DNA from: Lentisphaeria bacterium
GTDB lineage: Bacteria; Verrucomicrobiota; Lentisphaeria; Victivallales; UBA1829
Reading direction: 5' to 3'
Assembly: GCA_017541665.1 (NCBI GenBank)
Contig: JAFXYP010000073.1
Location: 1 to 64,000, forward strand
DNA: 64,000 nucleotides
Below, one piece after another: positions 1-64,000 of the stretch. How positions within the stretch are numbered: the first letter of the stretch is position 1; each line of letters starts with the position of its first letter. The notes under the pieces were generated by a model. That model was not told the origin of the DNA and searched no databases. It saw nothing but the letters and a program-made list of their open reading frames with translations. The translations under genes were made by a program, and so were the position numbers.

Positions 1-1
1 A

Positions 2-802
2 AGTTCCGTGAAGGACCGTATCGCGTTCGCCATGATCGAAGCGGCCGAACAGGCCGGACAGCTGAAGCCCGGCGCGCTCATCATCGAGCCGACCAGCGGC
101 AACACGGGCATCGGGCTCGCGTTCGTCGCGGCCGTGAAGGGTTACCACCTGATCCTGACCATGCCCGAAACCATGAGCATCGAACGCCGCAAACTCGCGC
201 AGGCATACGGCGCCGAGATCGTCCTGACCGAAGGCGCAAAGGGCATGAAGGGCGCGATCGCGAAAGCGCTCGAGCTCCGAGAAGCCAATCCCGGCTCGTT
301 CATCCCGCAGCAGTTCGAGAATCCGGCGAACCCGGCTTACCACAAGGCGCACACGGGGCCGGAAATCTGGGCGGACGCCGACGGCAAGGTCGATGCGTTC
401 GTGGCAGGCGTCGGCACCGGCGGCACGCTGACCGGCGTGGGCGAGTATCTGCGCGAACAGAATCCCAACGTGAAGATCTTCGCGGTCGAACCGGACACCA
501 GCCCGGTCCTCGCGGGCGGCGCACCCGGTCCGCACAAGATCCAGGGCATTGGCGCGGGCTTCGTGCCGAAAGTGCTGAACACCGGCCTCATCACCGAGGT
601 GATCGGGGTTTCCGCGGAAAACGCGGGCAAGACCGCCCGTGCGGCCGCCGCGCAGGAAGGCCTGCTGGTCGGAATCAGCTCCGGCGCCGCGCTCTGGGCC
701 GCACTTGAGCTCGCGAAACGCCCGGAATTCGCCGGAAAACGCATCGTGGCGCTCCTGCCCGACACCGGCGAACGCTATCTTTCCACCTGGCTCTTCGAGT
801 AA
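2..802 (+). CDS. cysK: Cysteine synthase A (O-acetylserine sulfhydrylase), 5'-truncated by window edge
   Basis: PLP enzyme that makes L-cysteine from O-acetylserine and sulfide in the cytoplasm. The open frame enters from the left edge: the first visible residues are SSVKDR, where the Lys (bases 11-13) is the expected Schiff-base lysine, so about 40 N-terminal residues lie outside the window and the GTG at 8 is internal. Seen: the substrate loop PTSGNTG, the PLP-phosphate loop [10 protein letters not shown], the GISSGAA segment, and the C-terminal [16 protein letters not shown] typical of CysK. 266 residues are present against about 305 in the family. A terminator follows directly, so it ends its transcript. 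CysK rather than cystathionine beta-synthase or CysM is favoured by the ending and length. Confidence 0.95.
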
Positions 803-823
803 GCAGCCGATTTTGCCTCTGTT

Positions 824-862
824 CCTCCCCGGTTTTCGTTCCGCCGGGGAGGAGCTTTTTCT
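824..862 (+). terminator. Rho-independent terminator after cysK
   Basis: A 9-bp GC-rich stem (CCTCCCCGG at 824-832 pairing with CCGGGGAGG at 844-852), an 11-nt loop, then AGC and a run of T at 856-860. It lies 21 nt after the cysK stop and before the next plus-strand gene. Confidence 0.85.
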
Positions 863-898
863 TTCTTCTCAATCCGCACACTCATTCCGAGGTGAAAA

Positions 899-1690
899 AC
901 GAACACGATCCAAGTCAAATCCACGCTTGACGGCACGATTCAGCCGTCGCTTTTCCACTGCCCGCGGACGGACGTCCCGGTCCCGCTCATCGTCGGGCTC
1001 CACACCTGGAGCTACGACCGATTCAATCAGGTGGAAAACTACCTGCCGCTCTGCGAAAGGTACGGCTGGGCGCTACTCCTGCCGGAATTCCGCGGACCGA
1101 ACCTCGAGGTGAATCCGCACCGTTCCGACGCCTGCGGCAGCCTCAAGGCGCGCCGCGACATCCTCGACGCCGTGGAGCATGCCGCCCGGACCGCACCGAT
1201 TGACCGAGGGAACATCTTTCTGCTGGGCTGTTCGGGCGGCGGGCATGCCGCGCTGCTGACGGCGGAGGACGCCCCGGAGGTGTTTCGTGCCGTGGATGTC
1301 TGGTGCCCGGTCTCCAGCCTGAACGCCTGGCATGCCCACCTCACGGAGACGCGGCAGCATTACGTTCGCGACCTGGAGGCGTGTTTGGGGGGGAGCCCGG
1401 CGGACGTGCCGGACGAATACGCGCTGCGTTCCCCCTCGGAACACCTCGCCGCCCTGAAGACGACCGCAGTCTCCATTCATCACGGCCGGCACGATGACGT
1501 CGTGCCGTACCGCCATTCGGTCGATTTCGTGCGGAAACTGGAGGCGGCGGGCGCGGAAAACGTCTATTTCGAGGTGTTCGACGGCGAACACGAACAGTTC
1601 CCGTCGCACAGTTTCGAGTGGTTCGCCCGTCTCGCGGACGTGCGTCCGCCGGAAGATGCCGCGGGCGGCGCGGTCCGCATCACAGGGTGA
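899..1690 (+). CDS. Alpha/beta-hydrolase (prolyl oligopeptidase/esterase type) with apparent ACG start
   Basis: Serine hydrolase of the dienelactone hydrolase/S9 type, about 263 residues. The catalytic triad is visible: nucleophile in GCSGGGHAAL, Asp in HHGRHDDVVPY, His in DGEHEQF. The first ATG/GTG/TTG in frame is GTG at 1031, but the same frame upstream reads as ordinary alpha/beta-hydrolase sequence (PLIVGLHTWSYDRFNQ, the oxyanion-hole strand), so translation must begin earlier. The frame is closed by TGA at 893-895. A good Shine-Dalgarno GAGGTG (889-894) sits just before ACG at 899, where ATG would be expected. No signal peptide is seen. Substrate unknown. The gene may be weakly expressed from ACG, or broken at its start. 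Confidence 0.7.
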   Translation, partial: TNTIQVKSTLDGTIQPSLFHCPRTDVPVPLIVGLHTWSYDRFNQVENYLPLCERYGWALLLPEFRGPNLEVNPHRSDACGSLKARRDILDAVEHAARTAPIDRGNIFLLGCSGGGHAALLTAEDAPEVFRAVDVWCPVSSLNAWHAHLTETRQHYVRDLEACLGGSPADVPDEYALRSPSEHLAALKTTAVSIHHGRHDDVVPYRHSVDFVRKLEAAGAENVYFEVFDGEHEQFPSHSFEWFARLADVRPPEDAAGGAVRITG

Positions 1691-1712
1691 TTTCCGAACA
1701 GCGATTGTGCGT

Positions 1713-2684
1713 TCAGAACCCGAACTCTGCGTGAGGAAACGGCGATTCGCAGCGGACGGTTTCCCCCGTGAAGGGATGGCGGAACTCCAGCACGGCGGCA
1801 TGGAGCGCCTGGCGGCTGAAGCGGAGCCGGGCGAAATCGTCTCCTGTCAGGCTTCCCGAAGCGATCTTCAGGAAGAGCCGTTCGTCCGGTCCGTAGAGTT
1901 TGTCCCCGGCGAGCGGGAATCCGAGCGAATGGAGGGTGGCGCGCACCTGGTGCTGGCGGCCCGTGCCGAGGATGGCGCGGACGAGCGTCAGGTCCGGCGG
2001 CACGTGCGATTCTTCGATGAGCTCGGTGGCGGCGGTTTCGGCGGTCGGGTCGAGGCGAACCGATTCGCCCTCCGGTGAGTCTGCGGGGACGAACCGTTTT
2101 TTCTTGCGGACGGCGCTGGTCCGGTCGCGGATCAGGAATCCCTCGGCATGAATGCGTCCGCGGAAATCCCCGGTGACGAGCGCGAGGTATTCCTTGCGGA
2201 CGGGCGTGTTGCCGTTGTCCATGGCGGCCGCCGCCCGGCGCGTGCGCGCGGCGATGACCAAACCGGAGGTCTCGCGGTCGAGACGGTGCACGAACGGGAT
2301 CTCGCCGTAGCGGCTTCCGGCGAGGTGCCAGAGCGTATGGCGGAAGAAGGGGCCGGTCGGGTGCACGCACAGGTTCCCCGGTTTGTCGATGACCAGCAGG
2401 CTGTCGTCTTCGTAGACCACGCGGTAATGCAGCTCGGCGTCCGGTTCCGGCGTTTCCGGCGGCCAGTAGCCCACGCGGTCGTGGCGTTTCACGGTTGCGC
2501 CGGGGAGGGCGGGCAGGCCGTTCACGGTCACGAGTCCCGCCTCGACTGCACGGTTCCACCCGGCGCGGTCGAACCGGCTGAAATGCGCGGCGAGGTAGTC
2601 TGTCAATGCGGCGCCGTCCTCGGCCTCGGGGACGTGGCTGTAGAGCTGACGGCGCGCGAGCTTGTCTGCGAAATCCCTGCCCAT
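1713..2684 (-). CDS. RluA-family RNA pseudouridine synthase
   Basis: Converts uridine to pseudouridine in rRNA or tRNA. An S4-like RNA-binding domain (about residues 20-75, with NGLPALPGATVKRHDRVGYW) precedes the catalytic domain. The catalytic Asp is in HRLDRETSGL, and the preceding VIDKPGNLCVHPTG is the usual family block. I chose ATG 2684 (MGRDFADKL) because it fits family N-termini; the frame is open back to 2747 and would then overlap the end of the ABC-F gene. It is the last gene of the nusA operon. The exact target site (RluC, RluD or TruC type) cannot be decided from sequence alone. Confidence 0.85.
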   Translation of the reverse strand: MGRDFADKLARRQLYSHVPEAEDGAALTDYLAAHFSRFDRAGWNRAVEAGLVTVNGLPALPGATVKRHDRVGYWPPETPEPDAELHYRVVYEDDSLLVIDKPGNLCVHPTGPFFRHTLWHLAGSRYGEIPFVHRLDRETSGLVIAARTRRAAAAMDNGNTPVRKEYLALVTGDFRGRIHAEGFLIRDRTSAVRKKKRFVPADSPEGESVRLDPTAETAATELIEESHVPPDLTLVRAILGTGRQHQVRATLHSLGFPLAGDKLYGPDERLFLKIASGSLTGDDFARLRFSRQALHAAVLEFRHPFTGETVRCESPFPHAEFGF

Positions 2685-2709
2685 GGTCTGTCCCGTTTCC
2701 GCATCCGCC

Positions 2710-4590
<1,881 letters not shown>

Positions 4591-4597
4591 GCTTCGC

Positions 4598-6220
4598 TCA
4601 GTTCTCGAAATCCGCCTCGATTTCGTCCCATTCGTCCTCGATGTCCTCGATCCGCTGTTCGAGGGCGTCGAGTTCGGGGCCTTCCGGCAGGTCCGCCTGG
4701 TTGTTCAGCAGGGCGAGCGTGTCGATGATGGCGCGGTGGAGATGCCGGACGCGCGGGGTGAAACGCTTGAGCTTCTCCTCGTCCGCTCCGGCGAGGAAAG
4801 CCTTCGTCATGGCGATGCGTGCGTTGTCGAGTTCGATCAGGCGTGCGCGGATCGGGGCTTTCGGGGCGTCTTCCCCGGGGTGGTACGCCTCGGAGCACGC
4901 CTCCCAGTTTTCGTCGAGGAAGTTCAGGAACGCCACCTCCTGCGTATCGTCGGCGAAATCGTGCTCGATCAGGCCGAGGATGGACGCGCGGAAGGAGTTG
5001 AAGTCCATGCCGTTCGCGATGGCGTCGAACGTGAACGCGTACAGCTCGACGTATCCGATCGGCGCGTTCACGTCGGACAGGATCGCGTCCAGCGAGTCGA
5101 GGTGCCCGGACGAGGCCGAGAAATCGCTTGCGGAGAGGCCGGGGACGGGGTCGCCGTCCTTCGGCGCGCCGTCGCGGTGTTCCCCGTGCATGGGGTCGTG
5201 CCCGCCGTGATCGTGTCCGCATGTGCAGGGACCGCCGTGTTCGTGCTCATGGTCGTGGTCATGCTCATGGTCGTCGCCGCCATGCGCGTATGCGCCGGGT
5301 TCGGATGTCTCGTCCAGCGGCACGATCATGGTCTCGCCGTCCTGGTTGCTCAGCGTGACTTCGATCATGTTCCGGTGGAATTCGTCGAACGAGACGCGCG
5401 GGTGCGCGAGAAGGTCGTTTCCGGCGGCGTAGGCGCAGAAGAACCCCGCGGCGAGCTGTTCGGTGACCGTGATATAATTGTAATTGCGGTGCCAGACTTC
5501 GATCAGCGCCGCTTCGAACTGTTCGATCCATTCGACCTTGTCGGCATTCGACGCGTCCAGCTCGGCGGGCCGGTATTCGAGGGAGAAGACCCCTTCCGAG
5601 GCGTTTTCGACCGTAAGGACGATAAAGTCGCCGAAGCGGAAATTCGTCTGGAAATAGAAGTCTCTGAGGTCGAACGCCGAAACGTCGAGCATGACGTTCC
5701 GGATGTTTTTCGCGGAGCGCATCCGGATGTAGTTTTCATGGGATTCCGCGGCGAAGGCGTCGAGCATGTCGCCGTGCCCGAGCAGGATGTAGTAGGGCGC
5801 GAGTTTTGCGAAATCGCATTGGATGGGAACAATCTCCGCGGGAGTGCTCGACCCGGGCGCATAGAGCTTGAAATCGTCGGTGGAAAGCTCGTCCGGGTTG
5901 AATGCCTCGAAGCGGTCGCCCGGCAGCAGGATGCCGTTTGCCAGCTCGAAATCGGACGGGACGATCTTGATGCGCGCGCCGTTGAAGAACTTCGTGCGGA
6001 GGGCGCAATGTCCGTCCTGCTCGAAGACCCGGTGGTCGCCTTTGATGATGGTGCGGACGCGTTCGAGCAGGTCCTTTTCCTGCCCCGGCTCGCACGTGAT
6101 GCTGCCCGCAATGGCCGGCGCGGCCTCGTCGAGTTCGAAACACCCGCGCGGCCTGTTTTCCGCGTATGCGGTCAGTGCCTTGTCGAACTGTTCGTGCTGG
6201 GCGTTGGTCAGATAAATCAT
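4598..6220 (-). CDS. Unknown acidic 540-aa protein with His/Asp/Cys-rich metal-binding-like insert
   Basis: I do not recognise the family. The protein is soluble and acidic, with no signal peptide or membrane span. Residues about 1-300 form one apparent domain (SITCEPGQEKDLLERV, NYITVTEQLAAGFFCAYAAG). Residues about 310-350 are a low-complexity stretch of alternating His, Asp and Glu followed by CTCGHDHGGHDPMHGEH, resembling zinc or nickel chaperone loops. Residues 370-540 are helical, ending in an acidic coiled-coil-like tail (EQRIEDIEDEWDEIE). It lies between truB and uup with 25-nt and 7-nt gaps, so it is part of the translation operon. Metal binding is an inference from composition only. 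Confidence 0.8.
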   Translation of the reverse strand: MIYLTNAQHEQFDKALTAYAENRPRGCFELDEAAPAIAGSITCEPGQEKDLLERVRTIIKGDHRVFEQDGHCALRTKFFNGARIKIVPSDFELANGILLPGDRFEAFNPDELSTDDFKLYAPGSSTPAEIVPIQCDFAKLAPYYILLGHGDMLDAFAAESHENYIRMRSAKNIRNVMLDVSAFDLRDFYFQTNFRFGDFIVLTVENASEGVFSLEYRPAELDASNADKVEWIEQFEAALIEVWHRNYNYITVTEQLAAGFFCAYAAGNDLLAHPRVSFDEFHRNMIEVTLSNQDGETMIVPLDETSEPGAYAHGGDDHEHDHDHEHEHGGPCTCGHDHGGHDPMHGEHRDGAPKDGDPVPGLSASDFSASSGHLDSLDAILSDVNAPIGYVELYAFTFDAIANGMDFNSFRASILGLIEHDFADDTQEVAFLNFLDENWEACSEAYHPGEDAPKAPIRARLIELDNARIAMTKAFLAGADEEKLKRFTPRVRHLHRAIIDTLALLNNQADLPEGPELDALEQRIEDIEDEWDEIEADFEN

Positions 6221-6245
6221 GGTCGTGCCCCCCTGAAAAGGATCG

Positions 6246-7004
6246 TCAAAATGCGAACTTGGGCATTTTGGAAAGTTTGTTGAAAAGGAAATCGTTGATG
6301 GCGGCCTTGAGCTCTTCCTGTTCCCAGGTCCTGACCGTTTCGATGTCCACGGCGTCCTTCAGCTCGAAATCGCCGCTTTTGAGGCGGTTCAGACGATAGA
6401 GCGCGGCGCCGCACCCGAGCACGTCTCCGACGTCCGCGCAGAGCGTGCGGATGTATGTCCCCTTGGAGCAGGACACCACGAAGTCGACGTACGGGAGGTC
6501 GAACTTCTGGAACGTGATGGAGTGGATCGTGATGGGTTTCGGTTCGCGCTGGACCTCGACGCCCTTGCGCGCCAGGTCGTACAGGCGTTCGCCGTTGTGC
6601 TTCACGGCGGACACCATCGGCGGCGTCTGCATGATGTCGCCCTGGAACTTCAGGAACGCCTCGCGGACCTGTTCGACCGTGAGGCGGGACGTGTCGGCGG
6701 TGCCGAGCACGGTGCCGTCCATGTCCTGGGAGTCGGTGCGCGTGCCGAGGAGCGCGGTCCCTTCGTAGACCTTGTCCTCGCCGGAGAATTTCTGGCTGAA
6801 CTTCGTGAACTTGCCGAACACGATGACGAGCAGGCCGGTGGCGGCGGGATCCAGCGTGCCGCAATGTCCCACCTTTACTGCGTTGAACCGTGCACGGAAG
6901 AACCCGACGACGTCGTGGCTGGTCCATCCTTTCGGCTTATTGACAAGGAGGATGCCGTTCTGGGTAAAGGGCGGCAGCCTGTGGCGCTTGGGGTCATATT
7001 TCAT
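6246..7004 (-). CDS. truB: tRNA pseudouridine(55) synthase TruB
   Basis: Makes pseudouridine 55 in the T-loop of tRNAs. The N-terminal block NKPKGWTSHDVV and the catalytic motif GHCGTLDPAATGLLV (catalytic Asp in GTLDP) are clear, as are the family segments YEGTALLGTRTDSQD and CSKGTYIRTLCADVG. 252 residues, within the short-TruB range; a separate C-terminal PUA domain is not obvious. The start at 7004 overlaps the end of nrnA by 11 nt, which supports translational coupling in the rbfA-nrnA-truB segment. Confidence 0.95.
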   Translation of the reverse strand: MKYDPKRHRLPPFTQNGILLVNKPKGWTSHDVVGFFRARFNAVKVGHCGTLDPAATGLLVIVFGKFTKFSQKFSGEDKVYEGTALLGTRTDSQDMDGTVLGTADTSRLTVEQVREAFLKFQGDIMQTPPMVSAVKHNGERLYDLARKGVEVQREPKPITIHSITFQKFDLPYVDFVVSCSKGTYIRTLCADVGDVLGCGAALYRLNRLKSGDFELKDAVDIETVRTWEQEELKAAINDFLFNKLSKMPKFAF

Positions 7005-7998
7005 GGTTCATTTCTTTCCTGACATGGCGGAGGAGCACCTCGGCGGCCTCCGCCTGGGTTTTTGCGAAAATGGAGCATCCGGCGGCCATTTCGTGCCCGC
7101 CGCCCTTGAGCCCGCGCGCGATTCGTCCGACGGAGATGCCGGGATCCTTGGAACGCAGGGAGGCGCGGTAGATGCCGGGGTTGGAGGTTGGCTTGAGGAG
7201 AGCGGCGACGACGACGCCCTGGATCCCGCGCACGAGCTCGATGAGCTGTTCGGTGTTCCGCAGGTTGACGTCGTATTTCTCCAGCAGTTCGCGCGGGACC
7301 GGGATCCAGGCGAACTTGCCGTCGAACGCTGTCCGAATGCCGGAGAAGAGCTCGCTTTCGAACCGGACCATGTTCAGCGGCTTCGAGAGGTATACCTCGT
7401 TGACGATGCTGTCCTGGTCGGCGCCGAGTTCCAGCAGGTCGGCTGCCGCACGGTGCGATGCCGCGCGGGTGTTCGTGAAGCGGAAGCATCCGGTGTCGGT
7501 CGTGATCCCGAGCAGCAGGAAGGTGGCGGCCGCCGGGGAGATCCTCCAGCCCTGCGAGACGGCGAAACGGTAGACGAGCTCGGCGGTGGAGCTGGCTTCC
7601 GGGTCCAGGCAGGTCAGCGTGCCGAACATCTCGTCGTCCGGGTGGTGGTCGAACGTGATGACCGGGATCGTGATGGAGGCGAAGTCCGCCGGGCCGAGCT
7701 CCATGCGCTTCACCGTGGACGCGTCCGCGTTCAGCACCAGGGAGAATTTCGTGTTGATCTCCTCGGCAGTGAACTCAGCGGACGGGTATGGCAGGAACGG
7801 GCGGTAGCAGTCCGGCATCTGGGCGGCAAGAAAAAACTCTGCGCGGAAGCCGTTGTCCCGCAGCAGAGTGCAGAGTCCGCACGCGGAGCCGACCGCATCG
7901 CCGTCCGGCCATTCGTGGGTGACCACGAGGACCGGGGCGGGATTGTCGCGGACGGCCTCCAGCGCGGCCGCCATGCCGGTGAAATCAGTTGCCGGCAT
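6994..7998 (-). CDS. nrnA: DHH-family phosphoesterase, NrnA-like (nanoRNase/pAp phosphatase)
   Basis: Degrades very short RNA oligomers and, in characterised relatives, 3'-phosphoadenosine 5'-phosphate. The DHH metal-binding motifs are in order: THEWPDGDAVGS (about residues 28-39), LNADAS, the DHH motif itself in FDHHPDDEMFG, and GITTDTGCFRF. The C-terminal DHHA1 domain has the substrate loop GLKGGGHEMAAG. 334 residues, typical for NrnA. It overlaps rbfA by 14 nt and truB by 11 nt, the same rbfA-nrnA-truB order seen in many bacteria. Relative activity on nanoRNA and pAp cannot be told from sequence. Confidence 0.92.
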   Translation of the reverse strand: MPATDFTGMAAALEAVRDNPAPVLVVTHEWPDGDAVGSACGLCTLLRDNGFRAEFFLAAQMPDCYRPFLPYPSAEFTAEEINTKFSLVLNADASTVKRMELGPADFASITIPVITFDHHPDDEMFGTLTCLDPEASSTAELVYRFAVSQGWRISPAAATFLLLGITTDTGCFRFTNTRAASHRAAADLLELGADQDSIVNEVYLSKPLNMVRFESELFSGIRTAFDGKFAWIPVPRELLEKYDVNLRNTEQLIELVRGIQGVVVAALLKPTSNPGIYRASLRSKDPGISVGRIARGLKGGGHEMAAGCSIFAKTQAEAAEVLLRHVRKEMNHEI

Positions 7999-8383
7999 GG
8001 TCGTCGTCCTCCATATGCCGGAGCAGGTCCAGGACGCGGTCCCCGTCGGCGACGGAATGGTCGAGGACGAACTGGAGGACGGGCGTGTACTTGAGGATGA
8101 CCTCCTTCGACATGAGCGACTGGATCTCGGATTTGCGTTCGATCAGGCGGCGGATGATGCGCGCCTCCTCCTCCTCGTTTTTTGCGCCGAGGATGCTGAC
8201 GTACACGGCGGCGCTTTTGAGGTTGGAGGCGCAGTCCACGCGCGTGATGGATATGATCCGGCCCTGCTCCTCGTTGAATCCGAGCGTCTCCATGAGGTCG
8301 GCGAGCACGCGTTTGAGCAGCTCGTTGATGCGGACGATGCGGTCAACGGAAGCGACCGGGTGTTTTCTGTTGTTTCGAGGCAT
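7985..8383 (-). CDS. rbfA: Ribosome-binding factor A
   Basis: Small KH-fold assembly factor for the 30S subunit, acting on the 5' end of 16S rRNA. Family features are seen: an N-terminal basic helix with RVLADLMETLGF, then ISITRVDCASNLKSAAVYVSIL (the V-x-x-S-x-D/N-L block), and a C-terminal PVLQFVLDHSVADGDRVLDLL segment. 132 residues, normal. It lies 18 nt downstream of infB, its usual neighbour. Confidence 0.95.
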   Translation of the reverse strand: MPRNNRKHPVASVDRIVRINELLKRVLADLMETLGFNEEQGRIISITRVDCASNLKSAAVYVSILGAKNEEEEARIIRRLIERKSEIQSLMSKEVILKYTPVLQFVLDHSVADGDRVLDLLRHMEDDDHAGN

Positions 8384-8401
8384 GGTGCGCCTCCTGGCTT
8401 T

Positions 8402-11002
8402 TTACAGTGTTTGTTTCTTCAGTTCGATTTCGTAGAGCTGAATGGTGTCGCCCTCGTCGAAATCGGCGAAGTTGTCCAGGCGGATGCCGCATTCCATGCC
8501 GGCGCGGACCTCGCGGACGTCGTCCTTGAGGTGGCGGAGGGAACGCACTTCACCGTTGAACAGGAGTTCCTTGCCGCGGTAGACCCTGGCTTTCGCGCCG
8601 ACCTTCGCGGTGCCCTTTTCGACGATGCAGCCGCAGATGTCGGAACCGTTGGAGAGGTGGAAGATCTTGAGGATGCGAACGGTGGCGAGCTCCTTTTCGC
8701 GCTTTTCGGGTTCCAGGCGGCCGGCCATGGCGTCGTCGATGTCCTCCAGCAGTTCGTAGATGATGCTGTAGAGGCGGATTTCGACGCGCTCCTTCTTGGC
8801 GAGGTCGTTTACGCCGGGGTTGACGCGCACATGGAAGCCGAGGATGATGGCATTGGCGGAGCTGGCGAGCATCACGTCATTCTCCGTGATGGCGCCGACG
8901 TCCGAATGGATGACCTCGATGCTGATCTTCGGGCTCGATTTCTTCTTCAGGGATTCCACGATCGCCTCGGTGGAACCGCGAACGTCGGCCTTCACCACGA
9001 CCTTCAGGTCGTTGCGCTTGCCTTCCTCCATCTGGGAGAAAAGGGCTTCCAAGCCGGCGGCGACGGGTTTCGCGGAGAGGATCTCCCTGCGGTTTTCCGC
9101 TTCGCGGGTCTCGCCGAGGGATTTTGCAACGGCGAGCGATTCGCAGACCGCCAGGCGGGTGCCCGCGGGCGGGACGCCGGAGAGTCCGACGACCTTGACC
9201 GGGGTGCTGGGGCCGGCGAGCGGGACGCGATGCCCGCGGCTGTCGATCAGGGATTTGACCTTGCCGAAATACTGGCCGCAGATGATGGCGTCGCCGACGC
9301 GGAGCGTGCCGTTCTTGACGACGACGTTCGCCGTGGCGCCGAGGCCCTGTTCGAGCTCGGATTCCAGCACGAAAGCCTGCGCCGGGTTCTTCGGGTTGGC
9401 CTTCAGCTCCAGCATTTCCGCCTCGAGGAGGATGCGCTCCAGGAGGTCGTCGATGCCGGCGCCCGTGCGGGCGGAGACCTTGATGGCGGCGACCTGTCCG
9501 CCCCAGTCTTCGGGCATCAGGTCGTGTTCCTGCATATTGCGGAGGACGCGGTCGAAATTGGCCTCGGGGAGGTCCATCTTGTTGACGGCCACGATGATCG
9601 GCACCTTGGCGGCCTTGGCGTGGTTCAGCGCTTCGACCGTCTGCGGCATGAAGCCGTCGTCGGCGGCCACGACCAGGACCACGATGTCGGTGACGTTGGC
9701 GCCGCGGGCGCGCATCTGGGTGAACGCCTCGTGACCGGGGGTGTCGACGAACGTGATGTTCTTGCCGTCGAGGTTGACGACGGATGCGCCGATGCTCTGC
9801 GTGATGCCGCCGGCTTCGGATGCGGTCACATGGGTCTTGCGGATGCAGTCCTGCAGGGAGGTCTTGCCGTGGTCGACGTGGCCCATGAAGGTCACGATCG
9901 GGGGACGCTCCTTGAGTTCGGATTCGGCGCAGGAGTACACGCGGTCCTCGGGCGCGACGGTTTCTTCAACCTCGTTCTTGAGCATGTGGAGATCCTTGTC
10001 GCGATGGTCCACGATAAGCTTGCAGCCGAATTTCTCGGCGAGCTTCTGGGCGACGTCGGATTCCACGGTCTGGTTGATGTTCGCCAGCACGTTCATCATC
10101 ATGAGGCTCATGATGACTTCGTTCGGCTTGCGGCCGATGGCCTCGGCGAGCGCCTTCACCACGATCGGGGTCTTGATATGTACCTCGCGGCCGGGAACGT
10201 TGTTCGCAGCCTGGGGTTCGGTGTTCTGACGGTTGTCGCGATTGTCGCGGTTGTCTCGGCCCCGGTTGTCGCGGTTGTCGCGGCCCCGGTTGTCGCGGTT
10301 GTCGCGTCCGCCCCGGTTGTCGCGGTTGTCGCGTCCGCCCCGGTTGTCGCGGTTGTCGCGTCCGCGGTTGTCGTAACCGGGCCCGCGGGTCTCATGGCGG
10401 AAATTCTTGCCTCCGCCGGGATGGTTGAATTTCTCGCGGCGTCCCTGCATGCCGTCGTCCCCGTCGTCGAGATCGGACGAGAATCTGGCGGTATTGCCGC
10501 CGAGAACATGCTGCGGTTTCTGCTGAACTTGCGGCTGTGCCGGAGCCTGCGGTTTCTGCTGAACCTGGGGCTGTGCCGGAGCCTGCGGTTTCTGCTGGAC
10601 CTGGGGCTGTGCCGGAGCCTGCGGTTTCTGCTGGACCTGGGGCTGTGCCGGAGCCTGCGGTTTCTGCTGGACCTGAGGCTGGGCCGGAGCCTGCGGTTTC
10701 TGCTGGACCTGGGGCTGTGCCGGAGCCTGCGGTTTCGCCGTGTCCTTCTTCGGTTCTTCCGGCTTTTTCGGAGCGGGTTTTGCCGTTGTTTTCTGCGGCT
10801 GTTCGGACTTGCTTTCGGATGCGGGTTTTCCGGCCGGCTTAAGATTGAATTTTGCGACGAGCCGGTCCATGGCCTCCGGGGGGAGGTTGGACGAGGCGGT
10901 CTTGCCGGGGAACCCGAACGCGTCGAGCGCGGCGATCACGTTTTTATTCTGAAGACCGTGCTGTGTGGCCCAGTCTCTGATTCTGATGTTTTTGGTAGCC
11001 AT
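8402..11002 (-). CDS. infB: Translation initiation factor IF-2
   Basis: GTPase that delivers initiator tRNA to the 30S subunit. The GTP-binding motifs are seen: GHVDHGKTSL (about residue 370), DTPGHEAFTQMRARGA (about 416) and NKMD (about 470), followed by the IF-2 beta-barrel and C-terminal tRNA-binding domains. Residues 1-40 form a normal IF2-N module (RIRDWATQHGLQNKNVIAALDAFGF). The linker is unusual: a Pro/Gln/Ala array of 12-residue units (QAPAQPQVQQKP) and then an Asp-Arg-Asn-Gly array (RDNRDNRGG). 866 residues. A strong GAGGAG site precedes ATG 11002, and the stop of nusA is 36 nt upstream. Confidence 0.97.
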   Translation of the reverse strand: MATKNIRIRDWATQHGLQNKNVIAALDAFGFPGKTASSNLPPEAMDRLVAKFNLKPAGKPASESKSEQPQKTTAKPAPKKPEEPKKDTAKPQAPAQPQVQQKPQAPAQPQVQQKPQAPAQPQVQQKPQAPAQPQVQQKPQAPAQPQVQQKPQAPAQPQVQQKPQHVLGGNTARFSSDLDDGDDGMQGRREKFNHPGGGKNFRHETRGPGYDNRGRDNRDNRGGRDNRDNRGGRDNRDNRGRDNRDNRGRDNRDNRDNRQNTEPQAANNVPGREVHIKTPIVVKALAEAIGRKPNEVIMSLMMMNVLANINQTVESDVAQKLAEKFGCKLIVDHRDKDLHMLKNEVEETVAPEDRVYSCAESELKERPPIVTFMGHVDHGKTSLQDCIRKTHVTASEAGGITQSIGASVVNLDGKNITFVDTPGHEAFTQMRARGANVTDIVVLVVAADDGFMPQTVEALNHAKAAKVPIIVAVNKMDLPEANFDRVLRNMQEHDLMPEDWGGQVAAIKVSARTGAGIDDLLERILLEAEMLELKANPKNPAQAFVLESELEQGLGATANVVVKNGTLRVGDAIICGQYFGKVKSLIDSRGHRVPLAGPSTPVKVVGLSGVPPAGTRLAVCESLAVAKSLGETREAENRREILSAKPVAAGLEALFSQMEEGKRNDLKVVVKADVRGSTEAIVESLKKKSSPKISIEVIHSDVGAITENDVMLASSANAIILGFHVRVNPGVNDLAKKERVEIRLYSIIYELLEDIDDAMAGRLEPEKREKELATVRILKIFHLSNGSDICGCIVEKGTAKVGAKARVYRGKELLFNGEVRSLRHLKDDVREVRAGMECGIRLDNFADFDEGDTIQLYEIELKKQTL
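10222..10372 (-). repeat. Imperfect 9-24-bp tandem repeats encoding RDNR/RGG in IF-2
   Basis: On the plus strand, variations of CGGTTGTCGCGGTTGTCGCG recur without interruption. On the coding strand they give an Arg-Asp-Asn-Gly-rich linker. Repeat number is probably variable between strains. Confidence 0.8.
10511..10738 (-). repeat. 36-bp tandem repeat, about 6.3 copies, inside infB
   Basis: The phrase CTGCGGTTTCTGCTG begins at 10511, 10547, 10583, 10619, 10655 and 10691, with a partial copy at 10727: an exact 36-bp period. Each unit encodes 12 residues (QAPAQPQVQQKP). Copies are nearly identical at DNA level, with a few C/T or A/G differences. Confidence 0.92.
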
Positions 11003-11038
11003 GATGGGTACTCCTCAATAACGCGGTTTTACCGTTTG

Positions 11039-12352
11039 TCACGGCTGTTCGGCATCCGTTGCGGCGCCGGCGTCTTCGGCAGCGGGCTGCTGTTGCTCTT
11101 CCGCGGGGGAAGCGGCCTTTGCGGCGGCGACGGCCTGCGCGATGCCTGCGCGGTCATCGTCGGTGAGTTCGGCGATGGCGGCGAGGTCTTCGGCGGAAGC
11201 ATTGCCGAGCCCTTCAACGGTCAGGTAGCCGTGTTCGACAAGCGCTGCTGCGGCTTCGGCGGAGATGCCTGCCCTGGCAGCCAGTTCTGCGGCGGCCTCC
11301 TGTTTCTTGCGGGCGAATTCCTCTTCCTCGCTCTCCTGGATGACGATGTTGATGTTCCATTGGATGAGGCGCTGGGTGAGGCGAACGTTCTGGGCTTTGC
11401 GCCCGAAAGCGAGCCTGGAGTTCTCCTGGTCGACGTGGATCGTGACGGTCTTCGTCTCGGGGTTGAGCACGATGTCAAGGAGTTTTGCCGGGTGCATGGC
11501 GTTCGCGATGAAGGTCTTCAGGTCGCTGTTGTACGGGATTACGTCGATGCGCTCGTTGCCGAGTTCGTTCGTGATATTGCGTACGCGGAGGCCGCGCATA
11601 CCGACGCAGGCGCCGACGGGGTCGACGCGCGGATCGTTGGACTTGACCGCGACTTTGGAGCGGGATCCCGGGGCGCGCGCGATGCCGACGATCTCGACCA
11701 CGCCGTCGTGGATCTCGGAGACCTCGCGTTCGAAGAGGCGGCGGACGAAATTGTTGGACGTACGGGTCAGGATGAGGCTCGGGCCGGACCCTTCCATGTC
11801 GACTTTCACGAGCAGGGCGCTGATGCGGTCGCCCGCGGAGAACTGTTCGCCCGGGATGCGGTCGCGTCCGGCGATGATGCCCTGGGATTTCTTGATGTCG
11901 ACGACGATGCCGGCGGCGTCGGCGTGGTGCACCGTGCCGGTCACGATCTCGCCGACCTTGTCCTTGAACTCGTCATGAACGATGTCCTTTTCCGCCTTCC
12001 GGAGCATCTGGGCGATGGTCTGGCGGGCAGTTTGCGCGGCGATGCGTCCGAAGTCGGCTGCCGTGACTTCCCATTCCACGATGTCGCCGATCTTCGCGCC
12101 GGGGATGCGCCGCACGGCGTCGGCCAGAAGGATCTCGTCTTCGGTCGGAAACTCCGAGACGACTTTCAGCCGCGCCCAGGCCTTCAGTTCGCCTGTGCGG
12201 AGATTGACTTTCACGTTCAAATCGCTTGCGGGCCGGGAGCTCTTCCTGTATGCGGAAAGGATCGCCTGTTCCAGTGCCTTGACCACCTGCTCTTTGCTGA
12301 TGCCGCGTTCCTGCTCGATGTATTCGAGCATAGCCAGTAATTCGTTGTTCAT
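11039..12352 (-). CDS. nusA: Transcription termination/antitermination protein NusA
   Basis: RNA polymerase-binding elongation factor. In order: the N-terminal polymerase-binding domain (MNNELLAMLEYIEQERGISK), an S1 domain (about 130-195, VGEIVTGTVHHADAAGIVVD), and two KH domains (GACVGMRGLRVRNIT, then ARLAFGRKAQNVRL-like sequence). The C-terminus holds a short helix-hairpin-helix-like segment (AALVEHGYLTVEGLGNASAEDLAAI) and a disordered Ala/Glu/Gln tail instead of the two acidic repeats of E. coli. ATG 12352 is chosen for the AAGGAG site just upstream; 437 residues. It is the first gene of the operon; rimP, usually before it, is absent here. Confidence 0.95.
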   Translation of the reverse strand: MNNELLAMLEYIEQERGISKEQVVKALEQAILSAYRKSSRPASDLNVKVNLRTGELKAWARLKVVSEFPTEDEILLADAVRRIPGAKIGDIVEWEVTAADFGRIAAQTARQTIAQMLRKAEKDIVHDEFKDKVGEIVTGTVHHADAAGIVVDIKKSQGIIAGRDRIPGEQFSAGDRISALLVKVDMEGSGPSLILTRTSNNFVRRLFEREVSEIHDGVVEIVGIARAPGSRSKVAVKSNDPRVDPVGACVGMRGLRVRNITNELGNERIDVIPYNSDLKTFIANAMHPAKLLDIVLNPETKTVTIHVDQENSRLAFGRKAQNVRLTQRLIQWNINIVIQESEEEEFARKKQEAAAELAARAGISAEAAAALVEHGYLTVEGLGNASAEDLAAIAELTDDDRAGIAQAVAAAKAASPAEEQQQPAAEDAGAATDAEQP

Positions 12353-12567
12353 GTTTGTAACTCCTTCAGGTGCCGGGTTCGTGTATGATATCGTGATGCC
12401 GGGGAACGGCTTCCGCCGTCCGCGGTTTTCCTGCGTGTTCCTGCCGCATTCCGTCCCGTTCTCCCTGGCACAAATGCAAAACAACCCCACAGGCCCCTGG
12501 CCGTCCCGACCGCGCGGACCGGATGGTCCGGCAGTCTTTCCGCTTCAGAGGTCTGGCGGTCTACTGC

Positions 12568-12600
12568 ATGGACGGGCCGCGTTTTCGACGCGCGGTCCAT
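12568..12600 (-). other. Long hairpin in the nusA leader
   Basis: Arms ATGGAC/GTCCAT and CGCGT/ACGCG around a TTTCG loop form an imperfect hairpin in the roughly 290-nt region between the likely promoter and the nusA start. No T-run follows, so it does not look like a terminator. The rest of 12353-12640 holds no gene I can support. Confidence 0.5.
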
Positions 12601-12645
12601 CGTCTTTGTACCGGGATTCGCAGGCGCAAATCACAGCATTAATAT

Positions 12646-12673
12646 ACAATACATCGAAATGAAAATAGTTCAA
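12646..12673 (-). promoter_or_regulatory. Candidate promoter of the nusA operon
   Basis: On the minus strand, TTGAAC (12673-12668), a 16-nt spacer, then TATTGT (12651-12646). It lies in the AT-rich part of the nusA/rpsT divergent region and would give a leader of about 290 nt. Confidence 0.45.
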
Positions 12674-12755
12674 GGCGAAAGCGGGGAAAAAGGGTCAAAA
12701 TCTTCCGTAAAACGCGGAAAAAAGAAAAAAAACGCCGCTTTTTCCGCTTTTCTTC

Positions 12756-12784
12756 TTGAAAAACAGGGCGCTGCATGGTATATT
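12756..12784 (+). promoter_or_regulatory. Promoter of rpsT
   Basis: TTGAAA at 12756-12761, a 17-nt spacer, TATATT at 12779-12784, with TGG directly before the -10 (extended -10 form). Transcription would start about 60 nt before the rpsT ATG. Confidence 0.75.
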
Positions 12785-12853
12785 GATTGTTCAAAAAATT
12801 ATTCGAATACGCATTTGTTCTGAAAACATATCGAAAAACCGAAAGGTGACACC

Positions 12854-13129
12854 ATGCCCAAAACGTATGTCCGCAAGTCCGCTGTGAAGACGCAGCGCAA
12901 CAGCGAAAAAGCCCGCATCAAAAACAAATCCCACAGAAACGCCCTCGCCACGCTCGAAAAGACCTTCCGCGCGGCCGCCGCTTCCGATGACAAGACCGCA
13001 GCTGCCGAGCTCTTCCGCAAGGAATGCTCCGCGCTCGACAAGGCTGTCAAGGTCGGCGTGATCCACGAGAACAAGGCCAACCGCAAGAAATCCCGTCTTG
13101 CCGCGCTGGTCGCTGCGAAGGCCGAGTAA
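12854..13129 (+). CDS. rpsT: 30S ribosomal protein S20
   Basis: Primary 16S rRNA-binding protein of the small subunit. 91 residues, strongly basic, with the family blocks KTQRNSEKARIKNKSHRNAL near the N-terminus and a C-terminal helix with GVIHENKANRKKSRLAALV. AAAGGTG precedes the ATG at 6-nt spacing. It is a single-gene transcript with its own promoter upstream, and two hairpins and a terminator downstream. Confidence 0.96.
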   Translation: MPKTYVRKSAVKTQRNSEKARIKNKSHRNALATLEKTFRAAAASDDKTAAAELFRKECSALDKAVKVGVIHENKANRKKSRLAALVAAKAE

Positions 13130-13202
13130 GCCAAGCCTTTCCGGTCGACGGAATCCTCCGTTTTTCCCCGGCGTTTTTCCCGGACGTTTCCCTGTCCGGC
13201 CG

Positions 13203-13249
13203 GGAACGGGCATCCGTTCCATGGGAACGACGCTTCGGAGCGTTGTTCC
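13203..13249 (+). other. Two tandem hairpins in the rpsT 3' region
   Basis: GGAACGG-gcat-CCGTTCC (13203-13220) is followed two bases later by GGAACGACGC-ttcg-gAGCGTTGTTCC (13224-13249, with a G-T pair). The right arm of the first (GTTCC) could pair instead with the left arm of the second (GGAAC), so the two structures have an exclusive alternative. They lie between the rpsT stop and its terminator. Confidence 0.6.
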
Positions 13250-13282
13250 GTTCGGCCTGTCAAGTTGTTGTTTTGATTTGTT

Positions 13283-13310
13283 GCCTCCGGTTCGCCGGAG
13301 GCTTTTTTTT
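13283..13310 (+). terminator. Rho-independent terminator after rpsT
   Basis: Stem GCCTCCGG (13283-13290), tetraloop TTCG, CCGGAGGC (13295-13302), then eight T residues (13303-13310). Confidence 0.93.
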
Positions 13311-13338
13311 GGACCGATGAGCCGGTGCGGACGGGCGT

Positions 13339-14175
13339 TTACCGCCGCATCTGGGCGCAGTTCTTCTCGATGGTCCGCACAAGCCGTCCCAGAGGCGGGA
13401 TCCAGCCCGGGGCGACTTCGGCGTATGCGGAAAGGAGGAGTTCCGCGGTCGCGTCGCAGGAGATGAAGTCGTCGAGCGCGGGCCTGTGTTTCGCCGCCTC
13501 GTTGCAGATGGCGGCTCCGAGAGAGCCGAGGTCGCGGAGGATGCCACGTTCCGAGAGGCGTCCGGACCAGGATTGAAGCCAGCCCGGATTCCAGAGGGAG
13601 AGGACGGCGCCGCGGTAGTAGAAATGGGAGAGGCGGAAGTCGCCGTGGAAGAGCTCGGCGGAATGGAGCGCCGCGATGAGGCGGGAGCTGTCCTCGATGA
13701 AGAGGGCGACGCGCGCCCGTGCGTTCGGACGGCAGAAGATGTCCGTGGCCTCCTCCGCGTCGGAGATAGCTTCCATGACCAGGTAAACGGCTTTGATGAT
13801 GAGCCCTTTCCTGCGGATGCCGATGGCCATGACGGCGGGCGTGGAGACGCCTGCGTCGACGGCCCTGGCGGCCCATTCGGCGCGGCGGAACGGGTTGGTG
13901 CGGGAGAAAAGGTTTCGGAGGCCGAGGCCGGTCGGGTAGACGCGTTTTTTCAGGAAGAGTGCCGGTGTCCGGTCGGTTTCCGGGCGCAATCCGGACCAGA
14001 AGCCGGGGAGGTCGTCCGGCGTGATGTACGGGTCGAAGAAGCCGTCGATGCGGAGGATGTCCTGATTGGAGATGGTGAAGATCTCGGGAGAGGGGAAAAT
14101 GAACTTGAGGCCGCCGTTGTCGGCATTGACGAAAAGCGGGGTGTTGCCGTTCGGCGTGAAAATGTGTTTGCTCAT
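13339..14175 (-). CDS. WaaP/InaA-like LPS kinase family protein, probably catalytically degenerate
   Basis: 278-residue relative of the lipopolysaccharide core (Kdo/heptose) kinases and a paralogue of the gene immediately upstream. The kinase C-lobe is recognisable: a helix with LIAALHSAELF, then HGDFRLSHFYYRG (about residues 175-187). The catalytic Asp of HGD is kept, but the metal-binding Asn is His (RLSH), and the second metal Asp (DLD in the neighbour) is replaced by WNPGW. An N-terminal extension (about 1-70) precedes the kinase fold. The start ATG 14175 overlaps the neighbour's stop by 4 nt. A scaffold or regulator of the active partner is one possibility; the family call is moderate. 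Confidence 0.65.
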   Translation of the reverse strand: MSKHIFTPNGNTPLFVNADNGGLKFIFPSPEIFTISNQDILRIDGFFDPYITPDDLPGFWSGLRPETDRTPALFLKKRVYPTGLGLRNLFSRTNPFRRAEWAARAVDAGVSTPAVMAIGIRRKGLIIKAVYLVMEAISDAEEATDIFCRPNARARVALFIEDSSRLIAALHSAELFHGDFRLSHFYYRGAVLSLWNPGWLQSWSGRLSERGILRDLGSLGAAICNEAAKHRPALDDFISCDATAELLLSAYAEVAPGWIPPLGRLVRTIEKNCAQMRR

Positions 14176-15056
14176 GCTGTTTGTCCTCCATAATCGAACC
14201 GGAGCTTGCGTTTGTTCAGCCAGCGCGTCAGGGCGGCGTCCATGACTTCGGACGTGGACGGCACCGCGCCCTTTGCCGAAGCCGCGTATGCGTCGAGCAG
14301 GCCCTGTGCGATCCGGCGCAGGTCGAAGAAGCTGTCCGGGAACGCGGGGTTCTGTTCGGCGAAGATCAGGACGGACGACACGATTCGTCCGAGTTCGCGG
14401 ACGACCAGTGCGTGCGGGACTTCGCCGGGAAATGTCTGTGCGGAATCCAGGTCCCAGACGCCGCAGGCATCGCTGCCGTTCGTGCGGTAGAGATTGACGA
14501 GTTTCAGGTCGCCGTGGTAGAATCCGCTGTTGTGGAGCGTGGCGGCGATCCGGGCGGTCTCCCGGAGCAGGGCGGGCATTCCCGCAGGCGCCTCCGGGCG
14601 TTTGATCGTGTATGTCATCAGGTCGCTTGCGTTCGTCACGGCGTCGGTGACCAGGTAGCCGCCGAGCAGGACGTGCGCGCGGCGCTTTTCGCCGGCGGCG
14701 AGGACGTGGGGGGTCATGATCCCGGCCTCCTCGACGCGGCGGGCCGCCAGCGCCGCCCGGAAGACGCGCGCCGGGACGAAGAAGTATTTGACGGCAAACC
14801 CGACCCCGCGGTTGCCGTTGCGCTTGATGAAGACCTTCCGGCCGCCGGGAAGCGTGCAGACGGCGGCGCTGGTCTCGGTCGATGTCTTGGCGGGGCATCC
14901 GTCCCGGATCATATCGTCGACTTCGGTGCAATGCTCCGCGAGGCAGTCCTGCGCGGGGCCCGGGGCGACGGCGAACCGGTACGGCCCGTTCCTGGCCTCG
15001 TGGACACCTGGCAGCGCCAGGAACTTTTCACGGCAATGGAAGTAGTCGATGCTCAT
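14172..15056 (-). CDS. WaaP/InaA-family lipopolysaccharide kinase-like protein
   Basis: 294-residue protein kinase-like protein of the Kdo/WaaP group, which in characterised cases phosphorylates sugars of the LPS inner core. Seen: a nucleotide-binding Lys in GGRKVFIKRNG, then the catalytic loop HNSGFYHGDLKLVNLY (Asp and Asn present, about residues 173-188) and WDLDSA as the DFG equivalent (about 198). No membrane span. The start overlaps the M28 gene by 4 nt and the end overlaps the second kinase by 4 nt, so the three are translationally coupled behind ftsA-ftsZ. The exact acceptor is unknown. Confidence 0.75.
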   Translation of the reverse strand: MSIDYFHCREKFLALPGVHEARNGPYRFAVAPGPAQDCLAEHCTEVDDMIRDGCPAKTSTETSAAVCTLPGGRKVFIKRNGNRGVGFAVKYFFVPARVFRAALAARRVEEAGIMTPHVLAAGEKRRAHVLLGGYLVTDAVTNASDLMTYTIKRPEAPAGMPALLRETARIAATLHNSGFYHGDLKLVNLYRTNGSDACGVWDLDSAQTFPGEVPHALVVRELGRIVSSVLIFAEQNPAFPDSFFDLRRIAQGLLDAYAASAKGAVPSTSEVMDAALTRWLNKRKLRFDYGGQTA

Positions 15057-16003
15057 TTCGGCAGGTCTTTGAATCCCGATGCGGCGAGACGCCAGACGGT
15101 GCGGAGCGCGACGTCCGCGGCGCATTTGATGCTCTCCGCCGAGATCTTGTCCATGGTGTCGGCGCCGGTGTGCCAGTAGCAGTTCTGCGGACCGAACTGG
15201 AAGTCGATCAGGTCGACGGCGGGGATTCCGGCCTGAAGGAAGGGGTAGTGATCGTCGAGGATGGCGGTGTCGCCGGGGGAGAACTTGTCCGCGTGTCCGG
15301 CAGCTTCCGCCTCGGCCATCACGAGTTTCGCGAGCGCCGGCGTGGAGTTGCCGGCGAGGTCGATGTGAAGGTCTCTGTCGCCGATCATGTCCAGCAGGAC
15401 CATGGCGCGGCAGCGGTCCTTTTCGCCGTTCTTCGCGAGCATGTCCACGTAGGCGCGGCTTCCCACAAGGCCGTCGGTTTCCGTGTACTGGTAGAGTGCC
15501 TCCTCGCCGTCGAAGAAGACGAAACGGATGCCGCAGGGAAGGGGGCGTTTCTGCATGTACTCGACGCACGTGCGAACCATCGCGAGCAGGGCTCCGACCC
15601 CGGAGGCGCCGTCGTTCGCACCCGCGAAATCCGGCACGCTGAAGAGACGTTTCGTGTCGTGGTGCGCGCCGACGACGATGAAGTCGCAGTCGTCCCCCTG
15701 AGCCGTATTGCGGACGGTCGGAGGGATGACGATTTCGACGTTTTTGACCGCCCCGGGGCCGATGATGCGGACCCGGCCGCCCGATTCGAGGAGGCCGGGC
15801 ATTTCGATGGCCTGTTTCTCGATCCATTCGGCGGATTTTGCCGCTCCCTCGGTGCGATAGATGCGAGGCCCGAGGTCGTAGTTGCCCTGCGCATAGCGCA
15901 TGGCGAGCTCGCCGTCGATCGCCGGCGGGTCGGCGGCATCCTGGCATCCGGCGGCGCAGACGAGCAGGACGGCGCACGCGGCGAAGAGGAAACGGCAGGT
16001 CAT
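15053..16003 (-). CDS. M28-family zinc peptidase lipoprotein (glutaminyl-cyclase-like)
   Basis: 316 residues. A lipoprotein signal (LFAACAVLLVCAAGC, Cys at about 20) sends it to a membrane surface. The M28 metal ligands are in order: VGAHHDTK (about 107-114), GANDGASGVG (about 126), FFDGEEALY (about 165), LDMIGDRDL (about 195) and YWHTGADT near the C-terminus. The insertion YTETDGLVGSRAY after the EE pair is like that in M28 glutaminyl-peptide cyclotransferases, so cyclase or aminopeptidase activity are both possible. It sits 5 nt after ftsZ and overlaps the first kinase gene by 4 nt. Confidence 0.88.
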   Translation of the reverse strand: MTCRFLFAACAVLLVCAAGCQDAADPPAIDGELAMRYAQGNYDLGPRIYRTEGAAKSAEWIEKQAIEMPGLLESGGRVRIIGPGAVKNVEIVIPPTVRNTAQGDDCDFIVVGAHHDTKRLFSVPDFAGANDGASGVGALLAMVRTCVEYMQKRPLPCGIRFVFFDGEEALYQYTETDGLVGSRAYVDMLAKNGEKDRCRAMVLLDMIGDRDLHIDLAGNSTPALAKLVMAEAEAAGHADKFSPGDTAILDDHYPFLQAGIPAVDLIDFQFGPQNCYWHTGADTMDKISAESIKCAADVALRTVWRLAASGFKDLPK

Positions 16004-16008
16004 GGCGG

Positions 16009-17256
16009 TCAGCTCCCTTTGTCGATGCGGATGTTGCGGCGCTGGTAGGTCGGGATATCGAGGTCCTCGTCGCGGAAGCGGACGGCTGGCAGCTTCTCGA
16101 AGATGCCCTTGTCGTAGCTTTGGAGGCCGAGCTCCACCTCCTCGACATTGTTCGATGCGGCGGAGAAGGGCAGCGGGAGTTCGTCGGAATGGGCCGCCGT
16201 GGGGAGCGGGGATGCGGGCGAGGTGCGCTTGGGGAGCGGGGCGGGCTTGGATTCGGGCGAATACTGGAAGATGACGGCGGTCATCTGGACGGAGCCGGCG
16301 GCCTCGTCGCAGACATTTGCGCCGGAAAGGAGTTCGACACCCTTCGGCATGACGCCTGCTGCGAGTTCGAGCGTGCGTTTCATTTCGCCCAACTCCAGGT
16401 CGGGTCCGCCGGTCAGGGTGATGATTGCGGCGTCCGCGCGCTTCATGGCCTCGTTGCCGCCGAGGAACGGCGAATCGAGCATGCGCGTGAGGGCGAGGGC
16501 GCAGCGGTCGAGCCCGTCCGAGTTCTCCGCGAATCCGACGCCTATGCCGCAGGAAGCCTTGCGTTTGTGGAGCGCCCGCATGAAGGTGGCGAAATCGGTC
16601 CCGATGAGGTCGCGGCAGCGCAGGACCGAGGCGATGCCGACGACGGTCAGCGCCATTTCCCTGGCCGAGGTCGCGAACGCATTTTCCGCGGGCGTGTCGG
16701 GCGGGAGCGTGCTGAAGAGCAGGTCGTTCGGCATCGTCAGCGCCACGTCGGTGATCGGGAGGATCTCCTGCAGGCAGTCGTCGGCGTTCTTGCGGCGGGA
16801 ATGCGCCTCGAACGAGAACGGCGTGGTGAGCAGGAAGATCGTCGGGACGCCTTCCTCGCGGGCGACGCTTGCGAGCGTGCGGACGCCGCCGGTGGCGGTC
16901 CCGCCGCCGAGCCCGCCCGTCACGATCATCAGGGAGAAGCCGCGGATGTGTTGCTTCAGGTTGGCGCGTTCGTGGGAGATGGCGCGTTCGCCGCGGATGA
17001 TGTCGCCGCCGCATCCGGCGCAGGATTTCGAGTTCCAGTCCGCCGAAGCGTTGATGACCGCGTCGGCGTGCGTCCCGGCGAGGACCCCGCCGTCAGTGTC
17101 GACCGCGAGAGTCACAAGCCATTTTGCGCGGGGGTTGCTCCGCAGGAATTCGAGGATACGGATGCCGCAGCCGCCGATGCCGACGACGAGCGCTTTTCCG
17201 TTGCCGATGGGAGCCCTGGAGAGGCCGGCGGACGTGTTTGCTGTGTTTTCCATCAT
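16009..17256 (-). CDS. ftsZ: Cell division protein FtsZ (divergent)
   Basis: Tubulin-like GTPase of the division ring. 415 residues. Seen: the N-terminal nucleotide loop VGIGGCGIRILEFL, the tubulin signature as GGLGGGTATGG (about 114-124) where GGGTGTG is usual, and a T7-loop equivalent IGTDFATFM (about 220) with the catalytic Asp kept. The C-terminus carries DIPTYQRR (about 400), a good match to the FtsA/ZipA-binding tail peptide. ATG 17256 overlaps the ftsA stop (ATGA). The core is less conserved than in most bacteria, but position and motifs make the identity safe. Confidence 0.9.
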   Translation of the reverse strand: MMENTANTSAGLSRAPIGNGKALVVGIGGCGIRILEFLRSNPRAKWLVTLAVDTDGGVLAGTHADAVINASADWNSKSCAGCGGDIIRGERAISHERANLKQHIRGFSLMIVTGGLGGGTATGGVRTLASVAREEGVPTIFLLTTPFSFEAHSRRKNADDCLQEILPITDVALTMPNDLLFSTLPPDTPAENAFATSAREMALTVVGIASVLRCRDLIGTDFATFMRALHKRKASCGIGVGFAENSDGLDRCALALTRMLDSPFLGGNEAMKRADAAIITLTGGPDLELGEMKRTLELAAGVMPKGVELLSGANVCDEAAGSVQMTAVIFQYSPESKPAPLPKRTSPASPLPTAAHSDELPLPFSAASNNVEEVELGLQSYDKGIFEKLPAVRFRDEDLDIPTYQRRNIRIDKGS

Positions 17257-18533
17257 ATCTTGAGAGCCTTTCCGAATTCCTGAAGCTTCTGCAGGATCTG
17301 GTCCGTGGCATGGACCATGGTGCGGCGCAATCCTCCGTCCCCGGACGGGGAATTCTCCTCGAGGACGGCGGCATGCTTCACGAGCCCGAGGATCGCGGCG
17401 TAGCACGGCATGGGGTTGCGGAAGGAGGACAGGGAGCCTGTCACGTTCATGGCTTCGCCGCAGCGGACCGGGACGTTCATGACGTTCATCATGATGTTCG
17501 GCGCGGAGTCGATCATGGAGCCCCCTCCGGTCATGACGATGCAGTTCTGCAGATACGGCATCATGTTGGTGCGGTCCAGCTCCTTTTTGAGGAGCGTGAA
17601 GGTCTCGCGCTGGCGGAGGTCCATGACTTTTTCGAAGGAGTCGAGCGGGATCCGGCGGATTTTGTCCGCGCCGCCGGACGAAACCTTGTATTCGATGAAG
17701 TTTCTGCCCTCGTCGCGCAGGGCTTTCAGTTTGGATTCCCGCAGGAATTTCTGGCAGAATTCATACGGCAGCTCCAGTGCGATGGACAGGTCGTTCGCGA
17801 CATTGTTCGCACCGGTCGGGATGGTGCCGCTCAGGAGCACGCCCTCCTTGTAGAGCAGCACATAGGAACAGACTCCGGCGCCGTAGTCGAAGAGCAGCGT
17901 GCCCTGGTCGCGTTCGTCCTGCGTCAGCACGCCGTAGGCGTCCGCGAGCGGGACGAAGATCGGGTAGCCGGATTCGAACCCGAGTTCGCGGAGGATGGTC
18001 TGCACCATGTCGATGCGCTTCTTGTCCGCGAAGACGATATGGATGATGGCGGTGAGCTTTTCCGCGAGGCTGCCGATCGGGTTGAACGTGCGTTTCGTGC
18101 CGTCGAGCAGGAAGGACGAGTCGTAGACCTGAATGTTCATGAGGTCGGTCGAGACCGCCAGGTTCTTCGCGCTGTCGATCGCCTTCTGCACGTGGGCTTC
18201 CGTGATCTTTCCGTCCTCATTGTAGTTCAGCACGGTACCCTCGCCGAACCTGGAGCTGACATGCATTCCGTTGACCAGGAAATAGACGTGCTGTTCCGCA
18301 CGGCTGAATTTCCATCCGAGTCCCTTTTCCGACTCCTCAAGTACGGATTTCAGGATGTTCAGGACGGCGTTCTGGTCGATGATCGTGCCCTTGACGACGG
18401 AGTTTTTGCTTGGGAGCGAGGCAAAGGAAAGCACCTCGATGTTCCCGTTCTGGTCCGGCCTGCCGTGAATGACACAGATCTTGTCCGTGCCGAATTCGAT
18501 GCCGGTTATGATCGTTTGTCCTGACGAAGCCAT
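17253..18533 (-). CDS. ftsA: Cell division protein FtsA
   Basis: Actin-like ATPase that ties FtsZ filaments to the membrane. 426 residues. Seen: phosphate-1 GIEFGTDKICVIHG near the N-terminus, the SHS2/1C region (NGMHVSSRFGEGTV), phosphate-2 LLFDYGAGVCSYVLL, and the adenosine motif VMTGGGSMIDSAPNIM. A C-terminal amphipathic helix (ATDQILQKLQEFGKAL) is in the usual place. AGAAGGG precedes ATG 18533. The gene is the first of ftsA-ftsZ-M28-kinase-kinase; ftsQ and murein genes that often precede it are not here. Confidence 0.93.
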   Translation of the reverse strand: MASSGQTIITGIEFGTDKICVIHGRPDQNGNIEVLSFASLPSKNSVVKGTIIDQNAVLNILKSVLEESEKGLGWKFSRAEQHVYFLVNGMHVSSRFGEGTVLNYNEDGKITEAHVQKAIDSAKNLAVSTDLMNIQVYDSSFLLDGTKRTFNPIGSLAEKLTAIIHIVFADKKRIDMVQTILRELGFESGYPIFVPLADAYGVLTQDERDQGTLLFDYGAGVCSYVLLYKEGVLLSGTIPTGANNVANDLSIALELPYEFCQKFLRESKLKALRDEGRNFIEYKVSSGGADKIRRIPLDSFEKVMDLRQRETFTLLKKELDRTNMMPYLQNCIVMTGGGSMIDSAPNIMMNVMNVPVRCGEAMNVTGSLSSFRNPMPCYAAILGLVKHAAVLEENSPSGDGGLRRTMVHATDQILQKLQEFGKALKI

Positions 18534-18577
18534 TTTTTTCCCTTCTGCTGCATGCGAGCCGTTAGCCTGGCGGTGTT

Positions 18578-18626
18578 ATCATAAAACATTACCACACTTT
18601 TTAAAAAAATCGAATGGTTTTGTCAA
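18578..18626 (-). promoter_or_regulatory. Candidate promoter region of ftsA operon
   Basis: On the minus strand, a consensus TTGACA (18626-18621) with TAAAAA 17 nt downstream, and a second possible -10 TATGAT (18583-18578). One or both could serve ftsA, whose ATG is 45-65 nt further on. Confidence 0.45.
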
Positions 18627-18688
18627 AAAAAACGCATGTTTTTTTCGGGAAAACCGTAAAATGCGGCGGATGCGGGATGTGCCGCAAG

Positions 18689-19258
18689 TCAGGCGAGCCC
18701 GAAAAGACGGAGAAGCGCATCGAAGCGCGCCACCGTGTCCGGCCCGAATTTTTCCAGGGAACGGCGGACCGCGGCGGGCGGCTTTTCCTTCCTGTCGCCG
18801 GACTTCGAGAAGAACTTGTCCGCCAGGCAGATGAGCTTTTCCTCCGGCGTCTCCGGCAGATAATCGCGTTCGGGGATCGGCAGGCCCTGTTCGCGGACCT
18901 CGCGCGCCGTGATGCCGGTCCCCGTGTGGCGTTCGCAGATGCGGGCGAAGGGCTCCAGGTCCATGCCGTGCGTCCGGGCGTATCCGCGAAGCATCTCCGC
19001 GCCGATGATTCCGTGCGCGATGTAGGGACGCGTCCCCATGCAGAGGATGGATGGCGCATGGCATTGAAGGATGCCGATGTCGTGGAGCATGGCGCCTGCG
19101 GAAACGAGCCCGGCATCAAGGGCGGGGGCTGAGGACGGCCGGGCGGCGAGAATGGCGAGCGCCTTGTCCCGGACCTGCGTGCTGTGGTGCAGGAGCAGAC
19201 GCCGGAGCGGGGTGTCCTCTGGGTAGAAATGCGCGATGATGGCATCCGGGTCGATCAT
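18689..19258 (-). CDS. HD-domain phosphohydrolase
   Basis: 189-residue metal-dependent phosphohydrolase. The HD ligands are visible: H in LLHHSTQV, the HD pair in GAMLHDIGILQ, a further His in RPYIAHGIIGAEML, then ERHTGTGI and a distal Asp in LADKFFSKSGD. The substrate is unknown; similar proteins are annotated only as HD-domain proteins. It is downstream of the PqiC-like and LysM lipoprotein genes on the same strand (52-nt gap) and upstream of ftsA (155-nt gap with a promoter), so it more likely ends the lipoprotein operon. Confidence 0.85.
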   Translation of the reverse strand: MIDPDAIIAHFYPEDTPLRRLLLHHSTQVRDKALAILAARPSSAPALDAGLVSAGAMLHDIGILQCHAPSILCMGTRPYIAHGIIGAEMLRGYARTHGMDLEPFARICERHTGTGITAREVREQGLPIPERDYLPETPEEKLICLADKFFSKSGDRKEKPPAAVRRSLEKFGPDTVARFDALLRLFGLA

Positions 19259-19310
19259 GGTGGCGTCGGGCTGGATCCGCTGGATTTTGGAGGGCTGGGA
19301 AACCGTGAGG

Positions 19311-19925
19311 TCACTTTCCGTCCGAGTCTTTTTTCGCCTCGGAAACCCTGTCCTTAAGCTCGTTCGTCAGGACGGTTACGATCCGGTCGGCGAGCTTGGA
19401 GACGGCCTCATTCATTCCGTTTGCGAACGACTCGGCGGAGGTGTCTTTGACCGGTATGCGGTAATTTTCCGTGCCGGTAATCTTGAATTTGTCGTTGCCC
19501 TGTTCGATGATGAAGTAGTGAACCATCAGGTCGACCTGCTGTTCGGGCTTGTTCATCTCGCAGTTCAGCACTGTTCCGTCAAGCTCAAACACCGGTTTTT
19601 CCATCCGGTTCTGATTGCCGGTTGCCGAGGCGAACCGTGCGGAAAGATACTTGGTCACCATGGCTGCCGGAGGCATTGACCAGTGGTTGAACTCATCGAC
19701 GACAATCTGGTTGTCGTCCTCGCGGAATACCATCTTGAAGCGGCCGGAACATTCGTTGGAGAACGCATCGACCTCGACAATGAACGGAAGCGAGTCGAAC
19801 GGGACAGGCGATGCGAGGTCAAACGTCTTCTGCTCGATATACTCGGCCGAAGGGATGAGGCTGAAGCTGCACGAGGCGAGGAGCGGAAGCAGAGCGGCCG
19901 CAAACCAGTGTCTGAATCTCTTCAT
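19311..19925 (-). CDS. PqiC/ABC-type transport auxiliary lipoprotein-like
   Basis: 204-residue lipoprotein: signal AAALLPLLASCSFSL with the lipidated Cys at about 19. The mature part resembles the PqiC/DUF330 family of outer-membrane lipoproteins that partner MCE or ABC lipid transporters: EQKTFDLASPVPFDSLPF at the start, then DEFNHWSMPPAAMVTKYLSAR where the family has its Trp-containing block, and a C-terminal helix with AVSKLADRIVTVLTNEL. No MCE or ABC gene is in the window, so its transporter partner must be elsewhere. The family match rests on motif pattern only. Confidence 0.65.
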   Translation of the reverse strand: MKRFRHWFAAALLPLLASCSFSLIPSAEYIEQKTFDLASPVPFDSLPFIVEVDAFSNECSGRFKMVFREDDNQIVVDEFNHWSMPPAAMVTKYLSARFASATGNQNRMEKPVFELDGTVLNCEMNKPEQQVDLMVHYFIIEQGNDKFKITGTENYRIPVKDTSAESFANGMNEAVSKLADRIVTVLTNELKDRVSEAKKDSDGK

Positions 19926-19953
19926 GATACGGTATCCCCTTGGTTGAAGGCGG

Positions 19954-20841
19954 TTACTGCTGGGCGGGCGGGATGACGAGCTTCATCCCGATCCTCAGGA
20001 TGCCGCGTTCGCCGATCGATTCCTTGTTGGCTTCCTGAATGATGTTCCACATGGAGGCTTTGCCGTACATCTTCTGCGCGATGGCCTGCAGACCGTCGCC
20101 TTTTGCCACGTAGTAGTAGCGCACGCCGTTCTCGCCGGCGATCGTGGTGCCGGGAGTGCCGGTCGTGGAGGACGGGATGCTGCTGCGGGATGCGGTCGAG
20201 GTCGAAGCAGCCGCCGTGGCGCCTGTCGATGCGGCGTTCGTCCTGGCTGCCGTGGTCGAGGTCGAAGCCGCCGTCGTCGCCGCTGCCGCAGCGGCGCGTG
20301 TGAGACGGTCATTGCGGTCGCGGAGTTCCTTGTTCTGCGCCAGGATGGCTTCTTCGTGTTCGATGTACTTCTGGAGTTTCTCGCGGAGGGCGGCGTTTTC
20401 GGCGTTCTTCGCGGCGAGCTTGGCCGGATCGGCCTGCGGGACGTCGTCGGCCAGCTTGATGTCGTTGCGGATGCGGTAGGATTCGAACATCAGGCGTTCG
20501 CAGTCCTGGATGTAGCGGCGGATGTCCGCCTGGTCCTGCTTGGAAAGGGCCTCGCCGCTGAGCTCAAGATATTTCAGCAGATGGTAAATGGCGGCGGGGT
20601 AGTTTTCGAGGTTCTCCTTGTAAAGCAGCGCCACATCGTAGTGTGCCTTCGGGGACTTCGGGCAGATGGTGAGGAATTCCTCCAGGCTTTCGGCGGATTC
20701 GCGGTAGGATTTCGCCGTCTTCGCGCTCATCGCTTTCGCGTACAGAGGGTGGGTGGCTTCCTTGCCGACGTAATCGGAACATGCGGTGAGTGCGAGGCAG
20801 GCGGCGATTGCTGCGGCGGGAATCAGACGAACGGCCTTCAT
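19954..20841 (-). CDS. Lipoprotein with TPR-like region, coiled coil and C-terminal LysM
   Basis: 295 residues from ATG 20841 (AAGGAG upstream). Lipoprotein signal AAAIAACLALTACSDY. Residues about 35-110 look like a TPR pair (SYRESAESLEEFLTICPKSP, KAHYDVALLYKENLENYPAA), then a coiled coil (about 140-185, AKNAENAALREKLQKYIEHE), an Ala/Thr/Ser linker (about 190-240) and a LysM domain at about 243-292 (VAKGDGLQAIAQKMYGKASM, IGMKLVIPP). LysM binds peptidoglycan, so this probably links an outer-membrane lipid anchor to the wall. An upstream in-frame extension (to 20973) is Phe-rich and not a signal, so rejected. Confidence 0.85.
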   Translation of the reverse strand: MKAVRLIPAAAIAACLALTACSDYVGKEATHPLYAKAMSAKTAKSYRESAESLEEFLTICPKSPKAHYDVALLYKENLENYPAAIYHLLKYLELSGEALSKQDQADIRRYIQDCERLMFESYRIRNDIKLADDVPQADPAKLAAKNAENAALREKLQKYIEHEEAILAQNKELRDRNDRLTRAAAAAATTAASTSTTAARTNAASTGATAAASTSTASRSSIPSSTTGTPGTTIAGENGVRYYYVAKGDGLQAIAQKMYGKASMWNIIQEANKESIGERGILRIGMKLVIPPAQQ

Positions 20842-20894
20842 AATAAGAGGGACTCCTTTCGGGAAAAAGCGTTGAAAACAATTTGTGCCATTAA

Positions 20895-20922
20895 AATATA
20901 GCAAAGGAAAGCGAAAATGAAA
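20895..20922 (-). promoter_or_regulatory. Candidate promoter of the LysM lipoprotein gene
   Basis: On the minus strand, TTTCAT, 16 nt, then TATATT (20900-20895) preceded by TGC. The weak -35 is offset by the extended -10. Confidence 0.45.
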
Positions 20923-20961
20923 ACCGAAAAACGAAAAAAAACGGAAAAAAAACTTTTTACC

Positions 20962-20990
20962 TTGTTTTTTCATCCGTTCCGGAGTAAATT
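20962..20990 (+). promoter_or_regulatory. Candidate promoter of the DUF3089 lipoprotein gene
   Basis: TTGTTT (20962-20967), 17-nt spacer, TAAATT (20985-20990), 52 nt before ATG 21043. Confidence 0.45.
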
Positions 20991-21042
20991 ATCAACATCG
21001 TTTCTTCGAAACACGATTTTCGTGTTGAATAATTCCAAAGCA

Positions 21043-22233
21043 ATGCATCCGGTGATGAACTCCGCCTCGAAAATCTTCCGTCTCCTGCGGTTTTCCCTTC
21101 TCCTTCTTTTCTGCCCGGCCCTTCTTTCTGTCCTGGCCGCATGCTCGTATGGCCGCCCGGACGAGGCGGAAACGCCGGCGAGGGCGGAAACGGGCGCAGA
21201 AACCTCCGGTGCCGGGCAGGAAGGCGCAGCCGCCGAATCGGCGAAGCCCGCAGTGGAGATCACCGCGCCGCTGGTCATCCCTCCCGCGCCCGACTACGCC
21301 AACCCCGCCAGCTGGGTGCGGATGGGCGCTACGGAATCCATTCTGCCGGAATTCGAGGTCTTCTACATCTATCCGACGCTCTTCCAGAACAAGCTCCGCC
21401 CGGTGATGGACCACCGGTTCGAGCGCATCCGCACGAAAGCTTCGGACTACATCGGCCTGACGTTCGGGCTGCTGACCGATCCCGTGCATCCGCTGAAGCT
21501 GTACGCGCCGTTCGTGCGGCAGGCGGACTACCTGACCGTGCTGGAGACCGATTTCACCGCCGGCCTGGGCGATACGCTGCTCCGGTACGGCATTGAGTAC
21601 ACGAAGACTGCGTTCCTGCATTTCATGAAGTTTTTCCACCAGCCCGGCATGCCGTACATCCTGATCGGCCACAGCCAGGGCGCGTCCGACCTGTACGAAC
21701 TCCTCCGGACCACCCCGGAGATCACGCCGGAATCCGGGTTTGCCGCCGCCTATCTTGCCGGGCTCCCGAAGAAGACGGCAGCAGAGATCGACCGGGATTT
21801 CGAGGGGCGCGGGATTCGCCGTGCAAAGGGCGGGGACGACACGGGCGTGATCCTGGTCTGGAACACCGTTTCCGCGGATGCCGGGGACAACATCTTCACT
21901 ACGCCCGGCGGATCCGTCATCAATCCGGTGAACTGGAAAACGGACAGCACGCCCGCGGACCTCTCCGGGTCGCAGGATACGGCGTATTACTATGTGTCCG
22001 AGAAGGAGCCTGCGGGTACGTTCAAAGCATCATTGCTGGGCTCGGTGCGCGCCGATCCGGCGCGGGGTGGGCTGATCGTGGACCTGCCGGGCGACAGCCA
22101 GTACGACGCGAGCGCGCAGATGGGCGAAGGCATCTTCCATGCCAACGACATCTTCTTCTTTGCCGCGTTCCTCCGCGACAACATGGTGCGGCGGGCAGCG
22201 GCGTGGCGTGCGGTAAACACTCCGGCGGACTGA
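21043..22233 (+). CDS. DUF3089-like alpha/beta-hydrolase lipoprotein
   Basis: About 396 residues. A hydrophobic signal ends in LLSVLAACSYG, a lipobox, after which an Ala/Glu/Thr-rich linker (about 40-75) leads to the hydrolase domain. FEVFYIYPTLFQNK and the nucleophile elbow PYILIGHSQGASDLYELL fit the DUF3089 family of alpha/beta-hydrolases; the C-terminal GEGIFHANDIFFFAAFLRDN supplies a plausible catalytic His. ATG 21043 or 21055 could be the start; the frame is open further up, but that Lys-rich stretch is not a signal. No clear Shine-Dalgarno. Substrate unknown. Confidence 0.75.
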   Translation: MHPVMNSASKIFRLLRFSLLLLFCPALLSVLAACSYGRPDEAETPARAETGAETSGAGQEGAAAESAKPAVEITAPLVIPPAPDYANPASWVRMGATESILPEFEVFYIYPTLFQNKLRPVMDHRFERIRTKASDYIGLTFGLLTDPVHPLKLYAPFVRQADYLTVLETDFTAGLGDTLLRYGIEYTKTAFLHFMKFFHQPGMPYILIGHSQGASDLYELLRTTPEITPESGFAAAYLAGLPKKTAAEIDRDFEGRGIRRAKGGDDTGVILVWNTVSADAGDNIFTTPGGSVINPVNWKTDSTPADLSGSQDTAYYYVSEKEPAGTFKASLLGSVRADPARGGLIVDLPGDSQYDASAQMGEGIFHANDIFFFAAFLRDNMVRRAAAWRAVNTPAD

Positions 22234-22269
22234 GCAGGGGTTCCAATTCTTTTCGGGCGGGACGCCACC

Positions 22270-22881
22270 TCAGACGTAGGGATTGTTCTTCTTTTCGTAC
22301 CCGATGGACGTGAACGGACCGTGCCCCGGGACGACGCGCGTGTCGTCGGGGAGCTTGAACAGCTGATTGCGGACCGAATCCAGGAGCTCCTTTTCGCTTC
22401 CGCCGGGCAGGTCGGTCCTGCCGATGGAGCTGAAGAAGAGCGTGTCGCCGGAGAAGACGGTGGCGAGTTCGGGGAAATAGTATGCCGCGCCGCCGGGCGA
22501 GTGTCCGGGGCAGGGGAGGACCTGGATCCGCGGGTCTTCGGGCGGCCATGCCGTGTCGGGGAGGTTTTCGGCGGCGGGAATGTAGTTTGCAATGACGTTT
22601 CCGGGGCTGTAGTAGATTGGCTTGTCGGCGGGATTGAGGTAGACGCGTTTGATGTTCAGGGCATCCGCGACCGCCCCTGCGGCGGAGATGTGGTCGACGT
22701 GGGCGTGCGTGAAGAGGATAACCGCCTCGTCGAAGTCGAACGTCTTCGCCTCGGCCTGGATGAGCTTCCAGTCGCCGCCGGGGTCGATGATGTACAGGGT
22801 GCGCGAGCCCGGCAGCCGGACCAGGCAGCAGTTGACTTCGAGGAGGCCGACGGTAACGGATTTGAACGGGAAATCGGGCAT
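22270..22881 (-). CDS. MBL-fold metallo-hydrolase (glyoxalase II-like)
   Basis: 203 residues from ATG 22881 (AAGGAA site). The metallo-beta-lactamase ligands are in order: THAHVDHISAAG (HxHxDH), then CPGHSPGG, VFSGDTLFFSSIGRTDL (Asp bridging ligand) and PGHGPFTSIGYEKKNNPY at the end. This is the YcbL-like glyoxalase II/thioesterase subgroup, which lacks the large C-terminal domain of classical GloB. It lies 47 nt after the TadG-like gene on the same strand; whether it is part of that unit is unclear. Confidence 0.9.
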   Translation of the reverse strand: MPDFPFKSVTVGLLEVNCCLVRLPGSRTLYIIDPGGDWKLIQAEAKTFDFDEAVILFTHAHVDHISAAGAVADALNIKRVYLNPADKPIYYSPGNVIANYIPAAENLPDTAWPPEDPRIQVLPCPGHSPGGAAYYFPELATVFSGDTLFFSSIGRTDLPGGSEKELLDSVRNQLFKLPDDTRVVPGHGPFTSIGYEKKNNPYV

Positions 22882-22928
22882 GATGGAATGTTCCTTCTGT
22901 TTGTTGGGTCCGGCGAGGCGCGTCCTGC

Positions 22929-25016
22929 TCAATGCAGTTTGGACGGTCCTCCGTTTGAGAAAACCGTGCCGCTCCAGCCGCCGCTTCCGCCGGATTCGCC
23001 CCTGCGTCCGGTGCAGTTGTACTCGCGGTTGGTGTACATCGGGATCCGGTTGCCGCGTTCATCCTTCGTCCAGACCGCGGTCGCGTCCAGCCAGTCGAGT
23101 CCGGCCTGGCGGAATACCGGGTTGCCGAGCATGGCGAGTGCGGCGACGTAGTAAGCGTAATAGCCGAGGTGGGTCGGATAAAGCTCCACGGCGCGTTCCC
23201 AGGCGTCCTCGAGGCTCGGGCTGCCGGAGAGGAGCGGGACGAATTCCGTGAGGTAGTAAAGCCAGTCGAGATCGAGCATGGAGAAGCCGTCGACCGGCTC
23301 CATGGCGATCGGGATCAGGGCGGTCTCCGTGAAGACGGGCAGGACCATGCGGCCGGCCTCGAACGGGCGGAGATACTGTCCGTCTTTGGTCCTGATCCGG
23401 CCGATTGGCTTGGCCTCGGCGTTCGTTTCGATCCGTTCGACGGAGTTCGAGTTCAGCCTGCCGAGGGCGCGGGAGACGCCTCTCGCATCCGAGTCCGCCG
23501 CCGTATTGGAGAAGACCTGCCCGACGTCGGGCGCGCGGGAACCGCGCCGCGGGCGCCCCATGGATCCGGAGATGGTCACGGTGTCCTGTTTCGCCTCGAA
23601 GTATGCGAGCGCGCCGGACCGGTAGTCCATGCCCGGCTTGAAGCGTCCCCGAAGGTATTCCTCCCATTCCTCCCTGTCGGAGCCGAACGATGCCCATTCT
23701 TCATCGAAGACGGCCCAGGAGAGGCGGGGCAGGAGGTCGTAGCGGCGGTCGGCGTCTTCGTCGTTGTAGCTCTGTTCGAAGATGGCGGTGTTGATCGTGA
23801 TCGAGATATTGGTGAGCGTGTAGTACGTGTGCCGTTTCTCTTCATGCTCCTCGCGTTTCACGACGTCGTCGATCACGGTGTATTCATAGGGGTTTTCCCG
23901 GTTGAACGTTTCGGAGAAGAGCCGTTCTTTTCTTGCCTCGGCGAAGCGGTCCAGGGCTTTCGCCTCGCCGTTTGCGCTTTCGTAGGTGCCGGGCATGTCG
24001 GAGAACGAGATGTGGAGGGGGAGGATTTCGGACTGGTTGGAGAAATTCTCGTCGAGTTCGCATTCGAAATCGCCCCACCAGTTGCCGTTGAAATCAAGCC
24101 GGAGGAGACGGTCGAGTCCGCACCAGTCGCGGGCGTGGATCATATCGTAGAAATTCTTGTCGCCGAGGTAGATGGAGAAGTCGGTCGGCGGATCGGTCAC
24201 GAGGCTGGGCATGCCGACGAATTTGAATTTTGTTCCGGCGGCGATCCCGTATGCGCGGTTTTCCGTATTTCCGGTGAAGTCGTTGTGAAAGGCGGAGTAG
24301 TCCAGGATGGATTCGAGCATGGAGACGTACGGGGCGCGCCAGGCGTAGTCATGGACGAAGACCGGCGTGATGCGTTCGTAGATGCCGTTGTTTCCGACGA
24401 GGTTCAGGTATTTGATGTAGAAGTCACTGGCCTCGGAGTCGAACGTGATGCCGTTATTCTTTGCCGCCTGCTGCGCCGCGCCGAATCCGATCAGCGGACC
24501 GGTGAACGCGATACGGGTCTGGAGCTGGGATACGAGGTCGTCGAGTGCGTCGAGATAGCGTTTCTGCTTCTCCACGCGAAGCACCTCGCGAATCAGCTTC
24601 TCGACGTTCAGGGTGCCGTCCTCGTTGTAGAACTCCGCCTTTTCCGGGAACAGCGTGAACTCCTCCTGCGTGATCGGCTGCGGAAGGTCGGCGAAGAATT
24701 CCGCGGCGTTTCCCGTCTCCGAGGGGGCGTCCAGGATCCCCCTGGCGAAGAACGGGTCGGAGATCAGCGTCCCGGTTGCGCGCACGAGATTGAGTTCGCC
24801 GATCAGGTTCAGCGAGTGCTTCTGCCACTCGGCTCCGGTCAGCGCGGCGGCGTCCACGCCGTTCTGCGCCTTGACCTTGCCGCGGATCACGGTCTGGACG
24901 TCGAAGAGCAGCAGGACGGCGATGATGACGAGAATGAGCGCGACGACCGCCAGGATGAGCACCTGTCCCCGTTCGCCGCGTCTCCGCCGTGATCCTGTCG
25001 CGTGCCGTTTCGTCAT
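22929..25016 (-). CDS. TadG-like pilus-assembly protein
   Basis: 695 residues. The N-terminal GERGQVLILAVVALILVI at about 14-31 is the Tad/Flp-type membrane segment, with the usual follow-up VIRGKVKAQNGVDAAALTGA (TadG-like N-terminal domain). The remaining 630 residues are predicted periplasmic and do not match a family I know; no von Willebrand MIDAS (DxSxS) is visible. The C-terminus is Gly/Ser-rich with an isolated Cys (YNCTGRRGESGGSGG). It starts 6 nt after the TadE-like gene, so the two are coupled. No Tad ATPase or secretin is in the window. Confidence 0.75.
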   Translation of the reverse strand: MTKRHATGSRRRRGERGQVLILAVVALILVIIAVLLLFDVQTVIRGKVKAQNGVDAAALTGAEWQKHSLNLIGELNLVRATGTLISDPFFARGILDAPSETGNAAEFFADLPQPITQEEFTLFPEKAEFYNEDGTLNVEKLIREVLRVEKQKRYLDALDDLVSQLQTRIAFTGPLIGFGAAQQAAKNNGITFDSEASDFYIKYLNLVGNNGIYERITPVFVHDYAWRAPYVSMLESILDYSAFHNDFTGNTENRAYGIAAGTKFKFVGMPSLVTDPPTDFSIYLGDKNFYDMIHARDWCGLDRLLRLDFNGNWWGDFECELDENFSNQSEILPLHISFSDMPGTYESANGEAKALDRFAEARKERLFSETFNRENPYEYTVIDDVVKREEHEEKRHTYYTLTNISITINTAIFEQSYNDEDADRRYDLLPRLSWAVFDEEWASFGSDREEWEEYLRGRFKPGMDYRSGALAYFEAKQDTVTISGSMGRPRRGSRAPDVGQVFSNTAADSDARGVSRALGRLNSNSVERIETNAEAKPIGRIRTKDGQYLRPFEAGRMVLPVFTETALIPIAMEPVDGFSMLDLDWLYYLTEFVPLLSGSPSLEDAWERAVELYPTHLGYYAYYVAALAMLGNPVFRQAGLDWLDATAVWTKDERGNRIPMYTNREYNCTGRRGESGGSGGWSGTVFSNGGPSKLH

Positions 25017-25022
25017 GCGCCG

Positions 25023-25748
25023 TCACTCCAGGAATGCCGAGGAATGGTTCGTGAGCTCGGCTTCGCTCGAAATGTTGATGGAGTCGCGCCCGGTGAGCCA
25101 GTCGTGCAGCGGGATGTCCAGCGGATAATGGACGAACTCGAAATCGAAGTGGATCGTCTGGTCGAACCCGTTCACCTTGAAATCGAGTTCTGGGTGCCTG
25201 CCTTCACTGCAGTCGTCGCATCTGCCGATCATGGGCTCGCCATAATACGGGCAGAGGTAGTTCGTATGGAACCGGTCTTTGCCGCCCCAGTAGGCGTATT
25301 CCACATAGCGGTTGCCCTCCATGAAGCCTCGCAGGAGAGATTTCTCCGTCTCCACCGAGTTCCAGCTCGAGTATCTGCCGAGGTCGGGCGTCACCATGGC
25401 TCCCGAGGCGGGCGCGGCCTTGATCTGCGCCTCCCGGATGGCGTAGTAATCCTTGAAGCCGACCGCTGCGGAGCGTGCGCCGCGGAAGGCCGCGTAGTCG
25501 GCGACCATGTCGGCGAGCGCGAGCTGGAAAAGCTGGAGAATGCCGAAGAGGATGAACCCGAGCAGGATCATGGCGAGGAACGATTCGAGGATCGCGGAGC
25601 CGCGTTCCCCTTTCCGGCGCGCATGCCTGCCTGCCCGGATGCAATGCGCCGCGCGCCCCCAGGCGGGATCCGCCGCCTCGGAGCGTCCTTGAACGCCGCA
25701 GGGACCCACAGCCCGGCGGCGAGGCAGATGTCGGGACAGACAGCGCAT
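25023..25748 (-). CDS. TadE-like pilus-assembly protein
   Basis: 241 residues from ATG 25748, preceded by AAAGGA at 7 nt. A basic N-terminus of about 45 residues leads to GERGSAILESFLAMILLGFI, the TadE-type Glu-containing membrane segment. Then come a conserved-looking ADYAAFRGARSAAVG (also typical of TadE) and a C-terminal domain with a Cys cluster (CPYYGEPMIGRCDDC). The cluster could bind a metal or form disulfides in the periplasm. It belongs to the pilin-pilin-TadE-TadG group. Confidence 0.8.
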   Translation of the reverse strand: MRCLSRHLPRRRAVGPCGVQGRSEAADPAWGRAAHCIRAGRHARRKGERGSAILESFLAMILLGFILFGILQLFQLALADMVADYAAFRGARSAAVGFKDYYAIREAQIKAAPASGAMVTPDLGRYSSWNSVETEKSLLRGFMEGNRYVEYAYWGGKDRFHTNYLCPYYGEPMIGRCDDCSEGRHPELDFKVNGFDQTIHFDFEFVHYPLDIPLHDWLTGRDSINISSEAELTNHSSAFLE

Positions 25749-25833
25749 GCTCACATCCTTTTTCGGAAAATAATCAGACACGGGCGGCGCTCAGACGCTT
25801 CCCGTGTCCGTTTCATCAGGCGGAACAGTCCGA

Positions 25834-26100
25834 TCAGAAATTGATGTCGGACGGGCCGTTCTTGTCCATTTCCTGCAACTGTTTCAGGCTGTCGCCGTCG
25901 TCGCCCGCGGCCTGTGCGGAGTTCTGTCCGCCGATGGCCGTCGTGGTGCCGGCGATCAGGGCCTTGATGCGGTCGCCGAAAAGCCCGAGCACGGTCAGTG
26001 CCGCGACCGCGACGAGCGCGATGATGATGATGTACTCCAGGATGGCCTGTCCGCCGGAGGAGCGGCGTCTCTTTTCGTAATACTTTCTGTTGAATTTCAT
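25834..26100 (-). CDS. Flp-type pilin-like protein
   Basis: 88 residues from ATG 26100. Prepilin-like: a basic leader (MKFNRKYYEKRRRSSGG), then GQAILEYIIIIALVAVAALT with the Glu at position 5 of the hydrophobic helix, as in Flp/TadE pilins processed by a prepilin peptidase. The C-terminal part is short and acidic with no recognised fold. It is followed after 85 nt by the TadE-like gene. Confidence 0.8.
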   Translation of the reverse strand: MKFNRKYYEKRRRSSGGQAILEYIIIIALVAVAALTVLGLFGDRIKALIAGTTTAIGGQNSAQAAGDDGDSLKQLQEMDKNGPSDINF

Positions 26101-26138
26101 ATCAGGGCTCCTTGGTTCGAGGTTTTGTATCGGTTCGG

Positions 26139-26300
26139 TCACGGCTCCCAGGCGATTAGGGTCAGGATCCGCCAGCCGTATTCGAGAAAAACGCGCATGA
26201 GGAGAAAAAGCGTGAGGGCGACGAGCACGACCATGCAGAGCATCACGGTGTATTCCGCGAGCACCTGCCCGGATTCGCTTTTGCGCGCGCGTCGTCTCAT
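26139..26300 (-). CDS. Minimal pilin-like/TadE-like peptide
   Basis: 53 residues, little more than a leader and a helix: MRRRARKSESGQVLAEYTVM, then a hydrophobic segment and YGWRILTLIAWEP. The SGQVLAEYT block has the +5-type Glu of Flp pilins. ATG 26300 has GGAG upstream and a promoter with an extended -10 directly before it, which makes it the first gene of the pilin cluster. The Arg-rich open frame further upstream overlaps the promoter and is not used. Confidence 0.75.
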   Translation of the reverse strand: MRRRARKSESGQVLAEYTVMLCMVVLVALTLFLLMRVFLEYGWRILTLIAWEP

Positions 26301-26320
26301 TTTTCCTGCTCCGTTACAAT

Positions 26321-26348
26321 ACGATAGCATATTTTTTTCAGGTTTCAA
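26321..26348 (-). promoter_or_regulatory. Promoter of the pilin cluster
   Basis: On the minus strand, TTGAAA (26348-26343), 16 nt, TATCGT (26326-26321) preceded by TGC; the first pilin ATG is 21 nt downstream. Confidence 0.65.
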
Positions 26349-26433
26349 ATCAAAAAGACAGCAAAAACGAAAAAAAACAGGGAACCGGCGCGGGAAAGGG
26401 CGCATTTCCGGCAGTCCGGGGGCTTCCGCCCGG

Positions 26434-27519
26434 TCATTTGTCCTTTTTCTTTGCCGAGGCGTTTTTCTTGTTGTTCTTCGCGGCGGACTTTGCAACGTCG
26501 TCGAGGAATTCCTCGGAGAGGTTCATCGTGAAGACGGCGTCGTTGCCCTTCGGCTCGTGTTTGAGCGTGGAGAGCGGGTTGGCGCCGCCGCCCTTCTGGA
26601 TGAGCTTGCCGTCCTTGCCGATTTCGAAGGACGCGCTGGAGAGCATGGTGTAGAGCGTCACGAACCCGTCGACGGTCCGGAAGACCTCGTCGCGGACTTC
26701 GGAGCTGGTGCAGCGGAGCGTGATCGTGGCGTCGAGGGAGCCGCGGGAGCCTTCGGTGATGCGTGCGAAAATGGACTTGACGTTGTTTCGGATGTCCTCG
26801 ATGTCCGGATCCTCCTCGTCGATCTCGATGGAGCTGTTTCCTGCCTTGATCTTCGTCTTTTTTTCCTCGGCGGAACGGGGGTTTGCCTCCTCCTCAGCCT
26901 TCATTTTCCCCTGCACATAGGCGGCGTCGACCGCTGCGGAGACGAGTGCCCCCTTGACTTTCATGCTGGTGACCATCATGGGCGTATCCGGGTTCACGGC
27001 CCAGATGAAGGGCTGGGTTTCCGGGAGGTTGAAAGCCATGCGGCACTGCATGATGTCGTCGGAGATGAACTCGAAGAGGGCGAGGGCGTCGGTCTTGCCG
27101 TTGATCGTGTGAATCTTCAGGATGCGCGCGCCGTTGAAGGTGGAGGCTTCGGTCTTGATGTCTTCGCGTTCGGCGAGGCGTTTGTAGATGGCGTTGACGC
27201 GTCCGGGGGCATAGAGGACGACGTCCATGAGGGATTTTTCGAAGTCGCCGGGGTCGATCTCGGTGAGGAAGAAGGAGACGTCGCCGTTAAGGTCCTCCAG
27301 GATCATCGCCACGTCGTCGAGGCTTTTTGCGAGGTCGACGCCGTCCTTGTAGAGGAGGGTGTTGAGCGAGGAGGAAGCAGTGGCTTTTGCCGCATTGACG
27401 TAGAGTGCGAATTTCGCGTTCGACGGGATGTAGGTCTCCGAGACCGCGAAAAGGGACGGCGCGAGCGCTGCGAGGGAGAAAAGCAACGCGGCCGTTTTGA
27501 TGCCGGAGAGTATTTTCAT
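26434..27519 (-). CDS. Exported protein of unknown function
   Basis: 361 residues from ATG 27519 (AAGGA site). Signal peptide MKILSGIKTAALLFSLAALA ending around SLFA-VSE. The mature protein starts YIPSNAKFALYVNAAK and contains a mix of beta-rich and helical segments (DVAMILEDLNGDVSFFLTEI, GARILKIHTI), an acidic insert around residues 240-260, and a Lys-rich C-terminus (KNNKKNASAKKKDK). I do not recognise it; the opening resembles exported proteins that describe a per-residue error or cost term, but this is too vague to name. It is downstream of the three SecD-head-like lipoproteins (28-nt gap) and likely in the same transcript. Confidence 0.75.
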   Translation of the reverse strand: MKILSGIKTAALLFSLAALAPSLFAVSETYIPSNAKFALYVNAAKATASSSLNTLLYKDGVDLAKSLDDVAMILEDLNGDVSFFLTEIDPGDFEKSLMDVVLYAPGRVNAIYKRLAEREDIKTEASTFNGARILKIHTINGKTDALALFEFISDDIMQCRMAFNLPETQPFIWAVNPDTPMMVTSMKVKGALVSAAVDAAYVQGKMKAEEEANPRSAEEKKTKIKAGNSSIEIDEEDPDIEDIRNNVKSIFARITEGSRGSLDATITLRCTSSEVRDEVFRTVDGFVTLYTMLSSASFEIGKDGKLIQKGGGANPLSTLKHEPKGNDAVFTMNLSEEFLDDVAKSAAKNNKKNASAKKKDK

Positions 27520-27547
27520 GGTAGGCGTCCTTTCTGCCGTAGAATCT

Positions 27548-28153
27548 TTATTGCTGGGAGAAGTGCATGAAATTGCGGATGGCGTTCGCTTCAAGGTTCA
27601 GCGCGGTCGGTTCGTCGAAGGGGCCGTCGACGACCACGGTGTCCTCGTCGGAATAGAGGAAGCGCGGCCTGAAGGTGCGGTAGAGCACGTCGTCGATGAC
27701 GAATGCGAGCGAGGGAGATTTGCCGCGGTCATCGGAGGCGGTGAGCTTGCGCCAGAGCTTGCCGCCCTGGGGCGTCAGGTGGAAGCGGAGTTTGTAGAAT
27801 CCAGGCAGGTCGTTGATGGCGATGGCTTCGATGGAGACGATGTCGGAGGAGTCCAGGAGCTGGTTCTTGTCGATGACGACCTCGTCCTCGAACATGGACG
27901 GGATCTGGTATTCCTTCTCGTCGCCGCGCGTGTGTCGGATGATCTCATGGATGGAGACGACGCCGACTTCGCCGGGCTCCCCGACGACGGGCTTGTAGAC
28001 ATCTTCCTTCTCGTCGACATTGAGCGGGTCGAAGATGTTGGTCCCGCTTTCGCAGGCGCACAGGCAGGACGCGGCAAGGAAGAACAGCGCGGGACGGATG
28101 GCTGCCCGTAAAGCGCGCAAGGCAGTGTTCGGGATGTGGATTCGTGTCGTCAT
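27548..28153 (-). CDS. SecD P1-head-like lipoprotein, paralogue 1
   Basis: 201 residues. Lipoprotein signal PALFFLAASCLCACES. The N-terminal half contains SIHEIIRHTRG, shared by the three paralogues; the C-terminal half follows the SecD P1 head pattern: YKLRFHLTPQGGKLWRKL, then LAFVIDDVLYRTFRPR and TVVVDGPFDEPTALNLEA (in SecD: an LT..G block, a LAIVLDG.V block and an I.G.F...EA block). It is 5 nt downstream of paralogue 2. A free head without the membrane channel is not ordinary SecD; a periplasmic substrate-binding or sensing role is an inference. Confidence 0.75.
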   Translation of the reverse strand: MTTRIHIPNTALRALRAAIRPALFFLAASCLCACESGTNIFDPLNVDEKEDVYKPVVGEPGEVGVVSIHEIIRHTRGDEKEYQIPSMFEDEVVIDKNQLLDSSDIVSIEAIAINDLPGFYKLRFHLTPQGGKLWRKLTASDDRGKSPSLAFVIDDVLYRTFRPRFLYSDEDTVVVDGPFDEPTALNLEANAIRNFMHFSQQ

Positions 28154-28158
28154 GGTCG

Positions 28159-28722
28159 TCAGTTGAGGCGGAAATAGTTCCGCGCCGAGTTGGATTCAAG
28201 GTATTTTGCGGTGGCGGGGTCGAACGGTCCGTCCACAATGATGGAGTCCGTGACGTCGTCGTAGAGCAGGCGCGGGACGAAGGTGCGGTAGACGAGGCCG
28301 TCGATGACGAATGCGACATGCGTAGCCTTGTTCGGGAGGCTGAGTCCGATCCAGTGACGCCTCCCGCGGTCGGTCAGCTTCAGTTCGAGGCTGCAATAGG
28401 GGGGCAGCTTTTCGATCGGGACGGCCTTGACCTTCTTGATGTCCACGGACCCCAGAAGGACGGTCTTGTTCAGGCAGAGGTCGTCGCCGAACAGAGAGGG
28501 CGCCATGACCTCCTTGTCGGTGCCGCGGCGCATGTGGATGATCTCCTGGATCTCGATGAGACCCTCCAGGGGGCGGTCGGACGAGTCGAAGTTCTCCGGG
28601 TCGAATATCCGGTCCACGTCGTCGGCGCTGCAGCTCTGCCCCCCCGCACCGCAGCAGAAGACCGCGGTGAAGAGGATCATGACGACGGGGAGAACCCGGC
28701 GGATATGTTTTGAGATGGTCAT
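28159..28722 (-). CDS. SecD P1-head-like lipoprotein, paralogue 2
   Basis: 187 residues. The signal ILFTAVFCCGAGGQSC has several candidate lipid Cys residues. The shared N-terminal block is EIQEIIHMRRGTDKEV, and the head pattern is CSLELKLTDRGRRHWIGL, VAFVIDGLVYRTFVPR, IIVDGPFDPATAKYLES. Spacing is 5 nt to paralogue 1 and 7 nt from paralogue 3, so the three are one transcript. Divergence among copies is high outside these motifs, so the duplication is old. Confidence 0.75.
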   Translation of the reverse strand: MTISKHIRRVLPVVMILFTAVFCCGAGGQSCSADDVDRIFDPENFDSSDRPLEGLIEIQEIIHMRRGTDKEVMAPSLFGDDLCLNKTVLLGSVDIKKVKAVPIEKLPPYCSLELKLTDRGRRHWIGLSLPNKATHVAFVIDGLVYRTFVPRLLYDDVTDSIIVDGPFDPATAKYLESNSARNYFRLN

Positions 28723-28729
28723 GGAGAGG

Positions 28730-29278
28730 TCATTTCCTCATCTTGAAATAATTGAATTTCGCGTTGTTGTGGATGGCCATCGCCGTGGCCTGGTCGAACG
28801 GGCCGTCCACGATGACCGAGGTCGCCTCGTCGTCGATTTGCCGGGGCACGAACCCGCGGTACACCGTGCCGTCGATCACGAATGCCAGCTGGGTGCCCTT
28901 GTGCTGCACGCTGAGGTTGATCCAGAGCATGCGTCCGCGTTCGGTGAGGTCGAACCGGAGGTTGTAGAATCCCTGGTCGCCGGGGATCGGGAGATACTGG
29001 ATGTCCTTGATCTCGGACGAATCGAGCAGCTGCATGGAATGGATCGTCACTTCACCGCCGAAATACGACGATACGGTCCGCTCGATGCCGTCGCCCTGTT
29101 TATTGCGGATGACTTCGTGGATGGAGACCACGTTCTTCGGCGGTTTCTGCATCTCCTCCCAGTTGTCCGGGTCGAAATACAGGCGGACCTCCTCACGGTC
29201 GCAGCTGTGGTAGCCGCAACAGAAGAGGGCTGAGCAGAGAAGTGCCGCCGGAGCAAGAAGTCTACGGATGGTTTTCAT
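28730..29278 (-). CDS. SecD P1-head-like lipoprotein, paralogue 3 (first of the operon)
   Basis: 182 residues from ATG 29278. Signal AAALLCSALFCCGYHSC. Shared blocks: SIHEVIRNKQGDGIE, YNLRFDLTERGRMLWINL, LAFVIDGTVYRGFVPR, VIVDGPFDQATAMAIHNN. A promoter lies 40-70 nt upstream in the divergent region shared with moxR. The pattern of LT-x-x-G, FVIDG-x-VYR and VDGPFD matches the SecDF P1 head, where this surface moves between two positions during protein translocation. Confidence 0.75.
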   Translation of the reverse strand: MKTIRRLLAPAALLCSALFCCGYHSCDREEVRLYFDPDNWEEMQKPPKNVVSIHEVIRNKQGDGIERTVSSYFGGEVTIHSMQLLDSSEIKDIQYLPIPGDQGFYNLRFDLTERGRMLWINLSVQHKGTQLAFVIDGTVYRGFVPRQIDDEATSVIVDGPFDQATAMAIHNNAKFNYFKMRK

Positions 29279-29318
29279 GAGGAGTCCCGGGTTTGAATCG
29301 TTTCGTGTCGTAAATAAT

Positions 29319-29346
29319 AAGATAGACTCCAAACGCGAAAATGCAA
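29319..29346 (-). promoter_or_regulatory. Promoter of the SecD-head-like lipoprotein operon
   Basis: On the minus strand, TTGCAT (29346-29341), 16 nt, TATCTT (29324-29319). Confidence 0.6.
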
Positions 29347-29397
29347 CCGTCCTTTCCGAAAAAGAGCCGGAAAAAACGGCAAAAACGCGTTTTCCGG

Positions 29398-29428
29398 TTG
29401 AAAAATCCGCGGAACGGGGTATTATAAT
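29398..29428 (+). promoter_or_regulatory. Promoter of the moxR operon
   Basis: TTGAAA (29398-29403), then TATTAT 16 nt downstream (29420-29425), with an overlapping TATAAT at 29423-29428. The ATG of moxR is 71 nt further on, behind GGAGGTG. Confidence 0.7.
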
Positions 29429-29498
29429 TGCTGTTTTTGATTGTTGTCGGCGGTGCATCCGCCGTCCGGTTTCGCCGCAGCTTTACGGAGGTGAAAAT

Positions 29499-30449
29499 AT
29501 GGCAGACCCCCAGGCGTCCCATTTGGAGACGATCGGACAGATACGGACCCGTTTGAAACAGGTCATCCGCGGAAAAGACGAAGTGATCGGATTGCTGTTG
29601 AACGCGGTGCTGGCGAACGGCCATGTGCTGCTGGATGACGTGCCGGGCGTGGGCAAGACCACGCTCGCCAAGGCGCTGGCCCTGACGGTCCGGGCGGATT
29701 TCAAGCGCATCCAGTTTACGTCCGACATGATGCCGTCCGACATCCTCGGCTCGTCGGTCTTCAACCAGCAGTCCGGGGAGTTCAAATTCTATCCGGGCCC
29801 CGTCTTCGCCAACATTCTTCTCGGCGACGAGATCAACCGCGCCTCGCCCCGCACGCAGTCCGCGCTGCTGGAGGCCATGAACGAGCATCAGGTCTCGATC
29901 GAGGGCGTACGCTACGACCTGCCGAAGCCGTTCCTCGTGATCGCCACGGAGAACCCGGTCGAATACTTCGGCACGTTCCCGCTTCCCGAGGCGCAACTGG
30001 ACCGCTTCGCCATGAAGTTTTCGCTCGGCTATCCCGATTCCGAAGAGGAGCTTGCCATGCTGAACGACCGGTGGCAGGACGATCCGCTGGACCGCATCGA
30101 ACCCGTCATCGACTGCGCCGGCCTCGTGGAGATCCAGAAGTCCGTGCGCGCCGTGACCATGGAGCAGTCCGTGCAGGAATACGCCCGCGAACTTGTGGCC
30201 GCCACGCGCGATCCCGAGAACGGCTTCTCGCTCGGCGCCAGTCCTCGCGCCCTGCTCGACCTTGCCCGTTGCGCCCAGGCACGCGCCCTGCTGAACGGAC
30301 GTGAATTCGTGACCCCGGACGATGTCTCCTTCCTCGCCGTCCCAGTCCTGGCGCACAGGCTGATCCTGAACCGGAAGAGCAGCCATGCGGGCGCTTCCGC
30401 CGCGGACCTGATTGCCGCCGTCGTGAAGAAGACGCGCGTTCCCGTCTGA
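29499..30449 (+). CDS. MoxR-family AAA+ ATPase
   Basis: 316 residues from ATG 29499, with the strong site ACGGAGGTG five bases upstream. AAA+ chaperone-like ATPase: Walker A DDVPGVGKTTLAKAL (about 47-61), Walker B LLGDEINRASPRTQSALLEA (about 108), sensor 1 in VIATENPVEY, and the C-terminal lid with GASPRALLDLARCAQARAL. MoxR proteins work with DUF58 and membrane proteins encoded next to them, as here, to mature or assemble cell-surface proteins. The downstream order MoxR-DUF58-transglutaminase is a common operon. Confidence 0.94.
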   Translation: MADPQASHLETIGQIRTRLKQVIRGKDEVIGLLLNAVLANGHVLLDDVPGVGKTTLAKALALTVRADFKRIQFTSDMMPSDILGSSVFNQQSGEFKFYPGPVFANILLGDEINRASPRTQSALLEAMNEHQVSIEGVRYDLPKPFLVIATENPVEYFGTFPLPEAQLDRFAMKFSLGYPDSEEELAMLNDRWQDDPLDRIEPVIDCAGLVEIQKSVRAVTMEQSVQEYARELVAATRDPENGFSLGASPRALLDLARCAQARALLNGREFVTPDDVSFLAVPVLAHRLILNRKSSHAGASAADLIAAVVKKTRVPV

Positions 30450-30480
30450 GGGCTGCTTTTTTCGGAGAAGGAGTCGAGAG

Positions 30481-31863
30481 ATGAACCGGAACCCGCTGCA
30501 TTTGGTCCGCGACGTCTGGGGAAAGTTTCTGGACGGCCCGCAGTGGATGCGCGAGTCGCACGGACTCGGCTTCGTGTTCCGGTACTACCGTTCGCCGTCG
30601 CTCAAGCTTCTTTTCTGGGCGATGGCGTGGTATGAACGCCTTTTCAGCCGCCCCCTGCGCCTGCTCTTCATCGTGATCCCGATGTTCGCGTTCTTCGCCG
30701 TGTTCGCGCTTCACAGCCCGGCCATCCCGGTTTTCCTGTTCCTCCTGGTGCTGCTGGCGGTCGACCTCCTGCTCGGTTTCATTTTCCGTCCCCGCCTCGT
30801 CGTCGGACGCGACCTTCCGCCCCGCGTCAAGTGCGGCGTCGCGTTTGACGTGAACTACCGCGTCCGCAATCTCCGGCGCCTGCCCGCCGCCGACCTGCTG
30901 CTCGATCCGAACATTGAGCTGCCGGAGCTGAGGCGCGTCCATGGATTCCGGTACTGCGCGGTGCCGGCGCGTACGGAAGAGATGTTCTGTATGGAGCTGA
31001 AGGCGTTGAAACGCGGCGTGTTCTCCATCCCGCAGGGGGTTGCGGAGTCCTCCTTCCCGTTCAATCTCTTCAAGCACTCCGTCCTTTTCGCCCGGAAAGA
31101 GTGTCTGATCGTGCATCCGGCAAGCCGGAACCTGCGGAACCTCTTCCCGCGTGGCGGCGACGCCCGGCACCGGCTGAGCGCGCGTTCCGTGCCGCGTCCG
31201 GGCGAGAGCATGGACTTCTACGGTTGCCGCGTGTACCGGCCCGGCGACTCCCCGCGCAAGATCCACTGGCGGGCTACCGCGCGCTACCGCATGCCGATCA
31301 TCAAGGAGTACCAGCAGGAACACGTCTCGCACGCGGCAGTCCTGCTGGACACGTATGTCCCGCGCTCCCGTCTGGCCGCCGGAATGCTCCGCTCGCTGTT
31401 CAGCCTGTCGGAATCCCTGCTGAAAGCCCGCACGGACCGGACGTTCGAGGCGGCAGTCTCCCTGACGGCATCGATCGCGGAGACGCTGACCTCGATGGCG
31501 TATCATGTCGATCTGCTGGCTGTGGGCGGCCGCATCAGCCGGTTCCCGTCGAACGGCGAACCGGACCGTGACTGCGACCCGCTGCTGGACGAGCTTGCCA
31601 TGGCGTCGACGTCCGCGAGGGATGCTTTTGCCGGGAGCGGGGCGAAGGCCCTGTCCGGGGAGGCGCTTGAGTCCGGTACGGTGTTCGTGGTGCTGATGCG
31701 CTGGGACGAGTCTGCCCGGGCGTTTCTTGACTCCCTGAATGACCGCGGCTCGCAGATCGTGCCCCTTCTGGTGTCTCCGGACGTCCCGGAAGGCGATCTG
31801 CCGGAGAATCTGCGGACGGTGACGCCGGAATCCGTCCTGACGGGAGACGATCTGCCGTTATGA
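30481..31863 (+). CDS. DUF58 domain-containing protein
   Basis: 460 residues. Two membrane segments near residues 60-105 (LRLLFIVIPMFAFFAVFALH, FLFLLVLLAVDLLLGFIF), then a beta-rich region and the DUF58 signature FYGCRVYRPGDSPRKIHWRA (about 243-262). The C-terminal part is a degenerate von Willebrand-like domain (HAAVLLDTYVPRSRL). It lies 31 nt after moxR and overlaps the transglutaminase gene by 4 nt. Its partner is expected to be the MoxR ATPase. Confidence 0.92.
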   Translation: MNRNPLHLVRDVWGKFLDGPQWMRESHGLGFVFRYYRSPSLKLLFWAMAWYERLFSRPLRLLFIVIPMFAFFAVFALHSPAIPVFLFLLVLLAVDLLLGFIFRPRLVVGRDLPPRVKCGVAFDVNYRVRNLRRLPAADLLLDPNIELPELRRVHGFRYCAVPARTEEMFCMELKALKRGVFSIPQGVAESSFPFNLFKHSVLFARKECLIVHPASRNLRNLFPRGGDARHRLSARSVPRPGESMDFYGCRVYRPGDSPRKIHWRATARYRMPIIKEYQQEHVSHAAVLLDTYVPRSRLAAGMLRSLFSLSESLLKARTDRTFEAAVSLTASIAETLTSMAYHVDLLAVGGRISRFPSNGEPDRDCDPLLDELAMASTSARDAFAGSGAKALSGEALESGTVFVVLMRWDESARAFLDSLNDRGSQIVPLLVSPDVPEGDLPENLRTVTPESVLTGDDLPL

Positions 31864-34058
31864 GGAACGTGTCCATGATTGCATACGAACCGCCGGAGCG
31901 CCGTCCGCTCGGGCTGGTGACGCGGTGCCTGCTGATCCTGCCGCCGGCGTTCCTGCTTTCCCTGAAGTACGACCTGCCGCACATCCTGATCCTGACGGCC
32001 CTGATGGTCGTCTTCCCGTTGTTCCAGGAGCGCAGTTTCCGCCTGCGGGACCGTCCGGTGATCTACTCCCTGCTGGCGGTCGGGATCCTGGCCGTCATGC
32101 CCGGCCTGTTCGTGAAGATCCCGGACGAGCGCCTGACCTTTTCCGACTTCCTGATGCGGTCGCACCTGTTCCTGCCATTCCTGCTGTATGCGGCGGCGGT
32201 TTCCTGCTGGTTCATGCGGACGAGGGAGATTTCCTCCCTGTGCCTGCTGGTCGTCCTGCTGTCGTGCCTGGCATGCGGCGACGTCTACAATACCTCCAAG
32301 CTGGTGAACGTCTCCTTTGCCGGGACCACGCCGCTCCTGCGGCATTACCGGCAGACCTACCTGGTCTGCACCGTCATGCAGTGCATCGGGACCCTGCTGC
32401 TCCTGACCTCCGACGTCCGGTACGATTCGAAGGCCAGGATACACTCCATGGGCGTCGTCCGTGCGGCGGCGGTATTCCTGCTGGTCCCGGCATTCTGGTG
32501 CGCGCTGCATTTCTTCCTCTCCCAGGAGGAACGGTTCCGCGAATGGCGGTCGCATCTTCAACAGTCCTTTCAGGCGTCTCAGATGGAACGCGGCAACGTC
32601 TTTCCCGAAGAGACGGTGATCCGCATACCGCAGTTCGACGCGGACACGCCGGTCCGGATGGTCATGCAGGCGATCGCGCCGTCCGCGCCGGGGTATTTGC
32701 GCGGCAATGTCTACAGCAGGTTCAGCGGCGCATACGGCGGGACCTGGCGGACGGGCGACGATACCCCCGTTGACGTCGTGGAGATCACGCGCGAGGAGGA
32801 CCGCAACCTGGCGGTGCTGACGTTCCTGCTTCAGGATTCCGGGACCGACGACACCGAAAAGATGGAATTCCGGTTCGCGTCCGGCTTCCGCAATGCCGTG
32901 ACGCCGCTTCCCGCGAACGCGACCTCGGTTATGCTCGACGCGAAATCCGCCGCCATTACGCGCGACGGCGGCCTGATCGCCGAAAACTGGATCCCCTCGA
33001 CTGGCGTCATCATGACGTTCCACGAGCCGGACCCCGCCGCCGCATATCAGGAACCGGTTGCGGATGAGATGGCGCCGGAGAAAGGCGTGCGGGACGAGTA
33101 TCTGCAGATTCCGCCTATGCTGGCCGACCAGCTCGCCGTCCTCACGGAGGAGATCTTCGGCGGCGCGGACCCTGCGGCCCTGCCTCCTCGGGCCAGGATC
33201 GATGCCGTGGTGCAGTTCTTTTCCGACCGCTTCACGTACACCCTGCAGGGGGACGACTATGTTCCGGGGCGGCGGGAATACTACAGCCCGCTGATGCGGT
33301 TCCTGTTTCACCGCAGGACCGGGCACTGCGAGCTCTTCGCGACCTCGGCGGCCCTGCTCCTGCGCCTGTACGGCGTCCCGTCCCGCTATGTCTCGGGCAT
33401 CGTCTGCGCCCGGTACAATCCGGCGGGCTACTACTACGCGACGAACTTCGACCTGCACGCATGGGCGGAGGCCTGGCTCGACGACGAACAGAGATGGACG
33501 CTCGTTGAGGCGACTCCGCCCGGATCGGAGATCGAGGCGCTCCTGACTGTGGAGGATTCCTGGTGGCGCGACGCGCACGACTTCATCGCGTTCCGGTTCG
33601 ACAACATCGTCTACTGGTTCCGGCGCGGGTATCTGGCGCAATCGGTCATCCAGGTGTGGGATGCGCTGTACAGCTGGACTGTCTTCCAGATCCGGAACCA
33701 TCCCGTCCGTTTCTTTTTTGAGATCATCATCCCCGTGCTGCTCGCGGCCGCGGCCGCGGTGTATGTTCGGAACAGACGCCGCAAACGCTACGCGCTGACG
33801 CGGCAGCTCCAGCGTCTCGCCCGCATGATGCGTTCGCTGCAGATGGACGTCTGGCGGAGGACGGCCATCCAGCGGGAGTCCTGGCAGACGTACGGCGCCT
33901 GGGCGAGAGAGTTCGATGACCCTGCGCTGAGCGAATGCGTCGCGCTCTACGAACGGATCCGTTATGCCGGGCGGGCGCCTCTTCCCGGGGAGATCGAAGC
34001 CTTCGAGCAAGCCGTCCGCATGGTCAGGCGCCATCCGCCCCGCCGGAAAAACGGCTGA
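31860..34058 (+). CDS. Membrane-bound transglutaminase-like protein (TgpA/DUF3488 type)
   Basis: 732 residues. About five to six membrane segments in residues 20-225, a periplasmic domain, then one more membrane segment near 625-645 (FEIIIPVLLAAAAAVYV) before a cytoplasmic tail. The transglutaminase core carries its Cys in RTGHCELFATSAALLLR (about 489), the His in NFDLHAWAEAWLDD (about 532), and the usual GVPSRYVSGIV. Start taken at ATG 31860 because of the 4-nt ATGA overlap with DUF58. A peptide cross-linking or protease role at the cell surface is known for relatives; the substrate here is unknown. Confidence 0.9.
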   Translation: MRNVSMIAYEPPERRPLGLVTRCLLILPPAFLLSLKYDLPHILILTALMVVFPLFQERSFRLRDRPVIYSLLAVGILAVMPGLFVKIPDERLTFSDFLMRSHLFLPFLLYAAAVSCWFMRTREISSLCLLVVLLSCLACGDVYNTSKLVNVSFAGTTPLLRHYRQTYLVCTVMQCIGTLLLLTSDVRYDSKARIHSMGVVRAAAVFLLVPAFWCALHFFLSQEERFREWRSHLQQSFQASQMERGNVFPEETVIRIPQFDADTPVRMVMQAIAPSAPGYLRGNVYSRFSGAYGGTWRTGDDTPVDVVEITREEDRNLAVLTFLLQDSGTDDTEKMEFRFASGFRNAVTPLPANATSVMLDAKSAAITRDGGLIAENWIPSTGVIMTFHEPDPAAAYQEPVADEMAPEKGVRDEYLQIPPMLADQLAVLTEEIFGGADPAALPPRARIDAVVQFFSDRFTYTLQGDDYVPGRREYYSPLMRFLFHRRTGHCELFATSAALLLRLYGVPSRYVSGIVCARYNPAGYYYATNFDLHAWAEAWLDDEQRWTLVEATPPGSEIEALLTVEDSWWRDAHDFIAFRFDNIVYWFRRGYLAQSVIQVWDALYSWTVFQIRNHPVRFFFEIIIPVLLAAAAAVYVRNRRRKRYALTRQLQRLARMMRSLQMDVWRRTAIQRESWQTYGAWAREFDDPALSECVALYERIRYAGRAPLPGEIEAFEQAVRMVRRHPPRRKNG

Positions 34059-34152
34059 GCCCCCCGAATCCCCCCGACTTCCCGGAAGATCTCGTCTGCC
34101 TGGTCCCGGCACGTGACGCGAGGGAGTGCATGCTCTCCTCATATCAAGCATG

Positions 34153-34184
34153 AAAAAGGGACATCCGGATGAACCGGATGTCCC
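34153..34184 (-). terminator. Rho-independent terminator after the parvulin lipoprotein gene
   Basis: An 11-bp perfect stem (GGGACATCCGG at 34158-34168 with CCGGATGTCCC at 34174-34184), a 5-nt loop, and on the minus strand five T residues (34157-34153). It follows the gene that ends at 34215. On the plus strand no T-run follows, so the action is on the minus strand. Confidence 0.88.
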
Positions 34185-34214
34185 GAAGGCCGCTTTGCTG
34201 CGTCCGGACTGGGG

Positions 34215-35378
34215 TTATTCCGCGGCCGGAGCTTTTTTCGCGGGGGCGAAATCGTTGATCTTCACATTTTTCGCGATTTCGTCGTCGAGCACCTTGTTGA
34301 GTTCGTTCTGCGCCTTTTCCGCCGCGAGGTATTCGGTGATGTTGTCTTTGATCTTTTCGAGAGGGGTGACCTCTTCCGGGATCTTTTCGAGCAGCTTGAT
34401 GATGTGGTAGCCGTAGGCAGTCTTGACGGGCTTCGTGATCTGGCCGGGCTTTTCGATGGAGAATGCGGCGTCGACGAAATCCTTGATCATGGCTCCGCTG
34501 CCGTCGAGCCTCATGCCGGTCCTGTCGAACGCGGGGAGTTTGCCTTCGTCGGCTTTGCCGGAGGGGCAGTCGCTCTTTTCCTGGGCGAGCTTGCCGAACT
34601 GGGAAGGATCCTTGAGGAGCTCTTCGTAGATGGCGTCGATCTCGGCCTTGGCGTCGGCGTCATCCTCATCATTGTCGGACTGGATGAGAATGTGCGCGAC
34701 GGAGATGCCTTCGGGTGTCGTGAGCTCGGCGATGTGGTCCTCGTATTCCTTCTTGACGTCGGCGTCGGAGACTTCCTTCTTCGCCTTGTCAAGGAACGTG
34801 GTGTGGATGTACTTGCGGAGGGCGGCGGCCTCCTGGACCTCGACGTTCTGCGCGAACTGCTTCATATCGTCCTCAAGCGAGAGGCCTTGTTCCTTCAGGT
34901 CCGCCTCGAACTCTTCCTGCACCTCCTTCGGGAGCCCTTCGAATTCTTCCTTCATCTCATTGATGACGAATTCGGGGGAAGGCTTGAAGCCGGCTTTTTC
35001 GGCAAGCCTGAACACGACCCTGTGCTTGACCGTCCTTTCGATGTGGGTGTTCATTTCCTGGCGGAGCCTTTCCTCGCCGATTCTCTTGTAGATCTCGAGC
35101 GGGATTCCCTGGGAAACCAGCTCATCGGTGATCTCTTTTCTGGCGATGGGTTCGCCGTAGACCGTGGCGACGGGGTCGGGGAGGAATGCGAGGACTTCGA
35201 GGACTTCCGCCTCGGAGGCGGGCTTCATTTCCAGATCCTGCATCTCCATGCCTTGTGCATCGACCTGTTCGTCGGCATCGTCGGTCTTCTTGTCGCCGCA
35301 GGCGCTGAGTGCGGCGGCCGCGATGCACGCCGCGAAGCAGACCGCAATGGTCTTGCCGGTGAATTTCATGATGTTCAT
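34215..35378 (-). CDS. SurA/PrsA-type parvulin peptidyl-prolyl isomerase lipoprotein
   Basis: 387 residues from ATG 35378 (AGGAG site). Lipoprotein signal FAACIAAAALSACGDK. Residues about 55-215 form a SurA-N-like helical chaperone domain (HRVVFRLAEKAGFKPSPEF, QEAAALRKYIHTTFL), and residues about 220-350 a parvulin domain beginning SVAHILIQSDND and ending AYGYHIIKLLEKIPEE. Parvulin-specific QFGKLAQEKSDCPSG is present. It folds exported proteins in the periplasm. The neighbouring thioredoxin-fusion gene has a related helical domain without the parvulin part. Confidence 0.9.
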   Translation of the reverse strand: MNIMKFTGKTIAVCFAACIAAAALSACGDKKTDDADEQVDAQGMEMQDLEMKPASEAEVLEVLAFLPDPVATVYGEPIARKEITDELVSQGIPLEIYKRIGEERLRQEMNTHIERTVKHRVVFRLAEKAGFKPSPEFVINEMKEEFEGLPKEVQEEFEADLKEQGLSLEDDMKQFAQNVEVQEAAALRKYIHTTFLDKAKKEVSDADVKKEYEDHIAELTTPEGISVAHILIQSDNDEDDADAKAEIDAIYEELLKDPSQFGKLAQEKSDCPSGKADEGKLPAFDRTGMRLDGSGAMIKDFVDAAFSIEKPGQITKPVKTAYGYHIIKLLEKIPEEVTPLEKIKDNITEYLAAEKAQNELNKVLDDEIAKNVKINDFAPAKKAPAAE

Positions 35379-35499
35379 GTTCACTCCTGTTGCTGAGTTA
35401 TTGTTTGTTATTGTATGATCGTCTGATATGCCGGGGTTCTGCTGCCGGAGGCCGGCGGACGGGGCGTCCGCAGGTCCCTTTTGCAAAAACGGTTATATA

Positions 35500-35527
35500 C
35501 CATTAGCACCGATTCCCGCGTTTTCAA
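35500..35527 (-). promoter_or_regulatory. Candidate promoter of the parvulin gene
   Basis: On the minus strand, TTGAAA (35527-35522), 16 nt, TAATGG (35505-35500) preceded by TGC. The -10 hexamer is weak. Confidence 0.4.
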
Positions 35528-35597
35528 ACCGGAAACGGGACTTTTTTCGGGAAAGTTTCGGTTCCGGCAGGATTTGCGGGGCGTCGGATGCGGCGGA

Positions 35598-37169
35598 TCA
35601 GTTTTCCGGTTTCCAGTATTTGACGGTCTTGCGGATCGTCTCGATCTCCTTGTCGAGTTCCCTTGCCTTGGCGGGGGCCTTCGCCTTCACGAGCGTGTCC
35701 AGGACTTTCGCCCGCTCGGCCTCGTATTCGCCGGGGAACTGCGTGCGGTTGGCTTCGTAGTGGTCCTTCAGCGCTTCCTCGTCGATGTCCTTCTTTGCGG
35801 CCTTCTCCGCATAGTCGTTGATGAAAAGCTTGATCGCGGCAGATTCCTGATGCTCCTTGTCGTCGGCGAGTGAGCCGATAAGTTCGTCGAGGGAGCTTCC
35901 CTGCTGCTTGAGGGCCTCTTCCAGGGCTTCCTTCTGTTCTGCGGGGAATTCGTTGACTTCCGAGGTGATGGCATCCTTCACGAGCTGGGCGGAGGGCTTG
36001 AACCCGGCATCTATGGCCATGTCAAGCATGATGGCTTCATCGAGCTTCTGCTGGATGATGATGCCGATGGTTTCCGGCGTGATATCGTCGCAGTCACTGA
36101 GGCTGATCCCGAGGGGCAGGACTTCGTCCGCGATTTCCTGGATAACCGATTCGCGGGTCAGCTTCAGATCCTTGTACTCCAAGAGCGTGTCGGGCAGGTA
36201 GGCGAATTTCTCCTGAAGCTCGTCCATGGTGACGGGCTTTCCCTTGCCGTCGAGGATGTCCTGGATCTTGTCGATGTATTGCCTGGAGTAGCCGGAGATG
36301 GTGCCGAGCCTGGTCTCGCCGTCGGAGGCCAGCACGACCGTGCAGGGGTAGCCGTCGGCCTTGAACTTCTCGGCGAGTTCGGCGTTCTGCTTCTTGAGCG
36401 CGTCGGACTGCGGGATATTGTTCGGGAAGTCGAGTTCGAGCAGGACGAGCTTCTTTGAGAAATCCCTGAACTCGTCCTTGTCGAGCACGTCCTCGTGGAG
36501 GCGCATGCACCAAATGCACCAGTCGGAACCGGTGAAGAACATCAAAATGGGCTTGTTTTCCGCGGCTGCCTGTTTCTTCGCCGCCTCGAAATCGGTCAGC
36601 CACGCGAGTCCTTCGCCTGCTTCTCCGGCTTCTTTATCTGCGGCATCTTCCCCCGATTTTTTTTTCGCGTCGACCGTGCTTTTCTTCACCGTCTTCTTCA
36701 GCTTCTTGACCAGTTCCTTGTCGTAGCCGACCGTTCGGTCCAGCTCCTTTTCGCCGTCCGGCGCGACCAGGACCATGGTCGGATAACCATCGATCTTGAA
36801 CTTCTTGTTGAGCTCGTCGTTCTGTTTCTTCAGCGCATCGGACTGCTCCTTCGTGCGCGGGAAGTCGAGCTCGAGCAGGACCAGGCCGTCCTTGGCAAGC
36901 TCCTGGAATTCGTCTTTGTCGAGCACGTCCTCATGGAGTTTCTTGCACCAGCCGCACCAGTCGGAGCCGGTGAAGAACATCAAAATGGGCTTGTTTTCCT
37001 TGGCGGCCTGTTTCTTCGCCGCCTCGAGGTCGGTCAGCCAGACGACTTCCGATTTCTTCGCGGCTTCCTTCGCCTCCTTGGCGGGTTTCGTATCGGCGGC
37101 GTTCAGCGCCGCCCCGGCGCAAAGCGAACCGCAGATCGCGGCCGCGAGGATCAGTTCAAAATGCTTCAT
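35598..37169 (-). CDS. Exported protein: two thioredoxin domains fused to a SurA-N-like chaperone domain
   Basis: 523 residues. Signal peptide MKHFELILAAAICGSLCAGA. Domain 1 (about 45-165) is thioredoxin-like with FFTGSDWCGWCKKLHEDVL (active site CGWC, about 68-71), domain 2 (about 190-300) a close internal repeat with CIWC (about 216-219). After residue 310 comes a helical region with AIDAGFKPSAQLVKDAITSE and QESAAIKLFINDYAEKAAKK, parallel to AEKAGFKPSPEF and QEAAALRKYIHTTFLDKAKK of the adjacent parvulin lipoprotein, but the protein stops where parvulin would begin. A combined disulfide/chaperone factor for exported proteins is an inference. Confidence 0.82.
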   Translation of the reverse strand: MKHFELILAAAICGSLCAGAALNAADTKPAKEAKEAAKKSEVVWLTDLEAAKKQAAKENKPILMFFTGSDWCGWCKKLHEDVLDKDEFQELAKDGLVLLELDFPRTKEQSDALKKQNDELNKKFKIDGYPTMVLVAPDGEKELDRTVGYDKELVKKLKKTVKKSTVDAKKKSGEDAADKEAGEAGEGLAWLTDFEAAKKQAAAENKPILMFFTGSDWCIWCMRLHEDVLDKDEFRDFSKKLVLLELDFPNNIPQSDALKKQNAELAEKFKADGYPCTVVLASDGETRLGTISGYSRQYIDKIQDILDGKGKPVTMDELQEKFAYLPDTLLEYKDLKLTRESVIQEIADEVLPLGISLSDCDDITPETIGIIIQQKLDEAIMLDMAIDAGFKPSAQLVKDAITSEVNEFPAEQKEALEEALKQQGSSLDELIGSLADDKEHQESAAIKLFINDYAEKAAKKDIDEEALKDHYEANRTQFPGEYEAERAKVLDTLVKAKAPAKARELDKEIETIRKTVKYWKPEN

Positions 37170-37226
37170 GTATCAGGACCTCCGAAAACGGGTTGGCTGG
37201 TTTTTATGAAAAAAACATAACTTAAT

Positions 37227-37255
37227 ATTATAGCATTAGACAAGGAAAAATGCAA
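37227..37255 (-). promoter_or_regulatory. Promoter of the thioredoxin-fusion gene
   Basis: On the minus strand, TTGCAT (37255-37250), 17 nt, perfect TATAAT (37232-37227), preceded by TGC. 58 nt before the ATG. Confidence 0.82.
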
Positions 37256-37350
37256 ATCTGTTCCATCTCTTCCGCGTGAAAAAACGCCTTTTTGCCGTGC
37301 CGTATTTCCTGGCAATCAGAAGAATTTGCGATAAAAAGACCTCGGAATTC

Positions 37351-37379
37351 TTGCAAACGCGCGGTTCGTGCGGTATAGT
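37351..37379 (+). promoter_or_regulatory. Promoter of the GH127 gene
   Basis: TTGCAA (37351-37356), 17 nt, TATAGT (37374-37379). 81 nt before the ATG; no operator is obvious in the leader. Confidence 0.7.
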
Positions 37380-37460
37380 ATCGCATGATCGTCACACTGC
37401 AGAACCCCCGGGCGCGCGCTTCCCCTGTGCGCCCGCTCCATAAGAACATGAGGATGCCGC

Positions 37461-39980
37461 ATGAAACTATCGAGCTTTGTCCTGTCCGCCGCGACGCTGT
37501 GCTGCGCCGGGATCGTCTGTGAGGCCGCGGAAATAGCGCGCACTGCGTTCCCGTATCCGGATCCGGGAACGGACCCGTTCTACATGGATTCGGGGAAGGA
37601 GGTCGCGTGCGTCCCCGCCGGATATGTGAAGCTCACGGGCGGCCCGCTCGCCGAACGCCAGAAGATCAACAATCACTACATCGCGTACACGATCAAGCCC
37701 GACCGCCTGCTGGAACCGTTCCGCATCCAGGCGGGCCTGCCGAAGAAGGCCGACCGCTACGACGGCTGGGAGGACGGCGAGCTCTCCGGGCACGCCATGG
37801 GGCATTACCTTTCCGCGCTGGCGTACGTGTACGAGCTCACGCAGGACCCGCAGGCGCTGAAGCAGATCGAATACGTCGTGGACGAGATCACGAAGATGCA
37901 GGAGGCGGACCCGGACGGCTACGCGTTCCCCGTCCCGAAAACGACGTTCACACAGCTCCGCGAGAACAAAGTCGATGCGCAGCCGTTCAAGCTGAACGGC
38001 ATCTGGTCGCCGTTTTATTCGCTGCATAAGCTCATGGCGGGACTCCGCGACGTCTGCCTCTCGGACGCGGTGCGGAAAGCCGATTATCAGGTGTACCGGA
38101 AGGCGCGCGCGGCGTACATCAAGTTCGGCGACTTCGTGGTCTCCGTGGTCTCCGGCCTCACGCCGGAAAACAACCAGAAAATGCTCTCCTGCGAGTTCGG
38201 CGGCATGGATGAAGTGCTGGCCGATCTCACGACCATCGCGAACAGCACGAAGTACCTCGATTGCGCGCAGAAGCATTTCTACCACGAGGCACTGATGGAT
38301 CCGCTCAGCCGCAAGCAGGACATCCTGACCGGACGCCACGGCAACACCATGATCCCGGAAATGACCGGCATGGGCCGCATCTACGAGCTCACCGGAAAGA
38401 AGAAGTACCGGGACATCGCCGAGTTCTTCTTCGACCGCGTGGCGAACCATCGCAGCTACGCCACCGGCGGGCACGGCGACGGCGAGTATTTCTTCCCGGT
38501 CGGCGACGACGCGAAGCACCTGTCCGCCCACACGACCGAGTCGTGCAACTGCTACAACATGCTGAAGCTCGCCCGCCTCGTCTTCGAGTGGGAGCCGAGG
38601 GCCTCCGTCATGGATTTCACCGAGCGCGCCACGCTGAACCATGTGGCGTCCGTGATCCGCACCGACCGCGAGGGCGCGTACTGCTACTTCCAGCCGCTCG
38701 CGTCCGTCGCCGTGAAGAACTTCTCCACAAGCGAACACGTCTGGACCTGCTGCGTCGGCACCGGCATGGAGAATCCCGGCCGCTATGGCGAGCTGATGGT
38801 CGCCGGGAAACGGGGCGAGCTGTATCTGAACCAGTTCTGGGACGCGGACGTCATGCTCAGCGGTGTGCAATGGCTGACTCTGGTCGGGAGCTATCCTCCG
38901 CCGGAGGGCCTCTATTACAAAATCGACACGACGCCCCGGAAATACCTTTCGATCTCCGGCGGATTCCCATACGCAAAGGACGTGACGGTGAAGGTTTTCC
39001 ACCGCGACGGCATCGACCATGATTTTGCGCTGAAGATCCGCAAGCCGTACTGGAGCAAGGAGATGACGCTGAAGGTGAACGGCGAGCCCGTTTCCGCCGA
39101 AGCGGGCAAGGACGGCTATATCGCGATCAAACGCAAGTGGAAGAACGAGGACACCGTGAGCATCGGATTCGATTTCCAGCTGCGCGCCGTGCCCATGACC
39201 GACAAGCCCGACGATCCGGTCTGCCTCATGTACGGTCCCTTCGTGCTCGCTGGCATCGTGCCGCCCGATCCGGCGAATCCAGCCGCGCGCGGCTGGCGCA
39301 CCGACGGCCAGACGTACGAGACGCCGCCCGTGATGGTGGCGGAGAACGTGGAGGACCTGTTGTCGAAGCTCACGCCCGCGGACGGATTCGCCCGCTTCAA
39401 AAGCAACGGTTTAATCTATCCGAAGGACCTGGAGTTCCGTCCGCTCATGGACATCATGGATGAACACTACGCGGTGTATTTCAACCGGTTCGGCAAGGCC
39501 GAATGGGACGCCGAGGGATCCGCGGTCATCAGCCGCGTCCGCCTCGAAATGGGCAACAGCCGCCGCCTCGTCGACGAGATCAGCCCCGGCTACCAACAGT
39601 CCGAGATCGACCACAAGGTCGTGACCGGGAATACGCAGGCGCGTGCCGGCATGGACGGCCGCCGGTTCCGGTTCGCGCCCGCCGGAACCTCGTTCGAATA
39701 TACCGTGTCGAACCTGCCGTCCGGCGAGCCGCTGGAGCTGGCCGTGGAGATGGGCGGACGCAACGCCGCGCTGAAGATCGTCTGCGGCGGACGCGAGATT
39801 TTCTCCGAGAACGTGAACACCGAGCGCGGGCAGAGCGTCGAGAAGACCGTCTCGATCCCCGCCGAATCCATCGCCGCCGACGGCACCGCCAGGCTCGTCT
39901 TTTCCGGCGCGAACGGAAAAGCGTCGCCTCAGCTCACCAAAATCCGTGTGATGCGGAGGACAAGTCCTCCACTGAAATAG
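37461..39980 (+). CDS. GH127-family beta-L-arabinofuranosidase-like glycoside hydrolase (DUF1680)
   Basis: 839 residues, exported (signal MKLSSFVLSAATLCCAGIVC, cleavage near EAAEI). GH127 enzymes hydrolyse beta-L-arabinofuranosides using a zinc-bound cysteine nucleophile. The needed residues are visible: Glu and Cys in TTESCNCYNMLKL (about 358-370) and the Cys pair in WTCCVGTGMENPGRY (about 427). Family blocks GWEDGELSGHAMGHYLSALA and CEFGGMDEVLADL are also clear. The C-terminal 200 residues extend past the catalytic barrel and beta-domain, perhaps a carbohydrate-binding module. It is alone on the strand with its own promoter; no transporter or regulator sits beside it. Confidence 0.9.
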   Translation: MKLSSFVLSAATLCCAGIVCEAAEIARTAFPYPDPGTDPFYMDSGKEVACVPAGYVKLTGGPLAERQKINNHYIAYTIKPDRLLEPFRIQAGLPKKADRYDGWEDGELSGHAMGHYLSALAYVYELTQDPQALKQIEYVVDEITKMQEADPDGYAFPVPKTTFTQLRENKVDAQPFKLNGIWSPFYSLHKLMAGLRDVCLSDAVRKADYQVYRKARAAYIKFGDFVVSVVSGLTPENNQKMLSCEFGGMDEVLADLTTIANSTKYLDCAQKHFYHEALMDPLSRKQDILTGRHGNTMIPEMTGMGRIYELTGKKKYRDIAEFFFDRVANHRSYATGGHGDGEYFFPVGDDAKHLSAHTTESCNCYNMLKLARLVFEWEPRASVMDFTERATLNHVASVIRTDREGAYCYFQPLASVAVKNFSTSEHVWTCCVGTGMENPGRYGELMVAGKRGELYLNQFWDADVMLSGVQWLTLVGSYPPPEGLYYKIDTTPRKYLSISGGFPYAKDVTVKVFHRDGIDHDFALKIRKPYWSKEMTLKVNGEPVSAEAGKDGYIAIKRKWKNEDTVSIGFDFQLRAVPMTDKPDDPVCLMYGPFVLAGIVPPDPANPAARGWRTDGQTYETPPVMVAENVEDLLSKLTPADGFARFKSNGLIYPKDLEFRPLMDIMDEHYAVYFNRFGKAEWDAEGSAVISRVRLEMGNSRRLVDEISPGYQQSEIDHKVVTGNTQARAGMDGRRFRFAPAGTSFEYTVSNLPSGEPLELAVEMGGRNAALKIVCGGREIFSENVNTERGQSVEKTVSIPAESIAADGTARLVFSGANGKASPQLTKIRVMRRTSPPLK

Positions 39981-40070
39981 TGCGCGGCTTCCGCTCGCGC
40001 ACGGATGTCTTGTCTTCCCGTATTGTTCCGGCAACAGGGGGATTTTTGCGCCTTTTTCTAAAAAATAGCT

Positions 40071-40098
40071 TTCATAAATGGAAATGGCATGCTATATT
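40071..40098 (+). promoter_or_regulatory. Candidate promoter of the zinc-ribbon/pyrE/secA unit
   Basis: TTCATA (40071-40076), 16 nt, TATATT (40093-40098), preceded by TGC (extended -10). The AT-rich stretch is conspicuous between GC-rich genes. Confidence 0.55.
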
Positions 40099-40150
40099 AT
40101 AAGTTAAAGTTCTTAACCCCCCCACACGAATCAACCGCAAGGAACCCAAA

Positions 40151-40543
40151 ATGCCGGAAGACAAAACCAATAAGCACGGCCAGGCAAAGGTCGATTTCAT
40201 TTGCGCCGAAGAAGGATGCGACGGCGTCGTCCAGTTCAGCCTCCAGGACTGCGCGGAGAGCAATCTCCAGGTCCTGTGTCCGAAATGCCACAAGCCCTAT
40301 GTGTTCGACCATGAACTCCGCACGAAGTTCGGCAAGCTCCAGAAGCTGATCGAGGTCGTTCGCGAGGCGGAACCCATCCTCGGCGACTGCTGCGTCTCCG
40401 TGAACGTCCCCGGCGGCAGCGTGAAGGTCCCCTACGCCCTGCTGCTCACCCGCCTGAACACCATGCTCACGCTCCACGTGGGCGGCAAGTCCATCGACTT
40501 CCACCTCTGGATCCAGCCGTCCTCGCCCGACACGTTCCGTTAA
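40151..40543 (+). CDS. Small zinc-ribbon protein of unknown function
   Basis: 130 residues, cytoplasmic. Two Cys pairs in the N-terminal half (FICAEEGCDG and VLCPKCHKPY, about 18-50) have the spacing of a treble-clef or zinc ribbon. The C-terminal half is beta-strand-like (VNVPGGSVKVPYALLLTRLN, VGGKSIDFHLWIQ). I do not recognise a family. It is the first gene of a probable unit with pyrE and secA: 22 nt separate it from pyrE. Confidence 0.75.
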   Translation: MPEDKTNKHGQAKVDFICAEEGCDGVVQFSLQDCAESNLQVLCPKCHKPYVFDHELRTKFGKLQKLIEVVREAEPILGDCCVSVNVPGGSVKVPYALLLTRLNTMLTLHVGGKSIDFHLWIQPSSPDTFR

Positions 40544-40564
40544 CCGAAAGGGGATCAATCCATC

Positions 40565-41143
40565 ATGACAGACCAGGAAATCATCGCCGCATTCGAGTCC
40601 GCCGGCGCGCTGCTGACCGGACATTTCCAGCTCCGCAGCAAGAAGCACAGCAACCGTTTTTTCCAGGCCGCGCTCGTCTTCAGGAAGCCGTGGGTCGGGG
40701 AAGAGCTCTGCAAGGAACTCGCCGCCCGCATCAAAGCCGCCGGGATCGACGCCTCCATCGTGATCTCGCCCGCGGTCGGCGGGCTTTTCGTCGGGCAGGA
40801 GATCGCCCGCGCCCTCCATATCGAATCCATTTTCGCCGACAAGGAGAACGACCAGCTCGTTCTGAAGCGCGGCTTCCGCCTCCAGCCCGGGCAGAAAGTC
40901 ATCGTGGCGGAGGATGTCGTGACCGAAGGCGGCCGCGTCCAGCAGACCATCGACCTGGTCCGTTCGCTCGGCGCCGATCCGGTCGCGGTCGCGGTCATCA
41001 CCGACCGCAGCGGCGGCAAGGCCTCGTTCGGCGGCATCCCGTTCTTCAGCCTGCTGAAGCTCTCGCTGCCGACCTACACGGCGGAGGAATGCCCCATGTG
41101 CCGCGCCGGACAGCCCATCGACGTCCCCGGCAGCAAATCCTGA
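40565..41143 (+). CDS. pyrE: Orotate phosphoribosyltransferase
   Basis: Adds ribose 5-phosphate from PRPP to orotate in UMP synthesis. 192 residues. The PRPP-binding motif is VIVAEDVVTEGGRVQQTID (about 113-131), and the N-terminal GHFQLRSKKHSNRFFQAA and the SPAVGGLFVGQEIARAL segment are as in the Thermus/Victivallis-type PyrE subgroup. AAGGGG lies before the ATG. No other pyrimidine gene is in the window. Confidence 0.93.
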   Translation: MTDQEIIAAFESAGALLTGHFQLRSKKHSNRFFQAALVFRKPWVGEELCKELAARIKAAGIDASIVISPAVGGLFVGQEIARALHIESIFADKENDQLVLKRGFRLQPGQKVIVAEDVVTEGGRVQQTIDLVRSLGADPVAVAVITDRSGGKASFGGIPFFSLLKLSLPTYTAEECPMCRAGQPIDVPGSKS

Positions 41144-41179
41144 ATCCGCCCCGGCGGACGAACCACAGAAAGACCCTAC

Positions 41180-44100
41180 ATGTTTGCTACGATCGTTAAG
41201 AAGATATTCGGCAGCAAATCGGCGCGCGACGTAAAGCGGCTGCGTCCCCTGGTGGCGAAGATCAACGCCTTGGAGGAGCAGTACCAGTCGCTGACCGAGG
41301 AGCAGCTGAAAGCCAAGACGCAGGAGTTCAAGGACCGCTATGCGAAGGGCGAATCGCTCGACTCCATGATGTGCGAGGCGTTTGCCGTCGTGAAGAACGC
41401 CTGCCGTCGCATGGTCGGGCGCACCTACCAGGTCTGCGGCCACGACCTCGTCTGGGACATGGTCCCGTTCGATGTGCAGATCATCGGCGGCATCGTGCTC
41501 CACCAGGGCAAGATCGCGGAAATGGCAACCGGCGAGGGCAAGACGCTCGTCGCCACCATGCCGCTGTACCTGAACGCGCTTTCCGGGCATAACTGCCAGC
41601 TCGTCACCGTGAACGACTACCTCGCGCTCCGCGACTCCCAGTGGGTCGGCCGCGTGTTCGAGTACCTCGGGCTCACGGTCGGTTGCATCCAGAACTCCAT
41701 GCACTCCGCGCAGCGCAAGGCGCAGTATGCCTGCGACATCACCTACGGCACGAACAGCGAGTTCGGGTTTGACTACCTCCGCGACATGGGCATGGCGAAC
41801 AGCAAGGAGCAGCTCGTCCAGCGCGATTACTACTACGTCATCATTGACGAAGTCGACTCCATCCTCATCGACGAGGCGCGCACGCCGCTGATCATCTCCG
41901 GCCCCGTGAGCATGTCCACGCACCAGTTCGACAAGCTCCAGCCGCTCGTCGCCGCCCTGTACCGCAAGCAGGAATCGCTCTGCGACCGCCTGCTCCGCGA
42001 GGCGAAGTCCGTCATCGACCGCCGCGACGAGGGAAAGGCCACCGACGAGGAGTTCGAAGACGCCATCCGCAAGCTCCTTCAGGTCAAGTTCGGAATGCCG
42101 CGCCACAAGCTGCTCGCCCATATCCTGGAGGATGCGGACATCCTGAAGCGCCTCGAGCGCTACGAATCCTTCGTCCGCAGCGACCAGAACCGCGGCATGC
42201 TCCAGGAGGTGCAGGAGGAGCTGTATTTCTCCATGGACGAGAAACAGCACGAGGCCGACCTCACGGAACGCGGCCGCAACACCGTCTCCCCGAACGACCC
42301 CGACGCGTTCGTGCTGCCCGACCTGCTGAATGCCCTGCACGACATCGACAACGACCCGAAGACGGACATCCAGACGAAGATCCAGCGCCGCCGCGCGTTC
42401 CAGGAAGCCTTCGCGGAAAAAAGCGAACGCCTTCAGAACATCTCCCAGCTTCTCCGCGCCTACTGCCTCTTCGAAAAGGACGTGGACTACGTCGTCATGG
42501 AGGGCAAAGTGCTCATCGTCGACGAGCACACCGGACGCATTCTGCCGGGCCGCCGTTTCAGCGACGGACTTCACCAGGCGCTCGAGGCGAAGGAGAACGT
42601 GAAGATCGAGAGCGAGACGCAGACGCTCGCCACGATCACGATTCAGAACTATTTCCGCATGTACAAGAAGCTCGCCGGCATGACCGGTACGGCGGAGACC
42701 GAGGCCACCGAGTTCCATCAGATTTACAAGCTCGACGTGGTCGTGATCCCGACGAACCGCCCGTGCATCCGCAAGGACGTGAACGACACGGTCTTCAAGA
42801 CCAAACGCGAGAAATTCCGCGCCATCGTGGCGGAGACCGAGGCGGCGTACAAGCGCGGCCAGCCGGTCCTGCTCGGCACCATCTCCGTCGAGGACTCCGA
42901 GCTCGTCAGCCGCATGCTCCGATTGAAGAACATCCCGCACAACGTGCTGAACGCGAAGAACCACGCCCGCGAGTCCGAGATCATTGCGCTCGCCGGACGC
43001 CGCGGCGCCATCACGGTCGCCACGAACATGGCAGGACGCGGCACCGACATCAAGCTCGAACCCGGCGTGGAGGAGCTCGGCGGCCTGCTGGTCCTCGGCA
43101 GCTCGCGCCACGACTCCCGCCGCATCGACCGCCAGCTGCGCGGACGCTGCGGACGCCAGGGCGACCCCGGTATGTCGCATTTCTACGTATCGCTGGAGGA
43201 CAACCTGATGCGCCTGTTCGGTTCCGACCGCATCGTAACGATCATGGAGAAGTTCGGCATGGAGGAGGGCGAGGAGCTCCAGCACCCGCTCCTGAGCCGT
43301 TCCATCGAGACCGCCCAGCGCCGCGTGGAGCAGCACCATTTCTCCATCCGCAAGCGCACGCTCGAATACGACGACGTGATGAACAAGCAGCGCGAGGTCA
43401 TCTACGGATTCCGCCACGACACGCTCTTCAAGGACGACAGCCGCCAGGCGATCTTCGACATCATCGAGATCGAGGTCGGCCGCCACGTGGAAGAGGCGTT
43501 CGCGGCCGCCACGGGCGACCTGAAGATCACCTACAACCGCGACATGCTCCTGGCCTGGCTGAACTACTCCTTCCCGTTCGGGTTCTCCGAGCAGGACCTG
43601 CAGGTCGATTTCCAGGACGAGAAGGCTCCCGAACTGATGGTCGAACGCATCCTGAAGAAGGTGTTCGACATGTACGAGCTGAAGGCGTCCCTCGAAGACC
43701 CGGTCGCGCTGAAGTGGCTCGAACGCCAGATCGTGCTCGACGCCATCGACTCCCGCTGGCAGGAACACCTCCGCAGCATGGACGAGCTCCGCAGCAGCAT
43801 CGGCCTCCGCGCCTACGCCCAGAAGGACCCGCTGGTCGAGTACAAGCGCGAGGCGTTCCGCCTGTTCGAATCGCTCATGAACGACATCGACCAGCAGATC
43901 ATCGGCAAGATCTTCCGCTCCGCCACCAACCTGGCCGCGTTCGAACGCTTCATCCCGGCCGCGCGCCAGTACATCCTCAGCCACCAGACTGTCGACCAGC
44001 TGGGATCCACGACGGCCTCCGCCGAGCCTCAGGCTCCGGCCGATGCCCCGCAGGCCGTCCCCGCGCAGCAGCCGGGTGACGACGCCGCGCCCGAACCCGT

Positions 44101-44215
44101 GATGCCGCGCCCGAATCCGGGCGTCCCGTTCCAGCGCGACGAAGCGAAGGTCGGCCCGAACGATCCGTGCCCCTGCGGCTCCGGCAAGAAATTCAAGAAA
44201 TGCTGCGGTAAGTGA
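41180..44215 (+). CDS. secA: Preprotein translocase ATPase SecA
   Basis: Motor of Sec export. 1011 residues. Seen: Walker A EMATGEGKTLVATMPLYLN (about 114-132), the DEAD-type box VIIDEVDSILIDEARTP (about 220), the preprotein cross-linking region, helicase motif GRGTDIKLEPGV (about 617), and at the C-terminus after a Pro/Ala linker the SEC-C zinc motif NDPCPCGSGKKFKKCCGK that binds SecB and phospholipid. It is longer than E. coli SecA (901) mostly through inserts around 330-420, as in other PVC bacteria. Its upstream neighbours pyrE and the zinc-ribbon gene are 36 and 22 nt apart. Confidence 0.97.
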   Translation: MFATIVKKIFGSKSARDVKRLRPLVAKINALEEQYQSLTEEQLKAKTQEFKDRYAKGESLDSMMCEAFAVVKNACRRMVGRTYQVCGHDLVWDMVPFDVQIIGGIVLHQGKIAEMATGEGKTLVATMPLYLNALSGHNCQLVTVNDYLALRDSQWVGRVFEYLGLTVGCIQNSMHSAQRKAQYACDITYGTNSEFGFDYLRDMGMANSKEQLVQRDYYYVIIDEVDSILIDEARTPLIISGPVSMSTHQFDKLQPLVAALYRKQESLCDRLLREAKSVIDRRDEGKATDEEFEDAIRKLLQVKFGMPRHKLLAHILEDADILKRLERYESFVRSDQNRGMLQEVQEELYFSMDEKQHEADLTERGRNTVSPNDPDAFVLPDLLNALHDIDNDPKTDIQTKIQRRRAFQEAFAEKSERLQNISQLLRAYCLFEKDVDYVVMEGKVLIVDEHTGRILPGRRFSDGLHQALEAKENVKIESETQTLATITIQNYFRMYKKLAGMTGTAETEATEFHQIYKLDVVVIPTNRPCIRKDVNDTVFKTKREKFRAIVAETEAAYKRGQPVLLGTISVEDSELVSRMLRLKNIPHNVLNAKNHARESEIIALAGRRGAITVATNMAGRGTDIKLEPGVEELGGLLVLGSSRHDSRRIDRQLRGRCGRQGDPGMSHFYVSLEDNLMRLFGSDRIVTIMEKFGMEEGEELQHPLLSRSIETAQRRVEQHHFSIRKRTLEYDDVMNKQREVIYGFRHDTLFKDDSRQAIFDIIEIEVGRHVEEAFAAATGDLKITYNRDMLLAWLNYSFPFGFSEQDLQVDFQDEKAPELMVERILKKVFDMYELKASLEDPVALKWLERQIVLDAIDSRWQEHLRSMDELRSSIGLRAYAQKDPLVEYKREAFRLFESLMNDIDQQIIGKIFRSATNLAAFERFIPAARQYILSHQTVDQLGSTTASAEPQAPADAPQAVPAQQPGDDAAPEPVMPRPNPGVPFQRDEAKVGPNDPCPCGSGKKFKKCCGK

Positions 44216-44234
44216 CCGCGGCGGGCGGTGCATC

Positions 44235-45515
44235 GTGATTGGACGCAAAAACGTTTGTCTGCTTCTGATCGGGTGCGCCGCCGTTTTCTGCGTCCGCATG
44301 GCCGCCGCCGAGGATGAACTCCGCGAGAAAGCCCTCCTCGGCGACCCGGAATCCGAATTCGCGCTCGGCAACGAGTATTTCTACGGCACGGAGACGCGCA
44401 AGGCGAATCCCGTGCTCGCGGCGCATTGGTTCCGCAAAGCGTCCGACGAGATCCCCGAGGCGATGTTCAACTACGGAATCTGCCTGGACCGCGGGCTCGG
44501 CGTGGACCGCGATCCCGTCGCCGCCGCCGAATGCTACCGCAAGGCCGCCGAAGAAAAGTGCCAGCCGGCCGAGTTCAACTACGCCATGGTCCTGCTGAAC
44601 GGTGTGGAGTTCCGCACCGTCGCCGAACGCAGCAAGTTCAAGGATTCCGACATCCCCGCCCGCGACCCGGAGAAGGCGCGCAAGACGATCCGTTCGCTCG
44701 CCGACCGCGGCTATCTGCCCGCCCAGGTCGAGCTGGCCGCCATTCTGATCTCGAACCGCGACGACGTATCGGCGAAGGAGGCGGAAAAAGCGTTCGAGCT
44801 GGTTTCCAAGGCCGTGAAGGCCCCCGACGCCCCCGCGCGTGCCTGGCGCGTGCTCGGCGACTGCTATTTCGCCGGGCTCGGCACTCCGCCGGACGGCGTG
44901 AAGATGATCGAGGCGCTGGAAAAGGCAGCGTCCAAAGGCAGCCTGGAGGCGCTGTCCCGCATGGGCTACTGCTACGAATTCGGCATCAATGTGAAATCCG
45001 ACCCGAAGAAGGCGGTCGCGTACTACGAACGCGCCGCAAAGGCCGGGCTCCCCGCCGCCATGCTCAAATACGGCGACATGATCGCCTCGGGCGAGGTCGA
45101 CGGCAAAGGTTCGGACGACGCGTTCGTCTGGTACAAAAAATCCGCCGAGGCCGACTGCCCCGAAGCCCTGTACCGTCTCGGCACGCTGAACCTCAACGGC
45201 ATCGGCACCGAAAAGGACCCGGAACTGGCCGCGGAGTTCTTCTCCCGCGGCGCCCAGCTCGAACATCCGAACTCCCAGTACGAACTCGGCATGCTCTTCC
45301 TGAAGAAGGACGGACCGATCGCGAAGGATGACCGCGCCGCGTTCTTCTGGTTCAACCGCGCCGCCTCCCAGGGGTGCGCCGCCGCCCAGCGCCAGCTGGC
45401 CGTGTGCTACGAGAACGGCACCGGCTGCGACATCGACCTGGAGAAGGCGCTGGTCCTGTACCGCGAAGCGGCGAAGAACGGCGACGTGGAGGCCCGTAGG
45501 CGTTTGAACCGATGA
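44235..45515 (+). CDS. Exported Sel1-repeat protein
   Basis: 426 residues, with a GTG start at 44235 and signal VCLLLIGCAAVFCVRMAAAE. Most of the rest is Sel1-like (SLR) repeats, each with the A-x-x-W/Y-[FYR]-x-K-A-A pattern: AHWFRKASDEIPEAMFNYGI, AAECYRKAAEEKCQPAEFNY, AVAYYERAAKAGLPAAMLKY, AFVWYKKSAEADCPEALYRL, and so on, about nine units. Such alpha-helical repeats bind partner proteins. It is 19 nt downstream of secA; whether it works with Sec export is unknown. Confidence 0.88.
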   Translation: MIGRKNVCLLLIGCAAVFCVRMAAAEDELREKALLGDPESEFALGNEYFYGTETRKANPVLAAHWFRKASDEIPEAMFNYGICLDRGLGVDRDPVAAAECYRKAAEEKCQPAEFNYAMVLLNGVEFRTVAERSKFKDSDIPARDPEKARKTIRSLADRGYLPAQVELAAILISNRDDVSAKEAEKAFELVSKAVKAPDAPARAWRVLGDCYFAGLGTPPDGVKMIEALEKAASKGSLEALSRMGYCYEFGINVKSDPKKAVAYYERAAKAGLPAAMLKYGDMIASGEVDGKGSDDAFVWYKKSAEADCPEALYRLGTLNLNGIGTEKDPELAAEFFSRGAQLEHPNSQYELGMLFLKKDGPIAKDDRAAFFWFNRAASQGCAAAQRQLAVCYENGTGCDIDLEKALVLYREAAKNGDVEARRRLNR

Positions 45516-45595
45516 ACCTGTGAACCTGAATTTTCAACATAATCAAAACAATACCCTCCGCATCCGACCTGTTTTCATTTGGAGAAATTCCCGAT

Positions 45596-46081
45596 ATGCC
45601 ATCCGACCCCAATTTCCATATCGTCCTGCATGCGCCTGAGATCCCCCAGAACACGGGGAACATCGGGCGCATCGCATGCTGCACGGAATGCCGCCTGCAT
45701 CTGGTGAAGCCCATTTCGTTTTCGTTCGACGACGCCCACCTGAAGCGCGCCGGCATGGACTACTGGCGGCATGTGGACTGCATCATCCACGAGGATTTCG
45801 AATCCCTGCTGAAGACCGCTGGCGGGGCGCCGGTGTATTTCTTCTCGACCAAGGCGAAGCAGTGCTACTGGGAGTGCCCGTTCGAGCGCGGCTCCTTCCT
45901 GGTGTTCGGCAGCGAGAGCAGGGGGCTGCCGCAGTATCTGCACGACACGTATGCGCCGCAGTTCTACACCATCCCCATGCCGGGAAACTTCAACCGGAGC
46001 CTGAACCTGGCGAACTCGACCGCAGTCGCAGTGTACGAGGGATTGCGCCGGATCCTGCCGGGGACGGGGAAACAATCATAA
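45596..46081 (+). CDS. trmL: tRNA (cytidine(34)-2'-O)-methyltransferase
   Basis: SPOUT-fold methyltransferase acting on the wobble base of leucine tRNAs. 161 residues, normal. Motifs: HIVLHAPEIPQNTGNIGRIA at the N-terminus, FLVFGSESRGLPQYL (motif 2) and NLANSTAVAVYEGLRRI (motif 3, knot). The GGAG site precedes the ATG. It is followed after 17 nt by the UPF0104 membrane gene. Confidence 0.93.
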   Translation: MPSDPNFHIVLHAPEIPQNTGNIGRIACCTECRLHLVKPISFSFDDAHLKRAGMDYWRHVDCIIHEDFESLLKTAGGAPVYFFSTKAKQCYWECPFERGSFLVFGSESRGLPQYLHDTYAPQFYTIPMPGNFNRSLNLANSTAVAVYEGLRRILPGTGKQS

Positions 46082-46098
46082 AAGAAGGAGAATCTGCC

Positions 46099-47370
46099 GT
46101 GAACGAAGAGAAAATGCCGCAGGAACAGAAGGCGGGAACCTCTGCTGTGCCGGAAAATGCCGGATTCACTGCCGGGTCCGCTTCTCCCGTCATGGAATCG
46201 GAGAAGCCGCCGGAGCCGGCCTGGAAAAAGACGCTGAAATTCGTGCTCCGGTTCGGTGTTTCCGCGGGCATCCTCGCCTACATCATCTGCACGCGCGACA
46301 TCAAGTGGCAGGACTTCAAGCTCGTGGAGCCATGGTGCATCGCCGCCGGGTTCCTTTGCATCTACACCCAGCTTTCCCTGACCGCCGTCCGCTGGTTTAC
46401 CCTGCTCCGGGCCGCCGGCGTGAAGTGCTCCTTCCGCGAGGCGTTCAGCCTCCAGATGCAGGGGATGTTCTTCTCGCAGTTCCTGCCGGGCGGCTCGGTC
46501 GGCGGCGACGTGGTGAAGGCGGGCATCCTCGCCACGCGGACGCCTCCGGGCGGCAAGTTCAACGTGGTGTTTTCCATCTTCGTGGACCGTCTGTGCGGCC
46601 TGGGCGCGCTGCTGGTCGCCCTGCTCGGGACGTGCCTCATCTGCCGCGACACGATCGCGCAGTTCCCGGAGGGGCAGCGCAACGGCCTGCTGGTGATGTG
46701 CGCGGTGTGCGGCGCGCTGCTGTGCGTGGTGATCTGCGTCTTCTTCAGCGACCTGCTGTACAAGGTCAAATTCTTCAAATTCTTCCTCGATATCGCCGAC
46801 CGCATCACGAAGGACACGTTCAAGCGCGCCGCGGACGCTGTGGCGCTGTACCGCCGCAGCTGGAAATTGCTCCTCGGCTGGATCGTCGCCACCACGCTCG
46901 TCTTCTTCCCCGTGCTCAGCATGCCCGTGTGGCTGATGGCGAACGGATTCGAGAATGTTCAGGAAGTTGAATCCGCCCCGGGCGAAACTGCGCAGACGGC
47001 GGAGCTGCCCGGGAGCATCGACGGGCTTGCGCCGGAAGCCATGCAGGAAGCCGCCCCGGCAGCCGCTGAACAGACGGCGGAGGTGTCCGAAATAAAACCG
47101 GACGAAGCCGTCAGGCCCGAGCCGAAACGGGACTTCCTCTCGTGCCTCATGATCTCGAATGTGAGCCAGACGATTGCGGCGATCCCCGGATCGTTCGGCG
47201 GCACCGGCACGCGCGACATCGCGGGCGCCGAGATGATGACCGCGATGGGATACTCCAAAAAGGAAAGCGGCGTGATCCCGATCCTCGTCACGATGCTGAC
47301 GCTCCTCGTGGCGCTGTCCTGTTCCGTCTTCTTCGTCTTCGACCGCGGAAAACGCGCCGCGAAGCGGTGA
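46099..47370 (+). CDS. UPF0104/LPG-synthase-TM-like flippase family membrane protein
   Basis: 423 residues from GTG 46099 with GAAGGAG eight nt upstream. Six to eight membrane helices follow a 55-residue soluble N-terminus. The family blocks are LTAVRWFTLLRAAGVKC, FFSQFLPGGSVGGDVVKAG (the FLPG..GGD motif) and AAIPGSFGGTGTRDIAGA near the end. The family includes polyprenyl-phosphate and lysyl-lipid flippases. Residues about 283-343 are an insert of about 60 residues rich in Ala, Glu and Pro between two helices, not usual for the family. Substrate unknown. Confidence 0.85.
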   Translation: MNEEKMPQEQKAGTSAVPENAGFTAGSASPVMESEKPPEPAWKKTLKFVLRFGVSAGILAYIICTRDIKWQDFKLVEPWCIAAGFLCIYTQLSLTAVRWFTLLRAAGVKCSFREAFSLQMQGMFFSQFLPGGSVGGDVVKAGILATRTPPGGKFNVVFSIFVDRLCGLGALLVALLGTCLICRDTIAQFPEGQRNGLLVMCAVCGALLCVVICVFFSDLLYKVKFFKFFLDIADRITKDTFKRAADAVALYRRSWKLLLGWIVATTLVFFPVLSMPVWLMANGFENVQEVESAPGETAQTAELPGSIDGLAPEAMQEAAPAAAEQTAEVSEIKPDEAVRPEPKRDFLSCLMISNVSQTIAAIPGSFGGTGTRDIAGAEMMTAMGYSKKESGVIPILVTMLTLLVALSCSVFFVFDRGKRAAKR

Positions 47371-47387
47371 TTTTGCCGGAAACGCGC

Positions 47388-47415
47388 TTGCTTTTCCCTG
47401 AAAACGTGATACATT
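47388..47415 (+). promoter_or_regulatory. Candidate promoter of the PP2C gene
   Basis: TTGCTT (47388-47393), 16 nt, TACATT (47410-47415) preceded by TGA. No Shine-Dalgarno lies before the ATG at 47465. Confidence 0.5.
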
Positions 47416-47464
47416 AGATTCGATACTTTTTTCAACCGCCGTACCCCCCCGACCGCAAACCGAC

Positions 47465-48289
47465 ATGTCCACCCGCAAACAGAGCGAAACGACTCAGGAT
47501 CTGCCGTCCAAAACGCAGGTCATCGAGCTTTTCCCGGCTCACGCGTCCAGCATCGCCGCCGATTCCCATCCGGGGTTCCAGCGCGAGCACAACGAGGACA
47601 GCTTCGGCACGTTCGCCGATCCCGGGAGCGGCTGCGCGCTGCTCTTCGTGGCGGACGGCGTCGGCGGGAATACCGGCGGCGAACTCGCCAGCCAGTTTAC
47701 GGCGAGGAGCCTTCTGGCGCAGTGGAAGCGCTTTGCCGCGGGACGGACGCCCGCCGCGGACGAGACGGTCCGTTTCCTCCACGAGTCGCTGGAGGACATC
47801 AACCGGACCGTGTACGGCATCAACGCCGACCAGGGCACCCTCTCCGCGCCCATGGGCACCACGGTCGCCGCGGTCGCTCTGCTGCAGGACCATGTGGTGG
47901 TCGCGAATTCCGGCGACAGCCGCGTGTACCGGTTCCGCGGCGGCGGCATCATGGCTCTGACCGAGGACCATTCGCTCGTGCAGAAATGGATCCGCGAGGG
48001 CGTGATGACGGAGGCCGACGCGAAGGTGCACCCGATGGCGCACGTGATCTACAAGTCGATCGGGCAGCAGCGCCGCCTGGACCCGGACGTCCGCATCTTC
48101 GACCGGCGGCACGGCGACAAGTTCATCGTATGTTCCGACGGCCTGATGTGCCATGTGTCCGACCCGGAGATCCGCGACATCATGGAACGGAGCAAATCCG
48201 CGCAGGAAGCCGTGCGCCTGCTCATCTCCACCGCGCTGAAACGCGGCGGATTCGACAACGTCACCGTCGCCTGCTACTATCAGGCGTGA
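47465..48289 (+). CDS. PP2C-family serine/threonine protein phosphatase
   Basis: 274 residues, cytoplasmic, no membrane anchor. Metal-binding and catalytic motifs in order: SHPGFQREHNEDSFG, LLFVADGVGGNTGGELAS, GTTVAAVALLQDHVVVANSGDSR (broken here: GTTVAAVALL then NSGDSRVYRF), ALTEDHSLVQKWIREG, KFIVCSDGLMCHVSDPEI and GGFDNVTVACYY. It reverses Ser/Thr phosphorylation; no Hanks-type kinase is next to it, although many bacteria encode one elsewhere. Start ATG 47465 fits the family, but no ribosome site is seen. Confidence 0.93.
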   Translation: MSTRKQSETTQDLPSKTQVIELFPAHASSIAADSHPGFQREHNEDSFGTFADPGSGCALLFVADGVGGNTGGELASQFTARSLLAQWKRFAAGRTPAADETVRFLHESLEDINRTVYGINADQGTLSAPMGTTVAAVALLQDHVVVANSGDSRVYRFRGGGIMALTEDHSLVQKWIREGVMTEADAKVHPMAHVIYKSIGQQRRLDPDVRIFDRRHGDKFIVCSDGLMCHVSDPEIRDIMERSKSAQEAVRLLISTALKRGGFDNVTVACYYQA

Positions 48290-48416
48290 CCGGCGCTCAT
48301 TGTCGGCCCGTGTAGCTTTTCTGTTTCCCCGTAAGCCCTACGGGGGGGCTCACTCAATCCGCCGGTGTCGGAGCCGTTTTCTGCCGGTATGACGTGTTTC
48401 GTTCCCGCTGCGGTTT

Positions 48417-49457
48417 TCACCATGCCGTAACGTTTCTGTCGCCGGGGGTCCGGTTGATGGAGATGCCGATGGATGTCCCGGCGGCGGTAACGGTCTTTTC
48501 CTTATCGTCAATGGTGATCCGGACAGGCCAGATCTCCGCTTTCCCGTAATGCCCCCCGCACTTCAGGAAGACATAGATCCTCCTGGCAAAATACTCCACA
48601 TCCATTTCCGACTCCATCGGGATCTCGATCTCTCGCACCGTGTATCCCGTCTCCGGAGCCGTGTTGCTTCGCATGTCGAAGTCCTCCTGCGTTATGTCGG
48701 GTGAAGACTCCCGCAGCAGGAACAAGCCGTCGTCCGGGTCGTCCGAATGAAACCGTACGATGAACGCGACCGGACACGGCGCGCCATGGTAATAGCTTTT
48801 CGAATTGTACTGGCTGCCGTACACGATTTTGCCGTTTTCATACCGCTTGAAATCAAATTCAAAATATCTGGTGCTTTCCGGCTGCGCACCGGAATCGATC
48901 GTTTTCTTCTGATAATCCTTGACGTCTCCTTTGTCGGACAGCCAGATCTCGCAAACCTGTTTCTTTTCGTCCTGGATGCTGTACCAAACCTGGCCCCCGC
49001 CGCTTTGCAGATTCGCGACAGGGGTTTGTCTTTCTGCCATCCTGACCCGAATGCCGTGCTGGACATTGACTGCCCCTTTGGATTTATAGTCCAGGGTTTC
49101 CAAGTGATATCCGTTTTTGAAGAAAACGACTTGGACGTCGGTGAAGCGCTTCTGTCGGATCTGAAACTTCGAATTCACGGTTTCCCTGTAATCCTTGTGC
49201 ACATCCGGAGCATTGAAATCCATGAGCTTCGGGCGGGAGAAAGTCACATGCATCGTGACGCCGTTCAGCGGATTGCCGGCATCGTCCGTCACGGTTCCCT
49301 CGAGATCGAACCCGGATGAATTCCGTTCGGCAAGCTGTGCGTTGCCCATCAGAAGAACCACGGCAAGCGGAGGATACAGAGTCAATAACAGTCCGACCGC
49401 CAGGGGGAGGGTCGTGGCGAGGATCACGGCGATGATGCAGCCGGTTTTCTTTTTCAT
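48417..49457 (-). CDS. Exported protein with CarboxypepD_reg-like domain, HSDDPDDG family member 1
   Basis: 346 residues. N-terminal signal anchor (TGCIIAVILATTLPLAVGLL). Residues about 48-130 look like a CarboxypepD-regulatory-type beta-sandwich (FDLEGTVTDDAGNPLNGVTM, then KFQIRQKRFTDVQVVFFKNG). The second half carries the family marks: FEFDFKRYENGKIVYGS, FIVRFHSDDPDDGLFLL and VFLKCGGHYGKAEI. I do not know a named family for this half. It is the last gene of a four-gene set, 24 nt after the FGE-like gene. Confidence 0.8.
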   Translation of the reverse strand: MKKKTGCIIAVILATTLPLAVGLLLTLYPPLAVVLLMGNAQLAERNSSGFDLEGTVTDDAGNPLNGVTMHVTFSRPKLMDFNAPDVHKDYRETVNSKFQIRQKRFTDVQVVFFKNGYHLETLDYKSKGAVNVQHGIRVRMAERQTPVANLQSGGGQVWYSIQDEKKQVCEIWLSDKGDVKDYQKKTIDSGAQPESTRYFEFDFKRYENGKIVYGSQYNSKSYYHGAPCPVAFIVRFHSDDPDDGLFLLRESSPDITQEDFDMRSNTAPETGYTVREIEIPMESEMDVEYFARRIYVFLKCGGHYGKAEIWPVRITIDDKEKTVTAAGTSIGISINRTPGDRNVTAW

Positions 49458-49481
49458 GGCAGGTCCTCAGACGGGTCGGGG

Positions 49482-50450
49482 TCAGTCGGCTTCGTTTTGG
49501 AGCAGGGCGGGATCAGTCTGAACCAGTGCGAGCCGGAATCCGAAGACGGAGGACCTGTCCGCAGTGATGTTCCGGAATGTGTAGGAGCGTTCGGTGTTGA
49601 ATCCCACTTGCGCACTGCCGAGGAATCCGACGTCGCGAATGACGCATGTATCTTTCATTGCGGACGCCTCCGCATCCGTGATCGCGGCGTCCCCGTCGGA
49701 ATGCCCGGAGTTGTTGAAGTCGATCGCATCCAGACACATTTCCTTCACGTTCCCGTTCATGTCGTACAATCCGAGTTCGTTCGGCTTCTTCTGTCCCACC
49801 GGATGCGTGCGGTTATTGTTGTTTTGCCGGAGGATCGAATAATCGCGCTCCTGCTGCCTGCCCTTCAGACTGACGTCGCCGGAGTTGTCGTTGTACCACG
49901 CCACGTCCTCCAGCTCGTCGCCGCCGCTGTACTTGTATCCCCTGCTTTTCGTTCCGCCCTTCGCCGCGAATTCCCACTGCGATTCCGTCGGCAGGGTGAA
50001 TTTCCAACCGGCGGGCGCTTTCCCCGATTCGTTCAGCTTCCGGCAGAATTCCATCACTTCATCCCACAGGACTTTTTCCACGGGCAGATCGTCCCCTTTG
50101 AAAGCGGACGGGTTCGCCTCCATCAACGCGTTCCACTGCGCCTGGGTCACCTCATACTGGCCGATATAGAAATCCTTCTTGAAGTTCACCGTGTGCTGCA
50201 TGGCTTTGGAATTGACGCCTTCGCCCATCTGGAAACTTGCGCCTGCGGCGGTCACTTTCACCATCTTGAGCGGAACTCCCTCCGCCAGGTCGATGGTCAG
50301 AATTTCCGAAACGATTTCATCCTCGGGGGCTCCGGTTTTATCCTCGGGGGCTCCGGTTTTATCCTCGGAGGCTCCGCAGGCGGCAGACAGGACAATCAGG
50401 GAAACAGCGGCGAAGAAAACGAACGTTCTGCCGACGATTCGTGGGAACAT
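49482..50450 (-). CDS. Formylglycine-generating-enzyme-like (SUMF1/EgtB fold) lipoprotein
   Basis: 322 residues. Lipoprotein signal FAAVSLIVLSAACGAS, then a short linker with three copies of a 7-residue unit (GAPEDKT). The domain (about 60-315) shows the SUMF1/EgtB-fold pattern: FYIGQYEVTQAQWNALM, KFTLPTESQWEFAAKGG, LGLYDMNGNVKEMCLDA and the closing SSVFGFRLALV. The two catalytic Cys residues of true FGE near the C-terminus are absent, so sulfatase activation is unlikely; other members bind ligands or are structural. It sits between two HSDDPDDG family genes. Confidence 0.85.
   Translation of the reverse strand: MFPRIVGRTFVFFAAVSLIVLSAACGASEDKTGAPEDKTGAPEDEIVSEILTIDLAEGVPLKMVKVTAAGASFQMGEGVNSKAMQHTVNFKKDFYIGQYEVTQAQWNALMEANPSAFKGDDLPVEKVLWDEVMEFCRKLNESGKAPAGWKFTLPTESQWEFAAKGGTKSRGYKYSGGDELEDVAWYNDNSGDVSLKGRQQERDYSILRQNNNNRTHPVGQKKPNELGLYDMNGNVKEMCLDAIDFNNSGHSDGDAAITDAEASAMKDTCVIRDVGFLGSAQVGFNTERSYTFRNITADRSSVFGFRLALVQTDPALLQNEAD
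50325..50386 (-). repeat. 21-bp tandem repeat encoding GAPEDKT in the FGE-like lipoprotein
   Basis: GGGGCTCCGGTTTTATCCTC recurs at a 21-bp period, with a third copy ending in an A variant. It encodes a short linker next to the lipid anchor. Confidence 0.8.
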
Positions 50451-50544
50451 GGTTCAGGTCTCCTTGGTGGTACTTGATCCGGTTGAATACGGGGGATCGG
50501 GGTTAGTCTGTTGGGGGTGGTGAGGGGGCAGCGCGGCGTTCCGT

Positions 50545-51801
50545 TCAGAAGAAGGATCTCAGGTTGGTGTCGCCGGGCTTCAAGTTCAGATACAGCTCAA
50601 GATAAAAGAAACATTCGAGTTTGTCGTTCAGCGCGCCGAGGTTTACGCCGGAACTGGTCCCTGCCTCACCGCACATGACGGAGAACTTCCCGTAATGGTT
50701 TCCGCAGCGGAACCACATCCACCGGTACCCGCCGCGCCAATGGACCGAGAACGATTTGCCGGACCCTGTGATCAGGAGCAGCTCCTCCACCGGGATGGAG
50801 ACCTCCTTGAGCGTGTAGCCGTCCTTCGGTGCCTCGAAGCGGCGTTCAAGCGGCCGGAGCTTCTTCCACTCATCATCCACGATCTTGTTTTCTTCCCTGC
50901 TCCTCTTCTGATAGGCCTGGCGATCCGCGATCGGCTTGCCGTCGAACGGATGGTCTTTCAGGTAGCCGCCGTCCTCCATCACGATCATACCGTCCTCCGG
51001 GTCGTCGGAATGAAGACGGAAGATGTAGACCGCGGGGTATTTCGGCGATTCGCCCTTCTGGTCGACGACGCCGGGGAACTCCCGCGTGACAATCTCGCCG
51101 TGTTCGTCCCGCTGGAAATCGAGCTCCAGATATTTGCCTGCCTTCGGTTTCTCATCCAGCGGGATGCTGACCATCTTCACCTGCCCGTTTCCATTTTTGC
51201 CCGAAACAGCACCGTCCAGGTCGCAATAGGTCTTTCTCTTTCTGCTCAGGTTGTATTCCAGTTTTTCACGCTGGAGGTCGCTTATTTCCGCAGTCGGCAG
51301 CCTTTTCTCCAGCACGACGCGCAGGGCAGGCTGTTTCAGCGTATTTTCCTCGTTCTCGCCCATCCCGAATCCGGCATGGAAATGGAATGTTTCGAGGAAG
51401 TATTCCTGGTTGGAGAACTTGAGTTCGACGTCGTTGAATCCTTTCTTTTTGATCTCGAAGTCTCCGCTGACCACGCGCCGTTCGACTTCGTATTTGTTGT
51501 CCGTCATATAGGGCAAGACCGGCTTTTCATACCTGATCTCCAGCCGGACATTCTCCACCGGTTTGCCGTCCTCGTCCACGACTGTCCCTTTGATGTCGAT
51601 TTCCAGTTCGTCCAGATTGGTCTGAAGCTGTCCCGTCATCGCAGAAAAAGCCGCGGCTCTCTGCTCCTCGTCGGATGCGGGTTCCGCCGTTTTGGGCAGC
51701 GCGGGCGGAACAGAGGCGGCGAATGCCGCAGGGGATGCGGTGAATAAAAGAATGGCGCCGCAGAGGGGTGCGGCGATGGCGCTGACCGTTTTGTGTTTCA
51801 T
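50545..51801 (-). CDS. Exported protein, HSDDPDDG family member 2
   Basis: 418 residues. Signal peptide ending near ASPAAFA. A CarboxypepD_reg-like domain (about 65-165: IDIKGTVVDEDGKPVENVRL, FEIKKKGFNDVELKFSNQEY) precedes the family region: LELDFQRDEHGEIVTRE, YIFRLHSDDPEDGMIVM (one Asp to Glu change), and WFRCGNHYGKFSVMCG. It is 46 nt downstream of the 869-residue member and upstream of the FGE-like gene (94 nt), on the same strand. Function unknown. Confidence 0.8.
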   Translation of the reverse strand: MKHKTVSAIAAPLCGAILLFTASPAAFAASVPPALPKTAEPASDEEQRAAAFSAMTGQLQTNLDELEIDIKGTVVDEDGKPVENVRLEIRYEKPVLPYMTDNKYEVERRVVSGDFEIKKKGFNDVELKFSNQEYFLETFHFHAGFGMGENEENTLKQPALRVVLEKRLPTAEISDLQREKLEYNLSRKRKTYCDLDGAVSGKNGNGQVKMVSIPLDEKPKAGKYLELDFQRDEHGEIVTREFPGVVDQKGESPKYPAVYIFRLHSDDPEDGMIVMEDGGYLKDHPFDGKPIADRQAYQKRSREENKIVDDEWKKLRPLERRFEAPKDGYTLKEVSIPVEELLLITGSGKSFSVHWRGGYRWMWFRCGNHYGKFSVMCGEAGTSSGVNLGALNDKLECFFYLELYLNLKPGDTNLRSFF

Positions 51802-51847
51802 AATTAAATTCTCCGTGGTGTATCTCGAAGCCGCATCAGGGGCGAGG

Positions 51848-54457
51848 TTACTTCTGTTGTTCCCGAAGGCGCCTGACCTCCTGTCCGGCGCGTTCCAGGC
51901 GCTGGCGAACCAGATCGGTCTGCTCTTTTGTGGCGCCCGGCGTCTTCGAGAGCGTTTTGAGCAGTTCCTTCAGTTCATTCTGGTCCTCGATCGCCTTCCG
52001 CAGCTGCTCTTTCCGTTCCGCTTCGGGGTCTTTCGCGTTGTTCGTGCGTGTGTCGTTCGAGGCGGGCCTGCCGCGGCCGGCCTCCCTGCGCGGAGCGGAA
52101 TCCGGGTCGAAGATGTTCCGCGCCACGGTGGTCTTGATCTTGTTTTCCGGTGACACGGTCTCCTTTCGCGGCTCCGGATTGTCCTTTTTCGCAAGGGTCG
52201 CGGAGAAAGAGTACACGTCGTCGGAAACGGCCCTCCGCATCAGCCGGGCGATCGTCCAGGCGGGGAAGCGCAAGTGTCGAGGGAGGTCGGCAGCATAACG
52301 CACATGCGTCTGGATCGTGAAGTCGCATTTCCCGTCGTGGAGCCGGAAATCGGTCACGAGCGCGTCGTCGGGGAGCGAGACAGACAAATCGTAAAGCAGG
52401 GTGAGGAAGTCCGTGTCGCCGACGGCAGGCGGTGCGTCATCCATCCGTTTCCCGTTCGCCGATGCGGCGGAACCGGCTGCCGGTGTGTCCGTGATGGCGC
52501 GAATCCGTGCGCTCAGGCGGAACGACTTGCCGGAGGCCGCAGCAGCGGACGCGTCGCCCTGAAGCTCGGCCGCGATGCGTTCGCGGGCGGAATTGACGCG
52601 GAGTTCGAGGCGGCGCCAGGAAAGATGCGGCATATAACTCTCGATTTCGCGGATGAAGCGGACGATCCCGGCATATTCGTCGACGATGTCGAGATCGAGG
52701 TCGGCGTAGGAATGATCGGCGTCGATCGGCGTGAACTTGACGTCGCCGAGCGGCTGGAGTTTTGCTCCCGCGCGCTTCGCCGCTTCGTTGACGAGCCTGC
52801 GGAGCATGACTTCGGGCTTTCCGTCGCGCGATGCGACCCAGAGGGGCAATCCCGCGAATATGTCCGGTTCCTTCCGGTCGCCGGGTTCGGTCTGTTGTAC
52901 CCGTTTCGGGGGATCCCCCGTTCCCGTTTCGGAAAGGCCGGACGAGCTCAGACGATACGCTTTCCCGTTCCCGTCGACGCTGTACCGGTACTCGTTTTCC
53001 CAGGGATCCAGCGGGACCTTCGGCACGATGTAGGGACCGTCCCAGCGCGGATCGTCGTCTATGTTCTTTTCGAGGCAGCGCAGACTGGAGGGATAGGTCC
53101 CGACGTCCAGCCTGTAGACTTCCAGCGCGTCGTTGAGCAGCTGGATCTGTTTTTTCGCCAGTTCGACCTTGTCATCGGGAGCGGTTTTGACTTCGTTCTT
53201 TGCTTCCTTTTTGTTCGGGATGTTCCGGATGATCCCCTCGGGCCGCATGTATTCGCGATAGAAATTGCCTTCCGAAACGTTCCTGTCGCCTTCCTTCCGG
53301 TTCAAGACCACCTGCTCGATCCTTACCCGGACCTGAAGTAACGTTTCCCGACCTATGTCGTGACCGGCGGGACAAACAAATATTGTTCCATAGTGCTGTC
53401 CGCATTTCACGAAAGCGAACAGATAGTTCGTTTCGTACGGGAAACGCCCATCGGCGCCTCTTTTCCCGAAATCGCACACGAGTTCCTTCCGGTAGCCTGT
53501 TTCCGGCGCGGTCGGATAATGTTTCTCGTATTCTACCCATTTAACAAACCCCGTTCCCAATTTGTCCACGGCGATGAAACCGTCGTCGGGATCATCGGAA
53601 TGGAGCCGGATGATGAACGAGGCGGGGCACGGGGTGTCCCGAAGCATCCCGTCGAACAGGACTTCGCCGTTTTCGTCCCGTTTGAAATCCAGTTCGATAT
53701 ATTTCGTCAGTTCCGGCTTCGTTTTCAGGTCGAACGACTTCATTCCGATCGTTCTTTCCTCCTCATATTCTTCTTCCTCCTCTTCTTCCTCGTCCTCCAT
53801 CTCCTCGTCCTCCGGCGAAACGGTCGTCTTTTTCGTCTTTTCCGGTTTTTCCGGCTTTCTGTCGAACGCGGAAAGATCGCAGACCGTTTTCTGTCCTTTT
53901 TCGAAATCGTATCGCAGCGTTCCAGAGGTCCCGACCAGGTCGGCGGCGGGGACGCCTTTGTACATTTTAATCTGGATGTCCTCTTTCATCAGGAGTTTCG
54001 GCTCGCCCTCGCCGGTGGAGTTCGATACCGCGTGAAGGGACGCCTCCGCAGAATTCATCATCTCGATGAGATTAAACCCATAACTTCTGTCTTCGAGATA
54101 ATAGCCGTCCTTCAGGAAACGGAGTTCAAGCCTCGTCCAGCCTTTTTCCTGAATGCGGAATTTGGAATCGACCGTCTTCTTCTCTGTTTTTTCCTCCTTC
54201 CCGCCGCTTAAGAGCAGTTTGGCGTCCGGGCGCGACCGTTCAAGCTCCATCGTGACGCCGTCCAGCGGCTTGCCGTCGGTGTCCGTGATAGTGAACTGAA
54301 GGTCGAATTCCGAAGCGTCGATCCGGTTTTGCAATTCGTTTATGAAGCTGGCCCACGCCTCTTTTTCCTCGTCTCTCGTCTGCGCGTACAGGACGCTTAC
54401 TGCCGCGAAAAGGGGGATCGCGATCAGGGCGATGATCCAAGCGGTTTTGTGTTTCAT
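51848..54457 (-). CDS. 869-aa chimera: HSDDPDDG family member 3 + GspG-like pseudopilin domain + PilO/GspM-like region
   Basis: Signal anchor at 6-24. Residues about 45-130 are CarboxypepD_reg-like (FDLQFTITDTDGKPLDGVTM). An acidic stretch of Glu precedes the family marks FIIRLHSDDPDDGFIAV and FVKCGQHYGTIFV (about 300-390). Residues about 435-520 match the globular part of the type II secretion major pseudopilin: KQIQLLNDALEVYRLDVGTYP, a WDGPYI and VPLDPWENEYRY. Residues about 540-760 resemble PilO/GspM (VASRDGKPEVMLRRLVNEAA, FIREIESYMPHLSWRRLELR), then ARNIFDPDSAP and a C-terminal coiled coil. No N-methylated pseudopilin helix is left. First gene of the set. Confidence 0.78.
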   Translation of the reverse strand: MKHKTAWIIALIAIPLFAAVSVLYAQTRDEEKEAWASFINELQNRIDASEFDLQFTITDTDGKPLDGVTMELERSRPDAKLLLSGGKEEKTEKKTVDSKFRIQEKGWTRLELRFLKDGYYLEDRSYGFNLIEMMNSAEASLHAVSNSTGEGEPKLLMKEDIQIKMYKGVPAADLVGTSGTLRYDFEKGQKTVCDLSAFDRKPEKPEKTKKTTVSPEDEEMEDEEEEEEEEYEEERTIGMKSFDLKTKPELTKYIELDFKRDENGEVLFDGMLRDTPCPASFIIRLHSDDPDDGFIAVDKLGTGFVKWVEYEKHYPTAPETGYRKELVCDFGKRGADGRFPYETNYLFAFVKCGQHYGTIFVCPAGHDIGRETLLQVRVRIEQVVLNRKEGDRNVSEGNFYREYMRPEGIIRNIPNKKEAKNEVKTAPDDKVELAKKQIQLLNDALEVYRLDVGTYPSSLRCLEKNIDDDPRWDGPYIVPKVPLDPWENEYRYSVDGNGKAYRLSSSGLSETGTGDPPKRVQQTEPGDRKEPDIFAGLPLWVASRDGKPEVMLRRLVNEAAKRAGAKLQPLGDVKFTPIDADHSYADLDLDIVDEYAGIVRFIREIESYMPHLSWRRLELRVNSARERIAAELQGDASAAAASGKSFRLSARIRAITDTPAAGSAASANGKRMDDAPPAVGDTDFLTLLYDLSVSLPDDALVTDFRLHDGKCDFTIQTHVRYAADLPRHLRFPAWTIARLMRRAVSDDVYSFSATLAKKDNPEPRKETVSPENKIKTTVARNIFDPDSAPRREAGRGRPASNDTRTNNAKDPEAERKEQLRKAIEDQNELKELLKTLSKTPGATKEQTDLVRQRLERAGQEVRRLREQQK

Positions 54458-54544
54458 ATCAGGTCCTCCGGGGGTGTGTTACAAGTCTTGCTGCCGGACG
54501 GCGGTGATGCCGTGCTGAATCAGTTCGGATACAATCCATCCTAT

Positions 54545-54572
54545 ACAATATCACTTTTTTACGAAAAAGCAA
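54545..54572 (-). promoter_or_regulatory. Candidate promoter of the HSDDPDDG operon
   Basis: On the minus strand, TTGCTT (54572-54567), 16 nt, TATTGT (54550-54545), preceded by TGA. 88 nt before the ATG of the 869-residue gene. Confidence 0.55.
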
Positions 54573-54758
54573 ACGGGAAAAACGCCTTTGCAAAAAACTC
54601 TTGTCTTTCGATTTTTCCGAATTCAGACAAGCTCAAAACTGTCCGCAATCCTCCGCAGGCATGGATGCGGCGGATGTCGGATGGGACGAATCGGGCAAAT
54701 AGGGCGGACAGGGGGGCAGATCACCCCGTGGCGGATGAGGCGACAGGGAGGGATTTCA

Positions 54759-54794
54759 TTGATAACTTGCCTTCAAACAAAAGCAAGTTGTCAA
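54759..54794. repeat. Isolated 12-bp inverted repeat in an intergenic region
   Basis: TTGATAACTTGC (54759-54770) and GCAAGTTGTCAA (54783-54794), one mismatch, 12-nt loop. It lies in the 370-nt gap 54458-54831, which holds no gene; apart from the promoter above and this element I see nothing in it. No T-run follows on either strand. Confidence 0.7.
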
Positions 54795-54831
54795 TGGTGC
54801 GAGCTTGAGACCGGGACGGAGCAGAAAAGAA

Positions 54832-55962
54832 TTACGGGACTTCGAGGTCCTTCGGCATGGAGCAGAAGTTTTCGATGCCGGTGTCGGTGATGAGCACCAG
54901 GTCCTCGATGCGGACGCCGCCGATGTCGTGGTAGTACAGGCCGGGTTCGACGGTGATCACGTTTCCGGGGCGGAGCAGCTCGTAATTGCGGGCGGAGAAC
55001 CGGGGCTGTTCGTGGATTTCGAGCCCGACGCTGTGGCCGAGCCCGTGGAAATATCCGCAGGGATAGCCCTCGCTGTCGACGCCGGTCTTGAACCCCGCTT
55101 CGGCGAGCGAAGTGATGCAGAAGTCCTGCATGAGTCCGCACTGGACGCCGGGCTTCAGCTTTGCCTCGACCGCCTCGTTCACATAGCGGACGGCCTTGTA
55201 CATTTCGAAGAGGCGCTTGGGCGCTTTGCCCTTCACGAACGTGCGGGTCATGTCGCCCCAGTAGCCGTTGACGTCGCTGCGCGGGAAGATGTCGGAGACG
55301 ACGGGCGCGCCGGCCTTGATCGGGCCGCTGCCGATGCAGTGCGGCAGGGCGGAATCGGGTCCGCAGGAGATGATGGTGCCGACGGCGGAATAGGATTTGC
55401 GCTTGAACTCGGCTTCGACCTCGGCGCGGATGAAGTCGCAGGTCAGGACTTTGCCGTGCCATTCGAGGAAGCCCTGCGAATTGACCGTGGACTCGGCGAT
55501 GAAGTCGCGCACCTGGTACTGGGCCTCCTGCGTGGCGGTCTCCGCGGCGCGGATTTTCTCGATCTCGTCGGGACGCTTCACGGCGCGTTCGGGGAAGAAC
55601 GGCCCGAGGGCCATTTCGACTTCGATCCCGGCGGCGCGGAGCTTCTCGGCATAGACCAGGGGGAAGCGTTCGGGCACCTGCCAGCGGGTCACGCCGTAGA
55701 CCTTGCTGATGGCGGCCACGAGGCAGCGTTTGCAGTCCGGCGGGGCCTGCTTCAGGACGTCGGCGAAATCGACCACCTCGACGCCGGGCCGGACTTCCTG
55801 ACGCGCACGAGCGAGCTCCAGTACGGACACGAACGCATAACGTTTGCCCCCGATCTCGGCATAGATGAATTCGTCCGGGGCGAAGAATCCGGATCCGTAG
55901 ACGAGGTCGGCGGATTCGGCGGTGGTGGCCGCGATCAGGCGGGCCTGGGCGTTTTTTTCCAT
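54832..55962 (-). CDS. M24-family metallopeptidase (Xaa-Pro aminopeptidase-like)
   Basis: 376 residues from ATG 55962. Pita-bread-fold aminopeptidase. Metal ligands in order: Asp in VVSDIFPRSDVNGYWGDMTR (both Asp), His in FHGLGHSVGLEIHE, Glu in ITVEPGLYYH, Glu in GVRIEDLVLIT. N-terminal creatinase-like domain about 1-150. Cytoplasmic. It cleaves N-terminal residues before Pro in typical relatives; the true substrate is unknown. It is divergent from the PlsY-GpsA gene over a shared 99-nt AT-rich region. A TTG one codon upstream of ATG is unlikely to be used. Confidence 0.92.
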   Translation of the reverse strand: MEKNAQARLIAATTAESADLVYGSGFFAPDEFIYAEIGGKRYAFVSVLELARARQEVRPGVEVVDFADVLKQAPPDCKRCLVAAISKVYGVTRWQVPERFPLVYAEKLRAAGIEVEMALGPFFPERAVKRPDEIEKIRAAETATQEAQYQVRDFIAESTVNSQGFLEWHGKVLTCDFIRAEVEAEFKRKSYSAVGTIISCGPDSALPHCIGSGPIKAGAPVVSDIFPRSDVNGYWGDMTRTFVKGKAPKRLFEMYKAVRYVNEAVEAKLKPGVQCGLMQDFCITSLAEAGFKTGVDSEGYPCGYFHGLGHSVGLEIHEQPRFSARNYELLRPGNVITVEPGLYYHDIGGVRIEDLVLITDTGIENFCSMPKDLEVP

Positions 55963-56024
55963 CAAAAAAGAACCTGTTCGCTTGAAAAAGAATGAAAATG
56001 AAGTTAAATTGAATGATACACTTT

Positions 56025-56052
56025 AATATATCACACACCGTAAAAAAATCAA
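56025..56052 (-). promoter_or_regulatory. Promoter of the M24 peptidase gene
   Basis: On the minus strand, TTGATT (56052-56047), 16 nt, TATATT (56030-56025), preceded by TGA. 62 nt before ATG 55962. The -35 lies only ten bases from the plsY-gpsA ATG at 56062, so the divergent signals overlap. Confidence 0.65.
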
Positions 56053-56061
56053 AAGATTCTT

Positions 56062-57813
56062 ATGACGATTTCCAGTACACCTGTCGGCGTCGGCGTCTCC
56101 ATCACCATCATCGCGCTCGGATCCTACCTCGTCGGGGCCGTCCCGTTCGGCTTCCTCATCGGCAAGATGAAGGGCATCGACATCCGGAAGCACGGCAGCG
56201 GCAATATCGGCGCGACGAACGTGACGCGCGTGGTGGGCAAAGGCTGGGGCCGCCTCTGCTTCTTCCTCGACTTCCTGAAGGGCGCGTTCCCCGTGATCGC
56301 GGCCTCCATGCTCTCCACGCGCGAATCTTCACAGTTCGTGGTGGAACACCTGCCCGAATGGCTGAAGATGGAGCCGTGTCTCCCCGATCCCGCCGGACTG
56401 CTGGCCTGCGTGGCGGCGTTCGCGGCGGTCTGCGGGCACATCTGGCCGGTGTACCTGAAATTCAAGGGCGGGAAGGGGATTTCGACTGCCGCGGGCGCGA
56501 TCCTGGCGCTGAATCCGCTGTCGCTGATCTCCGCCGGCGTCGTGTGGGCGGTGGTCTTCTTCGCCTCGCGCTACGTGTCGCTGGCAAGCATCGCCGCCGC
56601 CGTGTCGATCGCCGTCTTCTGCGTGGTCTTCCGCCTGGCCGGGCTTTCGAATGCGACCCGGCCGGAGATCCTTCTGCTCTTCCTGCTTGCCGCATTGGCC
56701 GTGACCAAGCACGCGTCGAACATCAAGCGGTTGCGCGAGGGGACGGAGAATAAATTCGAACGCAAGAAGAAGGCGGCTCCGCTGTCGCTTGCCACGCTTC
56801 AGGACAGTTCCGCCATCCATGCCGCGGTGCTGGGCGACGGCGCCTGGGGCACCGCGCTGGCGCTGACGCTCCACGCCAACGGCCACAAGGTGAAGGTGTG
56901 GGGCGCGTTCCAGGAGAACATCGACGCCGTGAACCGCGACCATGAGAACAAAAAGTTCCTGGCTGGCGTGCCGATCCCGGACGATCTGGAGTTCACTTCC
57001 GACATGGAATCCGCGGTGAAGGACGCGCGGCTGGTCGTGCTCGCCACGCCGTCGCAGTACCTCCGCGGCGTGCTCCAGAAATTCAAGCCATACCTGAACC
57101 CCGACACGCAGATCGTCGTGGACATCGTGAAGGGCATCGAGGTCAGCTCGCTGCTGACCATGAGCGAGCTCTGCCGGCAGGAACTCGGCCCGACGCATTA
57201 CGTGGCGCTCTCCGGGCCGAGCCATGCCGAGGAAGTCGCGCGCCGGATCCCGACTTTGGTCGTGACCGCGTGCGAGGACCGCGATATCGCGGAGTACGTC
57301 CAGCGTATCTTCATGAACGATTTCTTCCGCGTGTACACGTCGTACGACGTGGTCGGCGTGGAGCTGGGCGGCGCGCTGAAGAACATCTACGCCATCGCCG
57401 CCGGATTCGTCGACGGCTGCGGCCTGGGCGACAACACCAAGGCCGCGCTGATGACGCGCGCTATCGCCGAGATGTCCCGCCTGGGCAAGCGACTCGGCGG
57501 ACAGAGGGGCACGTTCAGCGGGCTGAGCGGCGTGGGCGACCTGATCGTGACCTGCACCAGCCGTCACAGCCGCAACCGCTACGTCGGCGAGGAGCTCGGC
57601 AAGGGGCGCAAGATCGACGAGATCATCCGTTCCATGAACATGGTCGTGGCCGAGGGCGTGAAGACCTGCGAGGCGGCCTACGAGCTCTCCGAACGCTGGA
57701 ACGTCGAAACGCCGCTGATCCACGGCATCTACGCCGTGATCCATGACGGTCGCGACGCGCGCGAAGTCGTGCATGGGCTCATGACCCGCAAGGCGAAAAA
57801 CGAGGAGGAGTGA
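56062..57813 (+). CDS. plsY-gpsA: Fused glycerol-3-phosphate acyltransferase (PlsY) and glycerol-3-phosphate dehydrogenase (GpsA)
   Basis: 583 residues. Residues 1-235 are PlsY, a membrane enzyme that moves an acyl group from acyl-phosphate to glycerol-3-phosphate: VPFGFLIGKMKGIDIRKHGS, GNIGATNVTRVVG, KFKGGKGISTAAGAIL and KHASNIKRLREGTENKF, with about five membrane helices. After a basic linker (about 236-252), residues 253-583 are GpsA, which makes glycerol-3-phosphate from DHAP with NAD(P)H: GDGAWGTALALTLHANGH (dinucleotide loop), LSGPSHAEEVARRIPT, ELGGALKNIYAIAAG (catalytic Lys) and GLSGVGDLIVTCTSRHSRNR. There is no stop or frameshift at the junction. Both halves keep their signature residues, so both are probably active. 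Confidence 0.93.
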   Translation: MTISSTPVGVGVSITIIALGSYLVGAVPFGFLIGKMKGIDIRKHGSGNIGATNVTRVVGKGWGRLCFFLDFLKGAFPVIAASMLSTRESSQFVVEHLPEWLKMEPCLPDPAGLLACVAAFAAVCGHIWPVYLKFKGGKGISTAAGAILALNPLSLISAGVVWAVVFFASRYVSLASIAAAVSIAVFCVVFRLAGLSNATRPEILLLFLLAALAVTKHASNIKRLREGTENKFERKKKAAPLSLATLQDSSAIHAAVLGDGAWGTALALTLHANGHKVKVWGAFQENIDAVNRDHENKKFLAGVPIPDDLEFTSDMESAVKDARLVVLATPSQYLRGVLQKFKPYLNPDTQIVVDIVKGIEVSSLLTMSELCRQELGPTHYVALSGPSHAEEVARRIPTLVVTACEDRDIAEYVQRIFMNDFFRVYTSYDVVGVELGGALKNIYAIAAGFVDGCGLGDNTKAALMTRAIAEMSRLGKRLGGQRGTFSGLSGVGDLIVTCTSRHSRNRYVGEELGKGRKIDEIIRSMNMVVAEGVKTCEAAYELSERWNVETPLIHGIYAVIHDGRDAREVVHGLMTRKAKNEEE

Positions 57814-57868
57814 GGCGCGCCGGAAACGCGTGTCCTTCCTCCGCCGGGAAAAAAGGAACGGACGGATC

Positions 57869-57900
57869 GAAAAAAAGCCTCCGGGTTTTCGCCGGAGGCT
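57869..57900 (-). terminator. Rho-independent terminator after the DUF805 gene
   Basis: Stem AGCCTCCGG (57876-57884) with CCGGAGGCT (57892-57900), loop GTTTTCG; on the minus strand a run of T (57876-57870) follows. The DUF805 gene ends 71 nt upstream at 57972. It may also act weakly on the plus strand after plsY-gpsA. Confidence 0.85.
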
Positions 57901-57971
57901 GAAGGTCGTGGTTGTTTCCGTCCTGCCGCATGCCGGATTCCGGCAATTCAGGACAGGAGATGGAAACGGGT

Positions 57972-58580
57972 TCAGTATGGATTCGGACCGAATTCGTTGT
58001 CCTCGTGCTTTCCCTCATACATGAAGAGCAGGAAAAGGGAAAGAGGTGCGCCGACCCACCAGAAAAGGATCGTGACGATCCAGCTGAGCCACGGGTGTTT
58101 GCTGTTCCAGATTTTCTCAATGACACGGTTGCAGGAAGAATCCAGATCCAGCAGGTAGACCAGATAGATGACCGGGAGTCCCAGGACATTCAGATACATG
58201 AGCCAGAACCCGCTCATTCCCAGGTCGTGCAGGCGCCGGACCGATACGGCGAGGAGAGGGATCAGCAGGATGAGCACGATCACCACGAAGGCCCCCTCGA
58301 AAACCGCAGCGGTCGATTCATCTTCGGCATGACTGATCGCCACAGAGAGAAGCACCAGAAGGATGTTGAAGAGCACCACATAGCCGATAAGATACGACCA
58401 GAATTCCTTTCTTTTCGCCCTGCCGTAAAAACTGAACGGGTTCTTGCTGGGAAGATGGTAGGTGGAACTTTGAGAGCTGCAAGTCTTCGGGGAAGACAGT
58501 TTTTGCTCCGCTTCCTTCAGGCAGATGGGACATACCGATGTTTCGGGGTCGAGCTGGGATCCGCAGTTTGGACAAATCAT
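57972..58580 (-). CDS. DUF805 membrane protein with N-terminal zinc ribbon
   Basis: 202 residues. The N-terminus is a CPNCGSQL...CPICLKEA zinc ribbon (about 3-22). DUF805 follows: FSFYGRAKRKEFWSYLIGYV (about 50-69), a membrane helix, AVSVRRLHDLGMSGFWLMYL (about 112-131) and more helices, ending EFGPNPY, the family's closing motif. About four membrane helices. Function of DUF805 is unknown. It is 93 nt downstream of the Sel1 lipoprotein gene on the same strand. Confidence 0.9.
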   Translation of the reverse strand: MICPNCGSQLDPETSVCPICLKEAEQKLSSPKTCSSQSSTYHLPSKNPFSFYGRAKRKEFWSYLIGYVVLFNILLVLLSVAISHAEDESTAAVFEGAFVVIVLILLIPLLAVSVRRLHDLGMSGFWLMYLNVLGLPVIYLVYLLDLDSSCNRVIEKIWNSKHPWLSWIVTILFWWVGAPLSLFLLFMYEGKHEDNEFGPNPY

Positions 58581-58673
58581 TTTTGTTCCTTTCTCGTTTT
58601 CAGTTGGTTGAAAAGGGGGTTAGTAGTATTTGATGGTTGCGTGTTATTCTGTTTGTTGTCCGGGTTGCCATGA

Positions 58674-60278
58674 TTACTCACGCGCTGCTTCCGCGCGTTT
58701 ATGCCATTTTTCCGCTTCGGCCTCGTCCTGTTCCACACCTACGCCTTTCTCATAGCAGTCGCCAAGCCACTTCATCGCATCCTTATTGCCGTTTTCCGCG
58801 GCCTTTTTGAACCATTTGAAAGCTTCGGCTTTATCGGTTTTCACGCCGTCGCCATCGTGATACATCCAGGCGAGGTTGTTCATTGCAGTCGTATTGCCGT
58901 TTTCCGCTGATTTTTTATACCATTTGACCGCTTCGGCCTTATTTTCTTCCACCCCGTCGCCGTTCGCATACTTCCAACCAACCGGGAGAAATGCATTCTC
59001 CTTGCCGTTTTCCGCGGCCTTTTTGAACCATTTGAACGCTTCGGCCTTATCTTCCTTCACGCCGTCGCCTCGATCATACATAAAAGCGAGGTTGTTCATT
59101 GCAGTCGTATTGCCGTTTTCCGCTGATTTTTTATACCATTTGACCGCTTCGGCCTTATTTTCTTCCACCCCGTCGCCGTTCTCATACTTCCAGCCCAGCG
59201 GGAGCATTGCATCCGCATTGCCGTTTTCCGCGGCCTTTTTGAACCATTTGAACGCTTCGGCCTTATCTTCCTTCACCCCGTTGCCGTTTTGGTATTTTTC
59301 GCCGAGTCGGTACATTGCGTCCGTATTGCCTTTTTCAGCTGCCTGTATGTCTATATCCAGCCATCTTTTATTTCTGGTTTCCTCTGCAAGCTTAGACCAT
59401 TTCTCCGCTTCGGCCTTATCCCGCCGTACTCCGGTGCCAAAACTGTAGCATAATGCAAGCTGATCCATCGCACCCGCGTGGCCTTTTTCGGCGGCCTTTT
59501 TATACCACTTGGCCTCTTCGTAGGCATTCTTTCTCACGCCATTGCCCTGGCCATAGCAGAAGCCGATCCGATACTGCGCATCGGCATAGTCCTTGTTTGC
59601 GGCCATCAGATACCATCTGAACGCTTCGGCCTTATTTTCTTTCACGCCCTTGCCGTCCTCAAAGCATTCGCCAAGCTCGCACATCGCTTCCACATCGCCT
59701 TTTTCGGCGGCCTTCAGCGTATCACTGACATCTTTCATGGAATCAATGAAAGCCTTGGCGTTCTGATTCCCGCCTTTTGCTGCTTTTCGATACCATTTGA
59801 CGGCTTCGATCATATCGATATTGAGATCCTCGACTTCATAATAACTTCCAACGGCGGCGGCCGCACCATCGGCTATTTGACGCTCCTCAAGTTCCTCGAC
59901 ATGGAGTTCGACCGCAAATACTTCTCCGTCCTCCCCGAAACGATAGCTTTCGCCGACCTTGTACATCGCGTCCGCATTGCCGTTTTCGGCTGCCTGTTTG
60001 AACCATTTGAGTGCTTCGCTCCTGCTCTCGTCCACGCCCTTGCCTTCCTCATAGCAGAGACCGACCTGATACTGTGCCCCGGCATGGCCCTTGTTTGCGG
60101 CGAGGGCGAACTGCGTTACCGCCGTTTTGTAATCCTGGGCGACAAGGGCGGCCTGGCCCTGTTCGTATTCATTCTGGCCTTTCTTCCCGACCTTCCCGCA
60201 GGAGGTGGAAAGCAGCGCCGCCAGGACGCAGACGGAAACGCCGATGATGATTCGGCTGCTGTTTCGGTTGAGTTTCAT
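58674..60278 (-). CDS. Sel1-repeat lipoprotein
   Basis: 534 residues. Lipoprotein signal SVCVLAALLSTSCGKV. About eleven Sel1-like repeats of 36 residues, such as AVTQFALAANKGHAGAQYQV, ALKWFKQAAENGNADAMYKV, AFRWYLMAANKDYADAQYRI. Two interruptions occur: an insert around residues 120-145 (EVFAVELHVEELEERQIADG) and a short DUF-like link near 315 (RNKRWLDIDIQAAEKG). The last five units are made of near-identical 72-residue pairs. No partner is known; such proteins usually scaffold complexes. 93 nt before the DUF805 gene. Confidence 0.9.
   Translation of the reverse strand: MKLNRNSSRIIIGVSVCVLAALLSTSCGKVGKKGQNEYEQGQAALVAQDYKTAVTQFALAANKGHAGAQYQVGLCYEEGKGVDESRSEALKWFKQAAENGNADAMYKVGESYRFGEDGEVFAVELHVEELEERQIADGAAAAVGSYYEVEDLNIDMIEAVKWYRKAAKGGNQNAKAFIDSMKDVSDTLKAAEKGDVEAMCELGECFEDGKGVKENKAEAFRWYLMAANKDYADAQYRIGFCYGQGNGVRKNAYEEAKWYKKAAEKGHAGAMDQLALCYSFGTGVRRDKAEAEKWSKLAEETRNKRWLDIDIQAAEKGNTDAMYRLGEKYQNGNGVKEDKAEAFKWFKKAAENGNADAMLPLGWKYENGDGVEENKAEAVKWYKKSAENGNTTAMNNLAFMYDRGDGVKEDKAEAFKWFKKAAENGKENAFLPVGWKYANGDGVEENKAEAVKWYKKSAENGNTTAMNNLAWMYHDGDGVKTDKAEAFKWFKKAAENGNKDAMKWLGDCYEKGVGVEQDEAEAEKWHKRAEAARE
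58870..59301 (-). repeat. 216-bp tandem repeat in the Sel1 lipoprotein gene
   Basis: The block starting GCGAGGTTGTTCATTGC occurs at 58870 and again at 59086, an exact 216-bp period (72 residues, two Sel1 units), and the match runs on for most of the unit. The high DNA identity points to recent duplication. Confidence 0.88.
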
Positions 60279-60601
60279 GTATCATCCTTTCATTTCGGTT
60301 ATGGTTGAGTTGAACAGGAAAAGACGCAAGAAAGCCGCCGCATCGGGGCGGATGCGGAAGCGCACGGGATCCGGAAAGGGAGAAAACAGGGAGACCGGAA
60401 ACGATCTGCCGGGTTGAAGCGAGCCTTTATTAAAACAAAAGAAAGGCTTGCGTGCATCACAGGGGTATTTGCCTCAGATCGAGGGGAATTGAACAGGGAA
60501 AAAAATGGGGCGGAGCAGCACGCCTGATTTCGTGCGGATGTCGAACAGAAACTGTGTTTGCGATTCGTCATCATGATTCCGTTTATTGTATTCCATCCGT
60601 T

Positions 60602-60629
60602 AATATAACGCCCGAAAAAAAGAATACAA
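60602..60629 (-). promoter_or_regulatory. Candidate promoter of the Sel1 lipoprotein gene or of a leader RNA
   Basis: On the minus strand, TTGTAT (60629-60624), 16 nt, TATATT (60607-60602). It is about 320 nt upstream of the Sel1 start. The 60279-60848 gap holds an AT-looped inverted repeat (AGCCTTT/AAAGGCT at 60422-60448) and no gene I can support. Confidence 0.5.
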
Positions 60630-60848
60630 ATGTTTTTTTTTAAAAAAAATACTTGGTTTTGAAAAAAACACGTTTTTTCCATTCTTTTTGCATTGTTCGG
60701 AAAAAGTGCGGATTTCTCCCGCTGGAAAACGTATGCGTTTTTTCGGGAGACATGGTTCCCCTTTTCCCCTGGTCAGACAGGTTTTATAGGTCCCTATAAG
60801 TCTTGTTTTCAGCGGGCTTCGGCTTGTCCGCGAGCACTCCCCCCGACG

Positions 60849-60882
60849 AAAAAAAAACCGGCTCCGAGCATGTCGGGACCGG
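60849..60882 (-). terminator. Rho-independent terminator after the small lipoprotein gene
   Basis: An imperfect stem with CCGG ends and CCGA/TCGG inside (60858-60882), then nine T residues on the minus strand (60857-60849). The small lipoprotein gene ends 68 nt upstream at 60950. Confidence 0.75.
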
Positions 60883-60949
60883 GGAAGGATCATCGAATGC
60901 CGTCCGCGCCGCAGCATGGCGGCGGGTCCGGCATCATGAAGAGAATTTC

Positions 60950-61171
60950 TTACTTTTTGAACGTGTCGTTGATGGCGTCGCCGACGGCGTCGTTGGTGTC
61001 CTTGGCGGCCTCTTCGGCCTTCTTGGTGAACTTGTGCACGCCGGATTCGGTGCTGTCGATGGCCTTGTCGAGCTTTTCGCCGGCGGTCTCCTTCTTTTCG
61101 CAGGAGGTGGCGAGCGTCATGGCGCAGACTGCGGCCGCGACGACGGTGAGCGTGAAGAGCATTTTTTTCAT
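60950..61171 (-). CDS. Small entericidin-like lipoprotein
   Basis: 73 residues. Signal MKKMLFTLTVVAAAVCAMTLAT then SCEKKETAGEK, so lipidation is likely at Cys 24. The mature 49 residues are charged and helical (DKAIDSTESGVHKFTKKAEE, AKDTNDAVGDAIND), similar in composition to entericidin-type or YtxH-like stress lipoproteins. It is 61 nt downstream of the membrane-protein gene and closed by a terminator, so the two form one transcript. Confidence 0.8.
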   Translation of the reverse strand: MKKMLFTLTVVAAAVCAMTLATSCEKKETAGEKLDKAIDSTESGVHKFTKKAEEAAKDTNDAVGDAINDTFKK

Positions 61172-61231
61172 GGTGATATACCTTTCGATTGGTTGTTGGT
61201 ATGTGCTGGAAAGCCGGATCGGGAAACGCGG

Positions 61232-61981
61232 TCACTCGGCTTTCTTTTTGGGCTTGATGGTGAGGATGAATCCGAGGGCGAGGCTGAGGTACGCGCTCAT
61301 GAGGACCTGGTAGTTGGCGGGGAGCGAGAACGTGATCGTGTGCGCGGGGATCCAGAAAATGACGATGCTCTTCAGCAGATAGGAACCCCAGACATGCTTG
61401 TCGATGCCTTCGAGGAATTCGCCGCCGCCGAGGAAGCGCTTCTTGTTGATGCAGGTGTTCCAGTATTCGTGGCTGAGCATCATCGGGAAGCAGAAAATGA
61501 GGTTGGCCCACAGAGAGGTGGAGAAGCCCTGGAAGATGGTCTGAACCGTTTTGTTGCTGAAATGGAACGGCCAGACGGGGGAGGGGGCGCCGGTGGCGTG
61601 ATTGATGGTCATGAGGGAGGCGATGCCTTTGCCGAAAATCGCGAATGCGATGGTGAAGAGCATGCCGTACACGCCCCAGACGATGAACTTCAGGAAGAGG
61701 CCCGGGGTCTTCCAGCTTCCGGTCTTGCCGCGCACCTTGATCATTTCACCGAACGTGGCGAGGAGTCCGACCTTCAGGAAGCCGGAGATGTAGGGGTATT
61801 GTCCGACGACGCTGCCGAAGTTCTTGAGGCCGTCTGTGGAAAAACCGACCCAGTGGATGCCTTGTGACTGGAGGCTGAGATTCAGAGAAGAATCAAAATA
61901 TTTCCACGGGAAGAAGACGACGAGGCAGGTATAGGCGAGGAAGTAGATGACCGCAAAGATGTCGCCGATTTTGAATTTCAT
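61232..61981 (-). CDS. Multi-pass membrane protein, weakly Mpv17/PMP22-like
   Basis: 249 residues with about five membrane helices, starting MKFKIGDIFAVIYFLAYTCL and ending in a Lys-rich tail. The segment SIVIFWIPAHTITFSLPANY followed by LMSAYLSLALGF recalls the Mpv17/PMP22 signature (W-P-x5-NF-x2-P-x3-R), but the Asn and Arg are not matched, so the assignment is weak. AAGGA lies before ATG 61981. Function unknown. Confidence 0.75.
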   Translation of the reverse strand: MKFKIGDIFAVIYFLAYTCLVVFFPWKYFDSSLNLSLQSQGIHWVGFSTDGLKNFGSVVGQYPYISGFLKVGLLATFGEMIKVRGKTGSWKTPGLFLKFIVWGVYGMLFTIAFAIFGKGIASLMTINHATGAPSPVWPFHFSNKTVQTIFQGFSTSLWANLIFCFPMMLSHEYWNTCINKKRFLGGGEFLEGIDKHVWGSYLLKSIVIFWIPAHTITFSLPANYQVLMSAYLSLALGFILTIKPKKKAE

Positions 61982-62029
61982 GGCAATTGTTTCCTTTTGT
62001 GAGGTTTGGGTGGAACGTTATATAATATA

Positions 62030-62058
62030 AAGATAGCATGTTTTTCCGTAAAAATCAA
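62030..62058 (-). promoter_or_regulatory. Promoter of the membrane-protein/small-lipoprotein transcript
   Basis: On the minus strand, TTGATT (62058-62053), 17 nt, TATCTT (62035-62030), preceded by TGC. 49 nt before the ATG. Confidence 0.65.
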
Positions 62059-62110
62059 GTCGAACCGCCGAAAGATGCGGAAAAATGGACGCCCGCCCGG
62101 TTGCCCGATA

Positions 62111-62697
62111 TTATTCCGGCGTCTGCTGGGAAGCGGGATCACCTTCACCGTGTTCGTCCGCATCCCCCGCCGCGGCCCGGAGTTCTTCCCATGCTTCCTG
62201 CCGAAGGATCCCCTCCCATTTCCGAGCCAGTTCCTGGTATTCCTCGATGTCGCGTTTCTTCTTGTGGTCCGGCGCGCCCGGGATGGAAACGTGGAGGTTG
62301 ACGCCGCATTTCGGATCACGGACCCATATTTCCAGCTCCAGGGGCTTTTTGCTCAGGACGGGCGACTTCTTCTTCAGTTCGTATACATCGCTGGCGATGT
62401 CGAATGCCAGCTCCCCGGCTTCCGGATCGAGTCTGATGCTGAGCTCGACCGTGTCGTCCGGGGAAGTTTGATCGAACAATCCCTGTATCTCCATTTCTTG
62501 TCCGTGATATTGTACCTGCTTTCAATCGGAATGAGGATGTCGGCGACGACTTCGCGGTACATGCCGGGCTTGACGGACTGCCATCGAAGCCCCCTCGATA
62601 CGCCATAAAAAGTAGAAACACAGAGCGCTACACAGGCCAGGAAGATACAGAGAGCGATCCACTCGAACTTCGTGGGTTTGCTGAAATTTAGTTTCAT
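62111..62697 (-). pseudogene. Single-TM protein gene with apparent internal frameshift
   Basis: From ATG 62697 the frame gives a plausible N-terminus: KFEWIALCIFLACVALCVST (one membrane helix) then YREVVADILIPIESRYNITD. Near 62455-62495 the reading quality changes: the same frame turns Ser/Arg-rich and stops at 62374, while the next frame carries VELSIRLDPEAGELAFDI and GAPDHKKKRDIEEYQELA on to 62111. Inserting one base in the C4G2 run near 62460 would join them into one protein of about 195 residues. Either a true frameshift, a sequencing error or two overlapping genes; the second piece has no good ribosome site. Confidence 0.6.
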
Positions 62698-62723
62698 CGG
62701 TCCGGCCTCATAAGAGCAAGAAA

Positions 62724-62999
62724 TCAGAACAAATCGCTGTGCGACCCGGTACGCATCAGCTCAAGAATGAGCTTCTCGTTCGAAATGGAGTAAATCAACA
62801 GCCAATCCGGCCTGATATGACACTCTCTTGCATTGCGATATGATCCGATCAGCGCATGATCCCGGTATGCTTCCGGAAGTGTTTTACCCTCGGCAAGCAT
62901 CGTAACTACAGCCTGAAGATCAGCAATATTGAATCTGCGTTTCTTTATCCGTTTGTAGTCCCGCTTGAACTGAGCGGTGTATGTAATTCCGTATTTCAT
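62724..62999 (-). CDS. yafQ: YafQ-family type II toxin (mRNA interferase)
   Basis: 91 residues, RelE-fold ribosome-dependent mRNase. The conserved C-terminal blocks are exact for YafQ: ARECHIRPDWLLIYSI and ELMRTGSHSDLF, with the catalytic His residues in both, and the basic N-terminal helix KRDYKRIKKR. The start overlaps the antitoxin stop by 4 nt (ATGA). Type II pairs are controlled by the antitoxin, probably at the operator listed below. Confidence 0.93.
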   Translation of the reverse strand: MKYGITYTAQFKRDYKRIKKRRFNIADLQAVVTMLAEGKTLPEAYRDHALIGSYRNARECHIRPDWLLIYSISNEKLILELMRTGSHSDLF

Positions 63000-63271
63000 G
63001 AATCAAGAGCCTCGAACAGGCTTTTGATGTCATGGTAAACGGGCGCATTGGGATCATTTGCGAGACGGTGTCCCTCAGCGATAGCATCGATTGTTTCCTG
63101 ATTGACTCGCGGAGCCGCCGTTATTTTGAAAGGAATCTCATGATCCCTGGCAATCCGTTTGAGGTAAATCGTGATGGCGGTGGACAGGTTCAGTCCCATA
63201 TCCGCCAGACAGCTTTCGACTGCATTTTTCAATTCGGAGTCGACCCGAACACAGAGATTGGATGTACTCAT
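62996..63271 (-). CDS. dinJ: DinJ/RelB-family antitoxin
   Basis: 91 residues. An N-terminal ribbon-helix-helix DNA-binding region (LCVRVDSELKNAVESCLADM, LNLSTAITIYLKRI) is followed by the toxin-binding tail, with EIPFKI, the usual DinJ motif after the helices. GGAGGAAG lies before the ATG. First gene of the pair. Confidence 0.93.
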   Translation of the reverse strand: MSTSNLCVRVDSELKNAVESCLADMGLNLSTAITIYLKRIARDHEIPFKITAAPRVNQETIDAIAEGHRLANDPNAPVYHDIKSLFEALDS

Positions 63272-63298
63272 ATCTTCCTCCAGATGTTGTATGTTTTT

Positions 63299-63332
63299 GA
63301 TACAATATAATGCGCTGTATCGAAAATGTCAA
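63299..63332 (-). promoter_or_regulatory. Promoter and operator of dinJ-yafQ
   Basis: On the minus strand, consensus TTGACA (63332-63327), 17 nt, TATATT (63309-63304). An inverted repeat GATACA-N11-TGTATC (63299-63321) covers the -10 region, a fitting site for the ribbon-helix-helix antitoxin. Confidence 0.82.
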
Positions 63333-63398
63333 GCAAAAGGCAAGAGAAAACGGAAAAAAGACCTGGGTGATGAAAAGAATCTGAAGAAGATAGTCGAG

Positions 63399-64000
63399 TC
63401 ACAGCTCCGCGCTGATGTTCCGGCCGCGGGAGTCACGCAGGAAGAACGCGGCGACGGCGGCGGGGACCGCGAGGATGAGGCAGATCGCGAGGATGAGTCG
63501 GAAGGCAGGCGGGGCGGCGAGCAGGGAATCCGCGGCCTTGAACCGGTCGAAGATCGAGCCGGCGACCTGCGAGAGGACGATGATCAGGATGTTCGCGCAG
63601 AAGTTCACGAACGCGATGGCGCTGGCGGAGAACGCCGCGGGGACGAATTCGCGGCAGGCGGAAATGTGGATGCAGGTGAAGCCGTAGCCCGCGCCGAGCA
63701 GCAGGAACCCTGCCCGGGCGGCGTGAAGCGCGGAGCCCACGGGCAGGAACGTCCCGGAGAAGAGGACGGCGCAGCCGAGGGCGAGCAGGGCGCATCCGGC
63801 GGCCTGGAAGACCTTCCGGCGGTTGCCAAAAAGGAAACTGACGGACCCGGCGAAGATCATTTCGATCATCACAAGGGTGTTCATGACGCCAATGGCGCCG
63901 GCTTCGGCGCCGCAGACGTCGGAGAGGTATTTCTTGCCGAAGACGCTGAGGCAGGACCAGTAGATCACGATCCCTGTGGCGGCGCAGTAGAACACCCCCA
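63399..64000 (-). CDS. MFS transporter, N-terminal part outside the window
   Basis: About 200 residues of the C-terminal half, with six membrane helices (IEMIFAGSVSFLFGNRR, AGFLLLGAGYGFTCIHISAC, AIAFVNFCANILIIVLSQVA, FRLILAICLILAVPAAVAAF). The segment FLFGNRRKVFQAAGCALLAL fits the loop 8/9 motif of the major facilitator group. The frame is open at the right edge, so the true start is beyond it. The substrate is not deducible. Confidence 0.8.
   Translation of the reverse strand, partial: GVFYCAATGIVIYWSCLSVFGKKYLSDVCGAEAGAIGVMNTLVMIEMIFAGSVSFLFGNRRKVFQAAGCALLALGCAVLFSGTFLPVGSALHAARAGFLLLGAGYGFTCIHISACREFVPAAFSASAIAFVNFCANILIIVLSQVAGSIFDRFKAADSLLAAPPAFRLILAICLILAVPAAVAAFFLRDSRGRNISAEL

Follow-up and report, generated by a model that had tools for sequence, protein, structure and literature searches.

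The window, i.e. the whole stretch of DNA analysed, comprises 64,000 nucleotides of a contig from a Lentisphaeria bacterium (JAFXYP010000073.1). Between positions 27548 and 29278 its minus strand carries three tandem genes, P0003, P0002 and P0001 (copies 1, 2 and 3; Table 1), and the coordinates, strand and tandem arrangement given in an earlier note on this DNA proved right. All three ORFs encode exported proteins, P0002 and P0001 being 42-43% identical to P0003. The gaps are 7 nt between P0003 and P0002 and 5 nt between P0002 and P0001, so the three genes very probably form a single transcript. After a further 28 nt, in the same direction, comes P0004, the exported protein of unknown function that the note had placed behind the trio. 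The three motif blocks quoted there were found again in each copy: LT-x-x-G (LTERG, LTDRG and LTPQG), AFVID-x-x-[VL]YRxFxPR (AFVIDGTVYRGFVPR, AFVIDGLVYRTFVPR and AFVIDDVLYRTFRPR) and VDGPFD-x-x-TA (VDGPFDQATA, VDGPFDPATA and VDGPFDEPTA).

Table 1. Positions of the three tandem genes and associated features in the window.
Feature	Position	Strand	Remarks
P0003 (copy 1)	28730-29278	-	182 aa; signal peptide, Cys26, SecD P1-head-like domain
P0002 (copy 2)	28159-28722	-	187 aa; head-like stretch about 28189-28485
P0001 (copy 3)	27548-28153	-	201 aa; head-like stretch about 27584-27886
P1-head-homologous stretch of P0003, residues 75-172	28763-29056	-	hhalign against SecD P1 heads, 95 columns
Cys26 codon of P0003	29201-29203	-	position at which aligned relatives have their lipobox Cys; the YHSC here is non-canonical
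Candidate lipid Cys31 (GQSC) of P0002	28630-28632	-	lipobox pattern test
Candidate lipid Cys34 of P0001	28052-28054	-	LASC/LTSC in orthologues
Promoter-like site 5' of the trio	29450-29421	-	CCGACA-18-TATAAT, 10/12 matches
P0004	26434-27519	-	exported protein of unknown function; next gene, same direction

Full-length matches to P0004 are confined to the genus of the window (11 genomes). No Pfam family matches it, and its AF2 model (pLDDT 41) is too poor for a functional clue; most genomes of the genus also hold a distant, larger relative (770-840 aa, e.g. G011:C21 and G005:C16). Beyond P0004 lies a Tad/Flp-like cluster (22932-26142, minus strand) of Tad-domain and pilin-like proteins, whose order is kept in the genus. 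About 5 kb from the trio are two further minus-strand genes, one for a PpiC-type parvulin lipoprotein (34218-35417; Rotamase, 76 bits) and one, at 35598-37169, whose product has two thioredoxin-like domains by eye.

The trio had also been credited with its own promoter. A promoter-like site is indeed present upstream. Its TATAAT, however, shares bases with another promoter-like site, on the plus strand, that faces the divergent moxR, and the promoter scan found 3 sites where 0.9 were expected in shuffles. The assignment of this site to the trio is thus only suggestive.

The claim that the proteins sit on lipoprotein anchors has to be put more cautiously. A Prosite-type lipobox (e.g. LTGC, VSGC, LASC) is found in 51 of the 84 family members described below, and the column of Cys26 of P0003 is the sole invariant column across 32 diverse members. 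Among the window copies, however, only P0002 has the pattern: P0003 (..FCCGYHSC), the first copy of this genus, fails it and P0001 (..AASCLCAC) narrowly fails it. Lipidation is likely across the family and putative for copy 1.

The earlier note had related the three proteins to the P1 head of SecD. Taken as single sequences they remain below the 27-bit cut-off of Pfam SecDF_P1_head (PF22599), one copy scoring 15.4 bits, P0001 13.1 bits and another giving no match; with NCBIfam secD (TIGR01129) P0003 reaches E 0.002 and 17.3 bits for a cut-off of 244. Family profiles, in contrast, score much higher with SecD heads than shuffled controls do. The order-level alignment of 84 members was compared with the P1 heads of 27 SecD-type sequences, taken from the genomes of these members; the score was 43.7 (hhalign 86%, E 4.7e-6), and the best of 30 column-shuffled controls reached 19.7. 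A class-wide alignment of 32 members gave 62.7 with SecD P1-head profiles (hhalign 96%, E 1.3e-9), the best of 100 column shuffles being 26.6. On these controls a chance similarity of motifs was rejected. Run over 338 genomes, the 32-member profile detected complete SecD frames (770-1000 aa) through their head part at E 1e-6 to 1e-8, and among PDB sequences it detected the SecDF of T. thermophilus (3aqo) at E 1.4e-4. Two distant members, L176 and L177, clear the Pfam cut-off alone (27.5 and 28.1 bits); their scores with the family profile are 124 and 56 bits.

An AlphaFold2 model of P0003 computed from 33 sequences (pLDDT 84.5, pTM 0.75) was compared with the PDB by Foldseek. SecDF entries fill ranks 1 to 8 (probability 1.00, E from 2e-6 to 4e-5), the holo-translocon entry follows at rank 9 and the first unrelated entry appears at E 0.17; only SecDF is found at E < 0.001. 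Normalised on the full query with its signal peptide and flexible linker, the TM-scores are 0.39-0.50, and those of the best-aligned entries are 0.46-0.50. Copy 1, as modelled, has the P1 head fold, and among solved structures the model fits SecDF alone. Profile-profile comparison, direct detection of SecD, the PDB sequence search and the fold search agree: the relation of the window proteins to the SecD P1 head is one of true homology. The note had named the lack of a significant profile match and a differing predicted fold as grounds for refutation, and on both counts the outcome favours its interpretation.

The membrane part of SecD is missing, as had been claimed. No SecD membrane domain is encoded in the locus, Pfam detected neither the P1 base nor SecD/SecF membrane domains in any family member scanned, and the family proteins stop shortly after the head. 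The genome has a normal SecD ORF on contig C7 (95.5 bits to PF22599). Because base and membrane domains are absent and an ordinary SecD is encoded elsewhere, the family proteins are not the SecD motor.

The window genome (2.6 Mb, 87 contigs, 77% complete) holds these three family copies and no further ones were found in it; its nearest relatives are rumen Lentisphaeria/Victivallales assemblies. Orthologous triplets of all three copies occur in 10 other genomes of the genus. The dN/dS values of orthologues within the genus are 0.13-0.25, 0.24-0.37 and 0.26-0.48 for copies 1, 2 and 3 respectively; purifying selection thus keeps all three copies, copy 1 most strictly. Together with the intact SecD elsewhere in the genome, these values rule out a degraded SecD pseudogene.

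A broad profile matches in 84 of the 86 genomes of the order, weakly in one of them (G005), and 24 of 29 further sampled genomes of the class have a family match, a count that leaves out SecD-only matches. Outside the class the same profile gave few, weak short-frame matches over 338 genomes. This class-wide occurrence rules out a local fluke of the window genome. G005, which belongs to the same genus and is 92% complete, shows no clear family copy and one weak match (E 2.6e-4); the loss may be tolerated, or the region may be absent from the assembly.

A tree was built from 118 head-domain rows. In it a branch with an SH-aLRT of 98 separates the class family from the SecD heads and the other stand-alone heads, and the window triplet falls in a starred set of nine rows. 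One very long outside row (L184) falls on the family side, and four weak matches labelled family by score (L167, L185, L186 and L187) fall on the SecD side. The family is a single supported clade apart from SecD heads and Lentisphaeria-wide, which upholds the proposal of a separate family. Its derivation from SecD is supported by distribution, since SecD is near-universal and the family essentially class-restricted.

Gene neighbourhoods differ between lineages. Outside the order, in 19 sampled genomes of the class, the family lipoprotein gene stands between an NtrC-type regulator (receiver, sigma-54 ATPase and Fis HTH domains) and a long GreA fusion. In four genomes (G196, G323, G326 and G327) yajC-secDF and this regulator-lipoprotein-GreA trio point away from each other, and in G324 yajC directly adjoins the family gene, at a contig end. 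Several families inside the order keep the trio, with a Ser/Thr kinase upstream; in others lpxA and recN flank the family gene, or its neighbours are aroE/PPK. Sec-gene linkage was looked for among the genomes of the order of the window and none was found. The ancestral place of the family is likely the regulator-lipoprotein-GreA operon, linked to yajC-secDF.

In the window genus the triplet stands between a divergent MoxR-DUF58-transglutaminase operon and P0004 with the Tad-like genes, an arrangement conserved in the genus, and the GreA gene of the window genome, on contig C87, is adjoined by neither regulator nor family lipoprotein. Here the gene left its ancestral place and tripled beside the Tad-like genes. 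The GreA fusions that follow the lipoprotein gene are about 700 aa long (L131, L132, L177-L179, L188-L199); in the one scanned, that of L046, GreA is matched in the C-terminal part only, the N-terminal ~540 aa being without assignment. A Fis HTH match, present in the NtrC-type regulators of L131, L182 and L183, is lacking in the corresponding regulator of the L046 locus (L046:3670-4953).

We read the triplet as paralogues within a family of envelope lipoproteins that occurs throughout Lentisphaeria and consists of SecD P1 heads without the motor. Computation shows the homology to the P1 head, its fold, the lack of P1 base and membrane parts, the single clade across the class, the purifying selection, and the ancestral linkage to yajC-secDF with the NtrC-type regulator and a long greA. 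As regards function, we tentatively propose, at slightly below an even chance, a membrane-tethered, motorless SecD head that would bind emerging polypeptides or dock chaperones near the Sec exit. The protein would be exported and then lipid-anchored in the membrane close to that exit. There the tethered head would passively bind stretches of polypeptide as they emerge and/or dock periplasmic chaperones, as the SecDF P1 head does, and so would slow backsliding or pass clients on. Lacking base and proton path, it would not perform a proton-driven stroke itself. For a head that was retained while the motor was lost and a lipid anchor gained, the simplest working model would be a passive, tethered clamp or a chaperone dock. 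The YSAP turn of SecD corresponds to YRxFxPR in the family, and identity with the SecD head of the window genome amounts to 18 of 95 positions; the binding surface may therefore differ from that of SecD. The triplication in the window genus would plausibly serve different clients. The lack of sec-gene adjacency in the window's order and the non-canonical lipobox of two of the three window copies also count against this reading, as does such a change of the binding surface.

The main rival is a sensor of secretion or of envelope state: the head would sense export load and signal, directly or via a kinase, to the NtrC-type sigma-54 regulator of the adjoining upstream gene, which would adjust transcription with the GreA factor of the downstream gene. 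The gene order in the 19 genomes outside the order, and the kinase found with it in several families inside, speak for such a role. On its own, however, a lipoprotein cannot carry a signal through the membrane, and no sensor kinase that would match it was identified; greA belongs to the housekeeping genes, and the window's family has lost the regulator/GreA context yet kept and multiplied the lipoprotein; we regard the sensor as unlikely. Slightly less probable still is its extension to the whole class, an export-surveillance module in which the lipoprotein head would sample emerging chains beside SecDF and report the load to the regulator and the long GreA, coupling export to transcription. 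To an adaptor that binds no client, and instead recruits SurA/PpiD-type parvulins or the outer-membrane assembly machine as proposed for the SecD head, we give the same low weight as to that module. Reports or predictions that the P1 head touches PpiD and SurA (PMC7793623, PMC9987972) and the parvulin gene 5 kb off in the window are in line with it, but the parvulin gene is absent from the conserved neighbourhoods seen.

In the window genus the three proteins could also be accessories of a Tad/Flp pilus, serving the assembly of the downstream Tad-like pseudopilins. Tad-domain and pilin-like genes do lie among the same-direction neighbours in an order kept in the genus; elsewhere in the class, however, the family has other neighbours, so that this improbable role would cover at most the genus-level triplication. 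A resemblance by chance or a convergent fold, with no relation to SecD, would fit the single-sequence Pfam scores under the curated cut-off, but in view of the concordant profile-profile, SecD, PDB sequence and fold searches, and of two members that pass that cut-off, it can hardly be credited. The motorless, tethered SecD head bears on a debate about what the SecD head does in export: a client-pulling stroke, a clamp against backsliding or a dock for chaperones. Throughout Lentisphaeria, a class of gut and environmental bacteria, the family retains the head with neither motor nor base nor proton path, and so poses directly the question which of these jobs the head can do alone. Its ancestral placement beside the export-motor genes suggests that it helps or senses protein export in a way not yet described, and through the yajC-secDF linkage the family becomes a specific candidate for a Sec-associated factor of this class that has so far gone unlisted.

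Compared with known systems, the family has in common with the P1 head of SecD/SecDF (PF22599; T. thermophilus SecDF 3aqo, 3aqp and 5yhf) the fold and the order of elements, and both have the central LxxxG / lAxxhDGxxY / GxF motifs. Unlike SecD, it is a stand-alone exported protein with a lipid-anchor signature, devoid of the P1 base, the six TM helices and the proton path, and its C-terminus carries an NA..NY extension whereas the SecD head returns to the base. The SecD P1 head carries a substrate-binding pocket and crosslinks to PpiD, and a contact with SurA is predicted (PMC11470409, PMC7793623, PMC9987972). PpiD/YfgM and SurA can be compared with the family by function only: the place proposed is the same, the Sec exit, where, as in the role proposed here, they would bind emerging chains either tethered or in solution and with no energy source of their own, but their folds (parvulin, TPR) are unrelated.

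Other short P1-head proteins of the class resemble the family in having a head without the motor, several with a signal peptide, but in the tree their heads fall among those of SecD and not with the window family. They are apparently separate liberations of the head, recent in G020. There, a 203-aa lipoprotein with a nearly intact SecD P1 head (L180:1447-2055, 144 bits) is encoded directly upstream of yajC-secD (SecD at L180:2666-5293), and a comparable frame of 237 aa occurs in G027, which belongs to that genus. The others, L164-L174, are frames of 146-283 aa with SecDF_P1_head above the Pfam cut-off and without the SecD membrane part (G332, G057, G372, G132, G352, G184, G025, G385, G055, G290 and G031). 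In a plasmid search with the stand-alone head L101 of G020, the annotated places returned were SecD or SecDF. The open-licence literature searched, of incomplete coverage, held nothing relevant on stand-alone SecDF heads or SecD-like lipoproteins. The domain itself is already known; in that literature no class-wide, single-clade family of lipoproteins made of the SecD head alone and ancestrally linked to yajC-secDF was found.

Follow-up and report, generated by a model that had tools for sequence, protein, structure and literature searches.

A plsY-gpsA gene fusion conserved within one genus of rumen Lentisphaeria

The locus considered here raises the question of whether a single open reading frame that carries PlsY followed by GpsA encodes one real protein, and if so, how it arose and whether the joining matters. 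It lies in a window of 64,000 nucleotides, the whole stretch of DNA that was analysed, from a Lentisphaeria metagenome-assembled genome (MAG; contig JAFXYP010000073.1), and the features of the gene and its flanks are collected in Table 1. The earlier note had read the frame as a complete PlsY followed without interruption by a complete GpsA, and this reading was borne out. Translation from ATG to TGA gave 583 codons in one frame with 0 internal stops, and both families were recognised above their curated cut-offs (hmmscan, NCBIfam), with a complete PlsY at residues ~16-232 and a complete GpsA at ~253-582. The PlsY half was matched by TIGR00023 (residues 16-233, 175.4 bits against a cut-off of 137.2) and by Pfam G3P_acyltransf (PF02660; residues 21-224, 181.9 bits against 24.1), and the GpsA half by NF000942 (residues 253-582, 418 bits against 257), NAD_Gly3P_dh_N (PF01210; residues 255-409, 164.5 bits against 23.1) and NAD_Gly3P_dh_C (PF07479; residues 429-570, 191.8 bits against 25).

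Table 1. Positions in the window of the fusion gene, its parts and its upstream flank.
Feature	Position	Strand	Comment
M24 metallopeptidase (PepP-like) gene, divergent	54832..55965	-	Conserved neighbour in genus; flank only, outside the system
Candidate sigma-70-like promoter, TTGAAA-17-TAAATT	55982..56010	+	9 of 12, consensus match only; divergent intergenic region
plsY-gpsA fusion gene	56062..57813	+	583 aa, from ATG to TGA; frame open throughout the genus (13 genomes)
PlsY domain, residues 1-232, multi-helix membrane acyl-phosphate:G3P acyltransferase	56062..56757	+	PF02660, TIGR00023, 5xj5 alignment, Foldseek
Linker, residues ~233-252 (~20 residues)	56758..56817	+	Starts with Arg/Lys-rich PlsY end ERKKKA; low pLDDT except short helix 243-247
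GpsA domain, residues 253-583, NAD(P)-dependent glycerol-3-phosphate dehydrogenase	56818..57810	+	PF01210, PF07479, NF000942, Foldseek

The family motifs of both halves had also been described as intact, and the residues expected of working enzymes are retained. In the GpsA half K357, K440, D493, R504 and N505, which we take to be the catalytic lysine pair, aspartate and arginine-asparagine of glycerol-3-phosphate dehydrogenases (GPDH), are invariant in 28 sequences (alignment A4). In PlsY of Aquifex (aaPlsY) glycerol 3-phosphate (G3P) and acyl-phosphate are bound by S35, T41, R45, H92, K104, S142, H177 and N180 (PMC5700162), and alignment to 5xj5 found all of these ligand residues in the fused protein (S46, T52, R56, H126, K138, S176, H217 and N220), the eight being invariant in alignment A4. 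Read-through translations of relatives served as rows of alignments A3 and A4 only. An AlphaFold model built from a 28-row alignment had a mean pLDDT of 89.3, dropping around residues 231-250 and at the C-terminal end, and a pTM of 0.61. Because confidence was high over the domains and low over the linker, and the pTM was 0.61, each domain of the predicted model is taken as reliable and their relative placement is not. Foldseek searches with the predicted model matched the N-terminal part to 5xj5 (E 9.5e-13, TM 0.90 by target length) and the C-terminal part to 3k96 (TM 0.97) and 1z82 (TM 0.96). The PlsY half also has a longer inter-helix loop at residues ~85-112 (56314-56397), which is found in the genus and in the neighbouring genus represented by G017 and is missing from most other PlsY sequences (A3).

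The source genome is a MAG of 2.6 Mb in 87 contigs, 77% complete, in which one PF02660 and one PF01210 match were found across the whole genome, both at the fusion locus, with no second copy of plsY or gpsA. In so fragmentary and incomplete an assembly, an assembly or sequencing error could have deleted a stop or shifted the frame. However, the same open junction is present in 12 other assemblies from different rumen studies, and an artefact is thereby ruled out, its probability being next to nil. The genomes of this uncultured genus are rumen MAGs assembled independently, in projects on yak, goat and sheep among others. Twelve of the 13, the source included, carry an unbroken full-length frame at 70-92% protein identity, and in the thirteenth the gene is divided between two contigs where these end, and neither part contains a stop. 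Residues 235-255, where the earlier note had placed the risk of a hidden stop or frameshift, are clean in all 13 genomes. Its expectation that a real fusion would recur among relatives held for the closest ones, which belong to the same genus and are fused, and not for other genera, which carry separate genes. Between aligned members dN/dS was 0.15 for PlsY, 0.125 for GpsA and 0.33 for the linker, values that suggest coding constraint on each of the three, with purifying selection apparently acting in both halves and more weakly in the linker. Taken as a whole, the locus is very probably a real, lineage-specific gene fusion that yields one bifunctional membrane protein.

An open frame could still give two polypeptides, by internal initiation or proteolysis, such that free GpsA is also present. 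Linker ATG codons occur in three members (G006, G008 and G010), and the source protein has a GTG at residue 256. Against this, the linkers of 10 of the 13 genomes contain no ATG, GTG or TTG. The GTG at residue 256 is conserved, but a start there, immediately ahead of LGDGAWG and already in the first strand of the dinucleotide-binding fold, would cut into the GpsA domain, and a TTG at residue 224 (two genomes) sits inside PlsY motif 3. Because the GTG lies within the fold and 10 of the 13 linkers have no start codon, the genus has no conserved start for a separate GpsA. In those three members an internal start is possible, judging by their codons; as an account of the genus, two products from one frame seem very unlikely. 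As no stop codon closes the PlsY part, any ribosome that translates it must continue into GpsA, and the fused chain, conserved through the genus, is probably made as one protein.

How widely this arrangement occurs was addressed with a profile of the fused protein built from 12 sequences, which was used to search 387 Verrucomicrobiota, 246 Planctomycetota, 20 Eisenbacteria-phylum and 80 Marinimicrobiota-phylum genomes along with 120 close relatives (758 distinct genomes in total, 13 from the fusion genus). Among the matches listed, no PlsY-GpsA fusion was found outside the genus in the 745 further genomes of these four phyla, and each full-length match outside it contained at least one in-frame stop. 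Loci with a long gpsA frame were considered as candidates and rejected, ten of them in G014, G026, G034, G037, G057, G073, G113, G127, G163 and G334 and a further 20 mostly in Planctomycetota, none of which is fused; in every one plsY either has a stop at its end or is read in a different frame. G026 had looked like a fusion in the tabulated matches, but its gpsA carries a frameshift and does not share the frame of plsY. Matches from a plasmid collection (Monoglobus, Collinsella and Acetoanaerobium) also proved to be separate plsY and gpsA genes, and some PLSDB "plasmid" records with plsY-gpsA (L090-L092) appear to be whole or partial chromosomes (2.6 Mb; der-plsY-gpsA context). The earlier note's remark that the two genes are often neighbours holds for most Verrucomicrobiota and several other phyla; it fails in the 80 Marinimicrobiota genomes searched, where plsY and gpsA are on different contigs or far apart. 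The same note knew of no characterised fusion in this order, and no description of one turned up in the open-access literature, though an automatic database entry may exist. The components are two known enzymes, newly joined within one genus.

Outside the genus, in those genomes of its family and order that were searched, plsY and gpsA are mostly adjacent yet separate. The separate pairs overlap in different frames or share a frame with one stop between them, and short spacers are also seen. In the next genera (G020 and G017) the pair is in frame with one stop. At the nearest in-frame case, G020, the junction reads ...GTENRFEKKKKAE, then the stop, then QGESVMSRKKNSVMKIAVLGDG, compared with ...GTENKFERKKKAAPLSLATLQDSSAIHAAVLGDG in the source protein, and the linker is roughly as long as the old spacer and GpsA leader together. 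In a FastTree phylogeny of concatenated PlsY and GpsA the ten fused sequences included formed one clade (support 1.0) nested among unfused sequences, with genus g6 as sister (0.94) and then g9 (0.99), both unfused. The simplest account, and the most likely one from these comparisons, is a single event in the ancestor of the genus, in which neighbouring plsY and gpsA genes were joined when the plsY stop and the gpsA start were lost. Two further genera of the family have an altered gpsA, broken by an in-frame stop in G016 (L070, G016:C65) and changed in frame in G026 (L056, G026:C71); either may be an assembly error or decay.

In the window, the fusion gene stands alone between the divergent M24 peptidase gene and a convergent DUF805 gene. 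Several other genes in the window are worth recording. On the minus strand these are a YafQ-like toxin gene (62724-62999) and a RelB-like antitoxin gene (62996-63271) that overlap by 4 bases as a type II toxin-antitoxin module, a gene for an 869-residue protein (51848-54457) with a type II secretion protein G (pseudopilin) domain in mid-protein (429-514) rather than as a stand-alone pilin, one for a secreted or lipoprotein-like protein with an FGE-sulfatase (SUMF1-like) domain (49482-50450), and one for a protein with ten Sel1 repeats (58674-60278).

For the fused protein itself we infer both activities and a topology. The N-terminal PlsY domain would be embedded in the membrane and its G3P site would face the cytoplasm, the side to which the G3P/phosphate clamp of PlsY opens (PMC5700162). 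The ERKKKA segment after the last helix would fit a cytoplasmic PlsY C-terminus under the positive-inside rule, and this positively charged end would lead through the linker to a soluble GpsA on the cytoplasmic face. GpsA would then convert dihydroxyacetone phosphate (DHAP) to G3P with NAD(P)H, and PlsY would join that G3P with acyl-phosphate from PlsX to give lysophosphatidate. The main consequences would be a fixed 1:1 stoichiometry and membrane-localised G3P synthesis. Most solved GpsA entries hold two or more chains, and for this reason GpsA in its tethered form may have to associate with a second copy. Each of the 13 genus genomes has PlsX. No glycerol kinase reaches the TIGR01311 cut-off in those genomes (G000-G012; best 77.6 of 590 bits), and because none is recognised the GpsA half is probably the main source of G3P for lipids in the genus.

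Separate PlsY (aaPlsY, 5xj5-5xj9) and GpsA (1z82, 3k96) have the same domains, active-site residues and folds as the fusion, whose domain order is that of the common gene pair. The difference is that the fusion is one chain with a linker, whereas relatives have a stop, an overlap or a short spacer. Of the analogues found, the nearest in function is the algal phosphatase-GPDH bidomain enzyme (Dunaliella/Chlamydomonas; 6iuy), which takes DHAP directly to glycerol (PMC7468427). It likewise joins a C-terminal NAD-dependent GPDH to an enzyme that consumes its product G3P (PMC7468427). However, the algal partner is a phosphoserine-phosphatase-like domain that makes glycerol and the partner here is a membrane acyltransferase that starts phospholipids. 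No phosphatase match was found in the fused protein (Pfam), its N-terminal domain being PlsY, and the two architectures have no common origin.

Whether the joining itself matters can be read in two ways, both of them versions of the bifunctional fusion favoured above. The joining may be neutral operon compaction, in which a stop-loss accident between adjacent, functionally linked genes became fixed and both halves work with no kinetic or regulatory effect of being joined; this is compatible with a bifunctional protein. Relatives commonly have the two genes adjacent and in frame with one stop between them, so that few steps would suffice, the linker evolves faster than either domain, and the fusion occurs in only one genus among the genomes searched and the matches listed. 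However, it has been retained in 13 of 13 genomes at 70-92% identity without reversion, and there is no conserved internal start. Neutral compaction is a serious possibility, if slightly short of an even chance. In the second reading GpsA, being tethered, increases local G3P where PlsY binds it and couples lipid initiation to DHAP and redox state. The two enzymes catalyse consecutive steps, the phosphate clamp of PlsY faces the cytoplasm (PMC5700162), glycerol kinase was not found in the 13 genus genomes, and the algal enzyme offers a precedent for GPDH fused to a G3P-consuming partner (PMC7468427; 6iuy). But the linker is flexible and domain placement undefined in the AlphaFold model, G3P is small and soluble, and no tunnel or conserved interface was identified, which leaves channelling or local supply rather unlikely. 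It is distinctly doubtful that the full form of this idea holds, namely that a membrane-tethered G3P synthase channels or locally supplies G3P to PlsY, that a lineage without a recognised glycerol kinase thereby sets its committed phospholipid step directly by DHAP and NAD(P)H, and that this is the first described case in bacteria of a natural fusion between the G3P-making and the G3P-acylating step.

As a very probable bifunctional protein, the fusion provides natural evidence of functional coupling between PlsY and GpsA, and the fused gene is a ready construct for asking whether membrane-tethered G3P synthesis alters phospholipid initiation. With what is most likely a single origin, and with unfused in-frame pairs in sister genera, it also offers an example of how adjacent metabolic genes become one protein.
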